Assembly (NCBI RefSeq): GCF_964019385.1
Contig: NC_088649.1
Location: 21,482,435-21,546,434 of the forward strand
Direction of reading: 5' to 3'
DNA length: 64,000 bases
From: Sycon ciliatum
Lineage: Eukaryota; Porifera; Calcarea; Leucosolenida; Sycettidae
The translations under genes and the position numbers were made by a program. The notes beneath the pieces are model-generated. The model did not search any database. It was not told where the DNA came from and saw nothing but the letters and a program-made list of their open reading frames with translations. This document shows, piece after piece, positions 1 through 64,000 of this stretch; the first letter of the stretch is position 1, and every line of letters begins with the position of its first letter.

Positions 1-782
1 AGAGTAATTGGGGAAGGAACTGAGTAATATTCCGAAAGAAATTCTCGAAAAGCTCCTGCCAAATTTGAAATATTTCAAAAACAACATGCGTCAATATTTT
101 TGAAATCGACATGAGCCAAATTGGAAGTGTGTACGGCTGCGCATGCACGTTCAGAGTAGGAGTAGTACAATTATAATTGTCCTACTCCCTGGTTTAGAGT
201 ACATGTACTGTGTGGTAGCAAGCAGGGAGTAGTACAATACCGGGAGATGACACGGGCACACATCCAGGCGGGCGAGCTTTGCCTCAGGTCACTTTTCTGT
301 GGAGCGCTGTGTCCCGGGAAACGTCACGAAATGTCGTACTTTGCGTACCTTTATCGTGGCATTTCGTAGCATTTTTCCAAAAAAATCATAGAACCACTTC
401 ATGAGAGTGCCAGAATGCTGTCAAGAAGTTTTCGAGCAGTACTTTTGTTTGTTTTGACTATGTAGGGAAGGAAGCCATCAGTCTTTGCTGAGTGATGAGG
501 ATGAATCCTACGAAGGATATCAAGTAGCAGCTAGCCTTCGCACGGGTACCTTCAGTGTGTCCAGTGTTTACGTGGGCGGCTTGTGAGAGGGAATTTTTCT
601 TCCAATTTAATTTGTATTACTTTTAGTTATTCACGTCGTTTCTAGGCGAATAGATAATGTTGTCGCAAGTTTTAGTCACAATGAATGACATGTTTCAGGT
701 ATGGCTGACCCGTATGGCTGACCCGTCTCAAGATAGTAAGGCTATTCCGAATCCAGATGCTACAGTCGTCTGAGTGAAACAC
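1..782. other. No gene recognised
   Basis: No coding region, RNA gene or repeat boundary could be supported here. The sequence has no long open frame with a recognisable motif. Confidence 0.5.
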
Positions 783-843
783 AAAACGAGAGAGCCTGGA
801 AGCTCAGGGGCCCTACGCCATGCTTTTTTGCCTTGATGACCTA

Positions 844-1258
844 GGGCATGTTCGATTGGTAAGGATCGGGATCGGGATCCAGATCTCAGATCCCTCGGAT
901 CCTTCAGATTCAACTGAACACTTTATTTTGGACCTTGACTGTTGCCATGTTGAAAATGGCGCTCGCAAGGCACCCAAAAGGGTGAACGTCGTACTCATCC
1001 CGTGCGTCGTACAAAAAGTCAACAAGCTCTCTCTCCATCCACGCGTGCGTACTACAATGTGTACAAAAATGATTTTTACCAGCCATATACGCACAAAGGT
1101 CACATTTGGATCCGTTGGATCCGGTCAACCCTGCTCCCCGAGGAGGGTTGACCGGATCCAAATCCGAAGGATCCGGATCCGGATCCGACCAATCGAAAGG
1201 GTGCGAATCCAGTGGATCCGGTGGATCGGGATCCCGATCCTACCAATCGAACATGCCC
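844..1258. mobile_element. Non-autonomous TIR element (MITE), GGGCATGTTCGATTGG ends
   Basis: The left end GGGCATGTTCGATTGGTA and the right end TACCAATCGAACATGCCC are perfect inverted repeats, and the inversion continues imperfectly through GATC-rich sequence. The interior is packed with GGATCC and has its own hairpin at 1117-1159. The second K copy lacks this insert (about 12700), so it is an insertion into K. No clear target duplication is visible. The TTCGATTGG-type end recalls hAT-like MITEs, but that assignment is tentative. Confidence 0.7.
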
Positions 1259-1261
1259 CAA

Positions 1262-1757
1262 GACAAAAAAGCATAGGGATGTTATAAATTCTTATAAGTT
1301 TCTACTTTTTGCTTTAGACATAACCTGGGATTCGAACCCGCACTGTCGCCCTGCATGCATCCCCCGATACACTTCGCATACATACTAATTCTTTCAAGTC
1401 GCTTGACGTTATGATCTTGTATTTGAAAGCCCTATTTGAAGATGCATTGTGGCCAGCCGTCTTTGATTGTATGGGATAGGTACGGGACAGGTACGGGAAA
1501 GGTACGCGACAGGTACGGGACATGTACGGGAGAGGTACTGGACAGGTACGGTCGAGGGTGTTACGACACCGTCTACCGCCTTGTTGACGGCAAAAAAGAA
1601 AAGGGATGTTATAAATTTATTTTTCAATTCTCCTATTTTTTCAGGCATTACCTGGGATTCGAACCCGCACTATCGCCCTACATGCATTCCCCCATACACT
1701 TTGCATTCATACTCATTCTTCCAAGTTGCTTCACGTTACGATCTTGCGTTTGAAAGC
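1262..1757 (-). repeat. Two tandem tRNA-like (B-box) modules of family K
   Basis: Two copies (about 1262-1445 and 1590-1757) share GGGATTCGAACCCGCAC. On the minus strand this reads as a pol III B box (GGTTCGAATCC) in a T-arm-like context, followed by CTTCAAGT-like and GAAAGCCCTATTTG sequence. Further copies are at about 12750-12870 (+) and, split by insertions, at 12960-13360 and 17871-17960 (-). I see no convincing A box, so this may be a decayed tRNA-derived SINE head or a chance B box in a DNA element. Confidence 0.5.
1476..1556. repeat. 11-bp minisatellite (GGTACGGGACA)n
   Basis: About seven imperfect units of GGTACGGGACA lie between the two B-box modules. Shorter versions (GGTACGGTACGG) occur at the same place in other K modules near 2455 and 12900, so the array expanded from a K-internal motif. 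Confidence 0.8.
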
Positions 1758-2411
1758 CCTATTTGCCGGCACCCTCCTGAGTGGGAAACCCCGAAGCAGA
1801 TTCTTAATCGTACTTGTGACTGGTCATCCCTGAAGTGGCGTCGTCAGATTCTGTCCTTGCTGTATTTTCATCATGTCTTTTACCAGTTTCCGTCTTTGCT
1901 AATTCGTTTCAAATTCAATGTATCCCTTAGTTGTCGACACCCGTCCTCTATAGTTTTACCTCGTTCTGGCGCCCATTTCCTTAAATCCCCTCTCTTCAGT
2001 TTATCTGTGGAATGGAACAAACTTCCAGAACGCATCCGCAGCGTTCAGTCCTCTGTCAATTTTCGCATTGCTCTAAAGGCTCATTACTCTCAGCATCGAT
2101 ATTCTCTGACTGGAATTCCGAACTTTTCCGTTTGAGAAATTTTTTTCCTTGAAATTAATCCTTGCTGGGTTTTTTTCATCTAAATGTCCCGCTATTATCT
2201 GCAGAGGTGATTTCTTCCCTCGTCGATTTCTTTTCTGCTTTTATACCTCGATATTTAGGTACTTGTTTCCCTTCTTCCCATGCTTCATCTTCCACTCTCC
2301 TCTCCCCCATTTCCCCATTTTTCTTGCGATATTTATGTGGGAGACTTCCGTGATAAGCATCCATTTGCTTTTGGAGAATCCTTTTAAATAAATACAATAC
2401 AATACAATACA
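1757..2411 (+). mobile_element. LINE-D 3' fragment inserted in K1
   Basis: This is a 5'-truncated non-LTR retrotransposon. The frame ending at 2135 encodes a typical RT C-terminal tail (KQILNRTCDWSS, then VEWNKLPERIR and FRIALKAHY). The 3' end has a 5-bp stem, AAGCA TCCATT TGCTT, then GGAGAATCC, AAATAAA and an (AATAC)n tail. The B-box module resumes at about 2411, so LINE-D inserted into it. Related 3' ends occur at 18445-18525 and 36917-37345. The copy is inactive: it has no endonuclease and no RT core. Confidence 0.75.
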
Positions 2412-2592
2412 ATTTGAATGCTTCCAGCTGTATGTGGCCAGCTGTGTTTGATGGTACGGTACGGTACGGGACAGATACGGGATAGCGCCAGGCGTGACAC
2501 AAGCAAACAAACAAACAAACACCAAATTAAAACTGTGTGGACCCTGGCTAGCGCCTTCTGCATAGCTACGGGAATAAAATAAATTTATGCTG

Positions 2593-3589
2593 CTGAGACA
2601 GCTAGCTATTCGCAAATGTCACTAATCGTCATGACATACATACATATACCTTTGTACCTTTCCAAGCACAGACTGTCTGGTATGTCCAAAGGAGGTTGCA
2701 GCATGAAAATAACTTCTTCTAAAATATATTACCATACCACCATGTCATTGGCAGTGTTATTTTGTCAAGAAGGCAAGAATGGTCAGATTTTCTAGAAATG
2801 TATTTTCGGAATTGGCCTTGAAATACCATAATTATGTTGACACCTATTATTGTTTCGTAGGGGCCTAAAGTGCCTGGTGACACCATCAAAACTGTCTATT
2901 ATCGGTTTCCTTGGGGCTTAAGGATAACAGAAAGCCACCCAAATAAATATGTCCATGGACAAAATGTTGCAGGCTGAACCATTTCACAATTCAGCTACTG
3001 ATGGAAATTTCGGTACCCGTAATTTCGAGAAAGTGGCTCACCAAGGGCAAAACCAAGACACAGTCTATCCTGTGTACCCAGGATACCTCCAAATGTGGTT
3101 CTTAAACACATGACGAAGAAAATACTTAGTATGCTCCTTCCAGGAGGCTTCTTCGGATCAAAAACCAATTTTTTACCATTTTTTGCCGAAAATAAAGAAA
3201 ATGTACACTCACTAAATACACCAGAATACCTCGTACTTGAAGTACATGTATATGCCTGGTGACCCTACCTAAAAACTATACCAAGTTGAAGAGGAGACAT
3301 CACTCCACCATTCTATGCATAAAAAACAGGGTGTCGATGGACCTTTTATTTTTGCTTCTTTAGGTGGGAGCCTCCTTAAAGCGCAACATGCCAGCTCAAC
3401 GATAGCATCAATAAATAAATAGCAACTAACTCATGCACTGCGCGAATCAAAATAGCATACTGCTTGACAACATGCAAACAGGTGCACAGGCTAAACAAAC
3501 AATAATGAAAAAACACTCCGAACACAACGAGCAAACGAGCAATGCGTTGTCGAATATTCATACACACTTTGACTTAATTCTCTTACTGC
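2593..3589. other. No gene recognised
   Basis: No recognisable coding sequence or repeat boundary was found in this roughly 1-kb stretch. Confidence 0.5.
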
Positions 3590-3865
3590 TCACTCCGCGT
3601 CAATACCGCACAGTCGAGTGATAGGCCGTGTCAGATACTTCCCTCGGACCTTGATCTTCACGACTCGAACATGCCCATCACTGCCACGGTACACTTCCGC
3701 CACTCTTGCTAGTGGCCACTCTCCTCGTGCAGTGTCTGGTGACACGACTAGCACAACATCTCCGACGGTGAGATCTGGCTTGGTCTGAGTCCACTTCTTG
3801 CGACGGTTCAGCTCTGGCACAATTTCCTTCATCCAGCAGCGCCAGAATTGAAGTACGATGTCCTG
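3590..3865 (-). pseudogene. BEL/Pao LTR-retrotransposon pol C-terminal fragment
   Basis: On the minus strand the translation has LQFWRCWMKEIVPEL, then KKWTQTKPDLTVGDVVLVV, GEWPLARVAEVYRGSDGHVR and RPITRL. This matches the domain after the integrase core in BEL/Pao polyproteins (the DUF5641-type C-terminus: FW..W..EY.P.L..R.KW, then GD.VL, W.L.RV, G.DG..R). Protease, RT and integrase core are absent and I see no LTR, so it is a truncated relic. The open frame extends upstream to 4015, but that part is not recognisable. Confidence 0.8.
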
Positions 3866-4282
3866 GACCACCCACCATCTACCGCACGCGCATGCAGTGC
3901 ACTGACTGACAGTCTGTGCTCCTTGACTCAGTGACTGCACTGACTGTGATCGGACGGACGTCCTTTTGTGCACACATGATATTTTTCTATTTCTCAGCCG
4001 CACACTTTGCAACATTTAGGAGGTTCCATGGAACCCCCGGAAAGAGACCCCCCCCCGTGGATCCGTCTCTGGCAAAGTTTTTCGGACCTGGTTTAAGTCT
4101 AGCTTTTGACAATTTAGATTTCATTGCTGTCATGTTCGGCATCATTTCCTCATGTAAGCGTGGCCGTCCTATGCCGTGGTCCTACGTCAGTTCATCAACA
4201 CCCTTATGATGCCCTCCTGGCTCAAAATGAAAGGCAGGCCGAGGCGAGGAAACGTTTTATAGACGTCAGAGTACTTTCTTAA

Positions 4283-6536
4283 GAGAGCATGTCTGAGAAA
4301 ACCAGAACATATGTGCAAGTCGATCTCTCAGATTTCGCTCAAATTTTGCAGGTAGGTTTGCTTTGGGGTGTAGATCGACATTCCAAAGCCCGCACAAAAT
4401 CTTTTGAAGGGAACCATGAAATTGGTATACCCCTCAATATTGGCCCAATATTGGCACGATTTATGGGTCAACAAACGAGCCACGGCACAGCGTGCAAGAA
4501 CAAGCTACGAACAAAACTCCATCAAGCCATCATTACCTCACCTTATAAGAGTTCTTGGGGCAGCACTACTTAGCCACGCCAGCATCCCAGAAGACGAGGG
4601 CAATCATCCCTTGACGCCACAAATGATCGTCTTGAAAATAGCCAAATTACAAGCGCTGATAAAACAGCGAGCTACGTCCTCAATAAGCAAACACTATACA
4701 CCGGCAGATAGTAGAACACCTCTTCTAGCACTGAGGACATGTCCCCCATCATCCTTTTGGGGTTTTCTTGAAATAAACAATTTTGAATTTTTCCACTCGA
4801 CCATTCTGAAATACGTCCAAACTCATACCTGCGCAGGAAAGCTCACCCCTCCGCGACGTCTAGTCAGCAATTTCTACTCCAACACCACTCCCAACGCTGC
4901 AGAACAAAGTGTATTGTTGACTCTGACAAGGAAAAGTAGCGGTGATCACTTGTCACTCCAAACGACAAGCTTCTCCTTGCGCCACCAACATTTTTCGTTG
5001 CAACAGTTGATGCAAAAGTGACTGTATTTTTGCGTGTAGTTTTTGGATTTTACTGCAAGAGGAATGAAGAAATCACGTGGATCGTGACGTAGAATAATGC
5101 TTTCTGGTACACGACACAATGCACACGATCACGATCGTTCCTGAGGCGCTATTCGAAACGGACCATGAGGGAGGAGGTAAGATGCATTATATTTCTTGCA
5201 TGCTCTGCTCAGAACATGCAGAAACTATCGTTATAACGCTAGCATTATTGCATTGACAAGAATTCTTGGAGATATTTCCTCTTGCAGTAAGAACAGGGAT
5301 GCATTTTTTTCACACTAACCTCGCTCATCCCGAACATGGTTCAACAGGAACTACGGCTGGTTTACATGCTGATGATCCACGTAGATCTGCAACAGCAAGG
5401 AATGAGCGTGGTCCATGCCATCAAGGTCGCTTGGAGTTGACCAGCACGCGGCCAACACTGGTTGCATGAAGTATGTGGCGCGGCCACATGGCAGATTTCT
5501 TACGTCATGAACAACGTGATTTGACCCTACACGCCCGTCTCTGTGCTGCATGTTGAGGGAAAGTCCCAGCTGGAAGGCCTACAACACGACATGCGTGCTC
5601 TTGAGCTGGACATCAAGATGCACTTGATCCGATCTAGATCAACGGGTGATCCATGTAAGTGCAGGAGCGCTTGATCAAGGTGACTCGGAACAACTGCTGA
5701 ACCGTGATCTACGAGACCTGGCATTCTTGTGTCACGTGGCACGTGATTTCATCATTCCTCTTGCAGGAAAATCCAAAAACTACACGCAAAAATTCAGTCA
5801 CTTTTGCATCAACTGTTGCAACGAAAAATGTTGGTGGCGCAAGGAGAAGCTTGTCGTTTGGAGTGACAAGTGATCACCGCTGCTTTTCCTTGTCAGAGTC
5901 AACAATACACTTTGTTCTGCAGCGTTGGGAGTGGTGTTGGAGTAGAAATTGCTGACTAGACGTCGCGGAGGGGCGAGCTTTCCAGCGCAGGTATGAGTTT
6001 GGACGTATTTCAGAATGGTCGAGTGGAAAAATTCAAAATTGTTTATTTCAAGAAAACCCCAAAAGGATGATGGGGGACATGTCCTCAGTGCTAGAAGAGG
6101 TGTTCTACTATCTGCCGGTGTATAGTGTTTGCTAATTGAGGACGTAGCTCGCTTTTTTATCAGCGCTTGTAATTTGGCTATTTTCAAGACGATCATTTGT
6201 GGCGTCAAGGGATGATTGCCCTCGTCTTCTGGGATGCTGGCGTGGCTAAGTGGTGCTGCCCCAAGAACTCTTCTAAGGTGAGGTAATGATGGCTTGATGG
6301 AGTTTTGTTCGTAGCTGGTTCTTGTACGCTGTGCCGTGGCTCGTTTGTAGACCCATAAATCGTGCCAATATTGGGCCAATATTGAGGGGTATGCCAATTT
6401 CATGGTTCCCTTCAAAAGATTTTGTGCGGGCTTTGGAATGTCGATCTACACCCCAAAGCAAACCTACCTGCAAAATTTGAGCGAAATCTGAGAGATCGAC
6501 TTGCACATATGTTCTGGTTTTCTCAGACATGCTCTC
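4283..6536. mobile_element. TTAA-flanked foldback element with about 0.8-kb inverted arms
   Basis: TTAA at 4279-4282 and 6537-6540 flanks a 2,254-bp element that begins GAGAGCATGTCTGAG and ends with its reverse complement. The left arm (4283 to about 5095) and right arm (about 5725-6536) are near-identical inverted copies, and both can encode the same unrecognised 205-aa frame (4404-5021 + and 5798-6415 -). About 630 bp of unique spacer separates the arms. A TTAA target duplication is known for piggyBac, Kolobok and Sola3 elements, but the ends do not identify a superfamily. No transposase is visible, so it is probably non-autonomous. Confidence 0.85.
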
Positions 6537-6540
6537 TTAA

Positions 6541-7237
6541 CTCCTAACTCCAACAGAAATGCAAAGGGTTTAGGAGACTACCAAATTATCCACGCAGGTT
6601 ATAGCTGAACGCCATTCACAATGATGTTGCCAACACATCCAATTGGGGATTCCCCTCCCACCTGTATCTCCAAAATAGATTCTCTCTAGGGTCCTTGTTC
6701 TGTCACGTTTCGCTAATAGGAATTTACCTCGGATTTCCTGTGTCGGGATAGTCCCCAGTGTACAGCATACAGTCATGTACTTATAAGGTTAAGAATAGCT
6801 GTGATGGAAGTCTTAGTCAATGCCTTATCGGTGCATAAAGCAGAAAAATTGAACCAGGAGGAAAGGATTTATGGCAACGTCGTTGCTTTTCCATGTGACA
6901 CCGAGACCAATTAGCACCTGTGTTCCGATTGTCAGAGAAGCACATGAACGGAAATTCACATTAACACGAGAACAGACACTAAACACACACGCGACATGCA
7001 TGCACGAACTCATCTTTTCTTTTAACTTTACTCCCTAGCCCACACACACTAACGCGTGCACACGCAACAAAAACACAAACGCATCCACGATCTCACATTC
7101 AAAGAAGCAGTGTCCACGGGAGCATGCAAACAAACAATAGTGTTCCACTACTGGCTAGCTGTGTAGGCAGGGAACAATATGAAGCAATTCTTTTTCCACG
7201 GGCGATGGTAACAGAACACGTTCTATATCGTACCAAA
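6541..7237. other. No gene recognised
   Basis: Nothing could be supported here. A short run of CA-rich, GT-rich-complement sequence near 6970-7080 resembles the microsatellite-like tracts upstream of the 10-Cys gene family, but no gene follows. Confidence 0.4.
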
Positions 7238-8044
7238 TGAGCCGTCAGATGAGAAAACAGACCTTATCGCAAAAACTGTACAGTGCAGAAAAGTGCACTT
7301 GAAAGTTGGCGAGTTTACCCACTGGTGCGTCTGGACAGCCAAGCTACAAACCGTCGTTTTTCAGTCAAATATCGGTCTTTTGGGACAATCCAAGTATGTA
7401 AATCGAAGAGAACACTCCAAGGAATCCAATGCAGCAAGCGCGATCGCGGCACGACGCTGCGTTCCCGAGATGCGAAGCCTGCAAGATACGTCACGGCACT
7501 TTGCATTTCTGCACACGAGTCAAACGCTCCAGACCAGGGATTTCCCCCTTTTCAAGCGATCTACGATCTCGGCAACAGGCTCAGACGTCTTGGAAGCTCT
7601 CACTGCATATTCACGAAAAAAATTGGGCGTCCTGGGATAATGGAGATGGAAATGGCGAACGATTTTCGCGTGACGGCGCAAGTCTAGCGCTGAAGCGATG
7701 CCTGCAGCGTGTTGCGCTGGAGCTGTGCTTTATTTGCTATCGGATTTGGGCCCAACGGGTTGCTTGTCGCCAGAGCTTTCCAGAAAGCCCAAGTTTGTGG
7801 AAATCGGTCAAAGGAAACAGAAAATATTATCCAAAGTAGGTGAAACAATTGTTGGTATTGTACCCAAAATAGAGGTGCAATTTGTAATGATCTCCTACTG
7901 TCGAGGCTATAACTTTACTTTCCCTGGCCCAAATCAACTCTAGTTTTCTGCATACGATTCCTGGTGCTCCTGGCAATCTGATAGCACCACAAACAGAAAT
8001 ATGACTTTTTTGGGATAAGGTCTGTTTTCTCATCTGACGGCTCA
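7238..8044. mobile_element. TIR element, TGAGCCGTCAGATGAG ends
   Basis: TGAGCCGTCAGATGAGAAAA with CAGACCTTATC at 7238-7270 recurs inverted at 8011-8044, with one mismatch over about 35 bp. The roughly 740-bp interior has short open frames that I do not recognise, so it is probably non-autonomous. No target duplication is evident: the flanks are CCAAA and AATTG. Confidence 0.65.
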
Positions 8045-8198
8045 AATTGCAACGAGCAGCATGTTGAAGGTCAATACAGGCATGTTGCTTTACTGGACCA
8101 AGGACACAGGATATACGCGCGTAGGAATAACCTCTCATGTTACGCCCTCCACTTAGCTAGTCTGAAGGGTAGAAGTGAACACAGGGGTCATTTTGCTC

Positions 8199-8207
8199 CA
8201 TATAAAG
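8199..8207 (+). promoter_or_regulatory. TATA box of pseudogene A
   Basis: CATATAAAG lies 82-90 bp before the ATG of pseudogene A. The same CATATAAAGG-type motif precedes copies C, D, G and H of the family at similar distances, which supports a real core promoter. Confidence 0.6.
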
Positions 8208-8288
8208 GGTAATGGTTTTGCTGATCAAAACAATCTTTTCAAAAATTGCAATGCTGTGTTAAGGCAGCGTTTATTATACTTCAATGCC

Positions 8289-8760
8289 ATGAAAATGATT
8301 TGGCTGGGAACCATTTACTTGTTATTACTGTTGCAATGACTAAAGGTGTGAAATCCAGCCAAAGCAGAAGGTTGCAATCTCCATTGCTACAACAGTCGGA
8401 TGATTTAACCAATTGTCTGTGTCGCGTTTCCAGGAGGTCATCAGGCCATCCAACATCAAACCATCAAGACGCTCGTTTTCTTGCTGACGCTTTCGCCAAG
8501 ACGAAATCAAACCCCAATGGAAATTTGCCAAACAAGCTTCGACTGCTGGGAACCAGACCTGGAGAGAGCACGCCAACGCTTGGAAAAACAGGGTAAATGG
8601 GATATCGATGACGCGTGTATCTATATGCTGCAAACCATTGGGAAGAGCATTATTTTATACCAAAGAATTATTTCCAGAACTTCTCCGACACTACCGAAGA
8701 CTTCACCCACAAACTATTCGGGAAGACCCAAGTTCACGTAGTAGAAGATGTTTAATAATT
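8289..8760 (+). pseudogene. 10-Cys secreted protein family, copy A (deleted, frameshifted)
   Basis: The ATG at 8289 opens a hydrophobic leader (MKMIWLGTIYLLLLLQ) that meets a stop. The mature start continues in another frame (LLQQSDDLTNCLCRVS, compare LTKRLC in intact members). The middle of the protein, about 130 codons, is missing. The sequence resumes with NQTPMEICQTSFDCWEPDLE and KWDIDDACI near 8500-8620, in a further frame, then decays. It is in the opposite orientation to its neighbour, gene B. It is a dead copy with internal deletion and frameshifts; the assignment by shared motifs is strong. Confidence 0.85.
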
Positions 8761-8867
8761 CGTTGTTCACCTACGCGACGATTACCAGGCAACAGTAATG
8801 AGATATATCGGTTTGTTTGTTGATCTTTCGAAGTATACGAACAAATATATATATATATAGATATTAC

Positions 8868-8980
8868 TTAATCTGCGGACAGAACTGTTTCGTCCTTTGT
8901 GGACTCGTCAGCGCAGCACAGAGGAAATGAGGCCGCACCTAATAGCAATGGAAATAAAAATTTCCAATCAGGCCCGAACG
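8868..8980 (-). mobile_element. Ribozyme element R2 (partial retrozyme-like unit)
   Basis: On the minus strand this matches about 112 bp of the tandem 228-bp units at 47781-48183: CGTTCGGGCCTGATTGG, a perfect GGAAAT/ATTTCC hairpin, CGGCCTCATT, CTCTGTGCTGCG and then a hammerhead. The match stops abruptly near 8980. It lies between pseudogene A and gene B. A single truncated unit could not release a monomer circle by itself. Confidence 0.8.
8873..8916 (-). ncRNA. Type I hammerhead ribozyme (R2)
   Basis: On the minus strand, stem I 5' CTGCG (8916-8912) is followed by the core CTGACGA (8911-8905). Stem II is GTCC/GGAC with loop ACAAA. GAAA (8891-8888) follows, then stem III ACAG/CTGT with loop TT. 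C17 is at 8878, and stem I closes with CGCAG (8877-8873). All catalytic positions (CUGANGA, GAAA, NUH) are intact with cleavage predicted after GUC. Compared with the R1 copies, stem II changes GUUC/GAAC to GUCC/GGAC, a compensatory pair. This is sequence-based; activity is untested. Confidence 0.92.
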
Positions 8981-9538
8981 TATAGACATTACCGTTAGAT
9001 GATTTAGCAAGGTGTGTCATTGGTCATATTTCTTGCAGTTACTCACCTTAATTCAATGACCATCTGTCCATTGGAGCGTTCAAGTGACTTAAACGTGAGA
9101 GGTTTCATACAAACCTAATTTTAATACTTTCAGTGTGCGATGACGTTAAATGGTCTCAACACAGCATAAAATCAGCAGATATTATCTGAGCGGCACAGAG
9201 TCCCATTAATTGCATGCGACGACCGCGAGCTATTGGAAAAGCGTTCTGAAAAGTGTGCGAGTGTTTTAATCAGCAGTCACAGCTACACTTATTGAAACGG
9301 CATTAGTGCCGCTTGCATGCTGGATGAAATGGACAGGATTGATGGATGGCAAACGATTCTAATGTACATATACTTCTGTCCTGTCTGGGACGTACATATG
9401 TAGGCAGGATCATCCTTTGCGTGAATTGCGACGATATATACATGAATATAACCTTGTATCCGATAGTATAATATTATGACGTATGTGTTACCAAGCTCTA
9501 TGAAGTAACGAAGTGCAATTGACTCTGATTGGTCGGGA
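8981..9538. other. Intergenic, partly duplicated 3' flank of gene B
   Basis: No gene is present. From about 9290 it resembles the 3' flank of copy C (for example GAAACGGCATTAGTGC near 9295 and TTGTATCCGATAGTATAATATTATG near 9450 against 19380-19415), so it belongs to the duplicated gene unit. Confidence 0.5.
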
Positions 9539-10675
9539 TCACAAGACGTGGTCGATCATAGAAGGCAATAGGGAGATAATGATTGACACTAAGGGGACAG
9601 AGGAACGAGGGAAGATCGAGTACCGCATGGTGAGGTCCAGTGCTAATGGCAATGGTAGTAGCCTCAGCACTGTCGCACGGAACTGAGATTTGGAACCGCG
9701 AATCCCGCTGCAGGAAGATAGGACTGTGTTTGACTTCGTTATCTGGTTTCGGTGACGAACGAATGACTTGAAGTTTCTGAACGTCCAATAGACATACCGC
9801 TGCAGGACAGATGACTGTGTCAACAGGATTGATATTGTCGATTTGAGATTGAGAAAAATATGAAGATATGAGCTGCTGAGTCTTTTCCTTATGCCGAAAA
9901 TTGCTTTCCTGATCTGTTGGATAATTTTTGGGATGAGTTCTGAAAACAGCCTTGAGCCAATATTCTTCAGCGTATCAACACACCTGTCGTCGATATCCCA
10001 TTTACCCGGCTTTGTAAGGAGTTGACGTGCTCCTTCCAGCACTGGTTCCCAACAACCCAAACTAGTCTGTCTAACGTCTATCGAAGATTGATTTGGCTTT
10101 GGTGGGTGGGTAAAGAAGAACAAGAGCGTCTTGGACAACACCAGCAACTTGCAGTGATATGGACCGTTGGTGTTTCTACAATAGAGCTGAGAGGACACTT
10201 GCTTTAGGTTGCACTTTTCTATGATGTTGCGGGAATGGTGTACGGCGACATTTAGACTTTGACTTGATGTCAGCAGAAGACGAGCATTCTGACAGGCTGC
10301 CAGGCTTATAAATGTACTCTCCAAAAATCTCAATATCATGACGGCAGAATAAACTAGACCACACCAGAGGTTCTCCTTCCATTTCCTTCTCTGTTCAACA
10401 ATTTTTGGACAGTCGGCAAGCTCCCTGCGCACTACCATGCGAAGGAGTAGAAGAATGTCTTCCTTCACGTCCTTGATGGAGCAAGTTTTGTTTGCAAGTA
10501 CGCGCACTGATGATCCAGGGGGAACACTACACAGACGCTTGGTCAACACATCCGATTGTGGACTCGCAGGAGAGACCAATGTGGTTCTGCTGCGGCTGAT
10601 GTTGCTGCTGGATTGCACACATACAGCTATGCCGGACACGAGCAGCAAATGGTACACTGTGGCAAACCCGATCAT
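9539..10675 (-). CDS. 10-Cys secreted protein, gene B (intact, 378 aa)
   Basis: I do not recognise this protein. The ATG at 10675 starts a hydrophobic signal-like segment (residues about 4-19, then VQSSSN), so secretion is likely. Cysteines at residues 49, 65, 89, 105, 155, 166, 175, 208, 232 and 322 match gene G with no spacing change; C19 and C128 are not shared. Landmarks are LTKRLC, NKTC, CNLKQVSSQLYC, LGCWEP and KWDIDDRC. N-glycosylation sequons occur (NIS, NKT, NQS). The region after 240 is basic and helical-looking, ending in a hydrophobic stretch (about 359-371). It is intronless, with a TATA box about 90 bp upstream. Ten invariant cysteines suggest five disulfides, which is inference. 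A secreted ligand, receptor ectodomain or defence protein are all possible; I assign no function. Confidence 0.85.
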   Translation of the reverse strand: MIGFATVYHLLLVSGIAVCVQSSSNISRSRTTLVSPASPQSDVLTKRLCSVPPGSSVRVLANKTCSIKDVKEDILLLLRMVVRRELADCPKIVEQRRKWKENLWCGLVYSAVMILRFLESTFISLAACQNARLLLTSSQSLNVAVHHSRNIIEKCNLKQVSSQLYCRNTNGPYHCKLLVLSKTLLFFFTHPPKPNQSSIDVRQTSLGCWEPVLEGARQLLTKPGKWDIDDRCVDTLKNIGSRLFSELIPKIIQQIRKAIFGIRKRLSSSYLHIFLNLKSTISILLTQSSVLQRYVYWTFRNFKSFVRHRNQITKSNTVLSSCSGIRGSKSQFRATVLRLLPLPLALDLTMRYSIFPRSSVPLVSIIISLLPSMIDHVL

Positions 10676-10760
10676 CGTCTTGTTATTGGTTGATGTGACA
10701 AGACAACAAAAAAACGCATTTCTCTCGTGGAAATGCTTGAGTCAGGCAGGACATTGTCCT

Positions 10761-10768
10761 TTTTATAC
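10761..10768 (-). promoter_or_regulatory. TATA box of gene B
   Basis: On the minus strand GTATAAAAAGG lies about 90 bp before the ATG at 10675. It occupies the same position as the CATATAAAGG motifs of the paralogues and would place transcription start about 55-65 nt before the ATG. Confidence 0.7.
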
Positions 10769-10979
10769 CTGTGACCGTTCTCCAAATCAGCGAGGTAAAC
10801 ACGACGAGGGAGTTGAAGTACAAGCAAGGCGGCGGTCTGTCCAAAGCTTTTGTCCCGTGCCCATGTTTGAGTGAAAAGACTTGACTGTGCCCAAATTCAA
10901 CACGCTTCTCTTTGCAAGTACTAGAAGTAAGAGAAATTTCCGTGCAGGGTTTATCTCATTGCGCTTGATTACGTTCTTC

Positions 10980-12220
10980 AGCACGTAATTTGTGATTGTG
11001 TAGGGTTGAATGATGTGTGGAAATGTTCGCAGAGATCATAATAATGTTAAAATATGTGTCCCATCTTTATAATGCATCCGGTCATTGTTAGTTCTGGCGC
11101 CTATTTCGTATCTGTTGGCTGTCTGACTGAGAGTTTGTATGTTGTTGCCGGTGTTGGTGCGTGCGGGAGTGTGTCGGAACCTGCCTGAAGGCTACCTTCG
11201 TGCCAAAGCATTTGGAAGTGGGACTAGTTTCGGCTCTACAATTCAATGTGTCATTACTATAATAGCTTTAATGGCTGAGGTTGCTGGTACATCTGTTGGC
11301 TCTGGGTTCCCAGTACTCAGTAGCCGAGGCTGGTTGGTAAAGCAACTACAATTTCACTTCAAGGTATCTGTGCATCTAGTAACTACTTCAATCAAAGCAG
11401 CGTGCTGTCTGTACTGGTTTCCCCAGCAAGTGTAGGGTGTGCATAGGTGTGCATTGGCCTGTTTATGCCGATGTACTCCGTGTTGTGTAGAGCAGGTGTG
11501 CATTGGTGGTCGATTCACATGGCTTCGCCAGCTCCGTGGATTAGACAATTTTCTGGCGCAAGTCTAGATCTGTCTCATTCAGATATTGTTCGTTATCGTA
11601 GGCACTAGAGAAAATCTATGGGTGCACATCCAGCGTCTCTCGCGACGGGTGCACGCATGGTGCATTGTACATATGTGTGTGTATGGGGGGGGGGGGGGAG
11701 GGGGAAATGTTTGAGTGTCTGTTTGTAATTGCGAGAGTTTGTGTGCGCGTGGATATAGCCTGTGCAGGGCAAGGTGTACACATTTTTATGCTTACAAGCA
11801 TGTGGGCTTATTTTTCGATGTGCTTGTGTTCATGGTACGTTCGTGCCTGTGTGTATTTGCAAACGTGTTTTCCATTCATTAGCAAATATATCATATCTGA
11901 TTGCATAATTATTATCTCCGTACACAGAACAATCTCCCTAAAATAACATTTTTTTTATTCAAGTTGTTAGCTACATTATGCACCTCTACGGTAGTTGCGG
12001 AGACAGCCATGACTTTCATTGTTCTTCTTGGTAGTGGCACCGGACGTTAGAGAATACCAAGAAACTGGAGATATTCTTTTCTGTTCTTTGTCTTTACTGG
12101 ACACGTGACTTATCAAGTCTACTGAATAGACTAGTATAGTATGTAGGTTGATTTAGCTGAAACTTGTACACTGTGTCGGAGAGGAATCCAACACCAACTG
12201 CGAAGCACATTTGGTTCAAA
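10980..12220 (-). repeat. Duplicated upstream flank of gene B, GT-rich, with a G14 run
   Basis: This stretch aligns in patches to the upstream flank of copy C (about 20930-22000): the 'cattgttag ttctggcgcc' segment near 11085, the GT-rich tract, and the segment around TACTGGACACGTGAC at 12100 (compare 21880). It is therefore part of the duplicated gene unit rather than new sequence. It includes a run of 14 G at 11685-11698. No additional gene was recognised. Confidence 0.65.
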
Positions 12221-12463
12221 ATTAATTCTTAGACTTAAAATAGACATTCAACGGAGGCGACAGCCTGTGCAGCTGTAACACACCCTTTACTCTCCGTTGT
12301 AAGTTACGCTGCACTGAACAGCTGTACATTGAGGACTCTGCTTCAAGCTGCCTCCACCAGCCTTGTTTGAAGACTGAAAATATGTGTCCATGTACATAAC
12401 TGCCATTTACCAAGTCTAGTGCATTTCCATATCCTACCAGCGTCGCATACACGTCCATATACA

Positions 12464-12626
12464 TGTATTTCTCCGACGTGCAAGTACATGTAGTATCATC
12501 GGTTACCCTAATTGTGGCTACATATAGTATATGAATATGACTATGTATCATCTCGTATAATGTTATGCAGTACATGTATGTGGTAGTGAACTATGACGTA
12601 ATGGAATGCAGTAAACAATGTACACT
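12464..12626. repeat. Stray duplicate of the copy C 3' flank
   Basis: About 160 bp (from AAGTACATGTAGTATCATCG to AACAATGTACACTG) is almost identical to 19325-19480, next to the 3' end of copy C. It ends exactly at the left end of composite K2, so a former gene unit was probably present here and was displaced or lost. Confidence 0.75.
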
Positions 12627-12992
12627 GGTCGGCGCGTCGCATAACAAGAGAGCTTGGAAGCTCAGGGCCCTACGCTATGCTTTTTTGCCTTGATGACCTA
12701 GCCCAAAAAAAGCATAGGGATGTTTTCTTTAAAAAATCCTTTTTTTTAACCTGGGATTCGAACCCGCACTATCGCGCGCCCTGCATGCAGCCCCCGACAC
12801 ACTTCGCATACATAATAATTCTTCCAAGTTGTTTCACATTGTGATCTTGCATTTGAAAGCCCTCTTTGAATATGCATTGTGGCCAGCCATCTTCGATGGT
12901 ACGGTACGGTAGGGAATAGGTACGATCGAGGGTAATACGACACCGTCTAGCTGCCCGCAATATTCAAATAGGGCTTTCAAACGCAAGATATT

Positions 12993-13335
12993 AGGGAGGT
13001 TCTGCTATACGTGAAACGTAGAGAAATCACGTAGAGAGCAGGTGTCTGGGTTAGAGTCTACGGCTTCGCGTGTTTTGGCTCCAGATTTCTACGCGGAGAT
13101 GGGGTTCTCTACGTTGTGGCACACGCAGAGAAAATGCGTACGGATTTGCTGGGTATCGATCAACTGCATGCAGAAAACTGCCAAATATGGAAGGGGAAAT
13201 TCCCAGTACACATTCCACGTGACTTCTCTAGGTGAAACGTAGAGCAGAACAGCATTTCTTTACGTTACGGGAACGCGAAGAAAGTTCGCGTGATTCTTTG
13301 CGTCGCGTTCCCAAAACGTAGAGCAGAACCTCCCT
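12993..13335. mobile_element. MITE, AGGGAGGTTCTGC ends
   Basis: It starts AGGGAGGTTCTGC and ends GCAGAACCTCCCT, with an interior rich in ACGTGAAACGTAGAG-like palindromic pieces. It interrupts a B-box module between CGCAAGAT and AACGTGAAGC. The flanks read ATT and AAT, so the usual AAT duplication of this group is not cleanly preserved. A partial relative starts at 53214. Confidence 0.75.
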
Positions 13336-13361
13336 AATAACGTGAAGCAACTTGGAAGAAT

Positions 13362-13723
13362 AGAGAGGTTAAGTTACACGTTTTTTGCCCTTTTTCAAAA
13401 CGCGGTGCAAATCTCACGTTACGTGTAATTTTTAGAGGTTAAGTTACACGTGCGACGTGACGTGAAATTTTGCCTGGCAGGATTCGGGTTTAGTTCGCAC
13501 AAATATCAAATCTTCCAACAAACTTGATAAATCTCGATAAAATTCCGGAAACTCACACAAATTCGGTTGGGATAACCAAGCGAAACTTCCAAAAACTCAC
13601 GTCATGAACTTACGTGCGGGACAGTCAACTCACGTAAAACACGTCAAATTTTACGTGAGTTTTTTCACTTTTTGACGTAAAATTTCACGGACGTAAGACT
13701 TTTACGTGAAACTTAACCTCTCT
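13362..13723. mobile_element. MITE, AGAGAGGTTAAG ends, AAT target duplication
   Basis: It starts AGAGAGGTTAAGTTACACG and ends CGTGAAACTTAACCTCTCT, flanked by AAT at 13359-13361 and 13724-13726. Removing it with one AAT restores CTTGGAAGAAT followed by GGGTATGAA, the uninterrupted module sequence seen at other copies. The interior is dense in TTACGTGA-type inverted repeats. It has no coding capacity. Confidence 0.88.
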
Positions 13724-13734
13724 AATGGGTATGA

Positions 13735-14499
13735 ATCCGCCACGGTAAACTTAAGGTACGAGACAACGTTGTTATTGCAACCGGAGTCCGTTTTGCAACC
13801 TTTGTACTGGGGTCGAATAAAGCCGTACCTTCGTACGTGAAATCCAGAGACGGGAAAGGCACTTTCCGCGTACATTATAGTGGCCAAAAGCCCACGTGTC
13901 GGATTTGCAGCAAGCCAGAGCACCTTGCCAAGGACTGCCCTGAGGCCCGCAGTACCACTGCCAGTACCGGTAGTACACAGCAGTCACGGCATTCAATGTC
14001 ACCTACATGTACAGACACTGAACGCACACGTCGACTCCTGTCTGATGTGGTCGCAAACCCAGCCCAGACAGAGCAGCAAAGTAAAGCCCAATCACAATGC
14101 CCAACATCCAAGTCTAAGCAGGCTAATCTCCCAGCAGCTGACAAGAGCGACTCCAGCTCCTCTGAGTCTGAAGAGTTGCCTCTTTCTGCTGATACTGAAT
14201 CATTGGTCGACAACGAAAGCTTATCCAAGCCAGAAAACCAGCAGCTGTCTAACTTGCCCTGCGACTCCGACAGGGAGGCCAAGAAGGCAGACAGCGATGC
14301 ATGTACAGCCCTAGGCCCACAGCTGGGAGGCCATAGCGACGATGATCCTGATTCTGGCGGGTGGGAAGTCAACCGATCCAAGCGTTCACGCCATAGCGTC
14401 ACACCTGATCGGGACCAGAGTGCCACCACCACTGGATCCAAGCAACGGAAAAAACGGAAACGAAAATCTCCTGAGAGTGGCCAACAAGTCCTGCAGTAA
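13735..14499 (+). CDS. LINE-A ORF1 protein, C-terminal part (CCHC knuckle)
   Basis: The frame is open from just after a stop at about 13730. The first recognised part (VPSYVKSRDGKGTFRVHYSG) is the segment that usually precedes the knuckle in invertebrate LINE ORF1 proteins. Then CRICSKPEHLAKDC gives C-x2-C-x4-H-x4-C (13896-13937). A long Ser/Glu/Asp-rich low-complexity tail and a basic end (KQRKKRKRK) follow. ORF1 proteins coat the element RNA. The N-terminal half is lost by 5' truncation, so this is a fragment with no start codon of its own. Confidence 0.75.
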   Translation: MRHGKLKVRDNVVIATGVRFATFVLGSNKAVPSYVKSRDGKGTFRVHYSGQKPTCRICSKPEHLAKDCPEARSTTASTGSTQQSRHSMSPTCTDTERTRRLLSDVVANPAQTEQQSKAQSQCPTSKSKQANLPAADKSDSSSSESEELPLSADTESLVDNESLSKPENQQLSNLPCDSDREAKKADSDACTALGPQLGGHSDDDPDSGGWEVNRSKRSRHSVTPDRDQSATTTGSKQRKKRKRKSPESGQQVLQ

Positions 14500-14553
14500 G
14501 TCACTTCAGAAACTTACCGCTTTGATACACATTTACCTTTCATTTTTACACCC

Positions 14554-17469
14554 ATGCCTAGTTCTGTCATTCATCACAATACCGTTAAATGTTCACTCAG
14601 ACTCCTTTGCACCAATGCATTTAGCTTAGGAAACAAGCTAGCTGAGTTCCAGCACACACTGCACCAGCATAATCCCGACATAGCAGTAGTGACGGAAACA
14701 AAGTTTTCCTCTGAAACCGTTCCACCATCCGACTCCACATTCCCTGGCTACACCACCTTCCGGCTGGATCGAACAGCACGCGGTGGCGGAGTGGCGGTAT
14801 GGATCAGATCTACACTCCCAGCCATGGTAATTGATGAGTTATTTTCTCCACATCACGAACTCATTTGGCTATCCATTCAATTGTCCCCTGGACAAAAGAT
14901 AGTCGTGGGCGCTGCTTACAGGCCAGGTTCGACGGGGCCCAGTGACCTTACGCTCATTAACCATCTCGATGACATCCTTCCCTCTGCTCGTGCACTTGGT
15001 GCCAACCTCATACTCGCCGGTGATTTTAACGTGCATAACCGCAATTGGCTCCATAGCTCGAAGACCACACATGCGGGGGAAGCCCTCGAAGACACATGCA
15101 CAGCCCACTTTCTCACGCAGCACGTTCAGAGTCCTACTCGCGGGGATAACACACTCGACCTGGTGATGTCCACGTTCAACTCTCCAGTGACCACGCAGAT
15201 AATGTCCCCTATTGGTCGATCTGACCACGCTGTAATTCTTTCGGACTTCACAGGTGTTCTTCCTACCCATGAAGCGGCGGCGCAACGAACTGTCTGGCGC
15301 TATGAAAAGGCAGACTGGAACCGCCTCCGATCCTTTTTCCGCCAGGTTGACTGGTCAACCGTCATTACTGCCAACCCAGAAACTTCGTGTGAGCACGTTA
15401 CTGCCACAATCATGAAAGCCGTTTCCCAGTTCGTTCCGTCCAAGACACTGACAGTGAAGTCAACGGATCCGAAATGGTGGACACCTGAGTGTGCAGCCGC
15501 CATGAAGGAGAAGGACAAACGCTGGCGCACTTGGAGGAAGCACCCTCACGATTTTGCACTGAAACATGAGTTTACCCGTTCTGTAAACAATGCTATCGCA
15601 GTCCTCGCTAGATCTAGAGTTTCCAAAGAGAACAGCCTCAGACATAGCTTGTCGAATGGGTCCCTGAAGGAGAAGGAATGGTGGACGAAGCTAAAGTGTG
15701 CTTGTGGCGAGGGTCGGAACACTGACATTCCCCTGCTCGTTGATAGTGAAGGTTGCGAGAGGGCCACAAGCTATGAGAAAGCGGAGGCTTTCGCACGTTT
15801 CTTTTCCCACAAGTGCAGTGTGCAAGGCCGCGACCTTACCACGATGGACTTACCGGACACGGCATTCGCTGACGCACCTGCACTAACGACAGTCCACTTT
15901 CGCCCGGATGCAGTCCACCGGCTTTTAGCTCGCCTGGATGCCTCAAAGGCGACTGGACCCGACGGTATTTCCGCTCGTGTCTTGAAGGAATGCGCCAGAG
16001 AACTTGCCAAGCCACTGTGTCAGCTCTTTGCTCTTTGCTTCCAGCACGGAGTCCAGCCACAAATGTGGAAGACTGCCAGCGTGGTTCCAATCCACAAGCG
16101 ATCTTCACGATCTGCCCTAAGGAATTATCGTCCAGTTTCACTGCTGAGCATAATCTCTAAGATCATGGAGAGCGTTATCAATCGTCAGCTCATGAATCAC
16201 CTTGAGCGTTACAAACTCCTAACACCCCACCAGTTCGGGTTTCGTCGCCGCCTCGGGACCTCAGATGCGCTACAGGCTCTACACCACGCCTGGATCACAG
16301 CCGTCGGCCGAGGCGGTGCAGCACGTATTCTAGCCGTGGATATTGCCGGAGCATTCGACCGTGTGTCCCATGCTGGCCTCCTCCACAAAGTCCGCCATCT
16401 TGGCATTGGCGGCCCCCTGCATACCTGGCTCTCTTCCTACCTAGGTGGACGGTCCATTCAATGCTTGGTGGGCGGCCAAACCTCATCGCTGTATACCATA
16501 TCAGCAGGAGTTCCCCAAGGGAGCATACTCGGCCCCACACTCTTCCTGATTTACGTGAACGACGCCTCAGAGACCCTGTCACCCGGAGCCCACCTGGAGG
16601 CGTACGCCGACGATACTACCTTGTAAAGCCTGATATCCCTCGACACATCCCCAGCCGACGCAGCACTGAGCCTCCAGACTTCTGTTGATCGCTTGCATCA
16701 GTGGGGCTGCAGATGGCGCATCTCCTTCGAACCGTCGAAGTCCCAAGCCATGACCGCCACTCTCCGCAGAACCCCCATCAATTTGCCTCGCATTGTCTTC
16801 GGCGGCACTCCTGTCCTTGAGGAGAAGGCTCTCTCTTTACTTGGAGTGACCTTTGACTCGAGGCTGTCATTCAGCACTCATCTCCGGAAGGTTGCCACTC
16901 GAGCCAAATAACGCCTAGGCTTCCTGCGCCGTGCAGCGCACATTCTCTCTCCAGCCGGCCGCACCACGGTATACAAGGCATTTGTTCGACCAGTTATGGA
17001 GTATGCCCCCCTCATCTGGATAGGTGCTCCGCCCAGCTACCTGCAACGCCTGGATAATATCCAACGCTGTGCTCTGCGAATCATCGGTCCAGGTGCACTA
17101 TTACCTAGCCTGGCCATCCGTCGTACTGTTGCCTCGCTTGCCTGCCTATACAAGGTGCATTACCTGCCTGGCCCTCCGCAGCTGCTCTCTGTTTTGCCAC
17201 CGCGCCATTTCCCCTCATCCAGCCCCAGAACTCGCAGCGAGCATGGTAGCGTCATTGGCCATGACCACCAGCTCCAACACCAGCTGCTTGCATCTGTCCC
17301 GCTGGCATTAAAGCGCTCGTTCCCACACTGCAGTATTAGTGACTGGACCTCCCTCCCCGCCGCTCTTCTGTCCCAGCCTCCCCACAGCAAGGGAATGCAA
17401 GCATTCAAAACTAATGTTTATCGCCATCTGCGAAGCACAAACTGGCTCTGGGCAGTCGACTCGCTATGA
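14554..17469 (+). pseudogene. LINE-A ORF2 (endonuclease + reverse transcriptase), two stop codons
   Basis: One reading frame of 972 codons is broken only by TAA at 16624-16626 (right after AYADDTTL) and TAA at 16909-16911. The AP-endonuclease half shows ETKFS, GDFNVHNRNW and SDHAVI. The RT half shows NYRPVSLLS, ILAVDIAGAFDRVSH, GVPQGSILGP and the catalytic YADD. The C-terminus has the usual RLGFLRRA and WTSLPAALL region and no RNase H that I can see. ATG 14554 is chosen as the first Met of the frame. Both stops could be single C-to-T changes of CAA. The element is young-looking but dead as it stands. Confidence 0.9.
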
Positions 17470-18147
17470 TGATGCTCTCGTCGTTCTCCTCTATCCCTAT
17501 CTATGCACCACAACTGGCTCAGACAACCGACTCGCCATGATCAGCCATGATGATGCTCCTCTCAGTAACAGCCCTTGTAATTTGTTAATAGTCTCACAGT
17601 TTCTCCCGCACATTCGCTGATGTTAACCCTTCCTTTCTTTTCATTTTGCTGACTCGTACAGCTCTATCTTTTGTTTTTGGTGCGTGTTTTTGGCCGTGAT
17701 GCCGAGACCTCAGGTCGGCAGAGCCATCAATGCCCCACCATCACTGCTGCGTCTCGGTGCAGCCCCTGCTCAATAGTTGTCACGTTCGTCCTAGTCTCAG
17801 TATCATTGTCTTTCTTTATTATTTTCGAGCTGGGAGTGTGAACATAGTAAAAAAAAAAAAAAAAAAAAAATGCGAAGTGTATGGGGGAATGCATGTAGGG
17901 CGATAGTGCCGGTTCGAATCCCAGGATATGCCTTAAAAAAATAGGAGAATTGAAAAATTTATAACATCCTATGCTTTTTTGCCGTCAGATACGGATAGCG
18001 CCAGGCGTGACACAAACAAACAAACAAACACACAAACAAACAAATACCAAATTAAAGCTGTGTGGACCCTGGCTAGTGCCAGACGTTACTGAAGTAACGT
18101 CTTCTGCATAGCTACGGGAATAAATTTTATTATGCGACGCGTCGACC

Positions 18148-18444
18148 ATTACATTTTGGCAGAAGTAAGGAGAGGACAAACAATGTAGCCATCGATTTGC
18201 GTTTCATTGGGGACAATATGCCATGAGAATGTATCAAAGATGATGCGTTCACCAGATCTCCGCCTGACTTTGTTCACGACCCCTGTAACAAGACCACTGA
18301 CCGATGTGGATAGTGATTAACTGTTATTTCTCAAAAGCTATTTGAATAGTATATTTCTATACACAGTTGTAATGGCTCCCGTTAAAAAATGATTTTCGAC
18401 TCACATCGGCTAGGATTCTGTCACAGACAACCCGAGATAATAGG
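18148..18444. repeat. Duplicated downstream flank (repeat Y), copy near gene C
   Basis: Segments GGAGAGGACAAACAATGTAG, GCCATGAGAATGTATCAAAG and GTTCACGACCCCTGTAACA recur near 23440-23600 and 56900-57140. The repeats lie at the far 3' end of gene units C, D and G, so they mark the edge of the duplicated unit. Confidence 0.65.
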
Positions 18445-18525
18445 AGACTCCCTTCGATAGGCATCTATTTGCCTCTGGAGGATCCGTGAAATAAAAATCA
18501 ATCAAAAAAATCAATCAAATAATAT
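18445..18525 (+). mobile_element. LINE-D 3'-terminal fragment
   Basis: Only the last 80 bp are present: GGAGACTCCC, the stem AGGCA TCTATT TGCCT, GGAGGATCCGTGAAATAAA and a tail of (AATC)n-like repeats. It matches the ends of LINE-D at 2350-2411 and 37290-37345. Confidence 0.75.
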
Positions 18526-19485
18526 TGTTGAAAGAGAATCTATACTAAAGAGACGACCCGAGCAACTACAATTGCACTATGAGGGCCACTAAGATCTCCA
18601 AGTAACTTGACCATCAGCTCATGCAATAACATTGCACAAAACTGACAAACATCACTGACATTACTGATGTTCTACAACTATTACCATAGCTGCCAACCGT
18701 ATAGGCGATACTGACTGTAACTGGCTATCAGCTCTAGCATGCCTTGCGTACGCCCTCCAACAGCCAGGTCCAGATTGAGTTTTAGTTGGTAGGTGTGTGC
18801 AGATCTGCGTCGATGGTACTATTTCTAAGTGTTACTATTTATCTATCAGTGACAGACAATAATCCCCACCCCTCTCCAGGTTAAGAGTGGGGTTTTCTTC
18901 TGGAAGACTAAAGAAAATTGTATGTCTGCAGATTAGAAGAAAGCTGTTCTTGTTACCGTATCAATGGAAGAAACCGGCACCTAATTAAGTACTATGTATC
19001 GAAAATGGAGAAAGTGACGAAAGTGACTATGAATAAGGAGAACTCTCGTTGTTGTGGAAACATACCACCGATCCCTCGGGTTCGTCTTGGAAAGGTTTGA
19101 TTTTGTAGATTAATTCAATTCAATACATGACCATACAGCTGACTAATGAAAAAAAGTATTATGTGAAGAAGTGTATGATCATTTCGATCGGTAATGGAAA
19201 CCAGAATTCACAGAAAGGCTTATTGAAACGACATTAGTGCAGCTTGTACGCTGAGAGGAGCGGGCAGGGTTTAATGCAGACAAAGTGATTCTATTGTACA
19301 TGCACTTCCCCCCGTTTTTCCGACGTGTAAGTACATGTAGTATCATCGGTTACCCTAATTGTGGATACAGATAGTATATGAATATGACTTTGTATCATCT
19401 CGTATAATGTTATGCCGTTAATGTATGTGGTAGTGAACTATGACGTAATGGAATGCAGTAAACAATGTACACTGATTGTGCGGGC
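18526..19485. other. No gene; includes the 3' flank of copy C
   Basis: Nothing was recognised in 18526-19190. From about 19200 the sequence is the duplicated 3' flank shared with gene B and with 12464-12626. Confidence 0.5.
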
Positions 19486-20629
19486 TCACAATACCTGGTC
19501 GATCATAGAAGGCAATAGGGAGGTGATTATCGACACAAAGGGGACAGATGTGCGAGGGAAGAACCCGTTCTGCGTAGTGAGGTCCAGTGCTAAAGGCAGT
19601 GGTAACAGCCTCAGCATTGTCTCGCGTAGCTCTGATTTTCTTCCGCGAATCCCGCGGCATGAAATTAATACTTTACTCGACGCCGTCAGCTGGTTTCTTT
19701 GACGCACTAATGACTTGAAATTGCCGAAGGTCTGGTGGACATACCGTTGGAGAACAACTGGTTGAGTCAACAAAATTATTACTTTCGAATGAAGATAAGA
19801 GAAAAGAACAAGATAGGAGCTGCTCACTGTACTTCTCCTGCCAAAAAAACACTTTCCTGATCTATTGGATAACTTTTGGGATGAGCACTGAGAACAGTCT
19901 TGAGCCGATGTCCTTCAGTGTATCAACACACTTGTCATCCATATCCCATTTGCCCGGCTGGGCCAGGAGTCGACGCGCTCTTTCCAGCACTGGTTCCCAA
20001 CAACCCAAATTGGTGTGTCCAATTTCGACCGATGTCTGATTTGGGTGTGGCGGATGAGTAAGCATGAACAAGAGAGTCTTGGACAACACTAGCAACGGAC
20101 AAGGAAATGGAATGCTGGATTTTCCGCAGTAGAGCTGAGGGGATACTTCCTTTAGGTTGCACTTTTCTATAATGTTGCGTGAATGGCAGACAGCAGCATT
20201 TAGACGTTGACTTGAATTCAGAACAAGACGAGCATTCGGCTGCACCACGGGGCTAAGATATTTATTTTCTAAATAGTTCAAGCGGAAGATCCTATACGCA
20301 ACTACAGTACACCAGAGGTTCTCCTTCCATGTCCTCCTCCAATCAACAATCTTCCGACAGTTGGACAGTTCGTTCCGCAATACTACACGAATGAGCACCA
20401 GAATGTCTTCTCCCACATCCATGATCGAGCAAGTTTTGTTTGTAAGAGTGCGTACTGGTGACCCATTGGGAACACGACACACACGCTTGGTCAACTCGTC
20501 CGATTGTTGAAGCACTGGTGAAGCCAATCTTGTTCTACCGCTGCTGCTGATGTTGCTGCTGGTTTGTACACGTCCATGTATACTAGACATGAGCAGGACA
20601 ATTAGACACACTGTGGCAAACCTGATCAT
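19486..20629 (-). pseudogene. 10-Cys secreted protein family, copy C (nonsense + frameshift)
   Basis: The ATG at 20629 is preferred to an upstream ATG at 20701, because the TATA box at 20711-20718 would put the transcript start near 20685. The leader (MIRFATVCLIVLLMSS) and nine of ten conserved cysteines read normally through FGCWEP-like LGCWEP and MDDKC. A TAG at 19862-19864 stands where gene B has CAG. A run of seven T (19843-19849) shifts the frame by one, after which the tail continues normally (SSSYLV to the stop at 19486). It is closest to gene B. Two independent lesions make a sequencing error less likely, though the homopolymer alone would be suspect. Confidence 0.85.
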
Positions 20630-20710
20630 CCTCCTGTCAGGGGCGTAGGTGAAAGGACAGTAAGAAATCGTTCCTGGATTAGAAATGAATGAATTCAGCA
20701 AGCATTGGCC

Positions 20711-20718
20711 TTTATATG
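20711..20718 (-). promoter_or_regulatory. TATA box of copy C
   Basis: On the minus strand CATATAAAGG lies about 85 bp before the ATG at 20629, in the conserved family position. Confidence 0.65.
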
Positions 20719-20739
20719 AAGCAGTATACAGGTGATTTT

Positions 20740-22000
20740 GCTCCCACTCACCTGGGTAATAACGACGAAGGAATTGAGGTACAAGGAAGGCGGCGGTCTG
20801 TCCGAATCTTTTGTTCAGCGTCCATGTTCGATTAAAAAAACCTGGCTGTTCTCAAATTCAGCTTGCGTGTTGGAACTGGTTAGATGCATCCTCGCAGGGT
20901 TTATCGTGGTGCGCTTGAAAACGTACGTCTGCACGTTGAATTTTGATTTGTTACGAATGGCTAATGTGTGGTGAAATTTGAAGAGGTGGTTATATTTGTA
21001 AAGCTAAAATCTGCGTTCTCTATTGTCAGGTATCCTGCCATTGTTAATTTTGGCGTCCACGCTTTATGTGTTTGCTGAACGTGCGTGTGTGTGCGCAAGT
21101 GAGTATGTGCGTGCTGTGAGTACAGCTACGTATTAAACATGATGCACGCTCCAGCTAGATCAATCATCATAATGCATGTATGTGGTTTTATTTGTGAGTA
21201 TGTGTGTGAGTGTGTATACACTTGTGTGTTCGTAGGTGTGTTTGTGTGTCTATGTATGCGTACCGGAGCAGTTGTGTCTGCTCGGGGGATCATCCATGTC
21301 TCGGTATTATGTTTTCATGCACATGTGCTGTGCATATATGTCTACGTACTTGTGTGCACGGGCGGTTTGAGTCTGTGTGGAATTTTATTTAATTTTATTA
21401 TAATTCGCTGTTGAATGGTAGAAGCCAACGCTATTGAGGGGGCGTTACCCAACCAAGACAAGAGGAGGGAACGAAAGAAAAAAAAGGTAAGAAAATAATA
21501 ATCGGAAGAAAAGAACACATTAGCGGGGTGAAATTAATCACTGTGTTGACCGTGGGGAATAGTGGCCGGAAAGGCTAGCAAAAGGGGCGAGGAAGACAAC
21601 AATTTGGCATGCATTTAACATGGTGTTTGAACTGTCTACTCCCCCCCCCCCCACTCACTCGGAACACAATTGCAAAATTTCATCTGATTGAATAATTATC
21701 TGCTCAGTACACTCTCGATAGCCTAACATCATTTTGTATCAACTTTTGTTCATCACATTATGCAACTCTAAGCAAATTACTTCGATAATCACGACTTTCC
21801 TTCCTCTGCTTGCTAGTGGCATCGCATATTGGAAACTACCAGGAAAATGGAGATAATGCTTTACTGCTCGTTGTCTGTACTGGACACGTGACTAATCAAG
21901 TATATTGAAGAGACTAGTACAATAATTATGAGTATTCATCTAGCTGGAACGTTCATACTGTATCAAATGGGAGTCTAACACCAACTGAGAATTACCTTTG
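20740..22000 (-). repeat. Duplicated upstream flank of copy C, GT-rich
   Basis: It aligns with the flank of gene B (10780-12220), including a GT-rich tract at about 21080-21370 and TACTGGACACGTGACTAATCA near 21880. It contains a C14 run near 21640. No other gene was recognised. Confidence 0.65.
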
Positions 22001-23419
22001 TTTAAAATATGGACCTTTAAAGTCACTGCTTCTTGACAACGAGTAGTTACTTGGCCTAGTAGTGACAAACAAAACTCGCGTCCCCTGCGCATGTACTTTT
22101 AAAGTGTCCCCAGTTGCAGCAGCATAATTATAATAAACACAGATGCAGCATCATTGTGACTGAAGGGCGCGCGAGCCAGAATATTTATTTCAACAAAACT
22201 GCTACTTGTCGCTGAGTTCATCGTTTTCGCTTTGTAGAGAAGGAGAAGCCGTAGCTGACTGTTTTCTTAGCCACTGCTGTGCCTGTGCTGTGGTTTGGCT
22301 TTACATGTTGTTACGGGCCAGGAAGCAATGATGGGCGTCTCAGTTATTTCTATCACAGCGATCGCTGATTTCTTTTGGTTCTGAGGCCAACCAAGTCTGG
22401 GCTCGTTCCGTCAGTGTCCAACGACAAGCGAAATCAGAACTCCTACGTCTTAGGTGCTGGTGAACACTCCTCAAGAAAACACTGAACGATGGCTTGAGAG
22501 CGAAGGAGGAACTTCTTGAAATAAAAAAAATGAACTCGCGATCTTGCACGAGCCCGCCCCAGGCAAAGCGATGCGGTGACCGTTGGAAACACAATAAGCG
22601 CAGGTGACGCTACTTTTCTTTGTCACCACTTGGCCTTGTTACTAAAGTCCATTTCAAACAGATTTGCAATCCTGGCGATCGCCCGGGGAGTGTGACTTCG
22701 ACGACATTTAGAGAAAAGCAGACGCCTGTGGAAGCTGATAGAATACGGCGTTGACTCCTCAATTCAAATGTATTGGCGATCTTGAAATGCTAAAAGAATT
22801 CTCAACAAAAAAAACCGATCGATCGATGTGCGGGTGTATTCAACAACACGTAGCTAAAGCGCAATGACTTCCGCGTTCACTCACACCGTTTCAGTGTTTT
22901 CTGTGCTCACAACTTCACATGGCGTGAGTCAGTCAAGTGTCAGTCAGTTCGGCAGGAAACGCGAGCTCGAGCAACAAGTCGTTTGGCGCAGCCACCTTCT
23001 TTGTCTTGTACCAGCGTGGTGACGAAAACAATGAAAAAATGAAGAAAAATGTTTGACTTGAAGATTTGTAGGGATTTGAACTCACAACTTCATGGTCAGA
23101 AGACAGCATTCATAACCACAAGGCCAGAATAGGAATGGATAAATCGTTGGTTTTGAAAAATAAATTGATACTGGCGTCCAGGGCAAATTGTAAACAATGG
23201 GAAAAGGCCCGAAACTTGGCCGAAATTCTAACTCCTTAACCGCTGGTCCAATTGTTCCGAAATCTTCACAGAACAAATTGCTGTGCCCTAACAAGGCCTT
23301 TTATGTACTTTGTTGACCAAATTTCCCTTATTTTCATATTTTTTAAGACCAAAACCTGATTGTAATCATGGACTGTTTGTGTAACAATGAACTAACGACC
23401 TAGAACTACCAACACTGGG
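22001..23419. other. No gene; one right-end fragment of ribozyme repeat X
   Basis: At 22919-22990, GCGTGAGTCAGTCAAGTGTC and GCGCGAGCTC-like sequence match the right part of repeat X, without its hammerhead. The rest is unrecognised. Confidence 0.5.
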
Positions 23420-24416
23420 ATTCGAAATGGTGCAAAGCGCAAACTTGAGTGCCGCACAAATAAGAAGAGGACCAACAACGCAGCAATCGACAGCAATCGA
23501 TAGTTCTTCACTGGGCAGAATACGGCATGAGAATGGATCAAAACGCAAGATTTCCCACGATTCTGCCTCGCATCTGTTCACGATCCCTGTAACACAACCA
23601 CCCTACACAGTGGGTCTATTGTTATTAGGAGTCTGACTGTTTTGGTTTCTCTACTATAAAAAACAGAATACTTCTTCGACTGACTGCTATACAGTGAAAC
23701 GTGTCTAAGACGACCACTCAAGGAACCTTCAAAACGTGGTCTAAGATACCAGGTGGTCTCTTTATCCAGGGTCATTTGACAGGAAAGAGCATCCCTTGCT
23801 GCTGGTTTCAGGGTCGTCTAGGACAGGTCGTCGCCGTATCCGAGTGGTCGTCCTGACAGGTGTTACAATTATATTGAGTACTTTTCATAGCTATTTCAAT
23901 CTACCCTTTCTAAACACAGCTGTTGTCGGTCTCATCCAGGATGGTTTTGACTGCAGATCGTTCTAGACGACCAATAGCATTGATAAGAAGCAATCTAGAG
24001 CATAACAGTGTACTCTTTCTCTATGAAAAAAGAAGAGCGAGCAGTGAGAATCTACATCCAGTAGTTTGTGATAAACATTCATAGGTGCATATAACAAGGG
24101 GATTTTTATAAAAGAAAAGCACAGTTATTACTATCTAGAACGCGAGGAGATTGCCCAGGTCAAATATAGAATAAGCACATCAAATTTGCTGTCATTCGGC
24201 ATTTCATGGGAGTTGACCTAGCGTGTTGTCTTCAGATGGGAGAAAGCAAATAACACTCTCGGCGTGGGATAAATTTAATAGCCTTGTTCGATCACTGAGT
24301 TGAGTCAGTTAGCATTGCCTTCGGGGTATCGAGGACGTTTGTGGACGTAACAGATATGTGAAATTAGCTTGAAACGACAGCTGGCAACAAGAAAATGTGT
24401 TGTTATTATTACCGCC
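23420..24416. repeat. Duplicated downstream flank (repeat Y) of gene unit D
   Basis: It matches 56885-57640 in patches (GGCATGAGAATGGATCAAA, TTCACGATCCCTGTAACA, GATTGCCCAGGTC, TTTCATGG-AGTTGACCTAG). The end (ATCGAGGACGTTTGTG-ACGTAA) matches 60640-60670, so it is the far 3' flank of the D/G type unit. Confidence 0.7.
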
Positions 24417-24429
24417 AACTCCTCAAATG

Positions 24430-24883
24430 GTACGAAGTAGTGGTTGCGACTTCGGCGATGATTTGTAAGAACGGGTTTGCTCCCCACACGTTGCGAATGA
24501 CCGAGGGTCCTCAACGTCTGGTCTCACCGTCCAGGAGCGACACTGACTCACGCTGCTATCTGGTGTTCACGAGGTGTTTGTCGCGCTGGAAATGGAGCGT
24601 CTCTGTAAGTTTGTATCCCTGGTGATGTTTGTGCCTGGAGAGCATTATAAGTGGTGCTCTTCAGGCACAATTTTCCTCAGCCTACTCAAGCTCAACTGAT
24701 GAGGGGTGAATTCCCCGAAACACTGTGTATTGAGCAGGGAGAGGTGCTTTCTTGCAGGTTTGCCGAGTCGAAGGTTCGATGGACTTCTCGTGTGCTCTGG
24801 ATGGCAGTCGTGAGTCAGTCAAGTGTCAAGTAATGTCGGCGGAATAGCGCGAGCTCCAGTGTGGGGAGCAAACCCGTTCTTAC
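24430..24883 (+). mobile_element. Ribozyme repeat X, copy X1 (454 bp)
   Basis: It is flanked by a 13-bp direct repeat AACTCCTCAAATG (24417-24429 and 24884-24896). The paralogous flank of gene G (60720-60750) lacks the element, so this is a clean insertion. The left end (GTACGAAGTAGTGG, then GATTTGTAAGAACGGGTTTG) is the inverse of its own right end, as in Penelope-like elements whose pLTRs can lie inverted. The interior carries a hammerhead. No protein is encoded. Related copies are at 27880-28250, 31990-32345, 47197-47768 and 54275-54775. Confidence 0.85.
24690..24735 (+). ncRNA. Type I hammerhead ribozyme (X1)
   Basis: Stem I 5' GCTCAA (24690-24695) is followed by the core CTGATGA (24696-24702). 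Stem II is GGGG/CCCC with loop TGAATT (24703-24716). GAAA (24717-24720) follows. Short stem III is ACA/TGT with loop CTG, A17 is at 24729, and stem I closes with TTGAGC (24730-24735). Every conserved core base is present. A minimal stem III is typical of animal type I hammerheads, which often need a dimer or a tertiary contact to cleave well. Cleavage is predicted after A24729. Confidence 0.92.
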
Positions 24884-25229
24884 AACTCCTCAAATGAGAA
24901 TAAAAACGATTTCTGTTTAGAAGTGATTTACCTTCACAGAGAAGCAGACGATACAAAGGTGGAAATGTCATTGTTGTTACCTTGTAGATGGTGATTGCAC
25001 CACAAAATTATGAGGTATGAGATGAAAAGCAAAGGACAGGTGTCACGGATACGAAATTGGAGAAAATGCAACTTGATACATTTGTGGCTTTGTGCTGTTT
25101 TAATTCATAAAAAAATAATCATGGTCTGCTTGCACTGGCGTTTTGGACATTGTGCTCTGCTGAAATTCGCTGCAATCACATTGTTATCGTGTATGACGTG
25201 TAAGCAGTGAATTCTACCAGTGAGGAGGC

Positions 25230-26719
25230 TCACGCATTGTCCAGCACCAAGTCAACTTTGGACTGGAGAACAGATACAAGCAAAGAGGCGATGATAAACG
25301 GTACCCGTGGTGATGAAGTTATTTCACTTCGCGCATAATGGACAACAACAAGTGCTAACAGCTTCAGCACAGTTGACCGTACTTGTGACTTTGGTAAGCG
25401 AAGACCTCGACATGAAGCCACCACTTTGTTTGACTGGCTCAATTGGTTCCTGCGCCTGACGAATTCTTTCATTTTCTTGAACAGTGTGTAAACGTGGCGT
25501 TGTAAAACAGCTGGCTGTGCCATAAGTGTAAGAAGCCTAGTGTGGATAAGTGACAACAGGGATCGTCGCGTGTTCTTGCCTCTGTCTAACGTTGCAACGT
25601 TAAACAGAAATACTCGCGCTTCTTGGAACATGCCGGGAATGAGCAGTTTGTATAACTTTGTGCCGATGACCTGTAGTATATCAAGACATTTGTCATCAAT
25701 AGAGAGGTTCCGCATAACGTAATTACGTTAGTAAAAAACGTAGTCGATCTACGGAAAGTCTTACGTAAACTGCATGCGCATCTGGGTTCCGCCATACGGA
25801 GTTTTCAAATCACGTAGCTGCCCTTGACAACTCCGAACGCGGCAGTGTACGACCAGATCGACCTGGGGAGAGAGTCATAAATTTGTACCCCAATCCACTA
25901 ACGGACCAGCTACGTTATCAGAGCCCTATCTACGTACTCTCCGTAGTCAACTTTCCGTAAGTGGAGTGCAAACTCGCGAATTCACGGGTTTTTCCCGCCC
26001 ACTAACGTAAAGTTGCTCAACTTTACGTTGTGCGGAACCTCTCTAATATCCAATCTACCTGGTTTTGCAAGAAGAAGACGCGCCTTTTCCAGTTCTGGCT
26101 CCCAGCATCCAAAGGCAGCCTGGCTTAGCTCCATCCGAGTTGGATTGGGACTTTTCGAATGTGTCACGAAGAACAAAAGCGTTTTAGACAAAGTAAGCAA
26201 CCTGCAGCCATTCGGACCAGTGGGGTTTCCACAGTAAAGCTCAGAGGACACTTGCTTCAGGTTGCAGTTTTCTATGATGCTGCGTGAATGGTGGACAGTG
26301 GCAGTTAGACTATGACTTGATCTCAGCATATCCACGACATTGTGCAGCTCTGGACCGTTTAGAAGATGCTTCATCAAAGCCTGAACGCGAAGTATGGTGA
26401 AGGTTAGTAGAGCACATCCGACATTCCCCTTCCAAGACCTCATTGGGTCCACGATGTGCCTACAGCTCTTCATCTCCCTGCGCAGAACTGCATCAAGGAG
26501 AACAAGAATGCTTTCGCCCACCTCCTTGGTGGAGCAAGTCTTGTTTGCAGGTGTGCCGGCGGATGATGGCTGTGAAACGCCGCACAGGCGCTTTGTCAAA
26601 TCATCCGATTGCTGCCACCCCGATGAAGCAATACTACTACTGGTAAAGTTAGTACCGCATTTCGCGTGCCCACTAATGCTGGACATGATCAGTAGATATA
26701 CGGTGATAAGCCTTCGCAT
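25230..26719 (-). pseudogene. 10-Cys secreted protein family, copy D (split by a MITE)
   Basis: The ATG at 26719 (leader MRRLITVYLLIMSS) is chosen because it aligns with the ATG of genes G and H and follows a TATA box by 75 bp. Coding runs to residue 225 (KPGRLDI), then a 344-bp MITE intervenes (25701-26044). It resumes in frame at DDKCLD and ends at 25230. Without the MITE and one AAT copy the reading frame would be 380 codons, against 378 in genes B and G. All ten conserved cysteines are present with the family spacing. No other lesion is seen, so disruption looks recent. As read, the product would end about 19 residues into the MITE. Confidence 0.88.
25701..26044. mobile_element. MITE in gene copy D, AAT target duplication
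   Basis: It starts AGAGAGGTTCCGC and ends GCGGAACCTCTCT, flanked by AAT at 25698-25700 and 26045-26047. The interior holds inverted TAACGTA/TACGTTA pieces. The paralogues give the empty site, which fixes the boundaries to the base. It has no coding capacity. Confidence 0.92.
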
Positions 26720-26791
26720 TGTCTTTTCCTTTGCCGCGATAGTTACACAATATTTCTGGTGGAGACATGCTTTAAACAACGAAACATTCGC

Positions 26792-26799
26792 CTTTATAT
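26792..26799 (-). promoter_or_regulatory. TATA box of copy D
   Basis: On the minus strand GCATATAAAGGCGAATG lies about 75 bp before the ATG. It is identical to the motif before gene G and duplicate H. Confidence 0.7.
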
Positions 26800-26819
26800 G
26801 CAAGAAATTGGCTGTCAAA

Positions 26820-27735
26820 TGACTGCGATCGAGCGGAGTACGTAAGACAAGCGGGTAGCTGGTAACTCTTCCGATACCATTAGCCCACTGATTTTACCCC
26901 GTTTTCTAGTAGTCCAGTAACAGCCTTCCCCTGCAAAACGTTTCTTGTTTAAAATTGTAATGATCCAAAACCAATGGGAAATTCCCCAGCTTGTTTGTCC
27001 TGTTTCTTGGACAATCGCAGGGAGAATAATTGAATTGATCACGTCGTCTTCACACGGATGTAGCCGGAATTGAACAACATTTTCGCTTGTGTAGTAGATG
27101 CGTGTGTGTTTGTGTTTTACGTGTGTGTGTGTGTGTGTGTTTGTTTGTGGCCGTATTGCGATCGTGCTTTCGACAGGAGAGTGTTCGTGTGTCTATGTGA
27201 ATTTCCGTCGGGGTTACTTTTCTACAATCGGAACACAAATGAAAATTTTCAAGTTCTTCTCTAGCAATCGATATTAACTCTTTTGTCACGGGGTTGCACC
27301 GCGTCTGTGCTGCGAGAGTGTTCTTCATTGTAACTCTTTTTCCTTCACTGAAAAGGTAACGACTGTCATGCCTAACACTCTATTTCACAGCGCATGTACA
27401 CGGGTCATCCGGCCAAGGGCGACGAGAGATAAAAAAGAAAAGATCTTTCACTTTTGTTAAACGTTGGAGCTCCATTGTAGCCTTGTCAGCTGTTATCTTT
27501 TCGCTTCACCTGCGTTCCGCGAATTACGAACTACACAATGTACTGCGATTGTTTCCAAATGTTTACCCAAGTGGGCACCATTCCCGCCTGCTCTTATAAT
27601 GCGGATTGAACGTTACGTGACGTGTTTCTTGATTGAGGAAATAATGATGGTCATAAAGCTGTAACCGGTGCATACTGCCAACTACGATTCCACCTCCAAC
27701 GGTGAATTGTAAATCACAATTCACAGTGCTAGCAG
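26820..27735 (-). repeat. Duplicated upstream flank of copy D
   Basis: It corresponds to 62300-63120 (gene G) and, inverted, to 33440-34470 (H). Shared landmarks include GATCACGTCGTCTTCACAC, a GT-rich tract, GCTCCATTGTAGCC and CTTCACCTG-GTTCCGCGAA. No other gene was recognised. Confidence 0.8.
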
Positions 27736-27879
27736 ATTATTATTTTAGACTTTGCCATTCACATGGTAGCAGAGTATAATCCATAATAGTGCGCCGCCTG
27801 GCGCGATTTTGTCAATCGAAATAGTATTCTGCGCTTCCGTGCCTGTGTAGAGTCGGAAAACGTATGAAGCGAGGGACAC

Positions 27880-28250
27880 GGACAATGCATGATAGCTTTT
27901 TGAATGTGTGTACTTTCACTGATTTTTGTGTGTAGAAGAAGTGGCTGGTGCGACTTCGGCGATACTCTGGGAATTGTGTGTTGCTCAGTGCGTAATAGCT
28001 CTCGCCTTTGATGCGACCTTGAAATTTCACTTGACTCACGACAGCCATCCGGGGCACACGAGAAGTTCATCGAACCTTCCACTCGGCAAACCTGCAAGAA
28101 AGCACCACTCCCTGCTCAACATACAGTGTTCGTGGAATTTACCGCTCATCGTTTTTGATTGAGATGCCTGATGAAGATTTTCACTGAAGAGTACCTATAC
28201 AGTGCTCTCCAGACCTAACCACCACCAGGGATAAAACGTCAGGCGAAATA
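27880..28250 (-). mobile_element. Ribozyme repeat X, copy X4 (degenerate)
   Basis: On the minus strand it keeps TATCCCTGGTGGTGG, the GAGAGCACTGTATA-type hairpin and CTTTCTTGCAGG. The hammerhead core is mutated (ACGATGA instead of CTGATGA, and GAAC instead of GAAA), so no activity is expected. Confidence 0.75.
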
Positions 28251-28485
28251 GCATGTCATCGTACATTTGAGACCAGCGGGAAGATGATGACGACGTCCAC
28301 TAATTTAGTATAATTATGTGCACACGGATGTGCTGTGTGTGTGTGACTTTTTGCGTCAGCTATGTCATCAAACCCTGTGGTTCCATGTAGGTTAGAAACA
28401 TTCGGCAAAGTTTGAATGATGTAGGTAGAACGATCGCGCCGCGAACCATACCTTTTGAAATCCTGTTGGTAGTATACCCTTCCAC

Positions 28486-28930
28486 CATTAATAATAATAA
28501 TAATAATAATAATGACAGTTCGCATTTCACTCATTGCATGAGGTCAACGCATCTGTTAACAATTTCGAGCCAAGCAGCTCTATCAGAAGCAGATTGCACA
28601 GCATCCAGAAGCGACAGATTAATGCATTGTAAGTCTTTCTTGACAACGTCGATCCATCTCAGACGTGGTCGTCCTCGGGGTCGTCGTATGTCTGTTGTGT
28701 TGATCGACATCGGGAGGGCTTGGAAAGAGGACGATTCTTCGCCTTCCCTCACTACATGGCCGAACCACAGCAGTCTCCGTTGCCTGCAGACTTGGGATAG
28801 TGGGGTCTGCTCGGTTCTGGCATACAGCGCTGGGTTCGAGATTCGTTGTGGGTACGTGATACCAATGATGGTACGTAGTTTCTTCCGGTGCCATACATTG
28901 AAATTTCGAATTTCTTGCTGAGAGGGGTAG
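28486..28930 (-). mobile_element. LINE-G, RTE-like 3' fragment
   Basis: The minus-strand frame (28531 to about 28920) encodes KLRTIIGITYPQRISN, then RRLLWFGHVVREGEE, RRPRGRPRLRWIDVV and DRAAWLEIV, the usual RT C-terminus of RTE-like and related elements. It ends in an (ATT)n tail (28486-28513), as expected for this type. The RT core is missing. Confidence 0.8.
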
Positions 28931-29541
28931 CTTGCAACATCAAAATGGCTTATTCCAGGCATGCTGTGAAGCGAAACCCTGTTGAAGTAGTGGCAGGGAT
29001 CTGCCCTGCAACTGCTACAACAACAAAATTATTCGATCTGCAAAAGCGTGAGACCGCGAATCTCCGCTGAATATAGAGTATTTCAAGCCTTTTCACGACG
29101 AAGATGGAGTTCCTTTTGGAGATGGACGTCGCGGCAAAGGACGTTGTTTCCGACTTCTGGCGTCTGGTGAAGCCAGGGATCATTAATTTTGTCCAGTCAG
29201 GTCGGCAGCCTAACCGTCGGTAAGCTTGTGTTTGGATCGCGTTCTGCTCGATGTGGTGCATCACAAACAATTATGATATCGCACAAATTGAACTCTGCAT
29301 CGTGCGTACGGTGTGTTTATGATGAATCTGGATGCGAGCGAATAACACTCCTGACATGTGGCTGACGGGAGCTTACAACCACTGTCGGAAACAGTGATGT
29401 GTTTGACGGAGCAAGAGCGACGCGCAGACGAACGAAGGTCACGTTGAGCAAGTTGATAGCAAATACCAACGGTAGTGGTTTACCGCCCTGGAGCTGTCCC
29501 AGGTGATTTTACACTTTGCCCGCGAACCCCGTGGCATGATG
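28931..29541. other. No gene recognised
   Basis: Nothing could be supported in this stretch. Confidence 0.45.
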
Positions 29542-30037
29542 CTAAAACTTGTTTTGAGCTTGCCAGCTCGCTTTTGTGACGAACGATGAACTTGAAATTG
29601 CGGGACGTTGATTGCTTAAATTAAAGCAGATATAACGTTTGAAAGCATCTTGTTGTGAGCTGGAGGTCAGTACTTGAGCCAGTAGATACGAAAGAAGAAT
29701 TCTGTTCCTACTGTTGACATTATCCAACCACTCAACCACGGGCAAGTGTAGGAATGAGTTGCAAGTACAGCTTTCAGCCAATGACCTTCAGCGTATCAAC
29801 ACGCCTGTCATCGATATCACAATTACCCCGCTTTGCTGGAAGTTGACGTGCTCCTTCCCTCACTGATTCCCAACAAACCAAGGTAGTCTGTCCAAATTCG
29901 AACGATGTTTGGCGTAGTCTGAAACTATGCGCGACTAAGACCAAGAGAACCTAATACGTAGCTTACATCCTGCAGTAAATGGGACTACTGTAATTCCCGC
30001 AGTAGAGCTAAGAATACACTCGCTTCAGGTCGCACTT
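29542..30037 (-). pseudogene. 10-Cys secreted protein family, copy E (remnant, runs into gap)
   Basis: On the minus strand the central and C-terminal thirds are recognisable (KCDLKRVYS, LYCGN, NRILLSYLL, FKRYI) but with several stops and frameshifts. Its 5' part is lost in the assembly gap. It is a near mirror image of copy F on the other side of the gap. Confidence 0.75.
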
Positions 30038-30237
30038 NNNNNNNNNNNNNNNNNNNNNNNNNNNNNNNNNNNNNNNNNNNNNNNNNNNNNNNNNNNNNNN
30101 NNNNNNNNNNNNNNNNNNNNNNNNNNNNNNNNNNNNNNNNNNNNNNNNNNNNNNNNNNNNNNNNNNNNNNNNNNNNNNNNNNNNNNNNNNNNNNNNNNNN
30201 NNNNNNNNNNNNNNNNNNNNNNNNNNNNNNNNNNNNN
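30038..30237. other. Assembly gap (200 N)
   Basis: Exactly 200 N, the usual placeholder for an unknown distance. It abuts a tandem repeat, which probably caused the break. Confidence 0.95.
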
Positions 30238-30330
30238 ACATGGGGAAGATATCCGATTATGGACATGGGAAAGATATCCGATTATGGACATGGGGAAGAT
30301 ATCCGATTATGGACATGGGGAAGATATCCT
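30238..30330. repeat. 25-bp minisatellite beside the gap
   Basis: Nearly four units of GGACATGGGGAAGATATC plus CGATTAT lie directly after the gap. The array probably continues into it. Confidence 0.9.
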
Positions 30331-30371
30331 TGTTCTTCTTTGAGCCGACTGTGTGAGTATTTTGAGCCGAC

Positions 30372-31255
30372 ACGAAGTTGAAAGGGGAACCGATGGTGTA
30401 TTCTACTCGGGCTGTGCATTGTCTGAGAGCACAGCTTATACAATTACCCAAGAGCCCAGAAGCACGGAAGAACGTCCATCCTATCCTGAAATCAAGTCAA
30501 ATTCTAAATGCCACTGTTCACCATTCCCGCTACAATATAGAAACGTGCAACCTGAACCAAGGGTCTTCAAGGCTCTACTGCGGAAACTCTAGTAGTCCCA
30601 TTTCCTGCAGGTTGTTAGCTACGTCTACGATTCGCTTTTTCTTGGTCACACATAGTGTGAAACCAAGCCAAACATCGTTCGAATTTGGACACACTGGATT
30701 GGGATGACGGGAACCAGAGCTGGAAGGAGCACGTCAGCTCCTAGCCAAGCGGAAGAAATGTTATATCACTGACAGGTGTCGATTCGCTGAAGGTCATTGG
30801 CTCAAAGCTGTACTTACAACTCCTTCCCACACTTGCCCAAAAAGCTCGAAAGATGGTGATAAAGTCGCTGGATAATGTCAAAATTTGTAACAGCTTTCTT
30901 CTTTCCTTTCCACTGGCTCAATTGCTCTGGAACGTTATTTTTACTCAACGTCGACAATTTCAAGTCCGTCTTTCGTCACGGAAACGAACTGTCGAGCTCA
31001 AGCCAAGTTTCATCATCATGCTGTGGGATTCGCCGGCAAAGATCAAAGGTACGCGATCCAGTTCTGAGGCTGTTATCACTGCCGTTGGTATTAGGTATCA
31101 ACTTGCGCAACATGACCTTCCTTCTTGTGCGCGTCGTCCTTGCTGCAGCAATCACCTCACTGTTACCGTTAGGTTTTCTGAGCTCCCATCAGCCAATTGT
31201 CATGCATGTCAATATCTCAGATCTGAATCCAACGTGTGATTGCGAATATTACTAA
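30372..31255 (+). pseudogene. 10-Cys secreted protein family, copy F (remnant)
   Basis: The plus strand shows LNATVHHSRYNIETCNLNQG, LYCGNSSSPISC and KPSQTSFEFGHTGLG, then after frame changes NFKSVFRHGNELSSSSQ, SSCCGIRR and VLRLLSLPLVLGI. The leader and first third are missing. Motif AACATCGTTCGAATTTGGACA is shared with copy E, its inverted partner. Confidence 0.8.
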
Positions 31256-31402
31256 ACGTTCATGCACGTGAATCCGATTTCGCTTGCGGAACTTGGTGTA
31301 GTTCAGTGGAATTATTTCTATAATGCATGTTCAAGTTTCTTCTCTTTTGAGTGTAGTGGCCTGGTTTGGCCATTGCCGTTCTCGACGCATTATTCGGCTA
31401 AT

Positions 31403-31818
31403 AGGGAGATTCCGGAGTACGATTTTTCGTGCCAACATCCGTAGAGGCGCTACGGATTTTTTATACGTCGTTTTCGAGCAGGGAAATGTTCTGGAGTACG
31501 GAACTTACAGTATGTGTTTGCCGTCATTGCCCAGGTTACCATCGCAAACACGTCACATTCCCGCGCTATGCCTTTTTATTTTGAAAATTTGTACCGAAAT
31601 CAAAACTTCCCGCGGAAAATCGATGTTTCTCGTACCAAATTTGTACGCGAAAAATCTTTCTGCACCCGATGACACAAAATCTCCATACGAAACATGGTTC
31701 GTGTGAAAGCCAGTCCACACGGATTCTCCGTGCCGAAAAATCGTATGGAGCACGCCTGGAACAATCCGTAGCGCCCACACGGATTTTGGCACGGAAAATC
31801 GTACCCCGGAACCTCTCT
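31403..31818. mobile_element. MITE, AGGGAGATTCCGG / CCGGAACCTCTCT ends
   Basis: The 416-bp element has 50-bp imperfect inverted ends including GTACGATTTTTCGTGCC, and is flanked by AAT at 31400-31402 and 31819-31821. Same group as the MITEs at 13362 and 25701 by terminal motif and target duplication, but with an unrelated interior. Confidence 0.88.
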
Positions 31819-31989
31819 AATATCGGTATCATTTTGTCGTACTGGACTAGCACATTATTAGCACACATTTCGGGTTTGTTTTCTCACTTCTATTGTTGCA
31901 ACTCACATTTGCGTCTTTCAGTGCTGCTAGTATATATTTCTGTCTCCTGGTTGTTCCATAAACTTTCTTTCATACTGCACTGTCCATTA

Positions 31990-32345
31990 GTTCAACGACG
32001 ATTCCTGCAAATTTGTATCCCTGGTGATGGTTAGGTCGGGAGAGCACTATAGTATAACTATGTAGTGTTATTCAGAAAAAAAGCTTCCTCGGCCTACTCA
32101 AGCTCAACTGATGAGGGGTGAATTCCCTAAAAAAAACTGTATGTTCAGTAGGCAGTGGTGCTTTCTTGCAGGTTTGCCCAGTGGACGGTTCGATGGACTT
32201 CTCGTGTGCCCCGGATAGCTGTCAGCCAAGTGAAATTTTCAAGATTGCAGGAAAGGCGCGAGCTCCCACGCAGGGAGCAACACACAATTCCCAAAGTATC
32301 GCAGAAGTCGCACCTGCATATTCTCCTGCACACGAAAGCAGGGAG
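31990..32345 (+). mobile_element. Ribozyme repeat X, copy X3 (degenerate)
   Basis: It keeps TATCCCTGGTGATGG, CTCAAGCTCAA and the core CTGATGA with stem II start GGGG (32108-32118). GAAA is replaced by an A-run (TAAAAAAAAC), and stem I is broken (GTTCAG), so the ribozyme is dead. Confidence 0.8.
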
Positions 32346-33262
32346 AACGCGAATTCAATTCTCCTCGTCAACACCACGAAAACCGTCGTCCTTTCCTTCC
32401 AACCCCAACACACCATCCACATCACACTACACTCGACTCGGCTGCAGCAGGTCCACCAACATAGGCACCTTGGTGTCACACTCCAAGACGATTTGTGATC
32501 GACCCAACACATCATAGAAACCACCAACAAAGCCAAAAAACTACTACACCAACTCCACAAGACACGTGGCACAATGAACCCTTCCAGCCTATTGTTAATA
32601 TACACAACCGACATCCGACCCGTTCTCGAATATGGGAGCCTTGCCCTCTCCAACACCACACAGCAACAGCGGGACACACTGGAGAGAATTCAACGCCGTG
32701 CTATACGCATCTGCCTTCGGATTCCCCTCTTTGCACCAGTTCACCACAGCTCCCTCCTCCATCACGCAAAGCTCCCCACTCTTAGCTCACGAATCCTTGT
32801 TAAACAAGCCCTACTAGCATGGGAAATCCACCATCAAACCTCCCCACCACACCTGCAACAACCACATCTTGCACCACAACGTCAACACCAACCATACACC
32901 CTTCGACAGACAAGGACCTACCCCATCGGACACGCACACACGAACAGGCACCGAGATTCCACCATCAACAGTACCTCACCCTCTACAACTCACTCCCTAT
33001 CGACATCACAACCCAACCTCGTAGAAATTCTTTCCGAAACAATGCATCCAGTCTTCTTTTGAGCAGTGCCTGCTCCTGCTCCGCGCATCCCCTGGTTTCT
33101 GATATCTCGAACGTGTAACGTTATTGCCCAAGCTTGTTTTTCATGATCCATTGCTTCTTGCCTCCCGGTTAATTTCCATCTAGCTGTTTCTGGCTAGTAC
33201 CAGTTCTATCGCACTTATTAATCATCCTTATTGGCGTAACGCCATCGTGGAATAAAAGAATA
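32346..33262 (+). mobile_element. LINE-C copy 1, 5'-truncated
   Basis: It encodes the C-terminal part of an RT: LLVNTTKTVVLSFQP, HRHLGVTLQDDL, then IYTTDIRPVLEYGSLAL and ERIQRRAIRICLRIP. A CGA-to-TGA change at 32496-32498 gives a stop where the second copy reads RWTQ. It ends with the stem GGCG TAA CGCC and GTGGAATAAAAGAATAAT (33230-33262). The upstream RT core is missing. Confidence 0.8.
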
Positions 33263-33439
33263 ATAATACTAAGTTATACAAAAGAAAAAGGACCAAGGTA
33301 CTACACGTTGCGCTATAATGTCTATAATAAATCCTTGGCTCTCCATCCGAGTCAACGCAATACTAACTAAAATTTAATAGAAGAGATCGCACCAGGCGTG
33401 CGCTGTTATGGATTGGACTTGGTAACTATGTGAATAACC

Positions 33440-34565
33440 GTGTCTAAATAATGTACTCTCAAAATTCACAGTTGGAGGTGGAATCTTGGTTGACAGTGGG
33501 TACCCGTTACGGCTCTATGATTATCATTATTTCCTCAGTCAAGAATCTATTTACATGGCCTTCAATCCGAGTAGTATATAAAGGGAGCGTTCTGGCGCAA
33601 AGCCCTCCCTATACATACTACTAACGCGCAACATACGAACAGTCAAGGACGATGCCCTCCTGATTTAAAAATTGGGAACAATCGGAGTACGTGGCGTAGC
33701 CACGGACTGCTCGTAGTTCGCGGAACTCAGGTGAAGTGAAACGATGACAACTGAAAAGGCTGCAATGGAGCTTCAAAGGTTTGCAAAAGTAAAAGATCTC
33801 TTTCTTTCACAAACTGTATCTCTGTCTGCCGTGGCCAGATGACTCGTGTACATCCATTGTGTAATACAGTGTTAGGCATAACTCTTCTCTCGTTGCCTTT
33901 TCAATGAAAACAACGGTACACTGTCGCGGCACTGACGCTGTGCAACCGTGTAACAACAAAGCTAATTTGCGACTGCTAGAGAACTTGACATTAGGTCCCA
34001 GCAACAGCTATATACAATTTTAACAACAGAGCTAATTTACAAGTGTGTTCTGATTGTAGAAAAGGAACACAAACGGAAATTCACACGTGCACGCACATAC
34101 ACACTGGCCGAAAGCACGATCCCAGTACGGCCACACACAAACACACACACGCGTAAACACATACACACAAGCACACACGCACTTACTATACAAGCAAAAA
34201 TGTTCCTCAATGCCGGCGGCATCTGTGTGAAGACGACGTGATCAATTTCCATTCTTCCTGACCTCCAGGTAAAATGAGAAACAAGATGGAAAATTGTCCT
34301 CTGGTTAAGATTAATTAAATTTTCAGCAAGAAAGTTGTTGCTGGGGAAGGCTGTCAGTTCACTGGACCACTAGGGCAAGCGGTAAAGTCAGTGGACTTGC
34401 AGAATAGTTACGAGCTACCCGCATGTCTTACCTACTCCGCTCCATCGCAGTGATCAGGCACCCACTTTCTTGCATATAAAGGCGAATGCTTTTATCACCA
34501 GCAATAAGGTGTAGTAAGCGTCTTTGCGAACAACAGAGAAGACAATGCTTAGGCTGATCGCTGTG
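33440..34565 (+). repeat. Inverted duplicate H of the gene G upstream region
   Basis: This is a nearly identical reverse copy of 62200-63120, followed by flank also shared with unit D. It contains the TATA box GCATATAAAGG (34472-34482) and the family ATG at 34545 with seven codons (MLRLIAV), then switches at 34566 to LINE-B. It is therefore a promoter plus start codon with no gene body. Confidence 0.88.
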
Positions 34566-36733
34566 CTCCATGAAGGGAACCTGTACCGAAATGTAGACCC
34601 GGTGGCACGAGTGTCTCATGTCACTCGTAGATCAACATGCACCACTCCGGCCTCGGAAGCACCGTGCCCACAATGTCGCACCATGGTATACCCCGGAGCT
34701 CGCAGCGCTTGTACGCAGGCGCAACAAACTGCATCGTAAGTGGCTGAGAACCAGACTTGATGTGGACTACCGCAGCTTCCAGCAGACCAGACGGGAGGTT
34801 ACCCGCACTAGCCGAACACTGAAGAAACAGCATTACAATGAAGCATTTGTGAACGCTACAGGGAACCCAAGGCAGACTTGGCGTGTATTGAATCGGCTGA
34901 GCGGACGGCAGCCAGTCCACACTCTTCCCAAATGCTCCCCGGATGACATTGGTAATGTGTTTGCAGGCATTGTCAATGATCCTCAACGTCCCCCAGCCTT
35001 GACTCTACCTCAAGGCCCCATGTCTCCGAACAGCCTTTCAATCTTTAAGCCTGTTACCATTGCCCGTGTGCGTAAGCTCCTATCGTCAATAGCCACGACA
35101 AAAGCTACTGGCAGTGATGGCTTGCCCGGAACGATTCTTAAATCATGCGCTGACCTTCTTGCACCCTCACTGATGCTTATCTTCAACAAATCATTGTCCG
35201 AAGGCCAGCTGCCACCAAGCATGAAAATCGCCAACATCACTCCCGTCTACAAAGGTGGTGACCCCAGTCAACCCACCAACTATAGACCTGTCTCTTTGAT
35301 CCCTATAGTCTCCAAGCTGCTTGAGCGTATCGTCCATGAGCAACTCAGTCAATACCTGGCTGAACATAATCTTTACCCTTCCTGTCAATTTGGCTTCAGA
35401 TGCCAGCACTCCACAGAGGATGCTCTCACAATGGTTGCAGGCAAAATCCTAAGAGCCCGAGATGACGGGCTGTCAACTGGCAATGCTTTCCTGGACATGT
35501 CAAAGGCCTTTGACAAGGTCCAGCATCAAGAACTGGTTAAGCGACTTCCTCTCAAATCGTCGACAACAAGTCGTCATCAGCGGCGATACCAGCTCATCTT
35601 TCACATGCTCAAGTGGGGTTCCCGAAGGGTCTGTACTGGGACCACTATTGTTTGTCATATATGTCAGGGATGTGGCCAGTGAAGTGGATCAGTTTGCAGT
35701 CCAAGTAACCCAATTCGCGGACGACATCATGCTACACGATAGCAGGAAGGACAAGGTAGTGCTGTCACACAACCTGTCTTCAGCCATCACCCATCTCAGC
35801 AACTGGCTTGGTGAGCGCAACCTAATCCTGAATAGTCGAAAAACACAAATATTGTTTATTCCTGCCAATCGTCATGACGACAAGACATTGAATGTGCACT
35901 GTGCAGCTACACTCCTCCAGCAGTGACAAGCGCCAAGTACCTCGGCTTGCACATCGAGGACGACCTGAAATGGAACACAATGGTTGACCATATAGCCAAG
36001 ACAGTGTCCTCAAAGATTGCCATTCTCTTCCGCCACAGGCAGTGCCTCCCAATGCCATGCCGCTCAACCTACTTGAGATGTATAACTTTACCTACATTAC
36101 AATATGCATGCAAGAGCTTTTCCTCTTCCCTTTCCTCTGCACAATGTGATCGTCTTGAGAAACTTCTCAAGCGAGCTGTGCGTGTTGTCTGCTCTGCTCC
36201 CTTCCTGTCTGCAACTGCCCCTCTTTTTGAACTCCTCAGCATTCAACCCCTGCAATCAATGTATTGACGCAAACTCTTCCTGCTAACCTTTCGTGTAATT
36301 CATAATAACTGTAGTGTGCTTCTTCATGACCTAGTCACACCTCTGTCACACACCCGTCGAACGAGGAGCACAGATGTTCCCCTGCTTCTTTTCCCGAGGA
36401 TCATATCTGCCGCTGCCGCGCGCGGCCCTTCATATCAATGTGCCGCTCTCGTGAATAAGTTGCCTGCATCTACACGATCACTGAAGAAACCAGGTCAATT
36501 CCGGACCGCTCTCGTACCCCACCTGAACAATTCACCGACTTACGTTGCTCACTGATCAAATAATTATGCAATCTTTCCTCTGCTAGCTAGCTGCTGTCTT
36601 AAATCCTGCTCTTTTTTTCCATTTTCTTTTAAATCTTTTCCTTACATTTGTGTGCCTGTAACTTAAGTCAATCTCATGTAATAAGGCAACACTGCCTGTT
36701 TGTTATTCGACGTTAAATATACCAATCCAATCC
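34566..36733 (+). pseudogene. LINE-B copy 1 (CR1/L2-like RT, frameshifted)
   Basis: RT motifs run PWYTPELAAL, KATGSDGLPGTILKSC, NYRPVSL, FGFRCQHSTEDAL, FLDMSKAFDKV, then VPEGSVLGPLLFVIY and QFADDIML. A net 47-bp deletion near 35528, relative to copy 2, breaks the frame. A second shift at about 35910, before TSAKYLGLHIEDD, is shared with copy 2. The 3' end has AGGCA ACAC TGCCT, then GTTAAAT and an (AATCC)n-type tail. No endonuclease is present (5' truncated). Inserted next to promoter duplicate H. Confidence 0.85.
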
Positions 36734-37587
36734 GATGCAAACTACAAAGGATGTGACTACCCTCGTGTCTACCGTGTGTGGCGTTGGTGATGATATCGGC
36801 ATGAATCTCAACCCAGCCAAGTGTGCGGTGCTGCACGTCAGGAGAGGAAAACCAGATGAAGGACGCTCTATCCAGGTTGGCGATGAGACCATTGCAGAGT
36901 CCTTTCATTATGCTATTTTCACCACATTGTCTACACCTTTCCTTCTGTTCTCTTTGAGTTCAAATTTCGATTTTCATCATCCTCCCGACAGCTTGGAATA
37001 AACTTCCTGCAGATATGCGTTCTCTCGATAGTCCCACGCTATTTAATCGCCAGGTAAGGAAGCTGTATGAAGTTTACCGCTTCTCAGTTTCCGGCATACC
37101 AAGTTTCACGTGTTGAACAATATAGTCTAAATCCGCTACTGCAGTTATTTTGTTTTAGTGCCTTTCCAGTGTTCTATTAGCACCCCTGGTTCTAATTCTC
37201 TCATTTGACTTAGAAAATCTCAGATTTTGAGTTTTTTGCGCTCCATACATAATTTTATTTTCATTATTTTATTGGTTTGGTGAGACTACCATGTTAGGTA
37301 TCCATTTACCTCTGGAGAATCTGTAAAAAAATAAACAAACAAACAAACTCAATGAAACATACAAGTACCTCGGAGTAGTGCAAGCAGCCATGATACCTCA
37401 CCCGCAGTTCAAGACGCAACGCACTGCAGAATACAAAAAGAGATTACATTTGCTTCTAACAGTGGATTGAATGCGCGAAACATGATCAAGGCCATCAATA
37501 CGTGTGCTCTGCCGGTTATGACATAATTGTAGTTATGCAATCGTAAATTGGACCGAGGCTGAAATCCCCCCCAGCATATACAAACTC
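36734..37587 (+). pseudogene. LINE-E (R4/NeSL-like) part 1
   Basis: The frame TVCGVGDDIGMNLNPAKCAV, HVRRGKPDEGRS and GDETIAESFH is the RT thumb side of R2/R4/NeSL-type elements. After a LINE-D insertion it continues with YKYLGVVQ, EYKKRLHLLL and GLNARNMIKAINTCALPV (in part after a frame change), reaching WTEAEI near 37565. The rest follows at 45651-46930, beyond LINE-C. It is a fragment with frameshifts and no RT core. Confidence 0.75.
36917..37345 (+). mobile_element. LINE-D 3' fragment inserted in LINE-E
   Basis: It encodes AWNKLPADMRSLDSPTLFNRQ, then VSGIPSFTC and a stop. It ends in the stem AGGTA TCCATT TACCT, CTGGAGAATC and (AAAC)n. It separates ESFH and TYKYLG of LINE-E. Confidence 0.78.
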
Positions 37588-38599
37588 TCACACTAAATGC
37601 AGCCAGTTCGCCGATGACACGGCACTCATCGCGACGCATTACACGAGGGATTTGTCAGCTGCATTCCTCCAACGTGCCGTAGACGCAGCAGGACGATGGT
37701 TGAAGGATTGGCATCTCCTCGTCAACACCACGAAAACCGTCGTCCTTTCCTTCCAACCCCAACACACCATCCACATCGCGCTCCACTCGACTCGGCTGCA
37801 GCAGGTCCACCAACATAGGCACCTTGGTGTTACACTCCAAGACGATTTGCGATGGACCCAACACATCATAGAAACCACCAATAAAGCCAAAAAACTACTA
37901 CACCAACTCCACAAGACACGTGGCACAATGAACACTTTCAGCCTATTGGTAATATACACAACCTACATCCGACCCGTTCTCGAATATGGCAGCCTTGCCC
38001 TCTCGAACACCACACAGCAACAGCGGGACACACTGGAGAGAATTCAACGCCGTGCTATACGCATCTGCCTTCGGATTCCCCTCTTTGCACCAGTTCACCA
38101 CAGCTCCCTCCTCCATCACGCAAAGCTCCCCACCCTTAGCTCACGACTAGTTGTTAAGGTGGCTCACGCCTATTGCAAAAAAATTAACGATTGCTCTGAA
38201 CATTTGGTGGGTGGTTACTCTTAGGTAGTGTATGCAAATGGCGAGTTAAAAAAACGGGGTCTCAATGCTAACTTTTGAGATATAGGCGATGACAATTTCA
38301 CTAAATTGTCAAATTTGTACAGGATTTGTGATGTATAGCGGACGGGTATTTCATCAAGAACCTGATTTAGAATCTTCCTCATTTTTTGGTTATTGAATGG
38401 ACTAACTGTGTACATGCCAATGAGAAAATAAAAAACATTATGCATCAATGCTCAATTTCGCCAAATAGGCGCAGAATGCCTTTTTGATAAGTTTGCTTTG
38501 TTACATGTACATGCACATCTACATATCCCATGTACATGTCCATATACATCTACTCTTCTCTACTAGCCCACCCCAACCCTGCAATACACATTGACACAA

Positions 38600-39127
<528 letters not shown>

Positions 39128-39312
39128 GTACAGCTACCCTATCGGGCCACGCCGCTCCCAGAAGCGGGAGACAACGACAAGAAGAGAGAAGAGAAGAGAG
39201 AAATCGCAAAGTCAACAATATTTGGCATGGCGTTGCAAGTCCTGTGGCCTTGAGAACCGTCTTTCGCAATGCTCGCATTCATGACGGCAGTTATTCCTGG
39301 CTGCACGTGACA

Positions 39313-40204
<892 letters not shown>

Positions 40205-40625
40205 CTACTACTACTACTATTGACAGCTGCCAGAAATGGCCACGCCGCTCCCCAAAGGGAGGTACTGTCAGAGAGGTTAGGGGAGAGGTAATGGCGCTCC
40301 AGGTCCTGTCGCCTCCGAAACTGGCGTTGACTACAGACTCGGCAATGATGTTCAAAGTGCTGGCGATCAGTCACTGTAGGGCGCTTCGGGCGGGGTCCAC
40401 AGCGATGGCGCTTGAGGCCAGCAGTAGACTTGAAAGTACGCTGGCAGGCAGTACACACCGGAACCTCGGCAACAGGAGGAGCATCAAAAGGCGGTCGGTC
40501 GTCACAGTTGTCACTCCCTAGGCAATTATGCACTGCAAGCCCACCCCTGCTCCGGAGCCATCTACTGCAGGCAGGACACTGCACCGACCCAGGCTGCTGT
40601 GATACGGGGAGCTGTCGGACTGCAC

Positions 40626-41123
<498 letters not shown>

Positions 41124-41705
41124 CTACTACTACTGCTACTGTAGCATGGTTGCCCAAGGGTCACACCATTCCGAAAGAAGCCGGAGTCGTTGTCAGGAGC
41201 AGAAACGGAGATGACGACTCAGGTCACTCTGTCGACGGAACTGACGGCTGCAGCGAGAACAGCGGACACAATATGACGCTCTGTCAGACTTGGTTGCCCG
41301 ATGGCCACGGTCGCACATGTGACGTCTGAAACCAGGCACTGGCTTGAATTGCCGATTGCATGTCAAACACAAGAGAGAAGCATGGAGGCTGAGCGGAATA
41401 GATGATGCCGGCGCGGACACTTTCGATGGTTCCAGGGGCAAACAATGATGCACACGCAGACCACCACGAGAGTGAAACCACCTTCTGCATGTACCACATT
41501 GCACAGCACCTCGCTGATCCTGGATGGGGAGACTTTGCTCTGCACCACATTTGTGCCTTGTTTGTCACCTGGCTGGCGAAATGACCAATGGCAGATAAGA
41601 CAGTCCACCCGCCTCCTCATACCAGGCCAGACAGACAGACAGACACACACACACCACACACACGCAAAAACGTGCGTGTAAACAGTTACTAAACACACAC
41701 ACACA

Positions 41706-41738
<33 letters not shown>

Positions 41739-41950
41739 GGCACACACATGATCGCACGCCTGCAGACCATCGCTCCAATGAAGATAAGATTACTACCTCT
41801 TTGCGTAAATATGTTTGAGATAGAGTGTCACTCTTAGATGTGACTGATGCCATCAACCAATGTCAAGGAAAACAATTCACGGTTCGCGTCAGACTCGGCT
41901 AGAGGCCGAGTTTTCCGCATCCGTAGGAACACCATCATCCTTCAAGGATC

Positions 41951-43838
41951 AAGACACTCTTCCCAAATGCTCCCCGGATGACATTGGTAATGTGTTTGCA
42001 GGCATTGTCAATGATCCTCAACGTCCCCCAGCCTTGACTCTACCTCAAGGCCCCATGTCTCCGAACAGCCTTTCAATCTTTAAGCCTGCTACCATTGCCC
42101 GTGTGCGTAAGCTCCTATCGTCAATAGCCATGACAAAAGCTACTGGCAGTGATGGCTTGCCCGGAACGATTCTTAAATCATGCGCTGACCTTCTTGCACC
42201 CTCACTGATGCTCATCTTCAACAAATCATTGTCCGAAGGCCAGCTGCCACCGAACATGAAAATCGCCAACATCACTCCCGTCTACAAAGGTGGTGACCCC
42301 AGTCAACCCACCAACTATAGACCTGTCTCTTTGCTCCCTGTAGTCTCCAAGCTGCTTGAGCGTATCGTCCATGAGCAACTCAGTCAATACCTGGCTAAAC
42401 ATAATCTTTACCCTTCCTGTCAATTTGGCTTCAGACGCCAGCACTCTACAGAGGATGCTCTCACAATGGTTACAGACAAATTCCTAAGAGCCCGAGATGA
42501 CGGGCTGTCAACTGGCGCTGCTTTCCTGGACATGTCAAAGGCCTTTGACAAGGTCCAGCATCAGACACTTGTCGAAGACCTATTCCAGCTTGGAATCTCC
42601 GGCACAGCCATGAACTGGTTAAGCGACTACCTCTCAAATCGTCAACAACAAGTCGTCATCAGCGGCGATAGTAGCTCATCTTTCACGTGCTCAAGTGGGG
42701 TGTCCCAATTGTCTGTAATGGGACCACTATTGTTTGTCATATATGTCAGGGATGTGGCCAGTGAAGTGGATCAGTTTGCCGTCCAGGTAACCCAATTCGC
42801 GGACGACATCATGCTACACGATAGCAGGAAGGACAAGGTAGTGCTGTCACACAACCTGTCTTCAGCCATCACGCATCTCAGCAACTGGCTTGGTGAGCGC
42901 AACCTAATCCTGAATAGTCGAAAAACACAAATATTGTTTATTCTTGCCAATCGTCATGACGACAAGACATTGAATGTGCACTGTGCAGCTACACTCCTCC
43001 AGCAGTGACAAGCGCCAAGTACCTGGGCTTGCACATCGATGACGACCTGAAATGGAACACAATGGTTGACCATAGAGCCAAGACAGTGTCCTCAAAGATT
43101 GCCATTCTCTTCCGCCACAGGCAGTGCCTCCCAATGCCATGCCGCTCAACCTACTTGAGATGTATAATTTTACCCACATTCTAATACGCATGCAACAGCT
43201 TTTCCTCTTCCCTTTCCTCTGCACAACGTGATCGTCTTGAGAAACTTCTCAAGCGAGCTGTGCGTGTTGTCTGCTCTGCTCCCTTCCTGTCTCCAACTGC
43301 CCCTCTTTTTGAACGCCTCAGCATTCAACCCCTGCAATCAATGTATTGCCGCAAACTCCTCCTGCTAACCTTTCGTGTAATTCATAATAACTGTAGTGTG
43401 CTTCTTCATGACCTTGTCACACCTCTGTCACACACCCGTCGAACGAGGAGCACAGATGTTCCCCTGCTTCTTTTCCCGAGGATCATATCTGCCGCTGCCA
43501 CACGCAGCCCTTCATATCAATGTCCCGCTCTCTGGAATAAGTTGCCTGCATCTATACGATCACTGAAGAAACCAGGTCAATTCCGGACCGCTCTCTTACC
43601 CCACCTGAAAAATTCACCGACTTACGTTGCTCACTGATCAAATAATAATGCAATCTTTCCTCTGCTAGCTAGCTGCTGCCTTAAATCCTACTCTTTTTTT
43701 CTATTTTCTTTTTTTTCTTTTTAATCTTTTCCTTACATTTGTGTGCCTGTTTGTCTTTAGTCGATCTCATGTAATAAGGCAACACTGCTTGTTTGTTATT
43801 CGACGTTAAATAAACTAATCCAATCCAATCCAATCCAA
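41951..43838 (+). pseudogene. LINE-B copy 2 (inside the 7-kb TTAA element)
   Basis: 5'-truncated at TLPKCSPDDIGN. The RT frame is open to 43008: KATGSDGLPG, NYRPVSLLPVVSK, FGFRRQHSTEDAL, FLDMSKAFDKVQH, then GVSQLSVMGPLLFVIY (the usual PQGSVLGP altered) and QFADDIML. The frame then shifts at about 42990, exactly as in copy 1, and continues TSAKYLGLHIDDD to a stop at 43637 with one further nonsense codon. The 3' end has the AGGCA/TGCTT stem and (AATCC)4. The altered PQG motif and the shift make it inactive. Confidence 0.87.
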
Positions 43839-45187
43839 GGCGCAGATGCAAGGAAAGAATGTGTTCAATCTTCTTCTGCACAGGTAGAAATAGGTTTGGG
43901 CATTTTCGATGATTTAGAATGTACGTCGCGTGAATATGACAATGTGACAGAGGCAGCCACAATTTACTGATTACTGTGCATTGATCTAGCTATATACACT
44001 GCAAGTGCATTGTAAATATTGTGTTACATGCACGTAGTTGTGAAGGGAGACAGTATACATGTACATTCACCAATGACACACCTGTCAGACAGCAGGTTAG
44101 GGCAAGTCAAAGTTATGAAGGCACAATATACGATACGAAGGCACAATTTTGCGATGTACTTGAGTTTGTGAATATATAGTGGACTTTGTGTTCACACATA
44201 CTCTACCAAATTGCCATGCACACCCTTGTAACACACACACACACTTGAGCCTGGGGAGCATGATTGATGTCAGACAGTGTTGCTTTCAAATGCTTATTAT
44301 CGTAAGGAGTGATGTGAAACACATACTGGTAAATATCAATCTCTAAAAAATGCGTCCTAAATAAAACGCTCAAGCACTGAGTCTAGTCGGAGTGATATGA
44401 CAATAAATTGAAGGAATTTCTCAACAAAAACTCAGTGTACCGCTGTGATCAAGCCGTGGCAATAACTATAGTAGAGTTCTTGGTGGACAGCGATTACCAT
44501 AAAGAAATAGTGAGATACTACAGTAGTACCCTCTACTGACACAATGCAACCACGTTGTCCAGTACATGTTCGAATCAAAAATACTTTCGTACATTCGTGA
44601 CCATTTCAATTTATATTCAAGGGCGACCTCCACAATTCACTGGCTTCAGAGTCGATTGATCATTATAGAACGGCCATTCTTGACAAAATAGTCAGACAAA
44701 TTTTGCGAAGGATGGCGTTCTACTGTGGAAGGGACTCGCCAAGTAACTTGAACCAATTCAACGAAAATACAAAATACTCAGGTTTTACACATTCACGTAC
44801 CCGTCTGTGCCGTCCCCCATTCCTTCCAAGACATCCACATAGACTCCAACGCTTTTATTCTACTCTTTTTCCGAAGCCGACCATGGGCATGGGCAGTGCC
44901 TGCTGGAAGGGACATCCCAGCACTTCTCTGACAGGTGACAATTTCCACAAGTAAAAAATGCACCTAAAAAAAGTAGCCATGTGAAGGAGTGAAAAAAAAG
45001 AAGAAAAAAGCTCACACTCTAGACTCAAGTACGAGAGTTTCGTACTCAGGCCATCTGCTCGAGCTGGACCCTTCGAAACTGGAGCGCGCTACAAGCTCGC
45101 TACGCCAACTCCGCATGCACTTTTCTCGAAAGTAGGATGCGCGAGAACCTGCGCAGAAGACGAGTTTAGAAATAGGCGCGAGCCACC
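43839..45187. other. No gene recognised (right part of the 7-kb TTAA element)
   Basis: No motif was recognised. The sequence contains short frames only, and ends with the inverted repeat of the element. Confidence 0.5.
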
Positions 45188-45650
45188 TTAAACAAGCCCT
45201 ACTAGCATGGGACATCCACCACCAAACCTCCCCACCACACCTGCAACAACCACATCTTGCACCACAACGTCAACACCAACCATACACCATTCGACAGACA
45301 AGGACCTACTCCATTGGACACGCACACACAAACAGGCACCGAGACTCCCCATCAACAGTGCCCTCACCCTCTACAATTTCACTCCCTATCGACATCACAA
45401 CCCAACCTCGTAGAAATTCTTTCCGAAACAATGCATCCAGTCTTCTTTTGAGCAGTACCTGCTCCTGCTCCGCGCATCCCCCTGGTTTCTGATATCTCGA
45501 ACGTGTACTTAACTATCTCGATCAACCCTGCTAACATTATTGCCCCCGCTTGTTTTTCATGATAGATTGCTTCTTGCCTCCCGGATAATTTCCATCTAGC
45601 TGTTTCTGGGCGTCACGCCATCGTGGAATAAAAGAATATAAAAGGCCACA

Positions 45651-46930
45651 GATCGAGCGACAGGTTAAGCCTTGACTGCGTCTGGATTTCACCACATCAT
45701 TAAAGCCTCAGTCAGCAGGATCTACGTGAAGAGGGGGGATGGAGGCCGGGGCTTGGTCTCTTGTGAGGATATGCACGGCCGGAGCATGTGTGGCCTGGCC
45801 CGCTACATGAGTACCAGCCCAATAGACAGAAAAAGCCTGCTTTATCAGTATCTGCAGTATCATCAACAAAAACCTACAACAAAAAGCCACTCAAGAACTG
45901 CAAAGGCCGCTAAGTTCCTGTCGAGTTTGGATCTGCCAGCAGCTGGACCAGCTTTACCCAATAAGCATTTTTTTTTTTTTTTTTTTACTAAAAAACACAG
46001 CCCTACTAATAATCAGGGGAAGAGGACAACTGAAATGACGCTGGACAACAAGACAAAGGGGAGTAGGGGCGATGTGCCGATGTGGTTGCATACCATTAAA
46101 CAAGCGTGCGCGGAGCGAAAATCCAAAACACAGTTTCCACTATGCCGCTGCATGGGAGATATTGGAGCCGATTGGAGGAGAATCGCCTAGATAAGGAGCT
46201 TACCTTCATGTGGTTGAAATCAAGGACACTGAAACCTTCAACTGAAGGAATGATTATGGCAGCACAAGACCAATCCCTCAAAACGAAAAATTACCAATAC
46301 GCCATTACGATGTCAATTGCTCGAACTGATGCCAATTGCAGGCTTTGCAAGGGCAGCTTAGAAACCATTGACCACATTGTCAGTGCCTGCCCAGTTCTTG
46401 CTTGGACTAGTTACATTGAACGACATAACCAGATAGTAAAGTATGTGCACTTCGAAATGTGTAGAGCACGAGATCTACCTACTGGTGCTTCACGCTTCGA
46501 CCACCAGCTTAAGGCATTGGTCAAAAGTGATCGGTATCCGGTATCGCCTCTATTGGGAGTATTCGGTCCCAACTGACCTGAAACTATCAGGAAACTGGCG
46601 CATCGCCTACATTATAGACATCAGCGTTCCTGGTGAGAACAACATCAATAAGAAAATGGCTGAAAAGCGCTCGAAATATTATGATTTGAAGCGGGAAATT
46701 TCCAGGATTTGGTCCCTCACCCAGGTTGACGTGGTCCCTGTGGTTGTCGGTGCCCTGGGAGGCTTGGTGGGAGAGACTCCTCAATGCCTTCGGACTGTGC
46801 AGGGAGGAGACATAGCTATTGTGCAACAGGAGGCTATCCAAGGTTCGGATAAAATACTAAGAACTACCCTTACATGTAGATGCATCTCTGCTGCGTTTGC
46901 ATGTTCAATAACTAAGAGTCTTGAATAACG
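45651..46930 (+). pseudogene. LINE-E (R4/NeSL-like) part 2: CCHC and restriction-like endonuclease
   Basis: Continues part 1 across LINE-C: ASVSRIYVKRGDGGRGLV, then after a poly(T) insertion (45967-45987) and a shift MIMAAQDQSLKTKNY, CRLCKGSLETIDHIVSAC (C-x2-C..H-x4-C) and a further shift to DLKLSGNWRIAYIIDISVPG, AEKRSKYYDLKREI and VVVGALGGLV. This order (knuckle, then a PD-D-K type nuclease) is that of R2/R4/NeSL LINEs. At least two frameshifts; dead. The 3' end is probably near 47190. Confidence 0.8.
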
Positions 46931-47196
46931 ACTGATAAAGAATGATATTTCCTTTGTTACTCCCTTCATTGGTTGATATACTCTGCCTGTCGCTGCAAAT
47001 TCTTTATTATTGTTTTGATGTTGGAGTTCGGATTGAGTTTCTTTCCTTTCTTCCTTTTCCTTCCCCCATTTCTTGTCCCTTTGGTTTTTAGCTTTTTTAT
47101 TTTTTCACTTTCTTTTTGCTGTCCCATCCATGGAAATATGTCTCGGTGGGTCTGGCTTATCGCCTTCGAAAGAAGTGAATAAAGGAGACATAATAA

Positions 47197-47768
47197 AGGG
47201 TTTGCTCTACACACCGGAGCTCGCGCTATTCCGCCGACTTTACAAACCCTTTCTTACAAATCATTGCTGAAGTCGCAACCACTACTTCGTACTGTTGTGC
47301 CCAGCGCGGGCTTGCGACTAGTTGGGTTGGAGGTGACAACGTTGCGAATGACCTAGGGGCCTCGACGTCTGTCTCACCGTCCATGAGCGACACTGACTCA
47401 CACTGCTATCTGGTGTTCACGAGGTGTTTGTCGCGCTGGAAACGGAGCGTCTCTGTAAGTTTGTATCCCTGGTGATGTTTGTGCCTGCAGAGCACTATAT
47501 AAGTGGTGCTCTTCAGGCACAATCTTCCTCAGCCTACTCAAGCTCAACTGATGAGGGGTGAGATCCCCGAAACACTGTGTATTGAGCAGGGAGTGGTGCT
47601 TTCTTGCAGGATTGCCGAGTCGAAGGTTCGATGGACTTCTCGTGTGCTCTGGATGGCAGTCGTGACTCAGTCAAGTGTCAAGTAAAGTCGGCGGAATAGC
47701 GCGAGCTCCGGTGTGGGGAGCAAACCCTTTCTTACAAATCATCGCCGAAGTCGCAACCACTACTTCTT
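47197..47768 (+). mobile_element. Ribozyme repeat X, copy X2 (572 bp)
   Basis: It is flanked by CATAATAA (47189-47196 and 47769-47776). The left end carries an inverted piece (GGTTTGCTCTACACACC) followed by a direct piece (CTTTCTTACAAATCATTG) of the right end. The core matches X1, with a complete hammerhead and the preceding GAGCAC-TATATAA-GTGGTGCTC hairpin. Mixed direct and inverted terminal copies are a hallmark of PLE pLTRs. Confidence 0.82.
47542..47587 (+). ncRNA. Type I hammerhead ribozyme (X2)
   Basis: Stem I is GCTCAA (47542-47547) with TTGAGC (47582-47587). The core CTGATGA is at 47548-47554, stem II GGGG/CCCC has loop TGAGAT, GAAA is at 47569-47572, stem III is ACA/TGT, and A17 is 47581. 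Only the loop II sequence differs from X1 (TGAGAT versus TGAATT), so stems and core are conserved between two independent insertions. Confidence 0.92.
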
Positions 47769-47901
47769 CATAATAATAATGCTGATTGCGTTATGCAGAG
47801 CTCACTGACTTGTCAGTTTGAGCACTCTGGCAAGGTACGTTCGGGCCTGATTGGAAATTTTTATTTCCATTGCTATCAGGTTCGGCCTCATTTTCTCTGT
47901 G

Positions 47902-47947
47902 CTGCGCTGATGAGTTCAAAAAGAACGAAACAGCATGCTGTCCGCAG
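47902..47947 (+). ncRNA. Type I hammerhead ribozyme (R1, first unit)
   Basis: Stem I is CTGCG (47902-47906) with CGCAG (47943-47947). The core CTGATGA is at 47907-47913. Stem II is GTTC/GAAC with loop AAAAA (47914-47926). GAAA is 47927-47930. Stem III is ACAG/CTGT with loop CATG, and C17 is 47942, giving the favoured GUC site. All core bases are intact. Confidence 0.95.
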
Positions 47948-48129
47948 ATTGAGTATTTCGCTCCTGCTCTTGTAGCAGTTGAGCACTCTTGCGTGGGGTA
48001 GTGCCTTTGCTGATTGCGTTATGCAGAGCTCACTGACTTGTCAGTTTGAGCACTCTGGCAAAGTACGTTCGGGCCTGATTGGAAATTTTTATTTCCATTG
48101 CTATCAGGTTCGGCCTCATTTTCTCTGTG

Positions 48130-48175
48130 CTGCGCTGATGAGTTCAAAAAGAACGAAACAGCATGCTGTCCGCAG
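48130..48175 (+). ncRNA. Type I hammerhead ribozyme (R1, second unit)
   Basis: Identical to the first-unit ribozyme, exactly 228 bp downstream: core CTGATGA at 48135-48141, cleavage after C48170. Confidence 0.95.
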
Positions 48176-48307
48176 ATTGAGTAATGATAATAATTAAAAA
48201 GTTTACGTGGAGATAAAAATGTAATCAACGCAATAAATAGAGTAAGCTGCGCACTCAGTACAAACACCACTAGCAAAACCTGTTTTCATGTAAATAAAGA
48301 AGCTTGT

Positions 48308-48341
48308 TCCTAAACGTTTTCGTCGCCATCTCATCAGAGGA
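48308..48341 (-). ncRNA. Hammerhead-like motif, PLE remnant P3
   Basis: On the minus strand TCCT (48341-48338), then core CTGATGA (48337-48331), GATGGCGAC in the stem II position with only the closing G-C pair strong, GAAA (48321-48318), stem III AAC/GTT, U17 at 48312 and stem I AGGA. It lies downstream of the P3 endonuclease C-terminus, as in PLE pLTRs. Weak stem II suggests decay. Confidence 0.6.
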
Positions 48342-48529
48342 TTACTGTGGCAAATCAACATTAGCTCTAAACTCAATATATATACGCACAATGCAAGCAA
48401 TATTTTAGACCCTAACTAGCGCGAGAAAATGAGAGCTGAAAGAAACATGACATCAATCAACGATATCAGGTGACAACAGATGCGATAAATTCACCACTAG
48501 AAAGTAACCATGCAACCACAAACGAGAAC

Positions 48530-48825
48530 TACTGATCTAAATTCACAAACAATTTCAACGTAAACAAATTCTTTTTCTGCCTACACAAAATCGGCTTGGT
48601 GGTAAATATGTAGATAGACTCCAATACACGCAAATACCTTTGACTACGTGAACGAGACCAAACAGAAAAGCAATCATCAGTATAACTAGAACGACAATTA
48701 CTATTCTCAACAAGATGGTTAGCAACAAAATATTCATACACCCTAACATCACTACTAGAACCAGTACATACTTTGGAATTACCTGAAAATGAAACCGACC
48801 TGACATTCCTTGCCGCTACTGCCAA
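48530..48825 (-). pseudogene. Penelope-like endonuclease C-terminus, remnant P3
   Basis: The minus-strand frame shows NCRSSYTDDCFSVWSRSRSQ, LRVLESIYIFTTKPILC and NLFTLKLF, matching the end of PLE GIY-YIG proteins (an EA-IYI-KP-L motif before L-LF). The catalytic GIY-YIG core and RT are absent. Confidence 0.65.
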
Positions 48826-49099
48826 TCCAGACGAGGCCGATGCTGATGTCAGACAAGTTGAAATGGAGATCAGACATTGTTTGGGGATGAGTTTTTGTTG
48901 ACTGGAGACAGAAGCGGACTTGGCTTAATTTCAGTGTATTCTCATGCATTGATCTTTGGCCTTTGTACGCGTGCTGTGGTATTATTATTAATATTATTAT
49001 GTAGAGAATAAATAGGATGAAGGCCGCAGACATCACGCAACTACGTTACTTGTTTGACATGTATTACTGTGTAGTTTATAACAAAAATATAATTGAAAA

Positions 49100-49135
49100 C
49101 CCAGAATCGATTTTCTCGTTCCAATCATCAGGGGG
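49100..49135 (-). ncRNA. Hammerhead-like motif, PLE remnant P1
   Basis: On the minus strand core CTGATGA (49131-49125), stem II TTG/CGA with loop GAA, GAAA (49115-49112), stem III AAT/ATT and C17 at 49104. Stem I is CCC/GGG but with a mismatch next to the core. Same position as in P3, after the endonuclease tail. Confidence 0.6.
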
Positions 49136-49304
49136 AAAAACGGAACTAAGGATACAACCAAAGAAACTGAAGTTAAGTACTGTAAATAGAAAGGTGTTAT
49201 AAATAACAACAAGATACAAGTGCAATAAAACCACTAAAGGAAACGCAAAAAAGGTAACAAGATTACATAATCGAAGGCGAGAAGGCACTGAACGAAGTGT
49301 CAAC

Positions 49305-49730
49305 CTACGAATACAACTTCAGTGCAACAACGTGCTCTTTCTGCTTACACAAAACAGGCTTATGAATACGTAAACAAACTGCCTCAAGGACTTTCAACTG
49401 TTGGACATAACGCGCACGACACAGTACAGAAAAATGAGAGTCATCATACACACCAAGACAGTCAGGACGAGATAACAAGTGTAGATACACAGCTGACTTC
49501 TTACGATCAAGACATTCATCCGCCTCATCTTGCTCCTTCCCACCCAACTCCTCCTCGTCCATCTCATCGCCCTCTTCCTCGTTCCGCTCGTCATCCTCAC
49601 GATCATAATCACCACCATCATCTGCCTCGTCCTCTGTCTCCTCAACAACCGTTTCGTCGATCCAATTCCTCTTCCATCCTCTGATCATCCGTCTCATCCT
49701 CCGTTTCAGTACAGACCACTTGTCTCCCAT
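49305..49730 (-). pseudogene. Penelope-like endonuclease C-terminus, remnant P1
   Basis: An acidic stretch (EDDERNEEEGDEMDEEE) is followed by RPDCLGVYDDSHFSVLCRAR, LKVLEAVCLRIHKPVLCKQK and VVALKLYS. Same C-terminal pattern as P2-P4. The N-terminal side overlaps, on the other strand, the start of P2. Confidence 0.68.
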
Positions 49731-49894
49731 TTGTTAGCTGCTCGTCCCGTGAGCGGAGTTGTTCCTCAGATCCGCTTCACTCACAGACTAATGATACTGC
49801 ACGACCCTCCTCCTGTTGGTACTGTCCACAACGCGTGGTCCTTAGCCGTTTCTGGCATAGATCTCTGTGGAGTAGTTGACTGAGGTGGAGGGTT

Positions 49895-50985
49895 GGTAGG
49901 ACGTCCTTCCGCATCGTGAACGCACGCATTGTTGTGAAGACATGTTATCTACAACTTCGAATGCCGACATTGTGCTAGTCGGTATGTTGGTAGGACTGTT
50001 CAGCACCTGAACGCACATATCAAACAACACACTCCACTTCACATCCTTCCACCCAGTGCGCAATCTGGGAGGCCCAAACGCGGGAGGCCTAGGAAAAACC
50101 CATCACCTACACGGAAGGATAGTTCCCTGCCGCTGTCTGCCGTTCCCCCTCTGGCATCTGTGTTGGACGGGCTTGAGGTTGGCTGCTCTTTGGAAGTGCG
50201 TGCGGAACCGCCATTGGTGCAGCCCTCGGGTGTGCCTAAGTCTGTGCCTCTGGGTGTTTTGCATGGGGCTGTGCCTCGAGTGTTGCCAGCACCTCTGCCT
50301 CCCCCTGACCCTCCTCCTTCGAGGTCTGTGTTGGCGGGGAGCACCCGTGCCGGTCGATTTGTCTCACCGGAACCAGAGCTGGATTCAACAGAAAGACCAA
50401 CAACCATGGCTGCAACAACAACACCAGCTTCACATCCAACAACAACACTAGCTTCACATCCAACAACAACTAATCCACAAAACAAAGCAGCAAAGGACAG
50501 ACCACGCAGATCTACAGCAGATTACAACCGGACCTATGAATTCACGGTTAAAATACAAAGGAAACAATCGCAAAGGACGACGACTGACATGAAGGCAACG
50601 GCATTCACGGTTGGCGTGGGTGGTGAAGGTGAGACGCAGGACGATGCAAGTGAGGAGGAGAGTCAAACCGCTGTGGAATACGGAGCAGGTTCTGATGCGG
50701 ACAGTGAGGGAGAAGGTGAGCTGAGTGAGGTGAGAGTGAGTGTGAGGGTGTGCTCGTGACTCGAGATTGTGTGCGTCCGTCTCGTAATAACAAGTCTTCA
50801 GTATAAAATAAGTTGCTTTCTAGTACTGACTGTTGTCGTACTTATTCTGATTCCTGTTTTTCTGTTTTGTGCCGTGCTCGTCATGGTTATCTTTTGCAGT
50901 TACAATTTTGTAAGCTGTTTGTCAGCGCATTCATAAGCCGAATTTATGTGTCCAGAAAGATAGTATTATTACCCTCAAATTGTTC
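49895..50985 (+). pseudogene. Penelope-like GIY-YIG endonuclease, remnant P2
   Basis: The plus-strand frame reads VIYNFECRHCASRYVGRT, then QHLNAHIKQHTP: the GIY-YIG nuclease core with paired cysteines that is typical of PLEs. It continues GRPKRGRPRKNPSPTRKD and a long Pro/Thr/Ser-rich linker to a stop at 50759. After the stop the tail pattern resumes (50820-50960: YSDSCFSVLCRARHG). The enclosed stretch is either frame-broken or an intron. No RT is seen, so it is a truncated PLE or an endonuclease-only fragment. Confidence 0.72.
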
Positions 50986-51274
50986 AAATAATGTTCTTTT
51001 GTGTAATGTGGCAACGTTGTTGCCTCTTGTGCCTAAATGTGTTTTGTCACCTTCTTGTTTATTATTGTTATTATTATCATTCGTTCTCACTTTTTTTGTT
51101 TTTGTTGCTGATACACACTTGTCACGCTTAGTTCTTACTTGTATACCCTTGTTTTCTGCACACTTTTGTGAGAAATCGCACCTCGATATTCTAGTACTGT
51201 CATTGTATCGTGTTACCCTACCTCGATTGCTATATTATTTACTTTGTTCTCATTTTGTTCTTTAGTACAACGGT

Positions 51275-51312
51275 GATTTCTGAAGAGTGTTGTACGAAAA
51301 CTTGTTCGAATC
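51275..51312 (+). ncRNA. Type I hammerhead ribozyme (PLE remnant P2)
   Basis: Stem I GATTT (51275-51279) pairs with GAATC (51308-51312, one G-U). The core is CTGAAGA (51280-51286, CUGANGA). Stem II is GTG/TAC with loop TTG, GAAA is 51296-51299, stem III is AAC/GTT with loop TT, and C17 is 51307. All core bases are intact. It follows the P2 endonuclease tail by about 300 bp. Confidence 0.8.
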
Positions 51313-51489
51313 ATCTTTTTTTCCATTGCCTTTTTCTTCTTACATGTATTTTTCCTTACCCTTTAGATTGTTTCTTGCATCGTCTCCATCACTTACATTG
51401 TTAATAAAGAAGTCCAAATGTCGCTTCAGCTCGTCCTACTTATTGCCATATTAATATGATTGTCTCCTCGTCGAATTATTAATATTATG

Positions 51490-51790
51490 TAAACAGTTTC
51501 CTCTGAGACAAAAATGCGATATTACTCATAAAAAGGACACACTTCAGGCTCATTACAAACATCTTGAAAGTTTTTGTCTTCACAAGTATACTTTTAAGCC
51601 CTCTCGTCAGGTGAAATTTAGGCAAGGGAAAAGGAACAGGAACAGTGGATTAAATACAGTAAGAAGGTGGTAAAACAGCGCAAAAAAGAAGATAGCTAAA
51701 GTAAACAGCAAAAATTGCAATAATGACACAAAGGTGCAAGTGCGAGAAAACTCAATAAGCGTGACATTTAGTGCGACAACAAGAGACAAC
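51490..51790 (-). repeat. PLE pLTR-like repeat, inverted partner of 52395-52690
   Basis: This is a reverse copy of 52395-52690 (about 90% by eye), directly downstream of the P4 endonuclease tail. It includes a hammerhead-like motif at 51580-51618 (core CTGACGA at 51610-51604, short stem II GAG/CTT) in which GAAA has become AAAA. Confidence 0.78.
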
Positions 51791-51808
51791 CACTGGACAT
51801 ACATGTAA

Positions 51809-52204
51809 CTAACGAGGTTTTGACGACCTACCTAACAGCCTACTTCGAAGTAAGTGTGAATTTGATTTGTTTCTGCTTGCAAAGGTTGGGTTTCTTTGTG
51901 TGGGTGTATACGGCTTCAAAACATTCAGCAATCTAGCACTGCGCACACGTGACACAATCGAAAAACAATCATCTGAATACACAGCACGACAATCAGGATG
52001 CTCAAACCAATGACTAGCAATGGACGACTCATACTTATCAAAACTAACATCAGAACAATCAGCATGTGCGGTGGACACGTCCGATATCACACGGCTAGTC
52101 GATTGGACCCTAGCCGTTGCCTCTGTCTGTGCTTTAGTCGCTGCCATCGCCGTCGTTGCCGATCTTGTCATTCTTCTGGTTGACACGGTTCCTGTCACTG
52201 CCAC
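51809..52204 (-). pseudogene. Penelope-like endonuclease C-terminus, remnant P4
   Basis: The minus-strand frame shows HPDCRAVYSDDCFSIVSRVR, LNVLKPYTPTQRNPTFASR and LLRSRLLG: the PLE tail, with the EAIYI motif altered. Its pLTR-like repeats lie on both sides in opposite orientation. Confidence 0.62.
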
Positions 52205-52394
52205 GCCAGTAGGTATCTTGTCCGGTTGCTTTTCGGGTGGTCTAGTTAATTTTGGTGTGACGTTGCTTGGTGTTGATGCCGCTGCGTTAGACCATCTTGT
52301 ACCAGGATGATTCTTTGCTGGACGCCCCCTCCATGGTCGAGTGGATCGTGCGTGTTGTGGAATAATGTGTAGCAGTGCGTGTTGTCGGATGTGT

Positions 52395-52690
52395 GCGTCC
52401 AGATGTTGAAGAGGCTACATGTTACGCTTATTGAGTTTTCTCGCACTTGCACCTTTGAGTCATTATTGCAATTTTCGCTGTTAACTTTATCTATCTTCTT
52501 TTTTGCGCTGTTTTACCACCCTCTTACTGTATTTAATCCACTGTTCCTGTTCCTTTTCCCTTGCCTGTAGTTCACCTGACGAGAAGGCTTGAAAGTATAC
52601 TTGTGAAGACAAAAACTTTCAAGTTGTTTGTAATGAGCCTGAAGTGTGTCCTTTTTATGAGTATTATTATTATTACTTTTCCGGTTTGTG
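52395..52690 (+). repeat. PLE pLTR-like repeat (inverted copy)
   Basis: Copy of the sequence at 51490-51790 in the other orientation (GCTTATTGAGTTTTCTCGC, CCACTGTTCCTGTTCC, AATGAGCCTGAAGTGTGTCC). It ends at an ATT repeat. Confidence 0.78.
52571..52607 (+). ncRNA. Hammerhead-like motif in pLTR repeat
   Basis: Stem I TTCAC/GTGAA, core CTGACGA (52576-52582), GAAA (52591-52594), stem III AGT/ACT and T17 at 52602 are intact. Stem II (GAAGGCTT) pairs poorly; the sister copy at 51600 has the better GAGGGCTT but lacks GAAA. Confidence 0.65.
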
Positions 52691-52762
52691 TCTTTCCCTC
52701 AAACTAGTGAGTATCTTATGATTTGGGGCTCCCCGCGTGCTAGTCTGTACATGAACCTCTCT

Positions 52763-53213
52763 GGTAAGGGCCTGTTTAGACTGCTGCAAAACGAATTAAT
52801 CCTGGGATTATAATCCAACTCTCCATATTAACTTGCCACCAGAGCGCCAAAATCGAGAGTTGACGCTCCAAAAAGAAAGCTATAAGGACCACCCCTTTCC
52901 GCTCCAAACAGGAGTTTGACGCTGATTAGCCATTGAAGCTGAAATTCACGGATTTTTCAGCTCGATATCGAGGAGCTAATTGGTCACGGACAACAACCAA
53001 ACATATAAGGATGGTTGCAAAGGATTTTACTTCAGGTGTTGGCGATCCCCAAGGTGAACGAGTTTGACATCGTTCGTGAAGGTCACCACTTTACGCCCGA
53101 AATGAAGTTTGAATTTTCATTCGCCCCACATGTGTAGTGTGATCGCGATTCTAATTCTGGACGTTTTTTCGTCAGGTACCGAGCATTTGCCGCAGGCAGA
53201 CCAGGCCCTTACC
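52763..53213. mobile_element. TIR element, GGTAAGGGCCTG ends
   Basis: GGTAAGGGCCTG at 52763 is inverted at 53202-53213. The inversion continues outwards into CCTCTCT/AGAGAGG, so the palindrome spans 52754-53222. The interior of about 430 bp is not coding. Confidence 0.6.
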
Positions 53214-53387
53214 AGAGAGGTTCTGCTATACTCAGTACGTGAAAAGTAGAGAATTCACATAGAGAGCAGGTGTCTGGGTTAAAGTCTACGACTTAGCATG
53301 TTTGGGGTCCAGATTTCAACGCGTAGATGAGATTCTCTACGTTGTGGCACGCGCACACGCAAAGAAAATGCGTAACTATCTGCTGGG
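53214..53387 (+). mobile_element. Partial MITE, AGAGAGGTTCTGC end
   Basis: It matches the left half of the MITE at 12993-13335 (AGAGCAGGTGTCTGGGTT, GTAGATGAGATTCTCTACG) and stops at CTGGGTAT before an ATT run. The right end is missing. Confidence 0.75.
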
Positions 53388-53569
53388 TATTATTATTATA
53401 TTTGTGAGGGATTCCCCAAAGGCCGGAGCCTAAATCAAGGGGGTCTCCGAGAATAGATATACGTGTACAATACGTGTACAATAGGGTGAAAATTTTAAAA
53501 GAAAGATATTATCAAGATAAAAAGATTAAGGCCATGTAAAATATGAGCCGCAATCAGCGAAAACGACCC

Positions 53570-53830
53570 TTAGAGGTCGCACTTTTCAATAATGGTGCGG
53601 TATGGTGAACAAGAGCATTTACATATTAACTTGATTTCGTCATAAGATGGGCTAAAATATTCATTTTCCAAGCAGGAGAATGATAGGGCCAAGTCGAACA
53701 CACCAGATGTTCTCTTTCCAAGTTCGTTTCGGCTCAAAAATATTCCCACAGTCGGCCAGCTTCCTGCACATTACAGCTTAAAAAAAGAATGGGAGTGCGA
53801 ATGGTGAACAGAAGCATTTACACACTGTCA
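53570..53830 (-). pseudogene. 10-Cys secreted protein family, copy I (short remnant)
   Basis: It aligns at the DNA level with the middle of gene B on the minus strand: GGTCGCACTTTTC, ACTTGATTTCGTCA, CACACCAGATGTTCTC, TTCCCACAGTCGGCCAGC. Frames are broken. Only about 85 codons of the family are represented. Confidence 0.65.
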
Positions 53831-54274
53831 AACCTCTTCATTGTCGTGTCGTTGGACGGCAAAAGCAGAACCCATTGTCGAAATAAATTAATCATCAAAC
53901 AGTTGGCCTTTTTCTCAACTGAATAACCCACCACTTCCTTATAATAAGATGCACACCCTGTGGGTCTCTGGCAACATGATCAGTGAGAATCGGACACTAA
54001 AACTGTATCCGTCCTAAAGTCTGACATACAACTGCGCACCAGGGAACATGACGCAAGCTGCATCTCCGCCCAGTCAGTATCGCCTATGGCATTGGTGTTT
54101 GGTTTAGAGTATTTTATCACTTTAAGCGATATAATTATTACTATGACCTACACTGCATGTTCTGTATGCGAGTGTAGTTGGATGTCTTTCCCTAGCAAGC
54201 ATCTACGAAATTAATCAATAGAGGTGTGACATGCCACATCATCATCATCATCACCAATACGCGGCTGTTAAACA
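53831..54274. other. No gene recognised
   Basis: Nothing could be supported, apart from a short (ATC)n run near 54236. Confidence 0.45.
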
Positions 54275-54775
54275 ACTGCTCCAGCGTGGGAGCAATCAGG
54301 TTCCTAATACGATTTTCCCCAAGGCTGCTTCCACTACTTCGTACTGTTCTTAATCAGTGAAGGCTTGTAATCACATGTCAGGAACTGACAGTGGTGCGAA
54401 CGACTAAGAATCCTCAGCGTCTGTTCCATCCATGAGCGACACTGAATCAAGCTGCTATCTAGTGTTCAGGAGGTGTTTGTCGCGCTGGAAACTGCTGGTT
54501 TCTGTTAGGTTTTATCCCTGGTGATGATTTGGCTTGGAGAGCACCATGCAAGTGGTGGGCCTCAAGCACCATCTTTCTGAGCATACTCATGCTCAACGCA
54601 TGAGGTCTTTCCGAAGAACTGTGGATTGAGTAGGGAGCGATGCTTTCTTGGAGAGTTGCCGATGGGAAGGTTCGAACGACTTCTCTTGTGTTCAGGATGT
54701 AAGTCGTGAGTCCGTCAAGTCATGTCGGTGGGAAAGTGCCTGTTCCAGTGTGGGAGCAACCTACCTTCTAGTTAA
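54275..54775 (+). mobile_element. Ribozyme repeat X, copy X5 (degenerate)
   Basis: It matches X2 through CCACTACTTCGTACTG, GAGCGACACTGAATCA, GGTGTTTGTCGCGCTGG and ATGCTTTCTTGG. The hammerhead is mutated (GCATGAG for CTGATGAG; GAAGAAC for GAAAC). Confidence 0.75.
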
Positions 54776-55398
54776 AAGTATTATTTTGATGCCTGTATTG
54801 GGGCTGCGTCAACTGAGAGCGAGCAAAGTGAGGAAGTGGCAGGGAAGGCTTTCGAAACTCCAGCGCGTTGACCCCGCGCCTATGTATCAACAGTATGACA
54901 TAAATGTGTTCAACATCCATTGCCTAATGCAGCTGCTTCCTGAGACAACCATGACCACTGCCCTTTACCCTGCTGTTGGCGCCATTAGCTAGCACCAGCC
55001 GGAACCGAAAACATGCACAATGGTTGTAGACACTTGTCCTAGCCGTTCTTGTGCAGTCATGCGCATGTACACGTAGGCTAGTTCTCATTCTGCTGGATGT
55101 GTCATATCAGATGTTGACTACCTCCCTCCTTTATCTCTCCTTACCCCTCGGTGGACGCAGCATAATGCTGCGACAAATCTATGAGTGAGTTCTAATAATA
55201 ATCTCTTTGACTCAATTTGTGGTCCATGACCTATTGACACACAAAGTGCGCATATTGTATTGGACTTCTGAAAAGGTTTATGTTCTACCTAATCAGCATT
55301 GTGCTCCTCGAACGTGGCGTTACATCGGAAAGATGAACATTAATGACGCTTTGTATTTTTATTACAAGATAAACACAAACTTGAGTGTCGCAGAAGTA

Positions 55399-55435
<37 letters not shown>

Positions 55436-55769
55436 GAAATTGAATTTTGTGACGCAGACCAACCGGGCAATGGTTCCCAACATTATGATGGCGATAAAGT
55501 AACGGCCAAAAGCCAAGGTTACAGCAAGCAAGCCTCCTCGAAAGAGAGAAAAATACAGGCTTCAAATACTCAAAAAGACAAAGAGAAAGGGAACAAGTAG
55601 AAGGGAATAAGGAAAAAGAAAAGAAGACAAACATTACGGAAACAAAAAAACACAGTTGAGCCAATTCGCCGGACGACTCGACGTCCAAGCCTAGATGCTG
55701 GCTAGCTATAAAAATAAACCTTTAAAGTCTCTTCAATGATCTAGAGCAGACGAGGGACCTGAACTCTTA
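54776..55769. other. No gene; (GTT)n microsatellite
   Basis: The only clear structure is a (GTT)13-type array at 55399-55437. No coding region was recognised. Confidence 0.55.
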
Positions 55770-56880
55770 GGGCATGGCGTTCCATTATCAAACAGCGGAA
55801 ACGAGCGGCCGACAGTCACCAGAGACTCGCCTGGTGGCAGAAAAAACATACGCATTTGGATCATTGATCCGAGTGACGTCTTCAGTTTCACGACATAGGC
55901 CCTTGGACAGGAGATTGCTAATTCTGGCCATGTGGATACGAAGCATAAGGAGGTAGAGTTTACAATGGGCGTTTTGGATGAAGGGGATTAGGCCAGGACG
56001 GGTGTCGATGGGATCTGTGAGGGAGGGGAACGGCGGGTAGGCAACGCAGCGGATACATCGCTTGTCAAGGACCGAAAGCGGATGACCTTAGTGCGCAGGT
56101 AGAATCGATAAGAAGACATTGGATCCATAAAACAAGTCTGATAGTATGTTACGATCCGTAAAATAGCAGGGATTGTCGCTCAGTTAAGCAGGAGCGAATG
56201 GCTCGAAGCGCCGTCAGTTCCTGGAAAGTGTTCCGTATGATAATCGCAACTTGAGTCTCCCACAGAAGCTGGGAATCGAGATATAGACCTAGATATCGAG
56301 CAGTTATGGTCTGAGCTAGGGGATTACCATTGCACTCTATTTTAAGAAACAAAGGATGCCTGCGGAATGCATTTAGGGCCGGGACGTGGGTTTTGGAGAG
56401 ATTTAGTATTAAGCATCTTTCCTCCAGAAAATTGTCCAGGTTGGAGACCGAAAAGGAGAGCGTTAAATTCAAGAATTCGACAGGTTGACTGATGGCGTCT
56501 AGCAGGTTATCATCAGCAATAAGTTGTGAGTGGGCTGGAGTTGTGATCTGTTCTATTTCCATTGTGTAAATGGATAACAAAAGAGGACCTAGCACACTAC
56601 CCTGAGGAACACCACACTCACAGGGAAGGCGGACGACTGGCCATTGCTCAGAACAACACTCTGACGGTGGGCCGTCAGGTATCTCATGAACCAATTGAGG
56701 GCAGTTGAAGTAATGCAAAGCGAAAATAGATCTGTAACCAAAATTTGGTGTTTGACCTTATCGAAGGCCTTTCAGATGTCGACAAGTACAATGCCTGTAT
56801 GGCGCTGCTGCTCCGCTGCCTCCAAATATCTGTCTACTGTCAATGTCAGGGCGTCTTCTGTGGAGTGAGGTGGCCCCTAT
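55770..56880 (-). pseudogene. LINE-H, RT fragment
   Basis: On the minus strand, STEDALTLTVDRYLEAAEQQ and KAFDKVKHQ (frame broken by a stop), then VPQGSVLGPLLLSIY, QLIADDNLLDA (catalytic ADD with an altered first residue) and TARYLGLYLDSQLLWETQV. The C-terminal part continues weakly to about 55770. Frameshifts and stops make it dead. CR1/L2-like by motif order. Confidence 0.75.
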
Positions 56881-56884
56881 GTGA

Positions 56885-57640
56885 ACTGGTTTATGGGGGA
56901 CAAGGAATGGAGAGGACAAACAATGTAGCAATCAAAACCCACTCCTGTAGACTGCAAGCTAGGTTTTACCATAAAGGCCTCATCAGTACAGCTACGAGCT
57001 AAATAGGCCGAGCTACCAGCCATGGTTCAAATGGTAATGTTAATAGCATTTCACTGGGGGCAAAACGGCATGAGAATGGATCAAAGCGCATGATTTCCCA
57101 CAACTGCCGCCTCGTATCTTTTCACGATCCCTGTAACATCACCACTGACTGCTGTGTGTATTGAGTAGATCTCATGGCTATTTCAAATCGAACCTTCTTA
57201 CAACCGAGCCTTTCTAAACATACCTGTTGTCCCTCTCATTCAGGACGGTTTAGACTACAGAACGTTCTACACTCCAGGTAGCATAGTTACGAGGTAATGA
57301 AGAGCATAACAGTTCACTTAGTTCCTTTGGACAAAGCAGAGCGAACATTACGAGCCTACGGGCAGAGGCTTGTGATAAGAATTCATTGGTGTACAAAACA
57401 AAAATGTTATGTAACGACTTAGCACAAAAAATATAATCGAGGAATACACACAATAAGAGGGCGGGAAAGGTGTTTCAACTGTGAGTTTCACGCACTTTGC
57501 AATCACCAGAAGATAGGAGCCTCTCTGTTTTGATAATAACAGTCTATAATGAACAAAGATTGCCCAGGTCCGAAATAGCACAAGACAATCATAATATTAA
57601 TTTTGCTGTCATTAGCTATTTCATGGTAGTTGACCTAGAG
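56885..57640. repeat. Duplicated downstream flank (repeat Y) of gene unit G
   Basis: It matches 23420-24240 in patches (GGCATGAGAATGGATCAAA, TTCACGATCCCTGTAACA, GATTGCCCAGGTC). It is separated from the remaining G flank (from about 60610) by LINE-F, whose 3' tail begins at about 57641. Confidence 0.65.
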
Positions 57641-60580
57641 TTTTGCCTGTATTTGTATTTGTATTTTTGTATTTATATCATTATCTCATGGCACGTCATG
57701 ATGACGGCCAGTAAAACTGAGACAGGGGTGAAAGCCAACCACAGCAGTAAAACAGATAAAAGAATACAAATAAAAAGCTAAGAAGGCAAAGGAGGAGACA
57801 AACCAGCAGGATGTCATGCAAATACAAGAAACCTATAATTGAGCAGAGATTAGGGCAACAACATTATCCATCGACGTGCTGGTCTTGGCCTGCGTTGGTA
57901 ACGTTGCCCAAAACACGTAGCCAGCAAAGATCGAGGATCTAGTGAATAGAGTGGATGAAGCGCGTGGGAGACTGAATGAGTTCCGGGTATTCCGTGATTC
58001 GGAGAACCAATTATAAGCCTGCATATGCAAGGGTATTTTATTTAGTAATATTTTATGTATGAGAACACAGGCGTGGTACTTATGTCGAGTGGAAAGGGTC
58101 TGATCTTTGCAATTTCGTACAGGCTAGCGGAGGGAAAGCGACGATCTTTGCTAAATAAGATTTTAAGGAGCATGCGGTTATGGGTTTCTACCTTGTTCTA
58201 TATGGCCCAGAATCTGCGAAAACCAGGCTTAGGGTGAAAATCATTTTTTTGAGAAAAATGATGTTTTGTAAAAAGGTTGTGTCGCGTGGACGATTGAGTG
58301 CAGTGAAGTGGAACCAAAGAGAATCTCGCTTGTTTGAAGAAGTAGCAGTCATGGCAGGAAGGGTTTCAGCAGTCAGGGAAGTCAAAGGGCTTCCGGTAGA
58401 GTATTCCCTGCTACTCCTCTACTCTAGTCACAATGAAGAGTTTTTTGAGCTGATCGAACGGATTCCATCTCCTACACTCTGCGCTAGCTGCTGCTTGCGG
58501 AAAATGGTGAAGAAATCGTCTCCAGTTAGAGTCGTGATGGCGATAGCGAGCCGGAGAACCTGGACGACATCGATCCAGCCCATCGAAGTACGGAGATACT
58601 AGCTGTTTCTGGGCCTCATGCAAAGGGAACACGCGCAGCGGAGCTCATACGTTTGCAGCAAGTTCACGAGGAAAATGGCTTGAAGCGCAGTGTGAAAACG
58701 GTTTTGAATTGAAGTCCTTGGCGATGAAGTGCTACTGAATGCCAGGCGAATGAGCGAGCAGATCGAGAGGCCCCCACTCGAGACTTTCCTCGCTGGACAG
58801 CTAGCTGCAAGGGATTGTACGGCGTGCTGATATTTCACTTGCTGGTCAGCACCAAGCAGATACTGCAGCACGCCAGCACACTAATATGCGCTTAATACTA
58901 TGAACAGCGGAACAGTTTGAAAAGGCTGTGTTCTTGCTTGTTTCTGAACAGGTGTACTAGATTCACCCTTCAAAAGGTGCCATCTCAACTGGAGTCAGGT
59001 TTCCTTGTGGTGTGTAGCGCCAGAGCATGCCAGTACATGTATTCAGCCCCAGAATGTGCTGAGTGCACTAGTGAGGAGCAAACAAAATTCATGCAGAACT
59101 GTGCATGGCCACTACAGTACAGCCTGCAGCACCAAGGGGCCACAACAAGCCTGCCCCCACATGCCTACCTTGTCATGTCACCTAAACAAAAATCATCCAT
59201 GTCTCTTCCTTCAGTCTGGTGGATCTCTCTTCATTTCTTTTCTGTGATAACAATTTTGTGTTTTTTTGGATTTTTTAACACAATACCCTGGTGTGTTTGA
59301 GATGCTTTTAATACCACTGTGAGTCGACCCACACCTGTAATATTTTGTTTCCTGACCCTCCATGCCCAATAGAAGCTGAAAATGGGAAAAAGTCATTTTG
59401 TGAAATTTCACCCTAAGCCTGGTTTTCGCAGATTCTGGGCCATATAGTACTTGGTCCGCATCAGCAATATTGTCGCTTATCTTTCGACAATTTGAACTTA
59501 GACTTTGGACATCAACCCGTGCACTTGAAGGGATAAAACTTGGTACGATGGAAGGTAAGGTATAGAATGACAACTAGCTACGAGGAATTGATTGTCCAAG
59601 GAAGGGTTCATGCTTTTTTCGGTCCTCCTCGTCGCTGCTCTCGACGCTGGTGACAAATATTTTGCTCGGGATCGACTCTCTTGCTTTTGCAAGCTCTTCT
59701 CTCTCCTCTCCGTTGCCTGTTTTTTTTCTAAAGAGAAGACGATCGTGACGGTCGCCTTCTCTATAGGAATTCGCGTGGGCAGCACGAGAGCTTGTGTGGT
59801 TCGAATCAGACGCCGTTCTTTGCAAGATTTTATTTTGAACGACGACGACGTTAACAGTACTTGCAAATCTTATTGTCGCGCTGAATACTCCGGGCGTTGA
59901 GCTGGAGGTAAGGGAGCTGCGATCTCAGCTTGAGGAGCGATCCCCGAGGTGAGCGATCTCGGCCGTTCAGCAAAATGGAGCTGATTCCGAGTGGCCGATT
60001 AATTTATTGTGGCTTGCGCTGCTCCTGCCTGCACAGCGTAACAAGATCATCTATTTTGATGCGGCGATGTATCAATCAAAATCACCGACCCGTCGTTCTC
60101 GAAATCCACTCTAAATCTAGCTAGACCTTTCAGGTACAAGTAAACTAACTACCGAACCAAAATTTGGATGAAATGGGCTGCCAAGTGAGCATTGGCGACA
60201 TGCTGAAAGATAAGCGACAATATCGCTGACGCAGACCAAGTAGTAGTTATGCCAGGCCAAGCGGTATCACAGTAGTCAAGTAAGGGCAATATATAGCAAC
60301 GATAAAATAAAGCATTTGCAACAGAAAGAGGAAGATGTCTACAGTGGGCTTGAAGAGCCCCGAGGATGCAGCTTGTGCGCTTGCAGACATACTGCACATG
60401 GGGTGACCACGACAATTGAAAGTCAATAACAACGCCAAGATGCTTATGCTCTTCAACAATACGAATAGCAACACTTGAAGAAGGAAAACAAAGTGGCGGG
60501 GAAGGGGGAGAAGGGAAAATGTTCATAGCTGCCGCACTGAAGATGGGTGAATGACAATAAAATTCCGATCGGGACAAAAA
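57641..60580 (-). pseudogene. LINE-F, 3' part, fragmented
   Basis: On the minus strand the RT C-terminus is seen at 60577-60215 (HKHLGVVIDFQLSWSPHV, LPLLDYCDTAWPGI) and the protein end at 58030-57833 (FSESRNTRNSFSLPRAS, FAGYVFWATLP). The 3' end has CATG ACGTGC CATG and an (AAATAC)n tail near 57641-57690. Between the parts lie a TA-flanked TIR element (58201-59444) and about 0.7 kb that I cannot assign. It interrupts the 3' flank of gene unit G. Confidence 0.7.
58201..59444. mobile_element. TIR element with TA flanks (Tc1/mariner-like)
   Basis: TATGGCCCAGAATCTGCG, continuing for 39 identical bp, is inverted at the right end. TA at 58199-58200 and 59445-59446 gives a dinucleotide duplication as in Tc1/mariner. 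The 1.24-kb interior has short frames that do not show a DDE transposase, so it is probably non-autonomous. Confidence 0.7.
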
Positions 60581-60609
60581 TCAGAAAATATATTTCATTT
60601 CTCGATCGC

Positions 60610-61085
60610 TGGCTTGTGTCATTTGTCACTACCCTCACGGCATCGAGGACGTTTGTGAACGTAATATAATTGTCAGATCAGCTTGAAACGACAGATTGTA
60701 GCGAGAAGAAGTGTTGTACTTGTTATAACCAATTACACATGAGAATAATAACCATTGGCATGAGAGGTCTCATCAGATTTACACGTGACTCACATTGACA
60801 GAAGGCAGAGGATGCAACACAGGTGGAAATGTCTTTGCTGTTAACACATAGATAGTGATTGTACCACCATAATTATGACGTATGAGATCAAAAGGGGACA
60901 GATATCACGGACATGAAATTGGAGAAAACTATACTTCATAAATTTGCGGCTTTGTGCTGTTTTAATCCATACACGCTTGGTCTTCTTGTGCTGGAGTTTT
61001 GGACATAATTGTCTGGTGGACTTTGCTGCAATCACATTGTAATCGTGGGTGACGTGCTAGCCGCGAGTTCTATCAGTGTGGAGGC
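60610..61085 (-). repeat. Duplicated 3' flank of gene G
   Basis: It matches 24310-25229 next to copy D (GGCATCGAGGACGTTTGTG, GGTGGAAATGTC, TTTGTGCTGTTTTAAT). Ribozyme element X1 is absent here, so this flank gives the unoccupied insertion site for X1. Confidence 0.75.
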
Positions 61086-62222
61086 TCACGGATTGTCTAG
61101 CACTAAGTCCACTTTGGACTGGAGAACAGATACAAGCAAGGAGGCAACGATAAACGGCAACCGTGGGGAGGTAGTCTTCCTACTCCGCGCATCATTCACA
61201 ACAACTAGTGTTAATTGTTTCAGCACAGTCGATCGTACTTGTGAATTTGGTCCGCGAAGACCACGACATGAAGCCAACACTTTGTTCGACTTGCTCACTT
61301 GGTTCCTGCGCCGGACGAATTCTTTCATTTTCTTGAACAGTGTGTATACGTGGCGTTGTAAAGCAGCTGGATGTGCCATTAGCGCTAGAAGTTTAGTGTG
61401 TAAATATGACGACAGGTAGCAATGCTTGTCCTTGCGTCTGTCTACTATACCGAACAGGAATGTTCGTGCTTTTTCGAACATGACGGGAATGAGCAACTTG
61501 AATAGCTTCGAGCTGATAACCTGTAGAGAATCAATACATTTGTCATCTACATCCCATCTCCCTCGTTCTGCAAGGAGAAGACGCGCTCTTTCCAGTTCCG
61601 GCTCCCAGCATCCAAAGCCAGTCTGGCTTTCGTCCATTGAGGTTTGATTTGGTCTCTGAGGATGTGTCACGAAGAACAAGAGCGTCTTAGACACAACTAA
61701 CAACTTGCAAGCCTCGGTGCTACTGGAGTTCCCGCAGTAATCCTGAGAGGACACTTGCTTCAGGTTGCACCTTTCTATGATGTTTCGGGAATGGTGGACC
61801 GTGGCATTTAAATTTTGACTTGATTTCAGCACATCGAATATGGTGTGCAGCTCTGGACGACTTAGAAGCCGTTCCTTTAACGCCTGAACTCGAAATACGG
61901 TGAAGGTTAGTAGTGCACAACCGACATTCTCCTTCCAATGCCTCCCTCGGTCAACAATGTGCCTACAGCTCTTTATCTCCTTGCGCATTACTGCGTCAAA
62001 GAGAACCATAATGCTTTCGCCCATCTCCGTAACGAAGCAAGTATTGTTTGCAGGATTGCGGGCCGATGATAGCTGTGAAACGCCGCAAAGGCGCTTTGTC
62101 AAATCAACCGACTTCTGCAACCCCGAGGGAGCAATACTTCTGCTGGTGTACTTGGTAATGCATTGTACATGTCCACCAATACTGGACATTACCAGTACGT
62201 ACACAGCGATCAGCCTAAGCAT
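61086..62222 (-). CDS. 10-Cys secreted protein, gene G (intact, 378 aa)
   Basis: I do not recognise the family. The ATG at 62222 (MLRLIAVYVLVMSS) is preferred over one at 62243, because all paralogues start here and the TATA box lies about 65-70 bp upstream. A signal-like leader covers residues about 1-19. The ten conserved cysteines are at 46, 62, 86, 102, 152, 163, 172, 205, 229 and 319, spaced exactly as in gene B (49 to 322). C21 and C268 are extra. Landmarks are LTKRLC, RCNLKQVSSQDYC, ACKLL, FGCWEP and DVDDKC. Sequons include NAT, NSS and NQT. The C-terminal third is basic (KKMKEFVRRRNQ) and ends with a hydrophobic stretch near 356-368. Intronless and unbroken. Copies D and H are its closest relatives. 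Confidence 0.87.
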   Translation of the reverse strand: MLRLIAVYVLVMSSIGGHVQCITKYTSRSIAPSGLQKSVDLTKRLCGVSQLSSARNPANNTCFVTEMGESIMVLFDAVMRKEIKSCRHIVDRGRHWKENVGCALLTFTVFRVQALKERLLSRPELHTIFDVLKSSQNLNATVHHSRNIIERCNLKQVSSQDYCGNSSSTEACKLLVVSKTLLFFVTHPQRPNQTSMDESQTGFGCWEPELERARLLLAERGRWDVDDKCIDSLQVISSKLFKLLIPVMFEKARTFLFGIVDRRKDKHCYLSSYLHTKLLALMAHPAALQRHVYTLFKKMKEFVRRRNQVSKSNKVLASCRGLRGPNSQVRSTVLKQLTLVVVNDARSRKTTSPRLPFIVASLLVSVLQSKVDLVLDNP

Positions 62223-62285
62223 TGTCTTCTCTGTTGTTCGCAAAGACGCTTACTACACCTTATTGCTGGTGATAAAAGCATTCGC

Positions 62286-62294
62286 CTTTATATG
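62286..62294 (-). promoter_or_regulatory. TATA box of gene G
   Basis: On the minus strand GCATATAAAGGCGAATG, the same as for copies D and H, at 65-70 bp before the ATG. Confidence 0.72.
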
Positions 62295-62299
62295 CAAGA

Positions 62300-63120
62300 A
62301 AGTGGTTGCCTGGTCACTGCGATGGAGCGGAGTAGGTAAGACATGCGGGTAGCTCGTAACTATTCTGCAAGTCCACTGACTTTACCGCGTGCCCTAGTGG
62401 TCCAGTGAACTGACAGCCTTCCCCAGCAACACCTTTCTTGCTTAAAATTTAATTAATCTTAACCAGAGGGCAATTTTCCATCTTGTTTCTCATTTTACCT
62501 TGAGGTCAGGAAGAATGGAAATTGATCACGTCGTCTTCACACAGATGCCGCCGGCATTGAGGAACATTTTTGCTTGTATAGTAAGTGCGTGTGTGCTTGT
62601 GTGTATGTGTTTACGCGTGTGTGTGTTTGTGTGTGGCCGTACTGGGATCGTGCTTTCGGCCAGTGTGTACTAGTATGTGTGTGCACGTGTGAATTTCCGT
62701 TTGTGTTCCTTTTCTACAATCGGAACACACTTGTAAATTAGCTCTGTTGTTAAAATGGTATATAGCTGTTGCTGGGACCTAATATCAAGTTCTCTAGCAG
62801 TCGCAAATTAGCTTTGTTGTTACACGGTTGCACAGCGTCAGTGCTGCGACAGTGTACTTCCTTGTACCGTTGTTTTCATTGAAAAGGCAACGAGAGAAGA
62901 GTTATGCCTAACACTGTATTGCACAATGGATGTACACGAGTCATTCGGCCACGGCAGACAGAGATACAGTTTGTGAAAGAAAGAGATCTTTTACTTTTGC
63001 AAAACTTTGAAGCTCCATTGTAGCCTTTTCAGTTGTCATCGTTTCACTTCACCTGAGTTCCGCGAACTACGAGCAGTCCGTGGCTACGCCACGTACTCCG
63101 ATTGTTCCCAATTTTTAAAT
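62300..63120 (-). repeat. Duplicated upstream flank of gene G
   Basis: Present inverted and almost unchanged at 33650-34470 and more diverged at 26820-27600. It includes a GT-rich tract (62585-62690). It ends at about 63120, just after the segment CGTGGCTACGCCACGTACTC. Confidence 0.85.
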
Positions 63121-64000
63121 TTAGAAAAGCGATCCTGTCAGCTTTTCTACTTCGAAGTATTATTGTGTTCACATGGCGCTACCTAACGACACCGCTTTTC
63201 AGACACGCGTCTACGTAGCTACGTAAGTTTCTACGTAAGATGCTCGGTACCTGGTCCTCGACCTGGACCAGGGAGCTACTCCATGGCTCCTACCATCGCG
63301 CGGCCTACTGGCCGCATGCGTGTGCATTGCAGACTTTTTGTTGTTGCCTTTTCGGTTGTGCATGCACGACGAAATTCCTTCTTTTTGTTGTTGTATACTT
63401 TATTTATAGTGGAAATCAAAAGAGGCAAAATGCCTAATAACATTGGAACATTGGAACTCCTTGGAACTCCTTCTTGCATGAGCTGTTTCGGATATTTCGT
63501 CTCCTGGCCTGGCTTATTTCGTTTCGGCGCTGCTGAGACCTGCTTTCGCGGAATATTACTCAATGACAGGTGAGTTGACCAGTTCCCTTTGATTCATTTG
63601 CTTGTGTTGACTCTTTCATTTACGAAAAGTGTGCTGATTTTGGGCGGAATGCAATAAATAATGGAAAAGCTGACAGGATCTCCTTTCTCAATTTAGCTTT
63701 TCCGCTGCCGATGCCTCCTTTTACGGAATACTCAATGACAGCTGATCTCTGAGTTGACCAGTTTCCTTCGATTCATTTGCTTATACTCACCCTTTCATTT
63801 ACGGAAACGTGTGCTGATTTTATTCGGATTTAGATCCATTTTTATCTCTTTGCCCTGGCCTACAGTGTGCGAAGAACGCGAGTTCACCTTCTTGATGGTA
63901 AGGCTTATGTTGCTGATGAGGCTTAGATGTGTTGTCGAAATACTCATGTTCATTGTACATTGGTAATTTACAAGGAAGGCACTGGTCAGTGGTATACTAT
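63121..64000. other. No gene recognised; imperfect tandem repeat
   Basis: Two copies of a roughly 120-bp segment (about 63520-63650 and 63700-63830) share GGAATA-TACTCAATGACAG, GAGTTGACCAGTT and GATTCATTTGCTT. The first has a splice-donor-like CAG/GTGAGT at 63567-63573 and the second a splice-acceptor-like TTTCTCAATTTAG. It might be an exon duplication at the edge of a gene outside the window; I cannot support more. Confidence 0.35.

Follow-up and report, generated by a model that had tools for sequence, protein, structure and literature searches.

A hammerhead retrozyme of the sponge Sycon ciliatum whose copies share a 3' end beside the ribozyme

Results

The retrozyme insertion and its surroundings

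The window, by which we mean the whole 64,000-nucleotide stretch of S. ciliatum DNA analysed here, contains an insertion of 1.77 copies of a 228-nt unit, which spans 47780-48183 and carries two identical and complete type I hammerheads with GUC cleavage sites (Table 1). The insertion is organised as a direct repeat of 176 nt (47780-47955 and 48008-48183) with a spacing of 228 nt and a single mismatch (G47834/A48062). The initial annotation had placed both hammerheads, their predicted cleavage sites and the 228-bp spacing correctly, and had described the copy as undamaged, in agreement with both ribozymes being intact. The 6-bp hairpin that it reported in both units is also present, recurs in the second copy and is retained in the copy at 8.9 kb. 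Its proposed tandem-dimer layout was borne out for the tandem hammerheads without a protein but not for a clean dimer, the insert being a 5'-truncated one. No ORF of at least 130 aa overlaps the retrozyme and, among ORFs of that size, an RT plus GIY-YIG frame is absent from it; its GC content is 47.8%. The 3' end lies about 11 nt past the cleavage site, and the best 11 nt of the probable target-site duplication (TSD) agree at 10 positions. The 5'-truncated relative on the minus strand (91% identity over 120 nt) has its 3' end at the same unit position.

Table 1. Coordinates of the retrozyme insertion, its parts and related elements in the window
Feature	Position	Strand	Remarks
Retrozyme insertion, 1.77 units of 228 nt	47780..48181	+	G48181 (unit nt 11) set as the 3' end; the match continues to 48183
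Type I hammerhead 1, GUC, predicted cleavage after 47942	47902..47947	+	
Type I hammerhead 2, predicted cleavage after 48170	48130..48175	+	identical to hammerhead 1
228-nt RNA expected from double cleavage (unit nt 1-228)	47943..48170	+	read from the sequence; cleavage predicted
5' copy of probable TSD, TCATAATAATAAT	47768..47780	+	11/13 identical to 3' copy; low complexity
3' copy of probable TSD, TAATGATAATAAT	48182..48194	+	
Hairpin GGAAAT-TTTT-ATTTCC within longer stem CCTGAT..ATCAGG	47853..47868	+	read from the sequence
5'-truncated relative, 0.53 unit, 91%	8865..8982	-	stem II GUCC/GGAC; TSD GTAATGTCTATA/GTAATATCTATA; ends AAG, followed by T
Neighbouring separate element, GUA hammerhead core 47548	47191..47766	+	13 nt upstream of retrozyme

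A larger part of the window (46740-49236) is 98.88% identical over 2,501 bp to C8:20964000-20966500 (locus L062), a segmental duplicate about 565 kb away that contains both the retrozyme and its neighbour with the GUA hammerhead. The retrozyme insertion predates the segmental duplication that copied it to or from that site.

A second copy of the neighbouring GUA-hammerhead element (24430-24885, hammerhead core 24696) has a perfect 14-bp TSD, and diverged relatives lie at 54395-54720, 28018-28237 and 32005-32223. The element has an inverted terminal copy, a direct 46-nt repeat and an optional tail of about 30 nt; an ATG lies within the core of its hammerhead, in CTGATGAG. The motif at its 3' end reads CTACTTCG in the duplicate L062 and CTACTTCTTC in the window copy. 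A comparison by eye places CTACTTCG at the 3' end, or close to it, in L087, L088 and L089 as well; the first two have GIY-YIG matches, and L089 is upstream of a third. No RT or GIY-YIG frame was found in the copies at 47191-47766 and 24430-24885. A layout of pLTR and tail has been described for Penelope elements (PMC3846280 and PMC11167929), and the neighbouring element is probably a Penelope-like pLTR derivative.

Elsewhere in the window, four minus-strand regions (9539-10675, 19862-20701, 25982-26818 and 61086-62243) hold ORFs, the longest of 385 aa, that resemble one another on inspection by eye; those at 9539 and 61086 gave no Pfam match. A CA-rich microsatellite array of 1.8 kb (39314-41121) adjoins (AC)n and (ACT)n runs. 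Fragments at 45672-46928 resemble a LINE C-terminus, with a zf-RVT match just below the cut-off; the remainder of this region we take to resemble restriction-like-endonuclease LINEs.

Structure and Rfam scores of the hammerheads

Each window hammerhead consists of a 5-bp stem I (CTGCG/CGCAG), the core CTGATGA, a 4-bp stem II (GTTC/GAAC), GAAA, a short stem III with a palindromic CAUG loop, and the GUC cleavage site. The features of type I are present, namely a conserved core, three helices with stem I open and a UH cleavage site. A structural scan found 5 hammerheads in the 64-kb window compared to 1 in 500 dinucleotide shuffles combined, and on this we rejected a chance origin.

The covariance-model search suggested in the initial annotation gave a divided answer. 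At the gathering score, Rfam had 0 matches within the window; with E-values of up to 5 allowed, four rows were returned for the whole window, and the top three are hammerheads of the retrozyme family (E 0.0016-0.0029). Two of these are the window hammerheads, at 30.2 and 29.3 bits with RF02275 (cut-off 52), and the other is a third hammerhead at 8872-8917 on the minus strand, at 30.1 bits with RF00163 (cut-off 34). In a genome-wide Rfam search, in which 74 of 76,236 candidates were scored, 4 of the 21 listed matches reached the gathering score, and all four loci (L001-L004) have the retrozyme family's CGCAGATTGA flank. At about 941-973, L002 also has a further motif resembling a hammerhead, whose site is GUA and whose stems are unrelated; it possibly represents another ribozyme family. 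Exact-pattern scans of viral contigs for both hammerheads gave 0 matches.

After removal of duplicates and of two overlapping loci, the scanned loci contain 129 hammerheads of the retrozyme family, all with GUC, in a scan that accepts intact motifs only. They fall into two stem II subtypes, GUUC/GAAC and GUCC/GGAC, which are one compensatory pair apart; this pair could reflect a single event. Variation per site is 0.0094 in the hammerhead part compared to 0.0148 in the rest of the unit, a weak difference (Mann-Whitney p 0.045). The predicted monomer circle is 71% paired, compared to 64 ± 3.6% in shuffles, with an energy z of -2.0, a mild gain in stability. In this predicted fold the hammerhead core pairs with the linker UUUCG (-69.8 kcal/mol, compared to -64.1 kcal/mol with the hammerhead imposed), so that imposing the hammerhead costs 5.7 kcal/mol with tertiary contacts not counted.

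Array ends and target-site duplications

We searched the genome (538 Mb, 313 contigs) with the 228-nt unit and found a dispersed multicopy element with at least 100 matches, the best 40 of 94 first-look candidates being scored; the copies studied are therefore the most window-like ones. Forty stretches were fetched, 39 from the unit search and one from the Rfam search, which together with the two window loci gave 42 loci. These were aligned to a head-to-tail reference built from the window's unit, leaving out matches below 50 bits. Of the 58 arrays obtained, 11 in six loci whose flanks mark them as duplicates (L049, L054, L057, L060, L062 and L077) were excluded, leaving 47. Five more were cut by the edge of a stretch and two have another match end (L066, where nt 144 jumps to nt 224 before the GAG end, and an inverted block of L070), giving 40 readable junctions. 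L040 and L041, which lie 62 kb apart and have an identical 5' end, were kept as two and may be related.

In all 40 junctions the match to the unit ends 3' at nt 12-17 (5 at nt 12, 13 at nt 13, 17 at nt 14 and 5 later). Unit nt 9-11 read GAG in 39 cases and AAG in one; nt 12 is T throughout, and nt 13 is A in 34 of the 40. A TATATATA or ATATATAT run falls in the first 12 nt of 14 of the 40 sites, compared to 14 of the 34,487 12-mers beginning with T when both window strands are counted. Rfam gave six further loci that were not recovered with the unit. Of these, five have GAG as their end, followed by T in three, A in one and C in one, and the sixth is degenerate.

The 5' ends are scattered, their positions not differing from a uniform spread over the unit (KS p 0.16, n=40), and the arrays are 0.23 to 6.47 units long (median 1.77), 29 of the 40 being longer than one unit. 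Side matches of 50 nt (unit nt 179-228 and 1-50) had suggested a fixed 5' end, which was refuted by reading the loci in full; we take these matches to be a search margin. Four loci (L040, L041, L051 and L056) share a 5' start at unit nt 134, within the 5' arm of the long hairpin; the reverse transcriptase may stop at this point, or the loci may in part be duplicates. Retrozyme arrays in both orientations are clustered at L056, L057 and L050 with short AT-rich spacers between them, which we read as several insertions into one microsatellite.

Because repeats abound in the window, random window positions are a poor comparison for single TSDs, and this comparison was replaced by a permutation in which flanks were swapped between loci. 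For the 23 loci with complex flanks the mean TSD score is 7.13, while 300 permutations gave a mean of 0.43 and a maximum of 2.26. Clear TSDs (score of 9 or more; 9-16 bp) were found in 10 of these loci (examples are TAAGTGATCTTTTA, TTAACTCGTATCCA and TAGCACACATACATG), ambiguous ones (score 4-8) in seven and none (score 2 or less) in six. Five of the clear TSDs begin directly after GAG (L051, L052, L056, L059 and L063), three overlap GAG where the target has those letters (L061, L074 and L078) and two begin 2-3 nt later (L055 and L065). Since the starts cluster around GAG, we set the end of the insertion at nt 11 to within about 3 nt.

In the RF02275 alignment UUGAG is the 3' strand of the outer stem I (CUCUG/UUGAG, with one mismatch), a position at the foot of the folded ribozyme, where copying thus seems to begin. 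A fixed 3' end combined with scattered 5' ends and TSDs of 9-16 bp is the signature of target-primed reverse transcription from an internal start, and we consider it likely that the retrozyme was inserted by target-primed copying of this kind.

Candidate helper elements

Which element would supply the reverse transcriptase is a closer call. A purified Penelope-like protein starts reverse transcription internally, downstream of the hammerhead, at AT-rich nicks, and in that system the hammerhead is dispensable for insertion in vitro (PMC11167929). The S. ciliatum genome has at least 13 GIY-YIG family matches among 150 scored candidates, two of them in open frames of 749 and 807 aa, and hammerhead-like motifs occur downstream of several. 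The suggested link to Penelope is one of likeness of mechanism: a comparison of the retrozyme with Penelope-like 3' regions, including the start site, gave no significant sequence similarity, and the common 3' motif of the genome's Penelope-like elements (CTACTTCG) differs from the retrozyme GAG. Two Penelope-like ends without a tail disagree, L090 reading GAG followed by T and L087 reading differently, and the L090 junction was therefore dropped as a match to the retrozyme end. On this evidence we regard a Penelope-like helper as an even chance.

A LINE (non-LTR retrotransposon) acting as helper instead is a credible if doubtful alternative. TSDs of 9-16 bp, 5' truncation and 5' inversion are also LINE hallmarks, and LINE-type reverse transcriptases are present in the window. 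LINE-like TSDs of 15 bp are reported for Nematostella repeats in the account given by PMC4918200. The internal start of copying, where a 3' tail would be expected for a LINE, is at odds with this alternative, and hammerhead-bearing elements with GIY-YIG frames co-exist in the genome as other candidates.

Circular or linear template

Cleavage would leave a linear monomer with its 3' end at nt 228, on which copying from nt 11 could yield only 11 nt. The inserts are longer than this, and the template must therefore pass through the cleavage site, as either a circle or an uncut multimer. When arrays were grouped by a spacing of 200-260 nt, the stem II subtype was uniform in 29 of 31, whereas each of 2000 shuffles gave at least 7 mixed arrays, with a mean of 13.3; because the grouping uses spacing alone, the mixed array L003 is probably two adjacent insertions. 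Divergence between units is 1.3% within arrays compared to 2.2% between them (69 complete units, 26 arrays). Subtype uniformity and the lower divergence within arrays favour one circular template. Units differ by at least 3% within 3 of 17 arrays, and unit lengths of 228 and 231 nt are mixed in L040 and L041; in view of these we hold the circle to be the probable template, with some reserve. L070 has two blocks, each of 4.2 units, in inverted arrangement and looks like the product of 5' inversion during target-primed synthesis.

The alternative of a linear multimeric transcript, on which the helper would start internally at GAG, before UA, in any unit, would more readily account for the two unit lengths in L040 and L041 and for differences of 1-3% between units. 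It also has a precedent in the Penelope-like in vitro system, which used mainly unprocessed RNA and in which ribozyme mutants inserted normally (PMC11167929). We consider it unlikely in light of the uniform stem II subtype, and since an RNA of six units would have to stay uncut although all six of its hammerheads are intact.

Relation to known retrozymes and Penelope-like elements

Metazoan non-LTR retrozymes are outlined in PMC7229834 as tandem units of 150-450 bp with a GC content below 50%, no ORF and, when present, TSDs of more than 4 bp. Further traits of the group are the lack of an LTR, PBS or PPT, a monomer RNA with a high degree of self-pairing and expression as circular RNA. The element described here fits them in its type I hammerheads, 228-nt unit, GC content, absence of an ORF of at least 130 aa, TSDs of more than 4 bp and dispersed copies, and so the retrozyme reading of the initial annotation was right; the sequence supports its assignment to this known kind. 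Type I hammerheads with a short stem III are common to it and to the retrozymes of Acropora, Mytilus, Ambystoma and others, and the nearest unit sizes are those of coral (220-240) and jellyfish (227 and 233), a likeness by description in PMC7229834 and not by sequence. The account consulted there mentions neither a fixed 3' end about 11 nt past the cleavage site nor many (TA)n targets, both of which are documented for the S. ciliatum copies. The predicted circle differs from most animal circles of that paper in that some of the hammerhead core is masked.

The Penelope-like elements whose pLTRs contain minimal hammerheads, as summarised in PMC11167929 and PMC3846280, resemble the retrozyme in having the hammerhead near the start of insertion, partial tandems and AT-rich targets. 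The retrozyme, in contrast, lacks a frame for RT or endonuclease, its hammerhead is canonical, and its 3' terminal sequence differs from theirs; their TSDs are given as 8-10 bp (PMC3846280). Plant LTR retrozymes, going by the description in PMC4918200, are likewise non-autonomous and flanked by hammerheads, with circular RNA shown in plants and presumed here, whereas their hammerheads are of type III, their TSDs are 4 bp and they have LTRs and repeats 600-1000 bp apart. The hammerhead type and the TSD length were our sole grounds for rejecting a retrozyme of the LTR type. Large TSDs were already known, with 15 bp cited for Nematostella in PMC4918200.

A satellite-like tandem spread by DNA recombination or segmental duplication, with the ribozymes as passengers, is very improbable: 6 of the 42 loci, including L062, were indeed set aside as flank duplicates, but what remains after their removal is insertions with TSDs into unrelated sequence, with the 3' end constant and the 5' end variable. 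The 40 counted arrays reach at most 6.5 units, and the TSDs and fixed 3' end led us to reject spread solely as a DNA satellite.

Discussion

In the pathway that we infer from the hammerheads, ends, TSDs and array lengths observed, self-cleavage at both hammerheads would yield a 228-nt RNA that would then be re-joined as a circle. Copying would begin where stem I of the hammerhead has its foot, at unit nt 11 give or take about 3 nt, and the nicked target (first base T, mostly TA) may pair there with U12-A13 as the primer. Reverse transcription, by an enzyme presumably borrowed from another element, would cross the re-joined cleavage site and make anything between part of one circuit of the RNA and more than six. 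It would have no set stopping place, and the resulting tandems would vary in their 5' end but not in their 3' end, often with a TSD of 9-16 bp.

This 3' end bears on how animal retrozymes insert. According to the 2020 review (PMC7761336), animal retrozyme repeats are without a conserved motif pointing to a helper, and we found no report of a fixed 3' end beside the hammerhead in the retrozyme and Penelope-like literature, which was covered mostly as titles and abstracts. The constancy of the 3' end (40 of 40 junctions, about 11 nt past the cleavage site) shows where copying starts and that the template crosses the cleavage site. The fixed end allows a concrete in vitro test with proteins of the same genome, and the junction signature can be searched for in other animals.

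We put forward, tentatively, that animal retrozyme circles are rolling-circle templates for target-primed reverse transcription, and that a borrowed Penelope-type reverse transcriptase recognises the folded hammerhead and starts at nt 11. If this is true, the ribozyme would both make the circle and mark the start of copying, and one circle would be copied six or more times into a single insertion.
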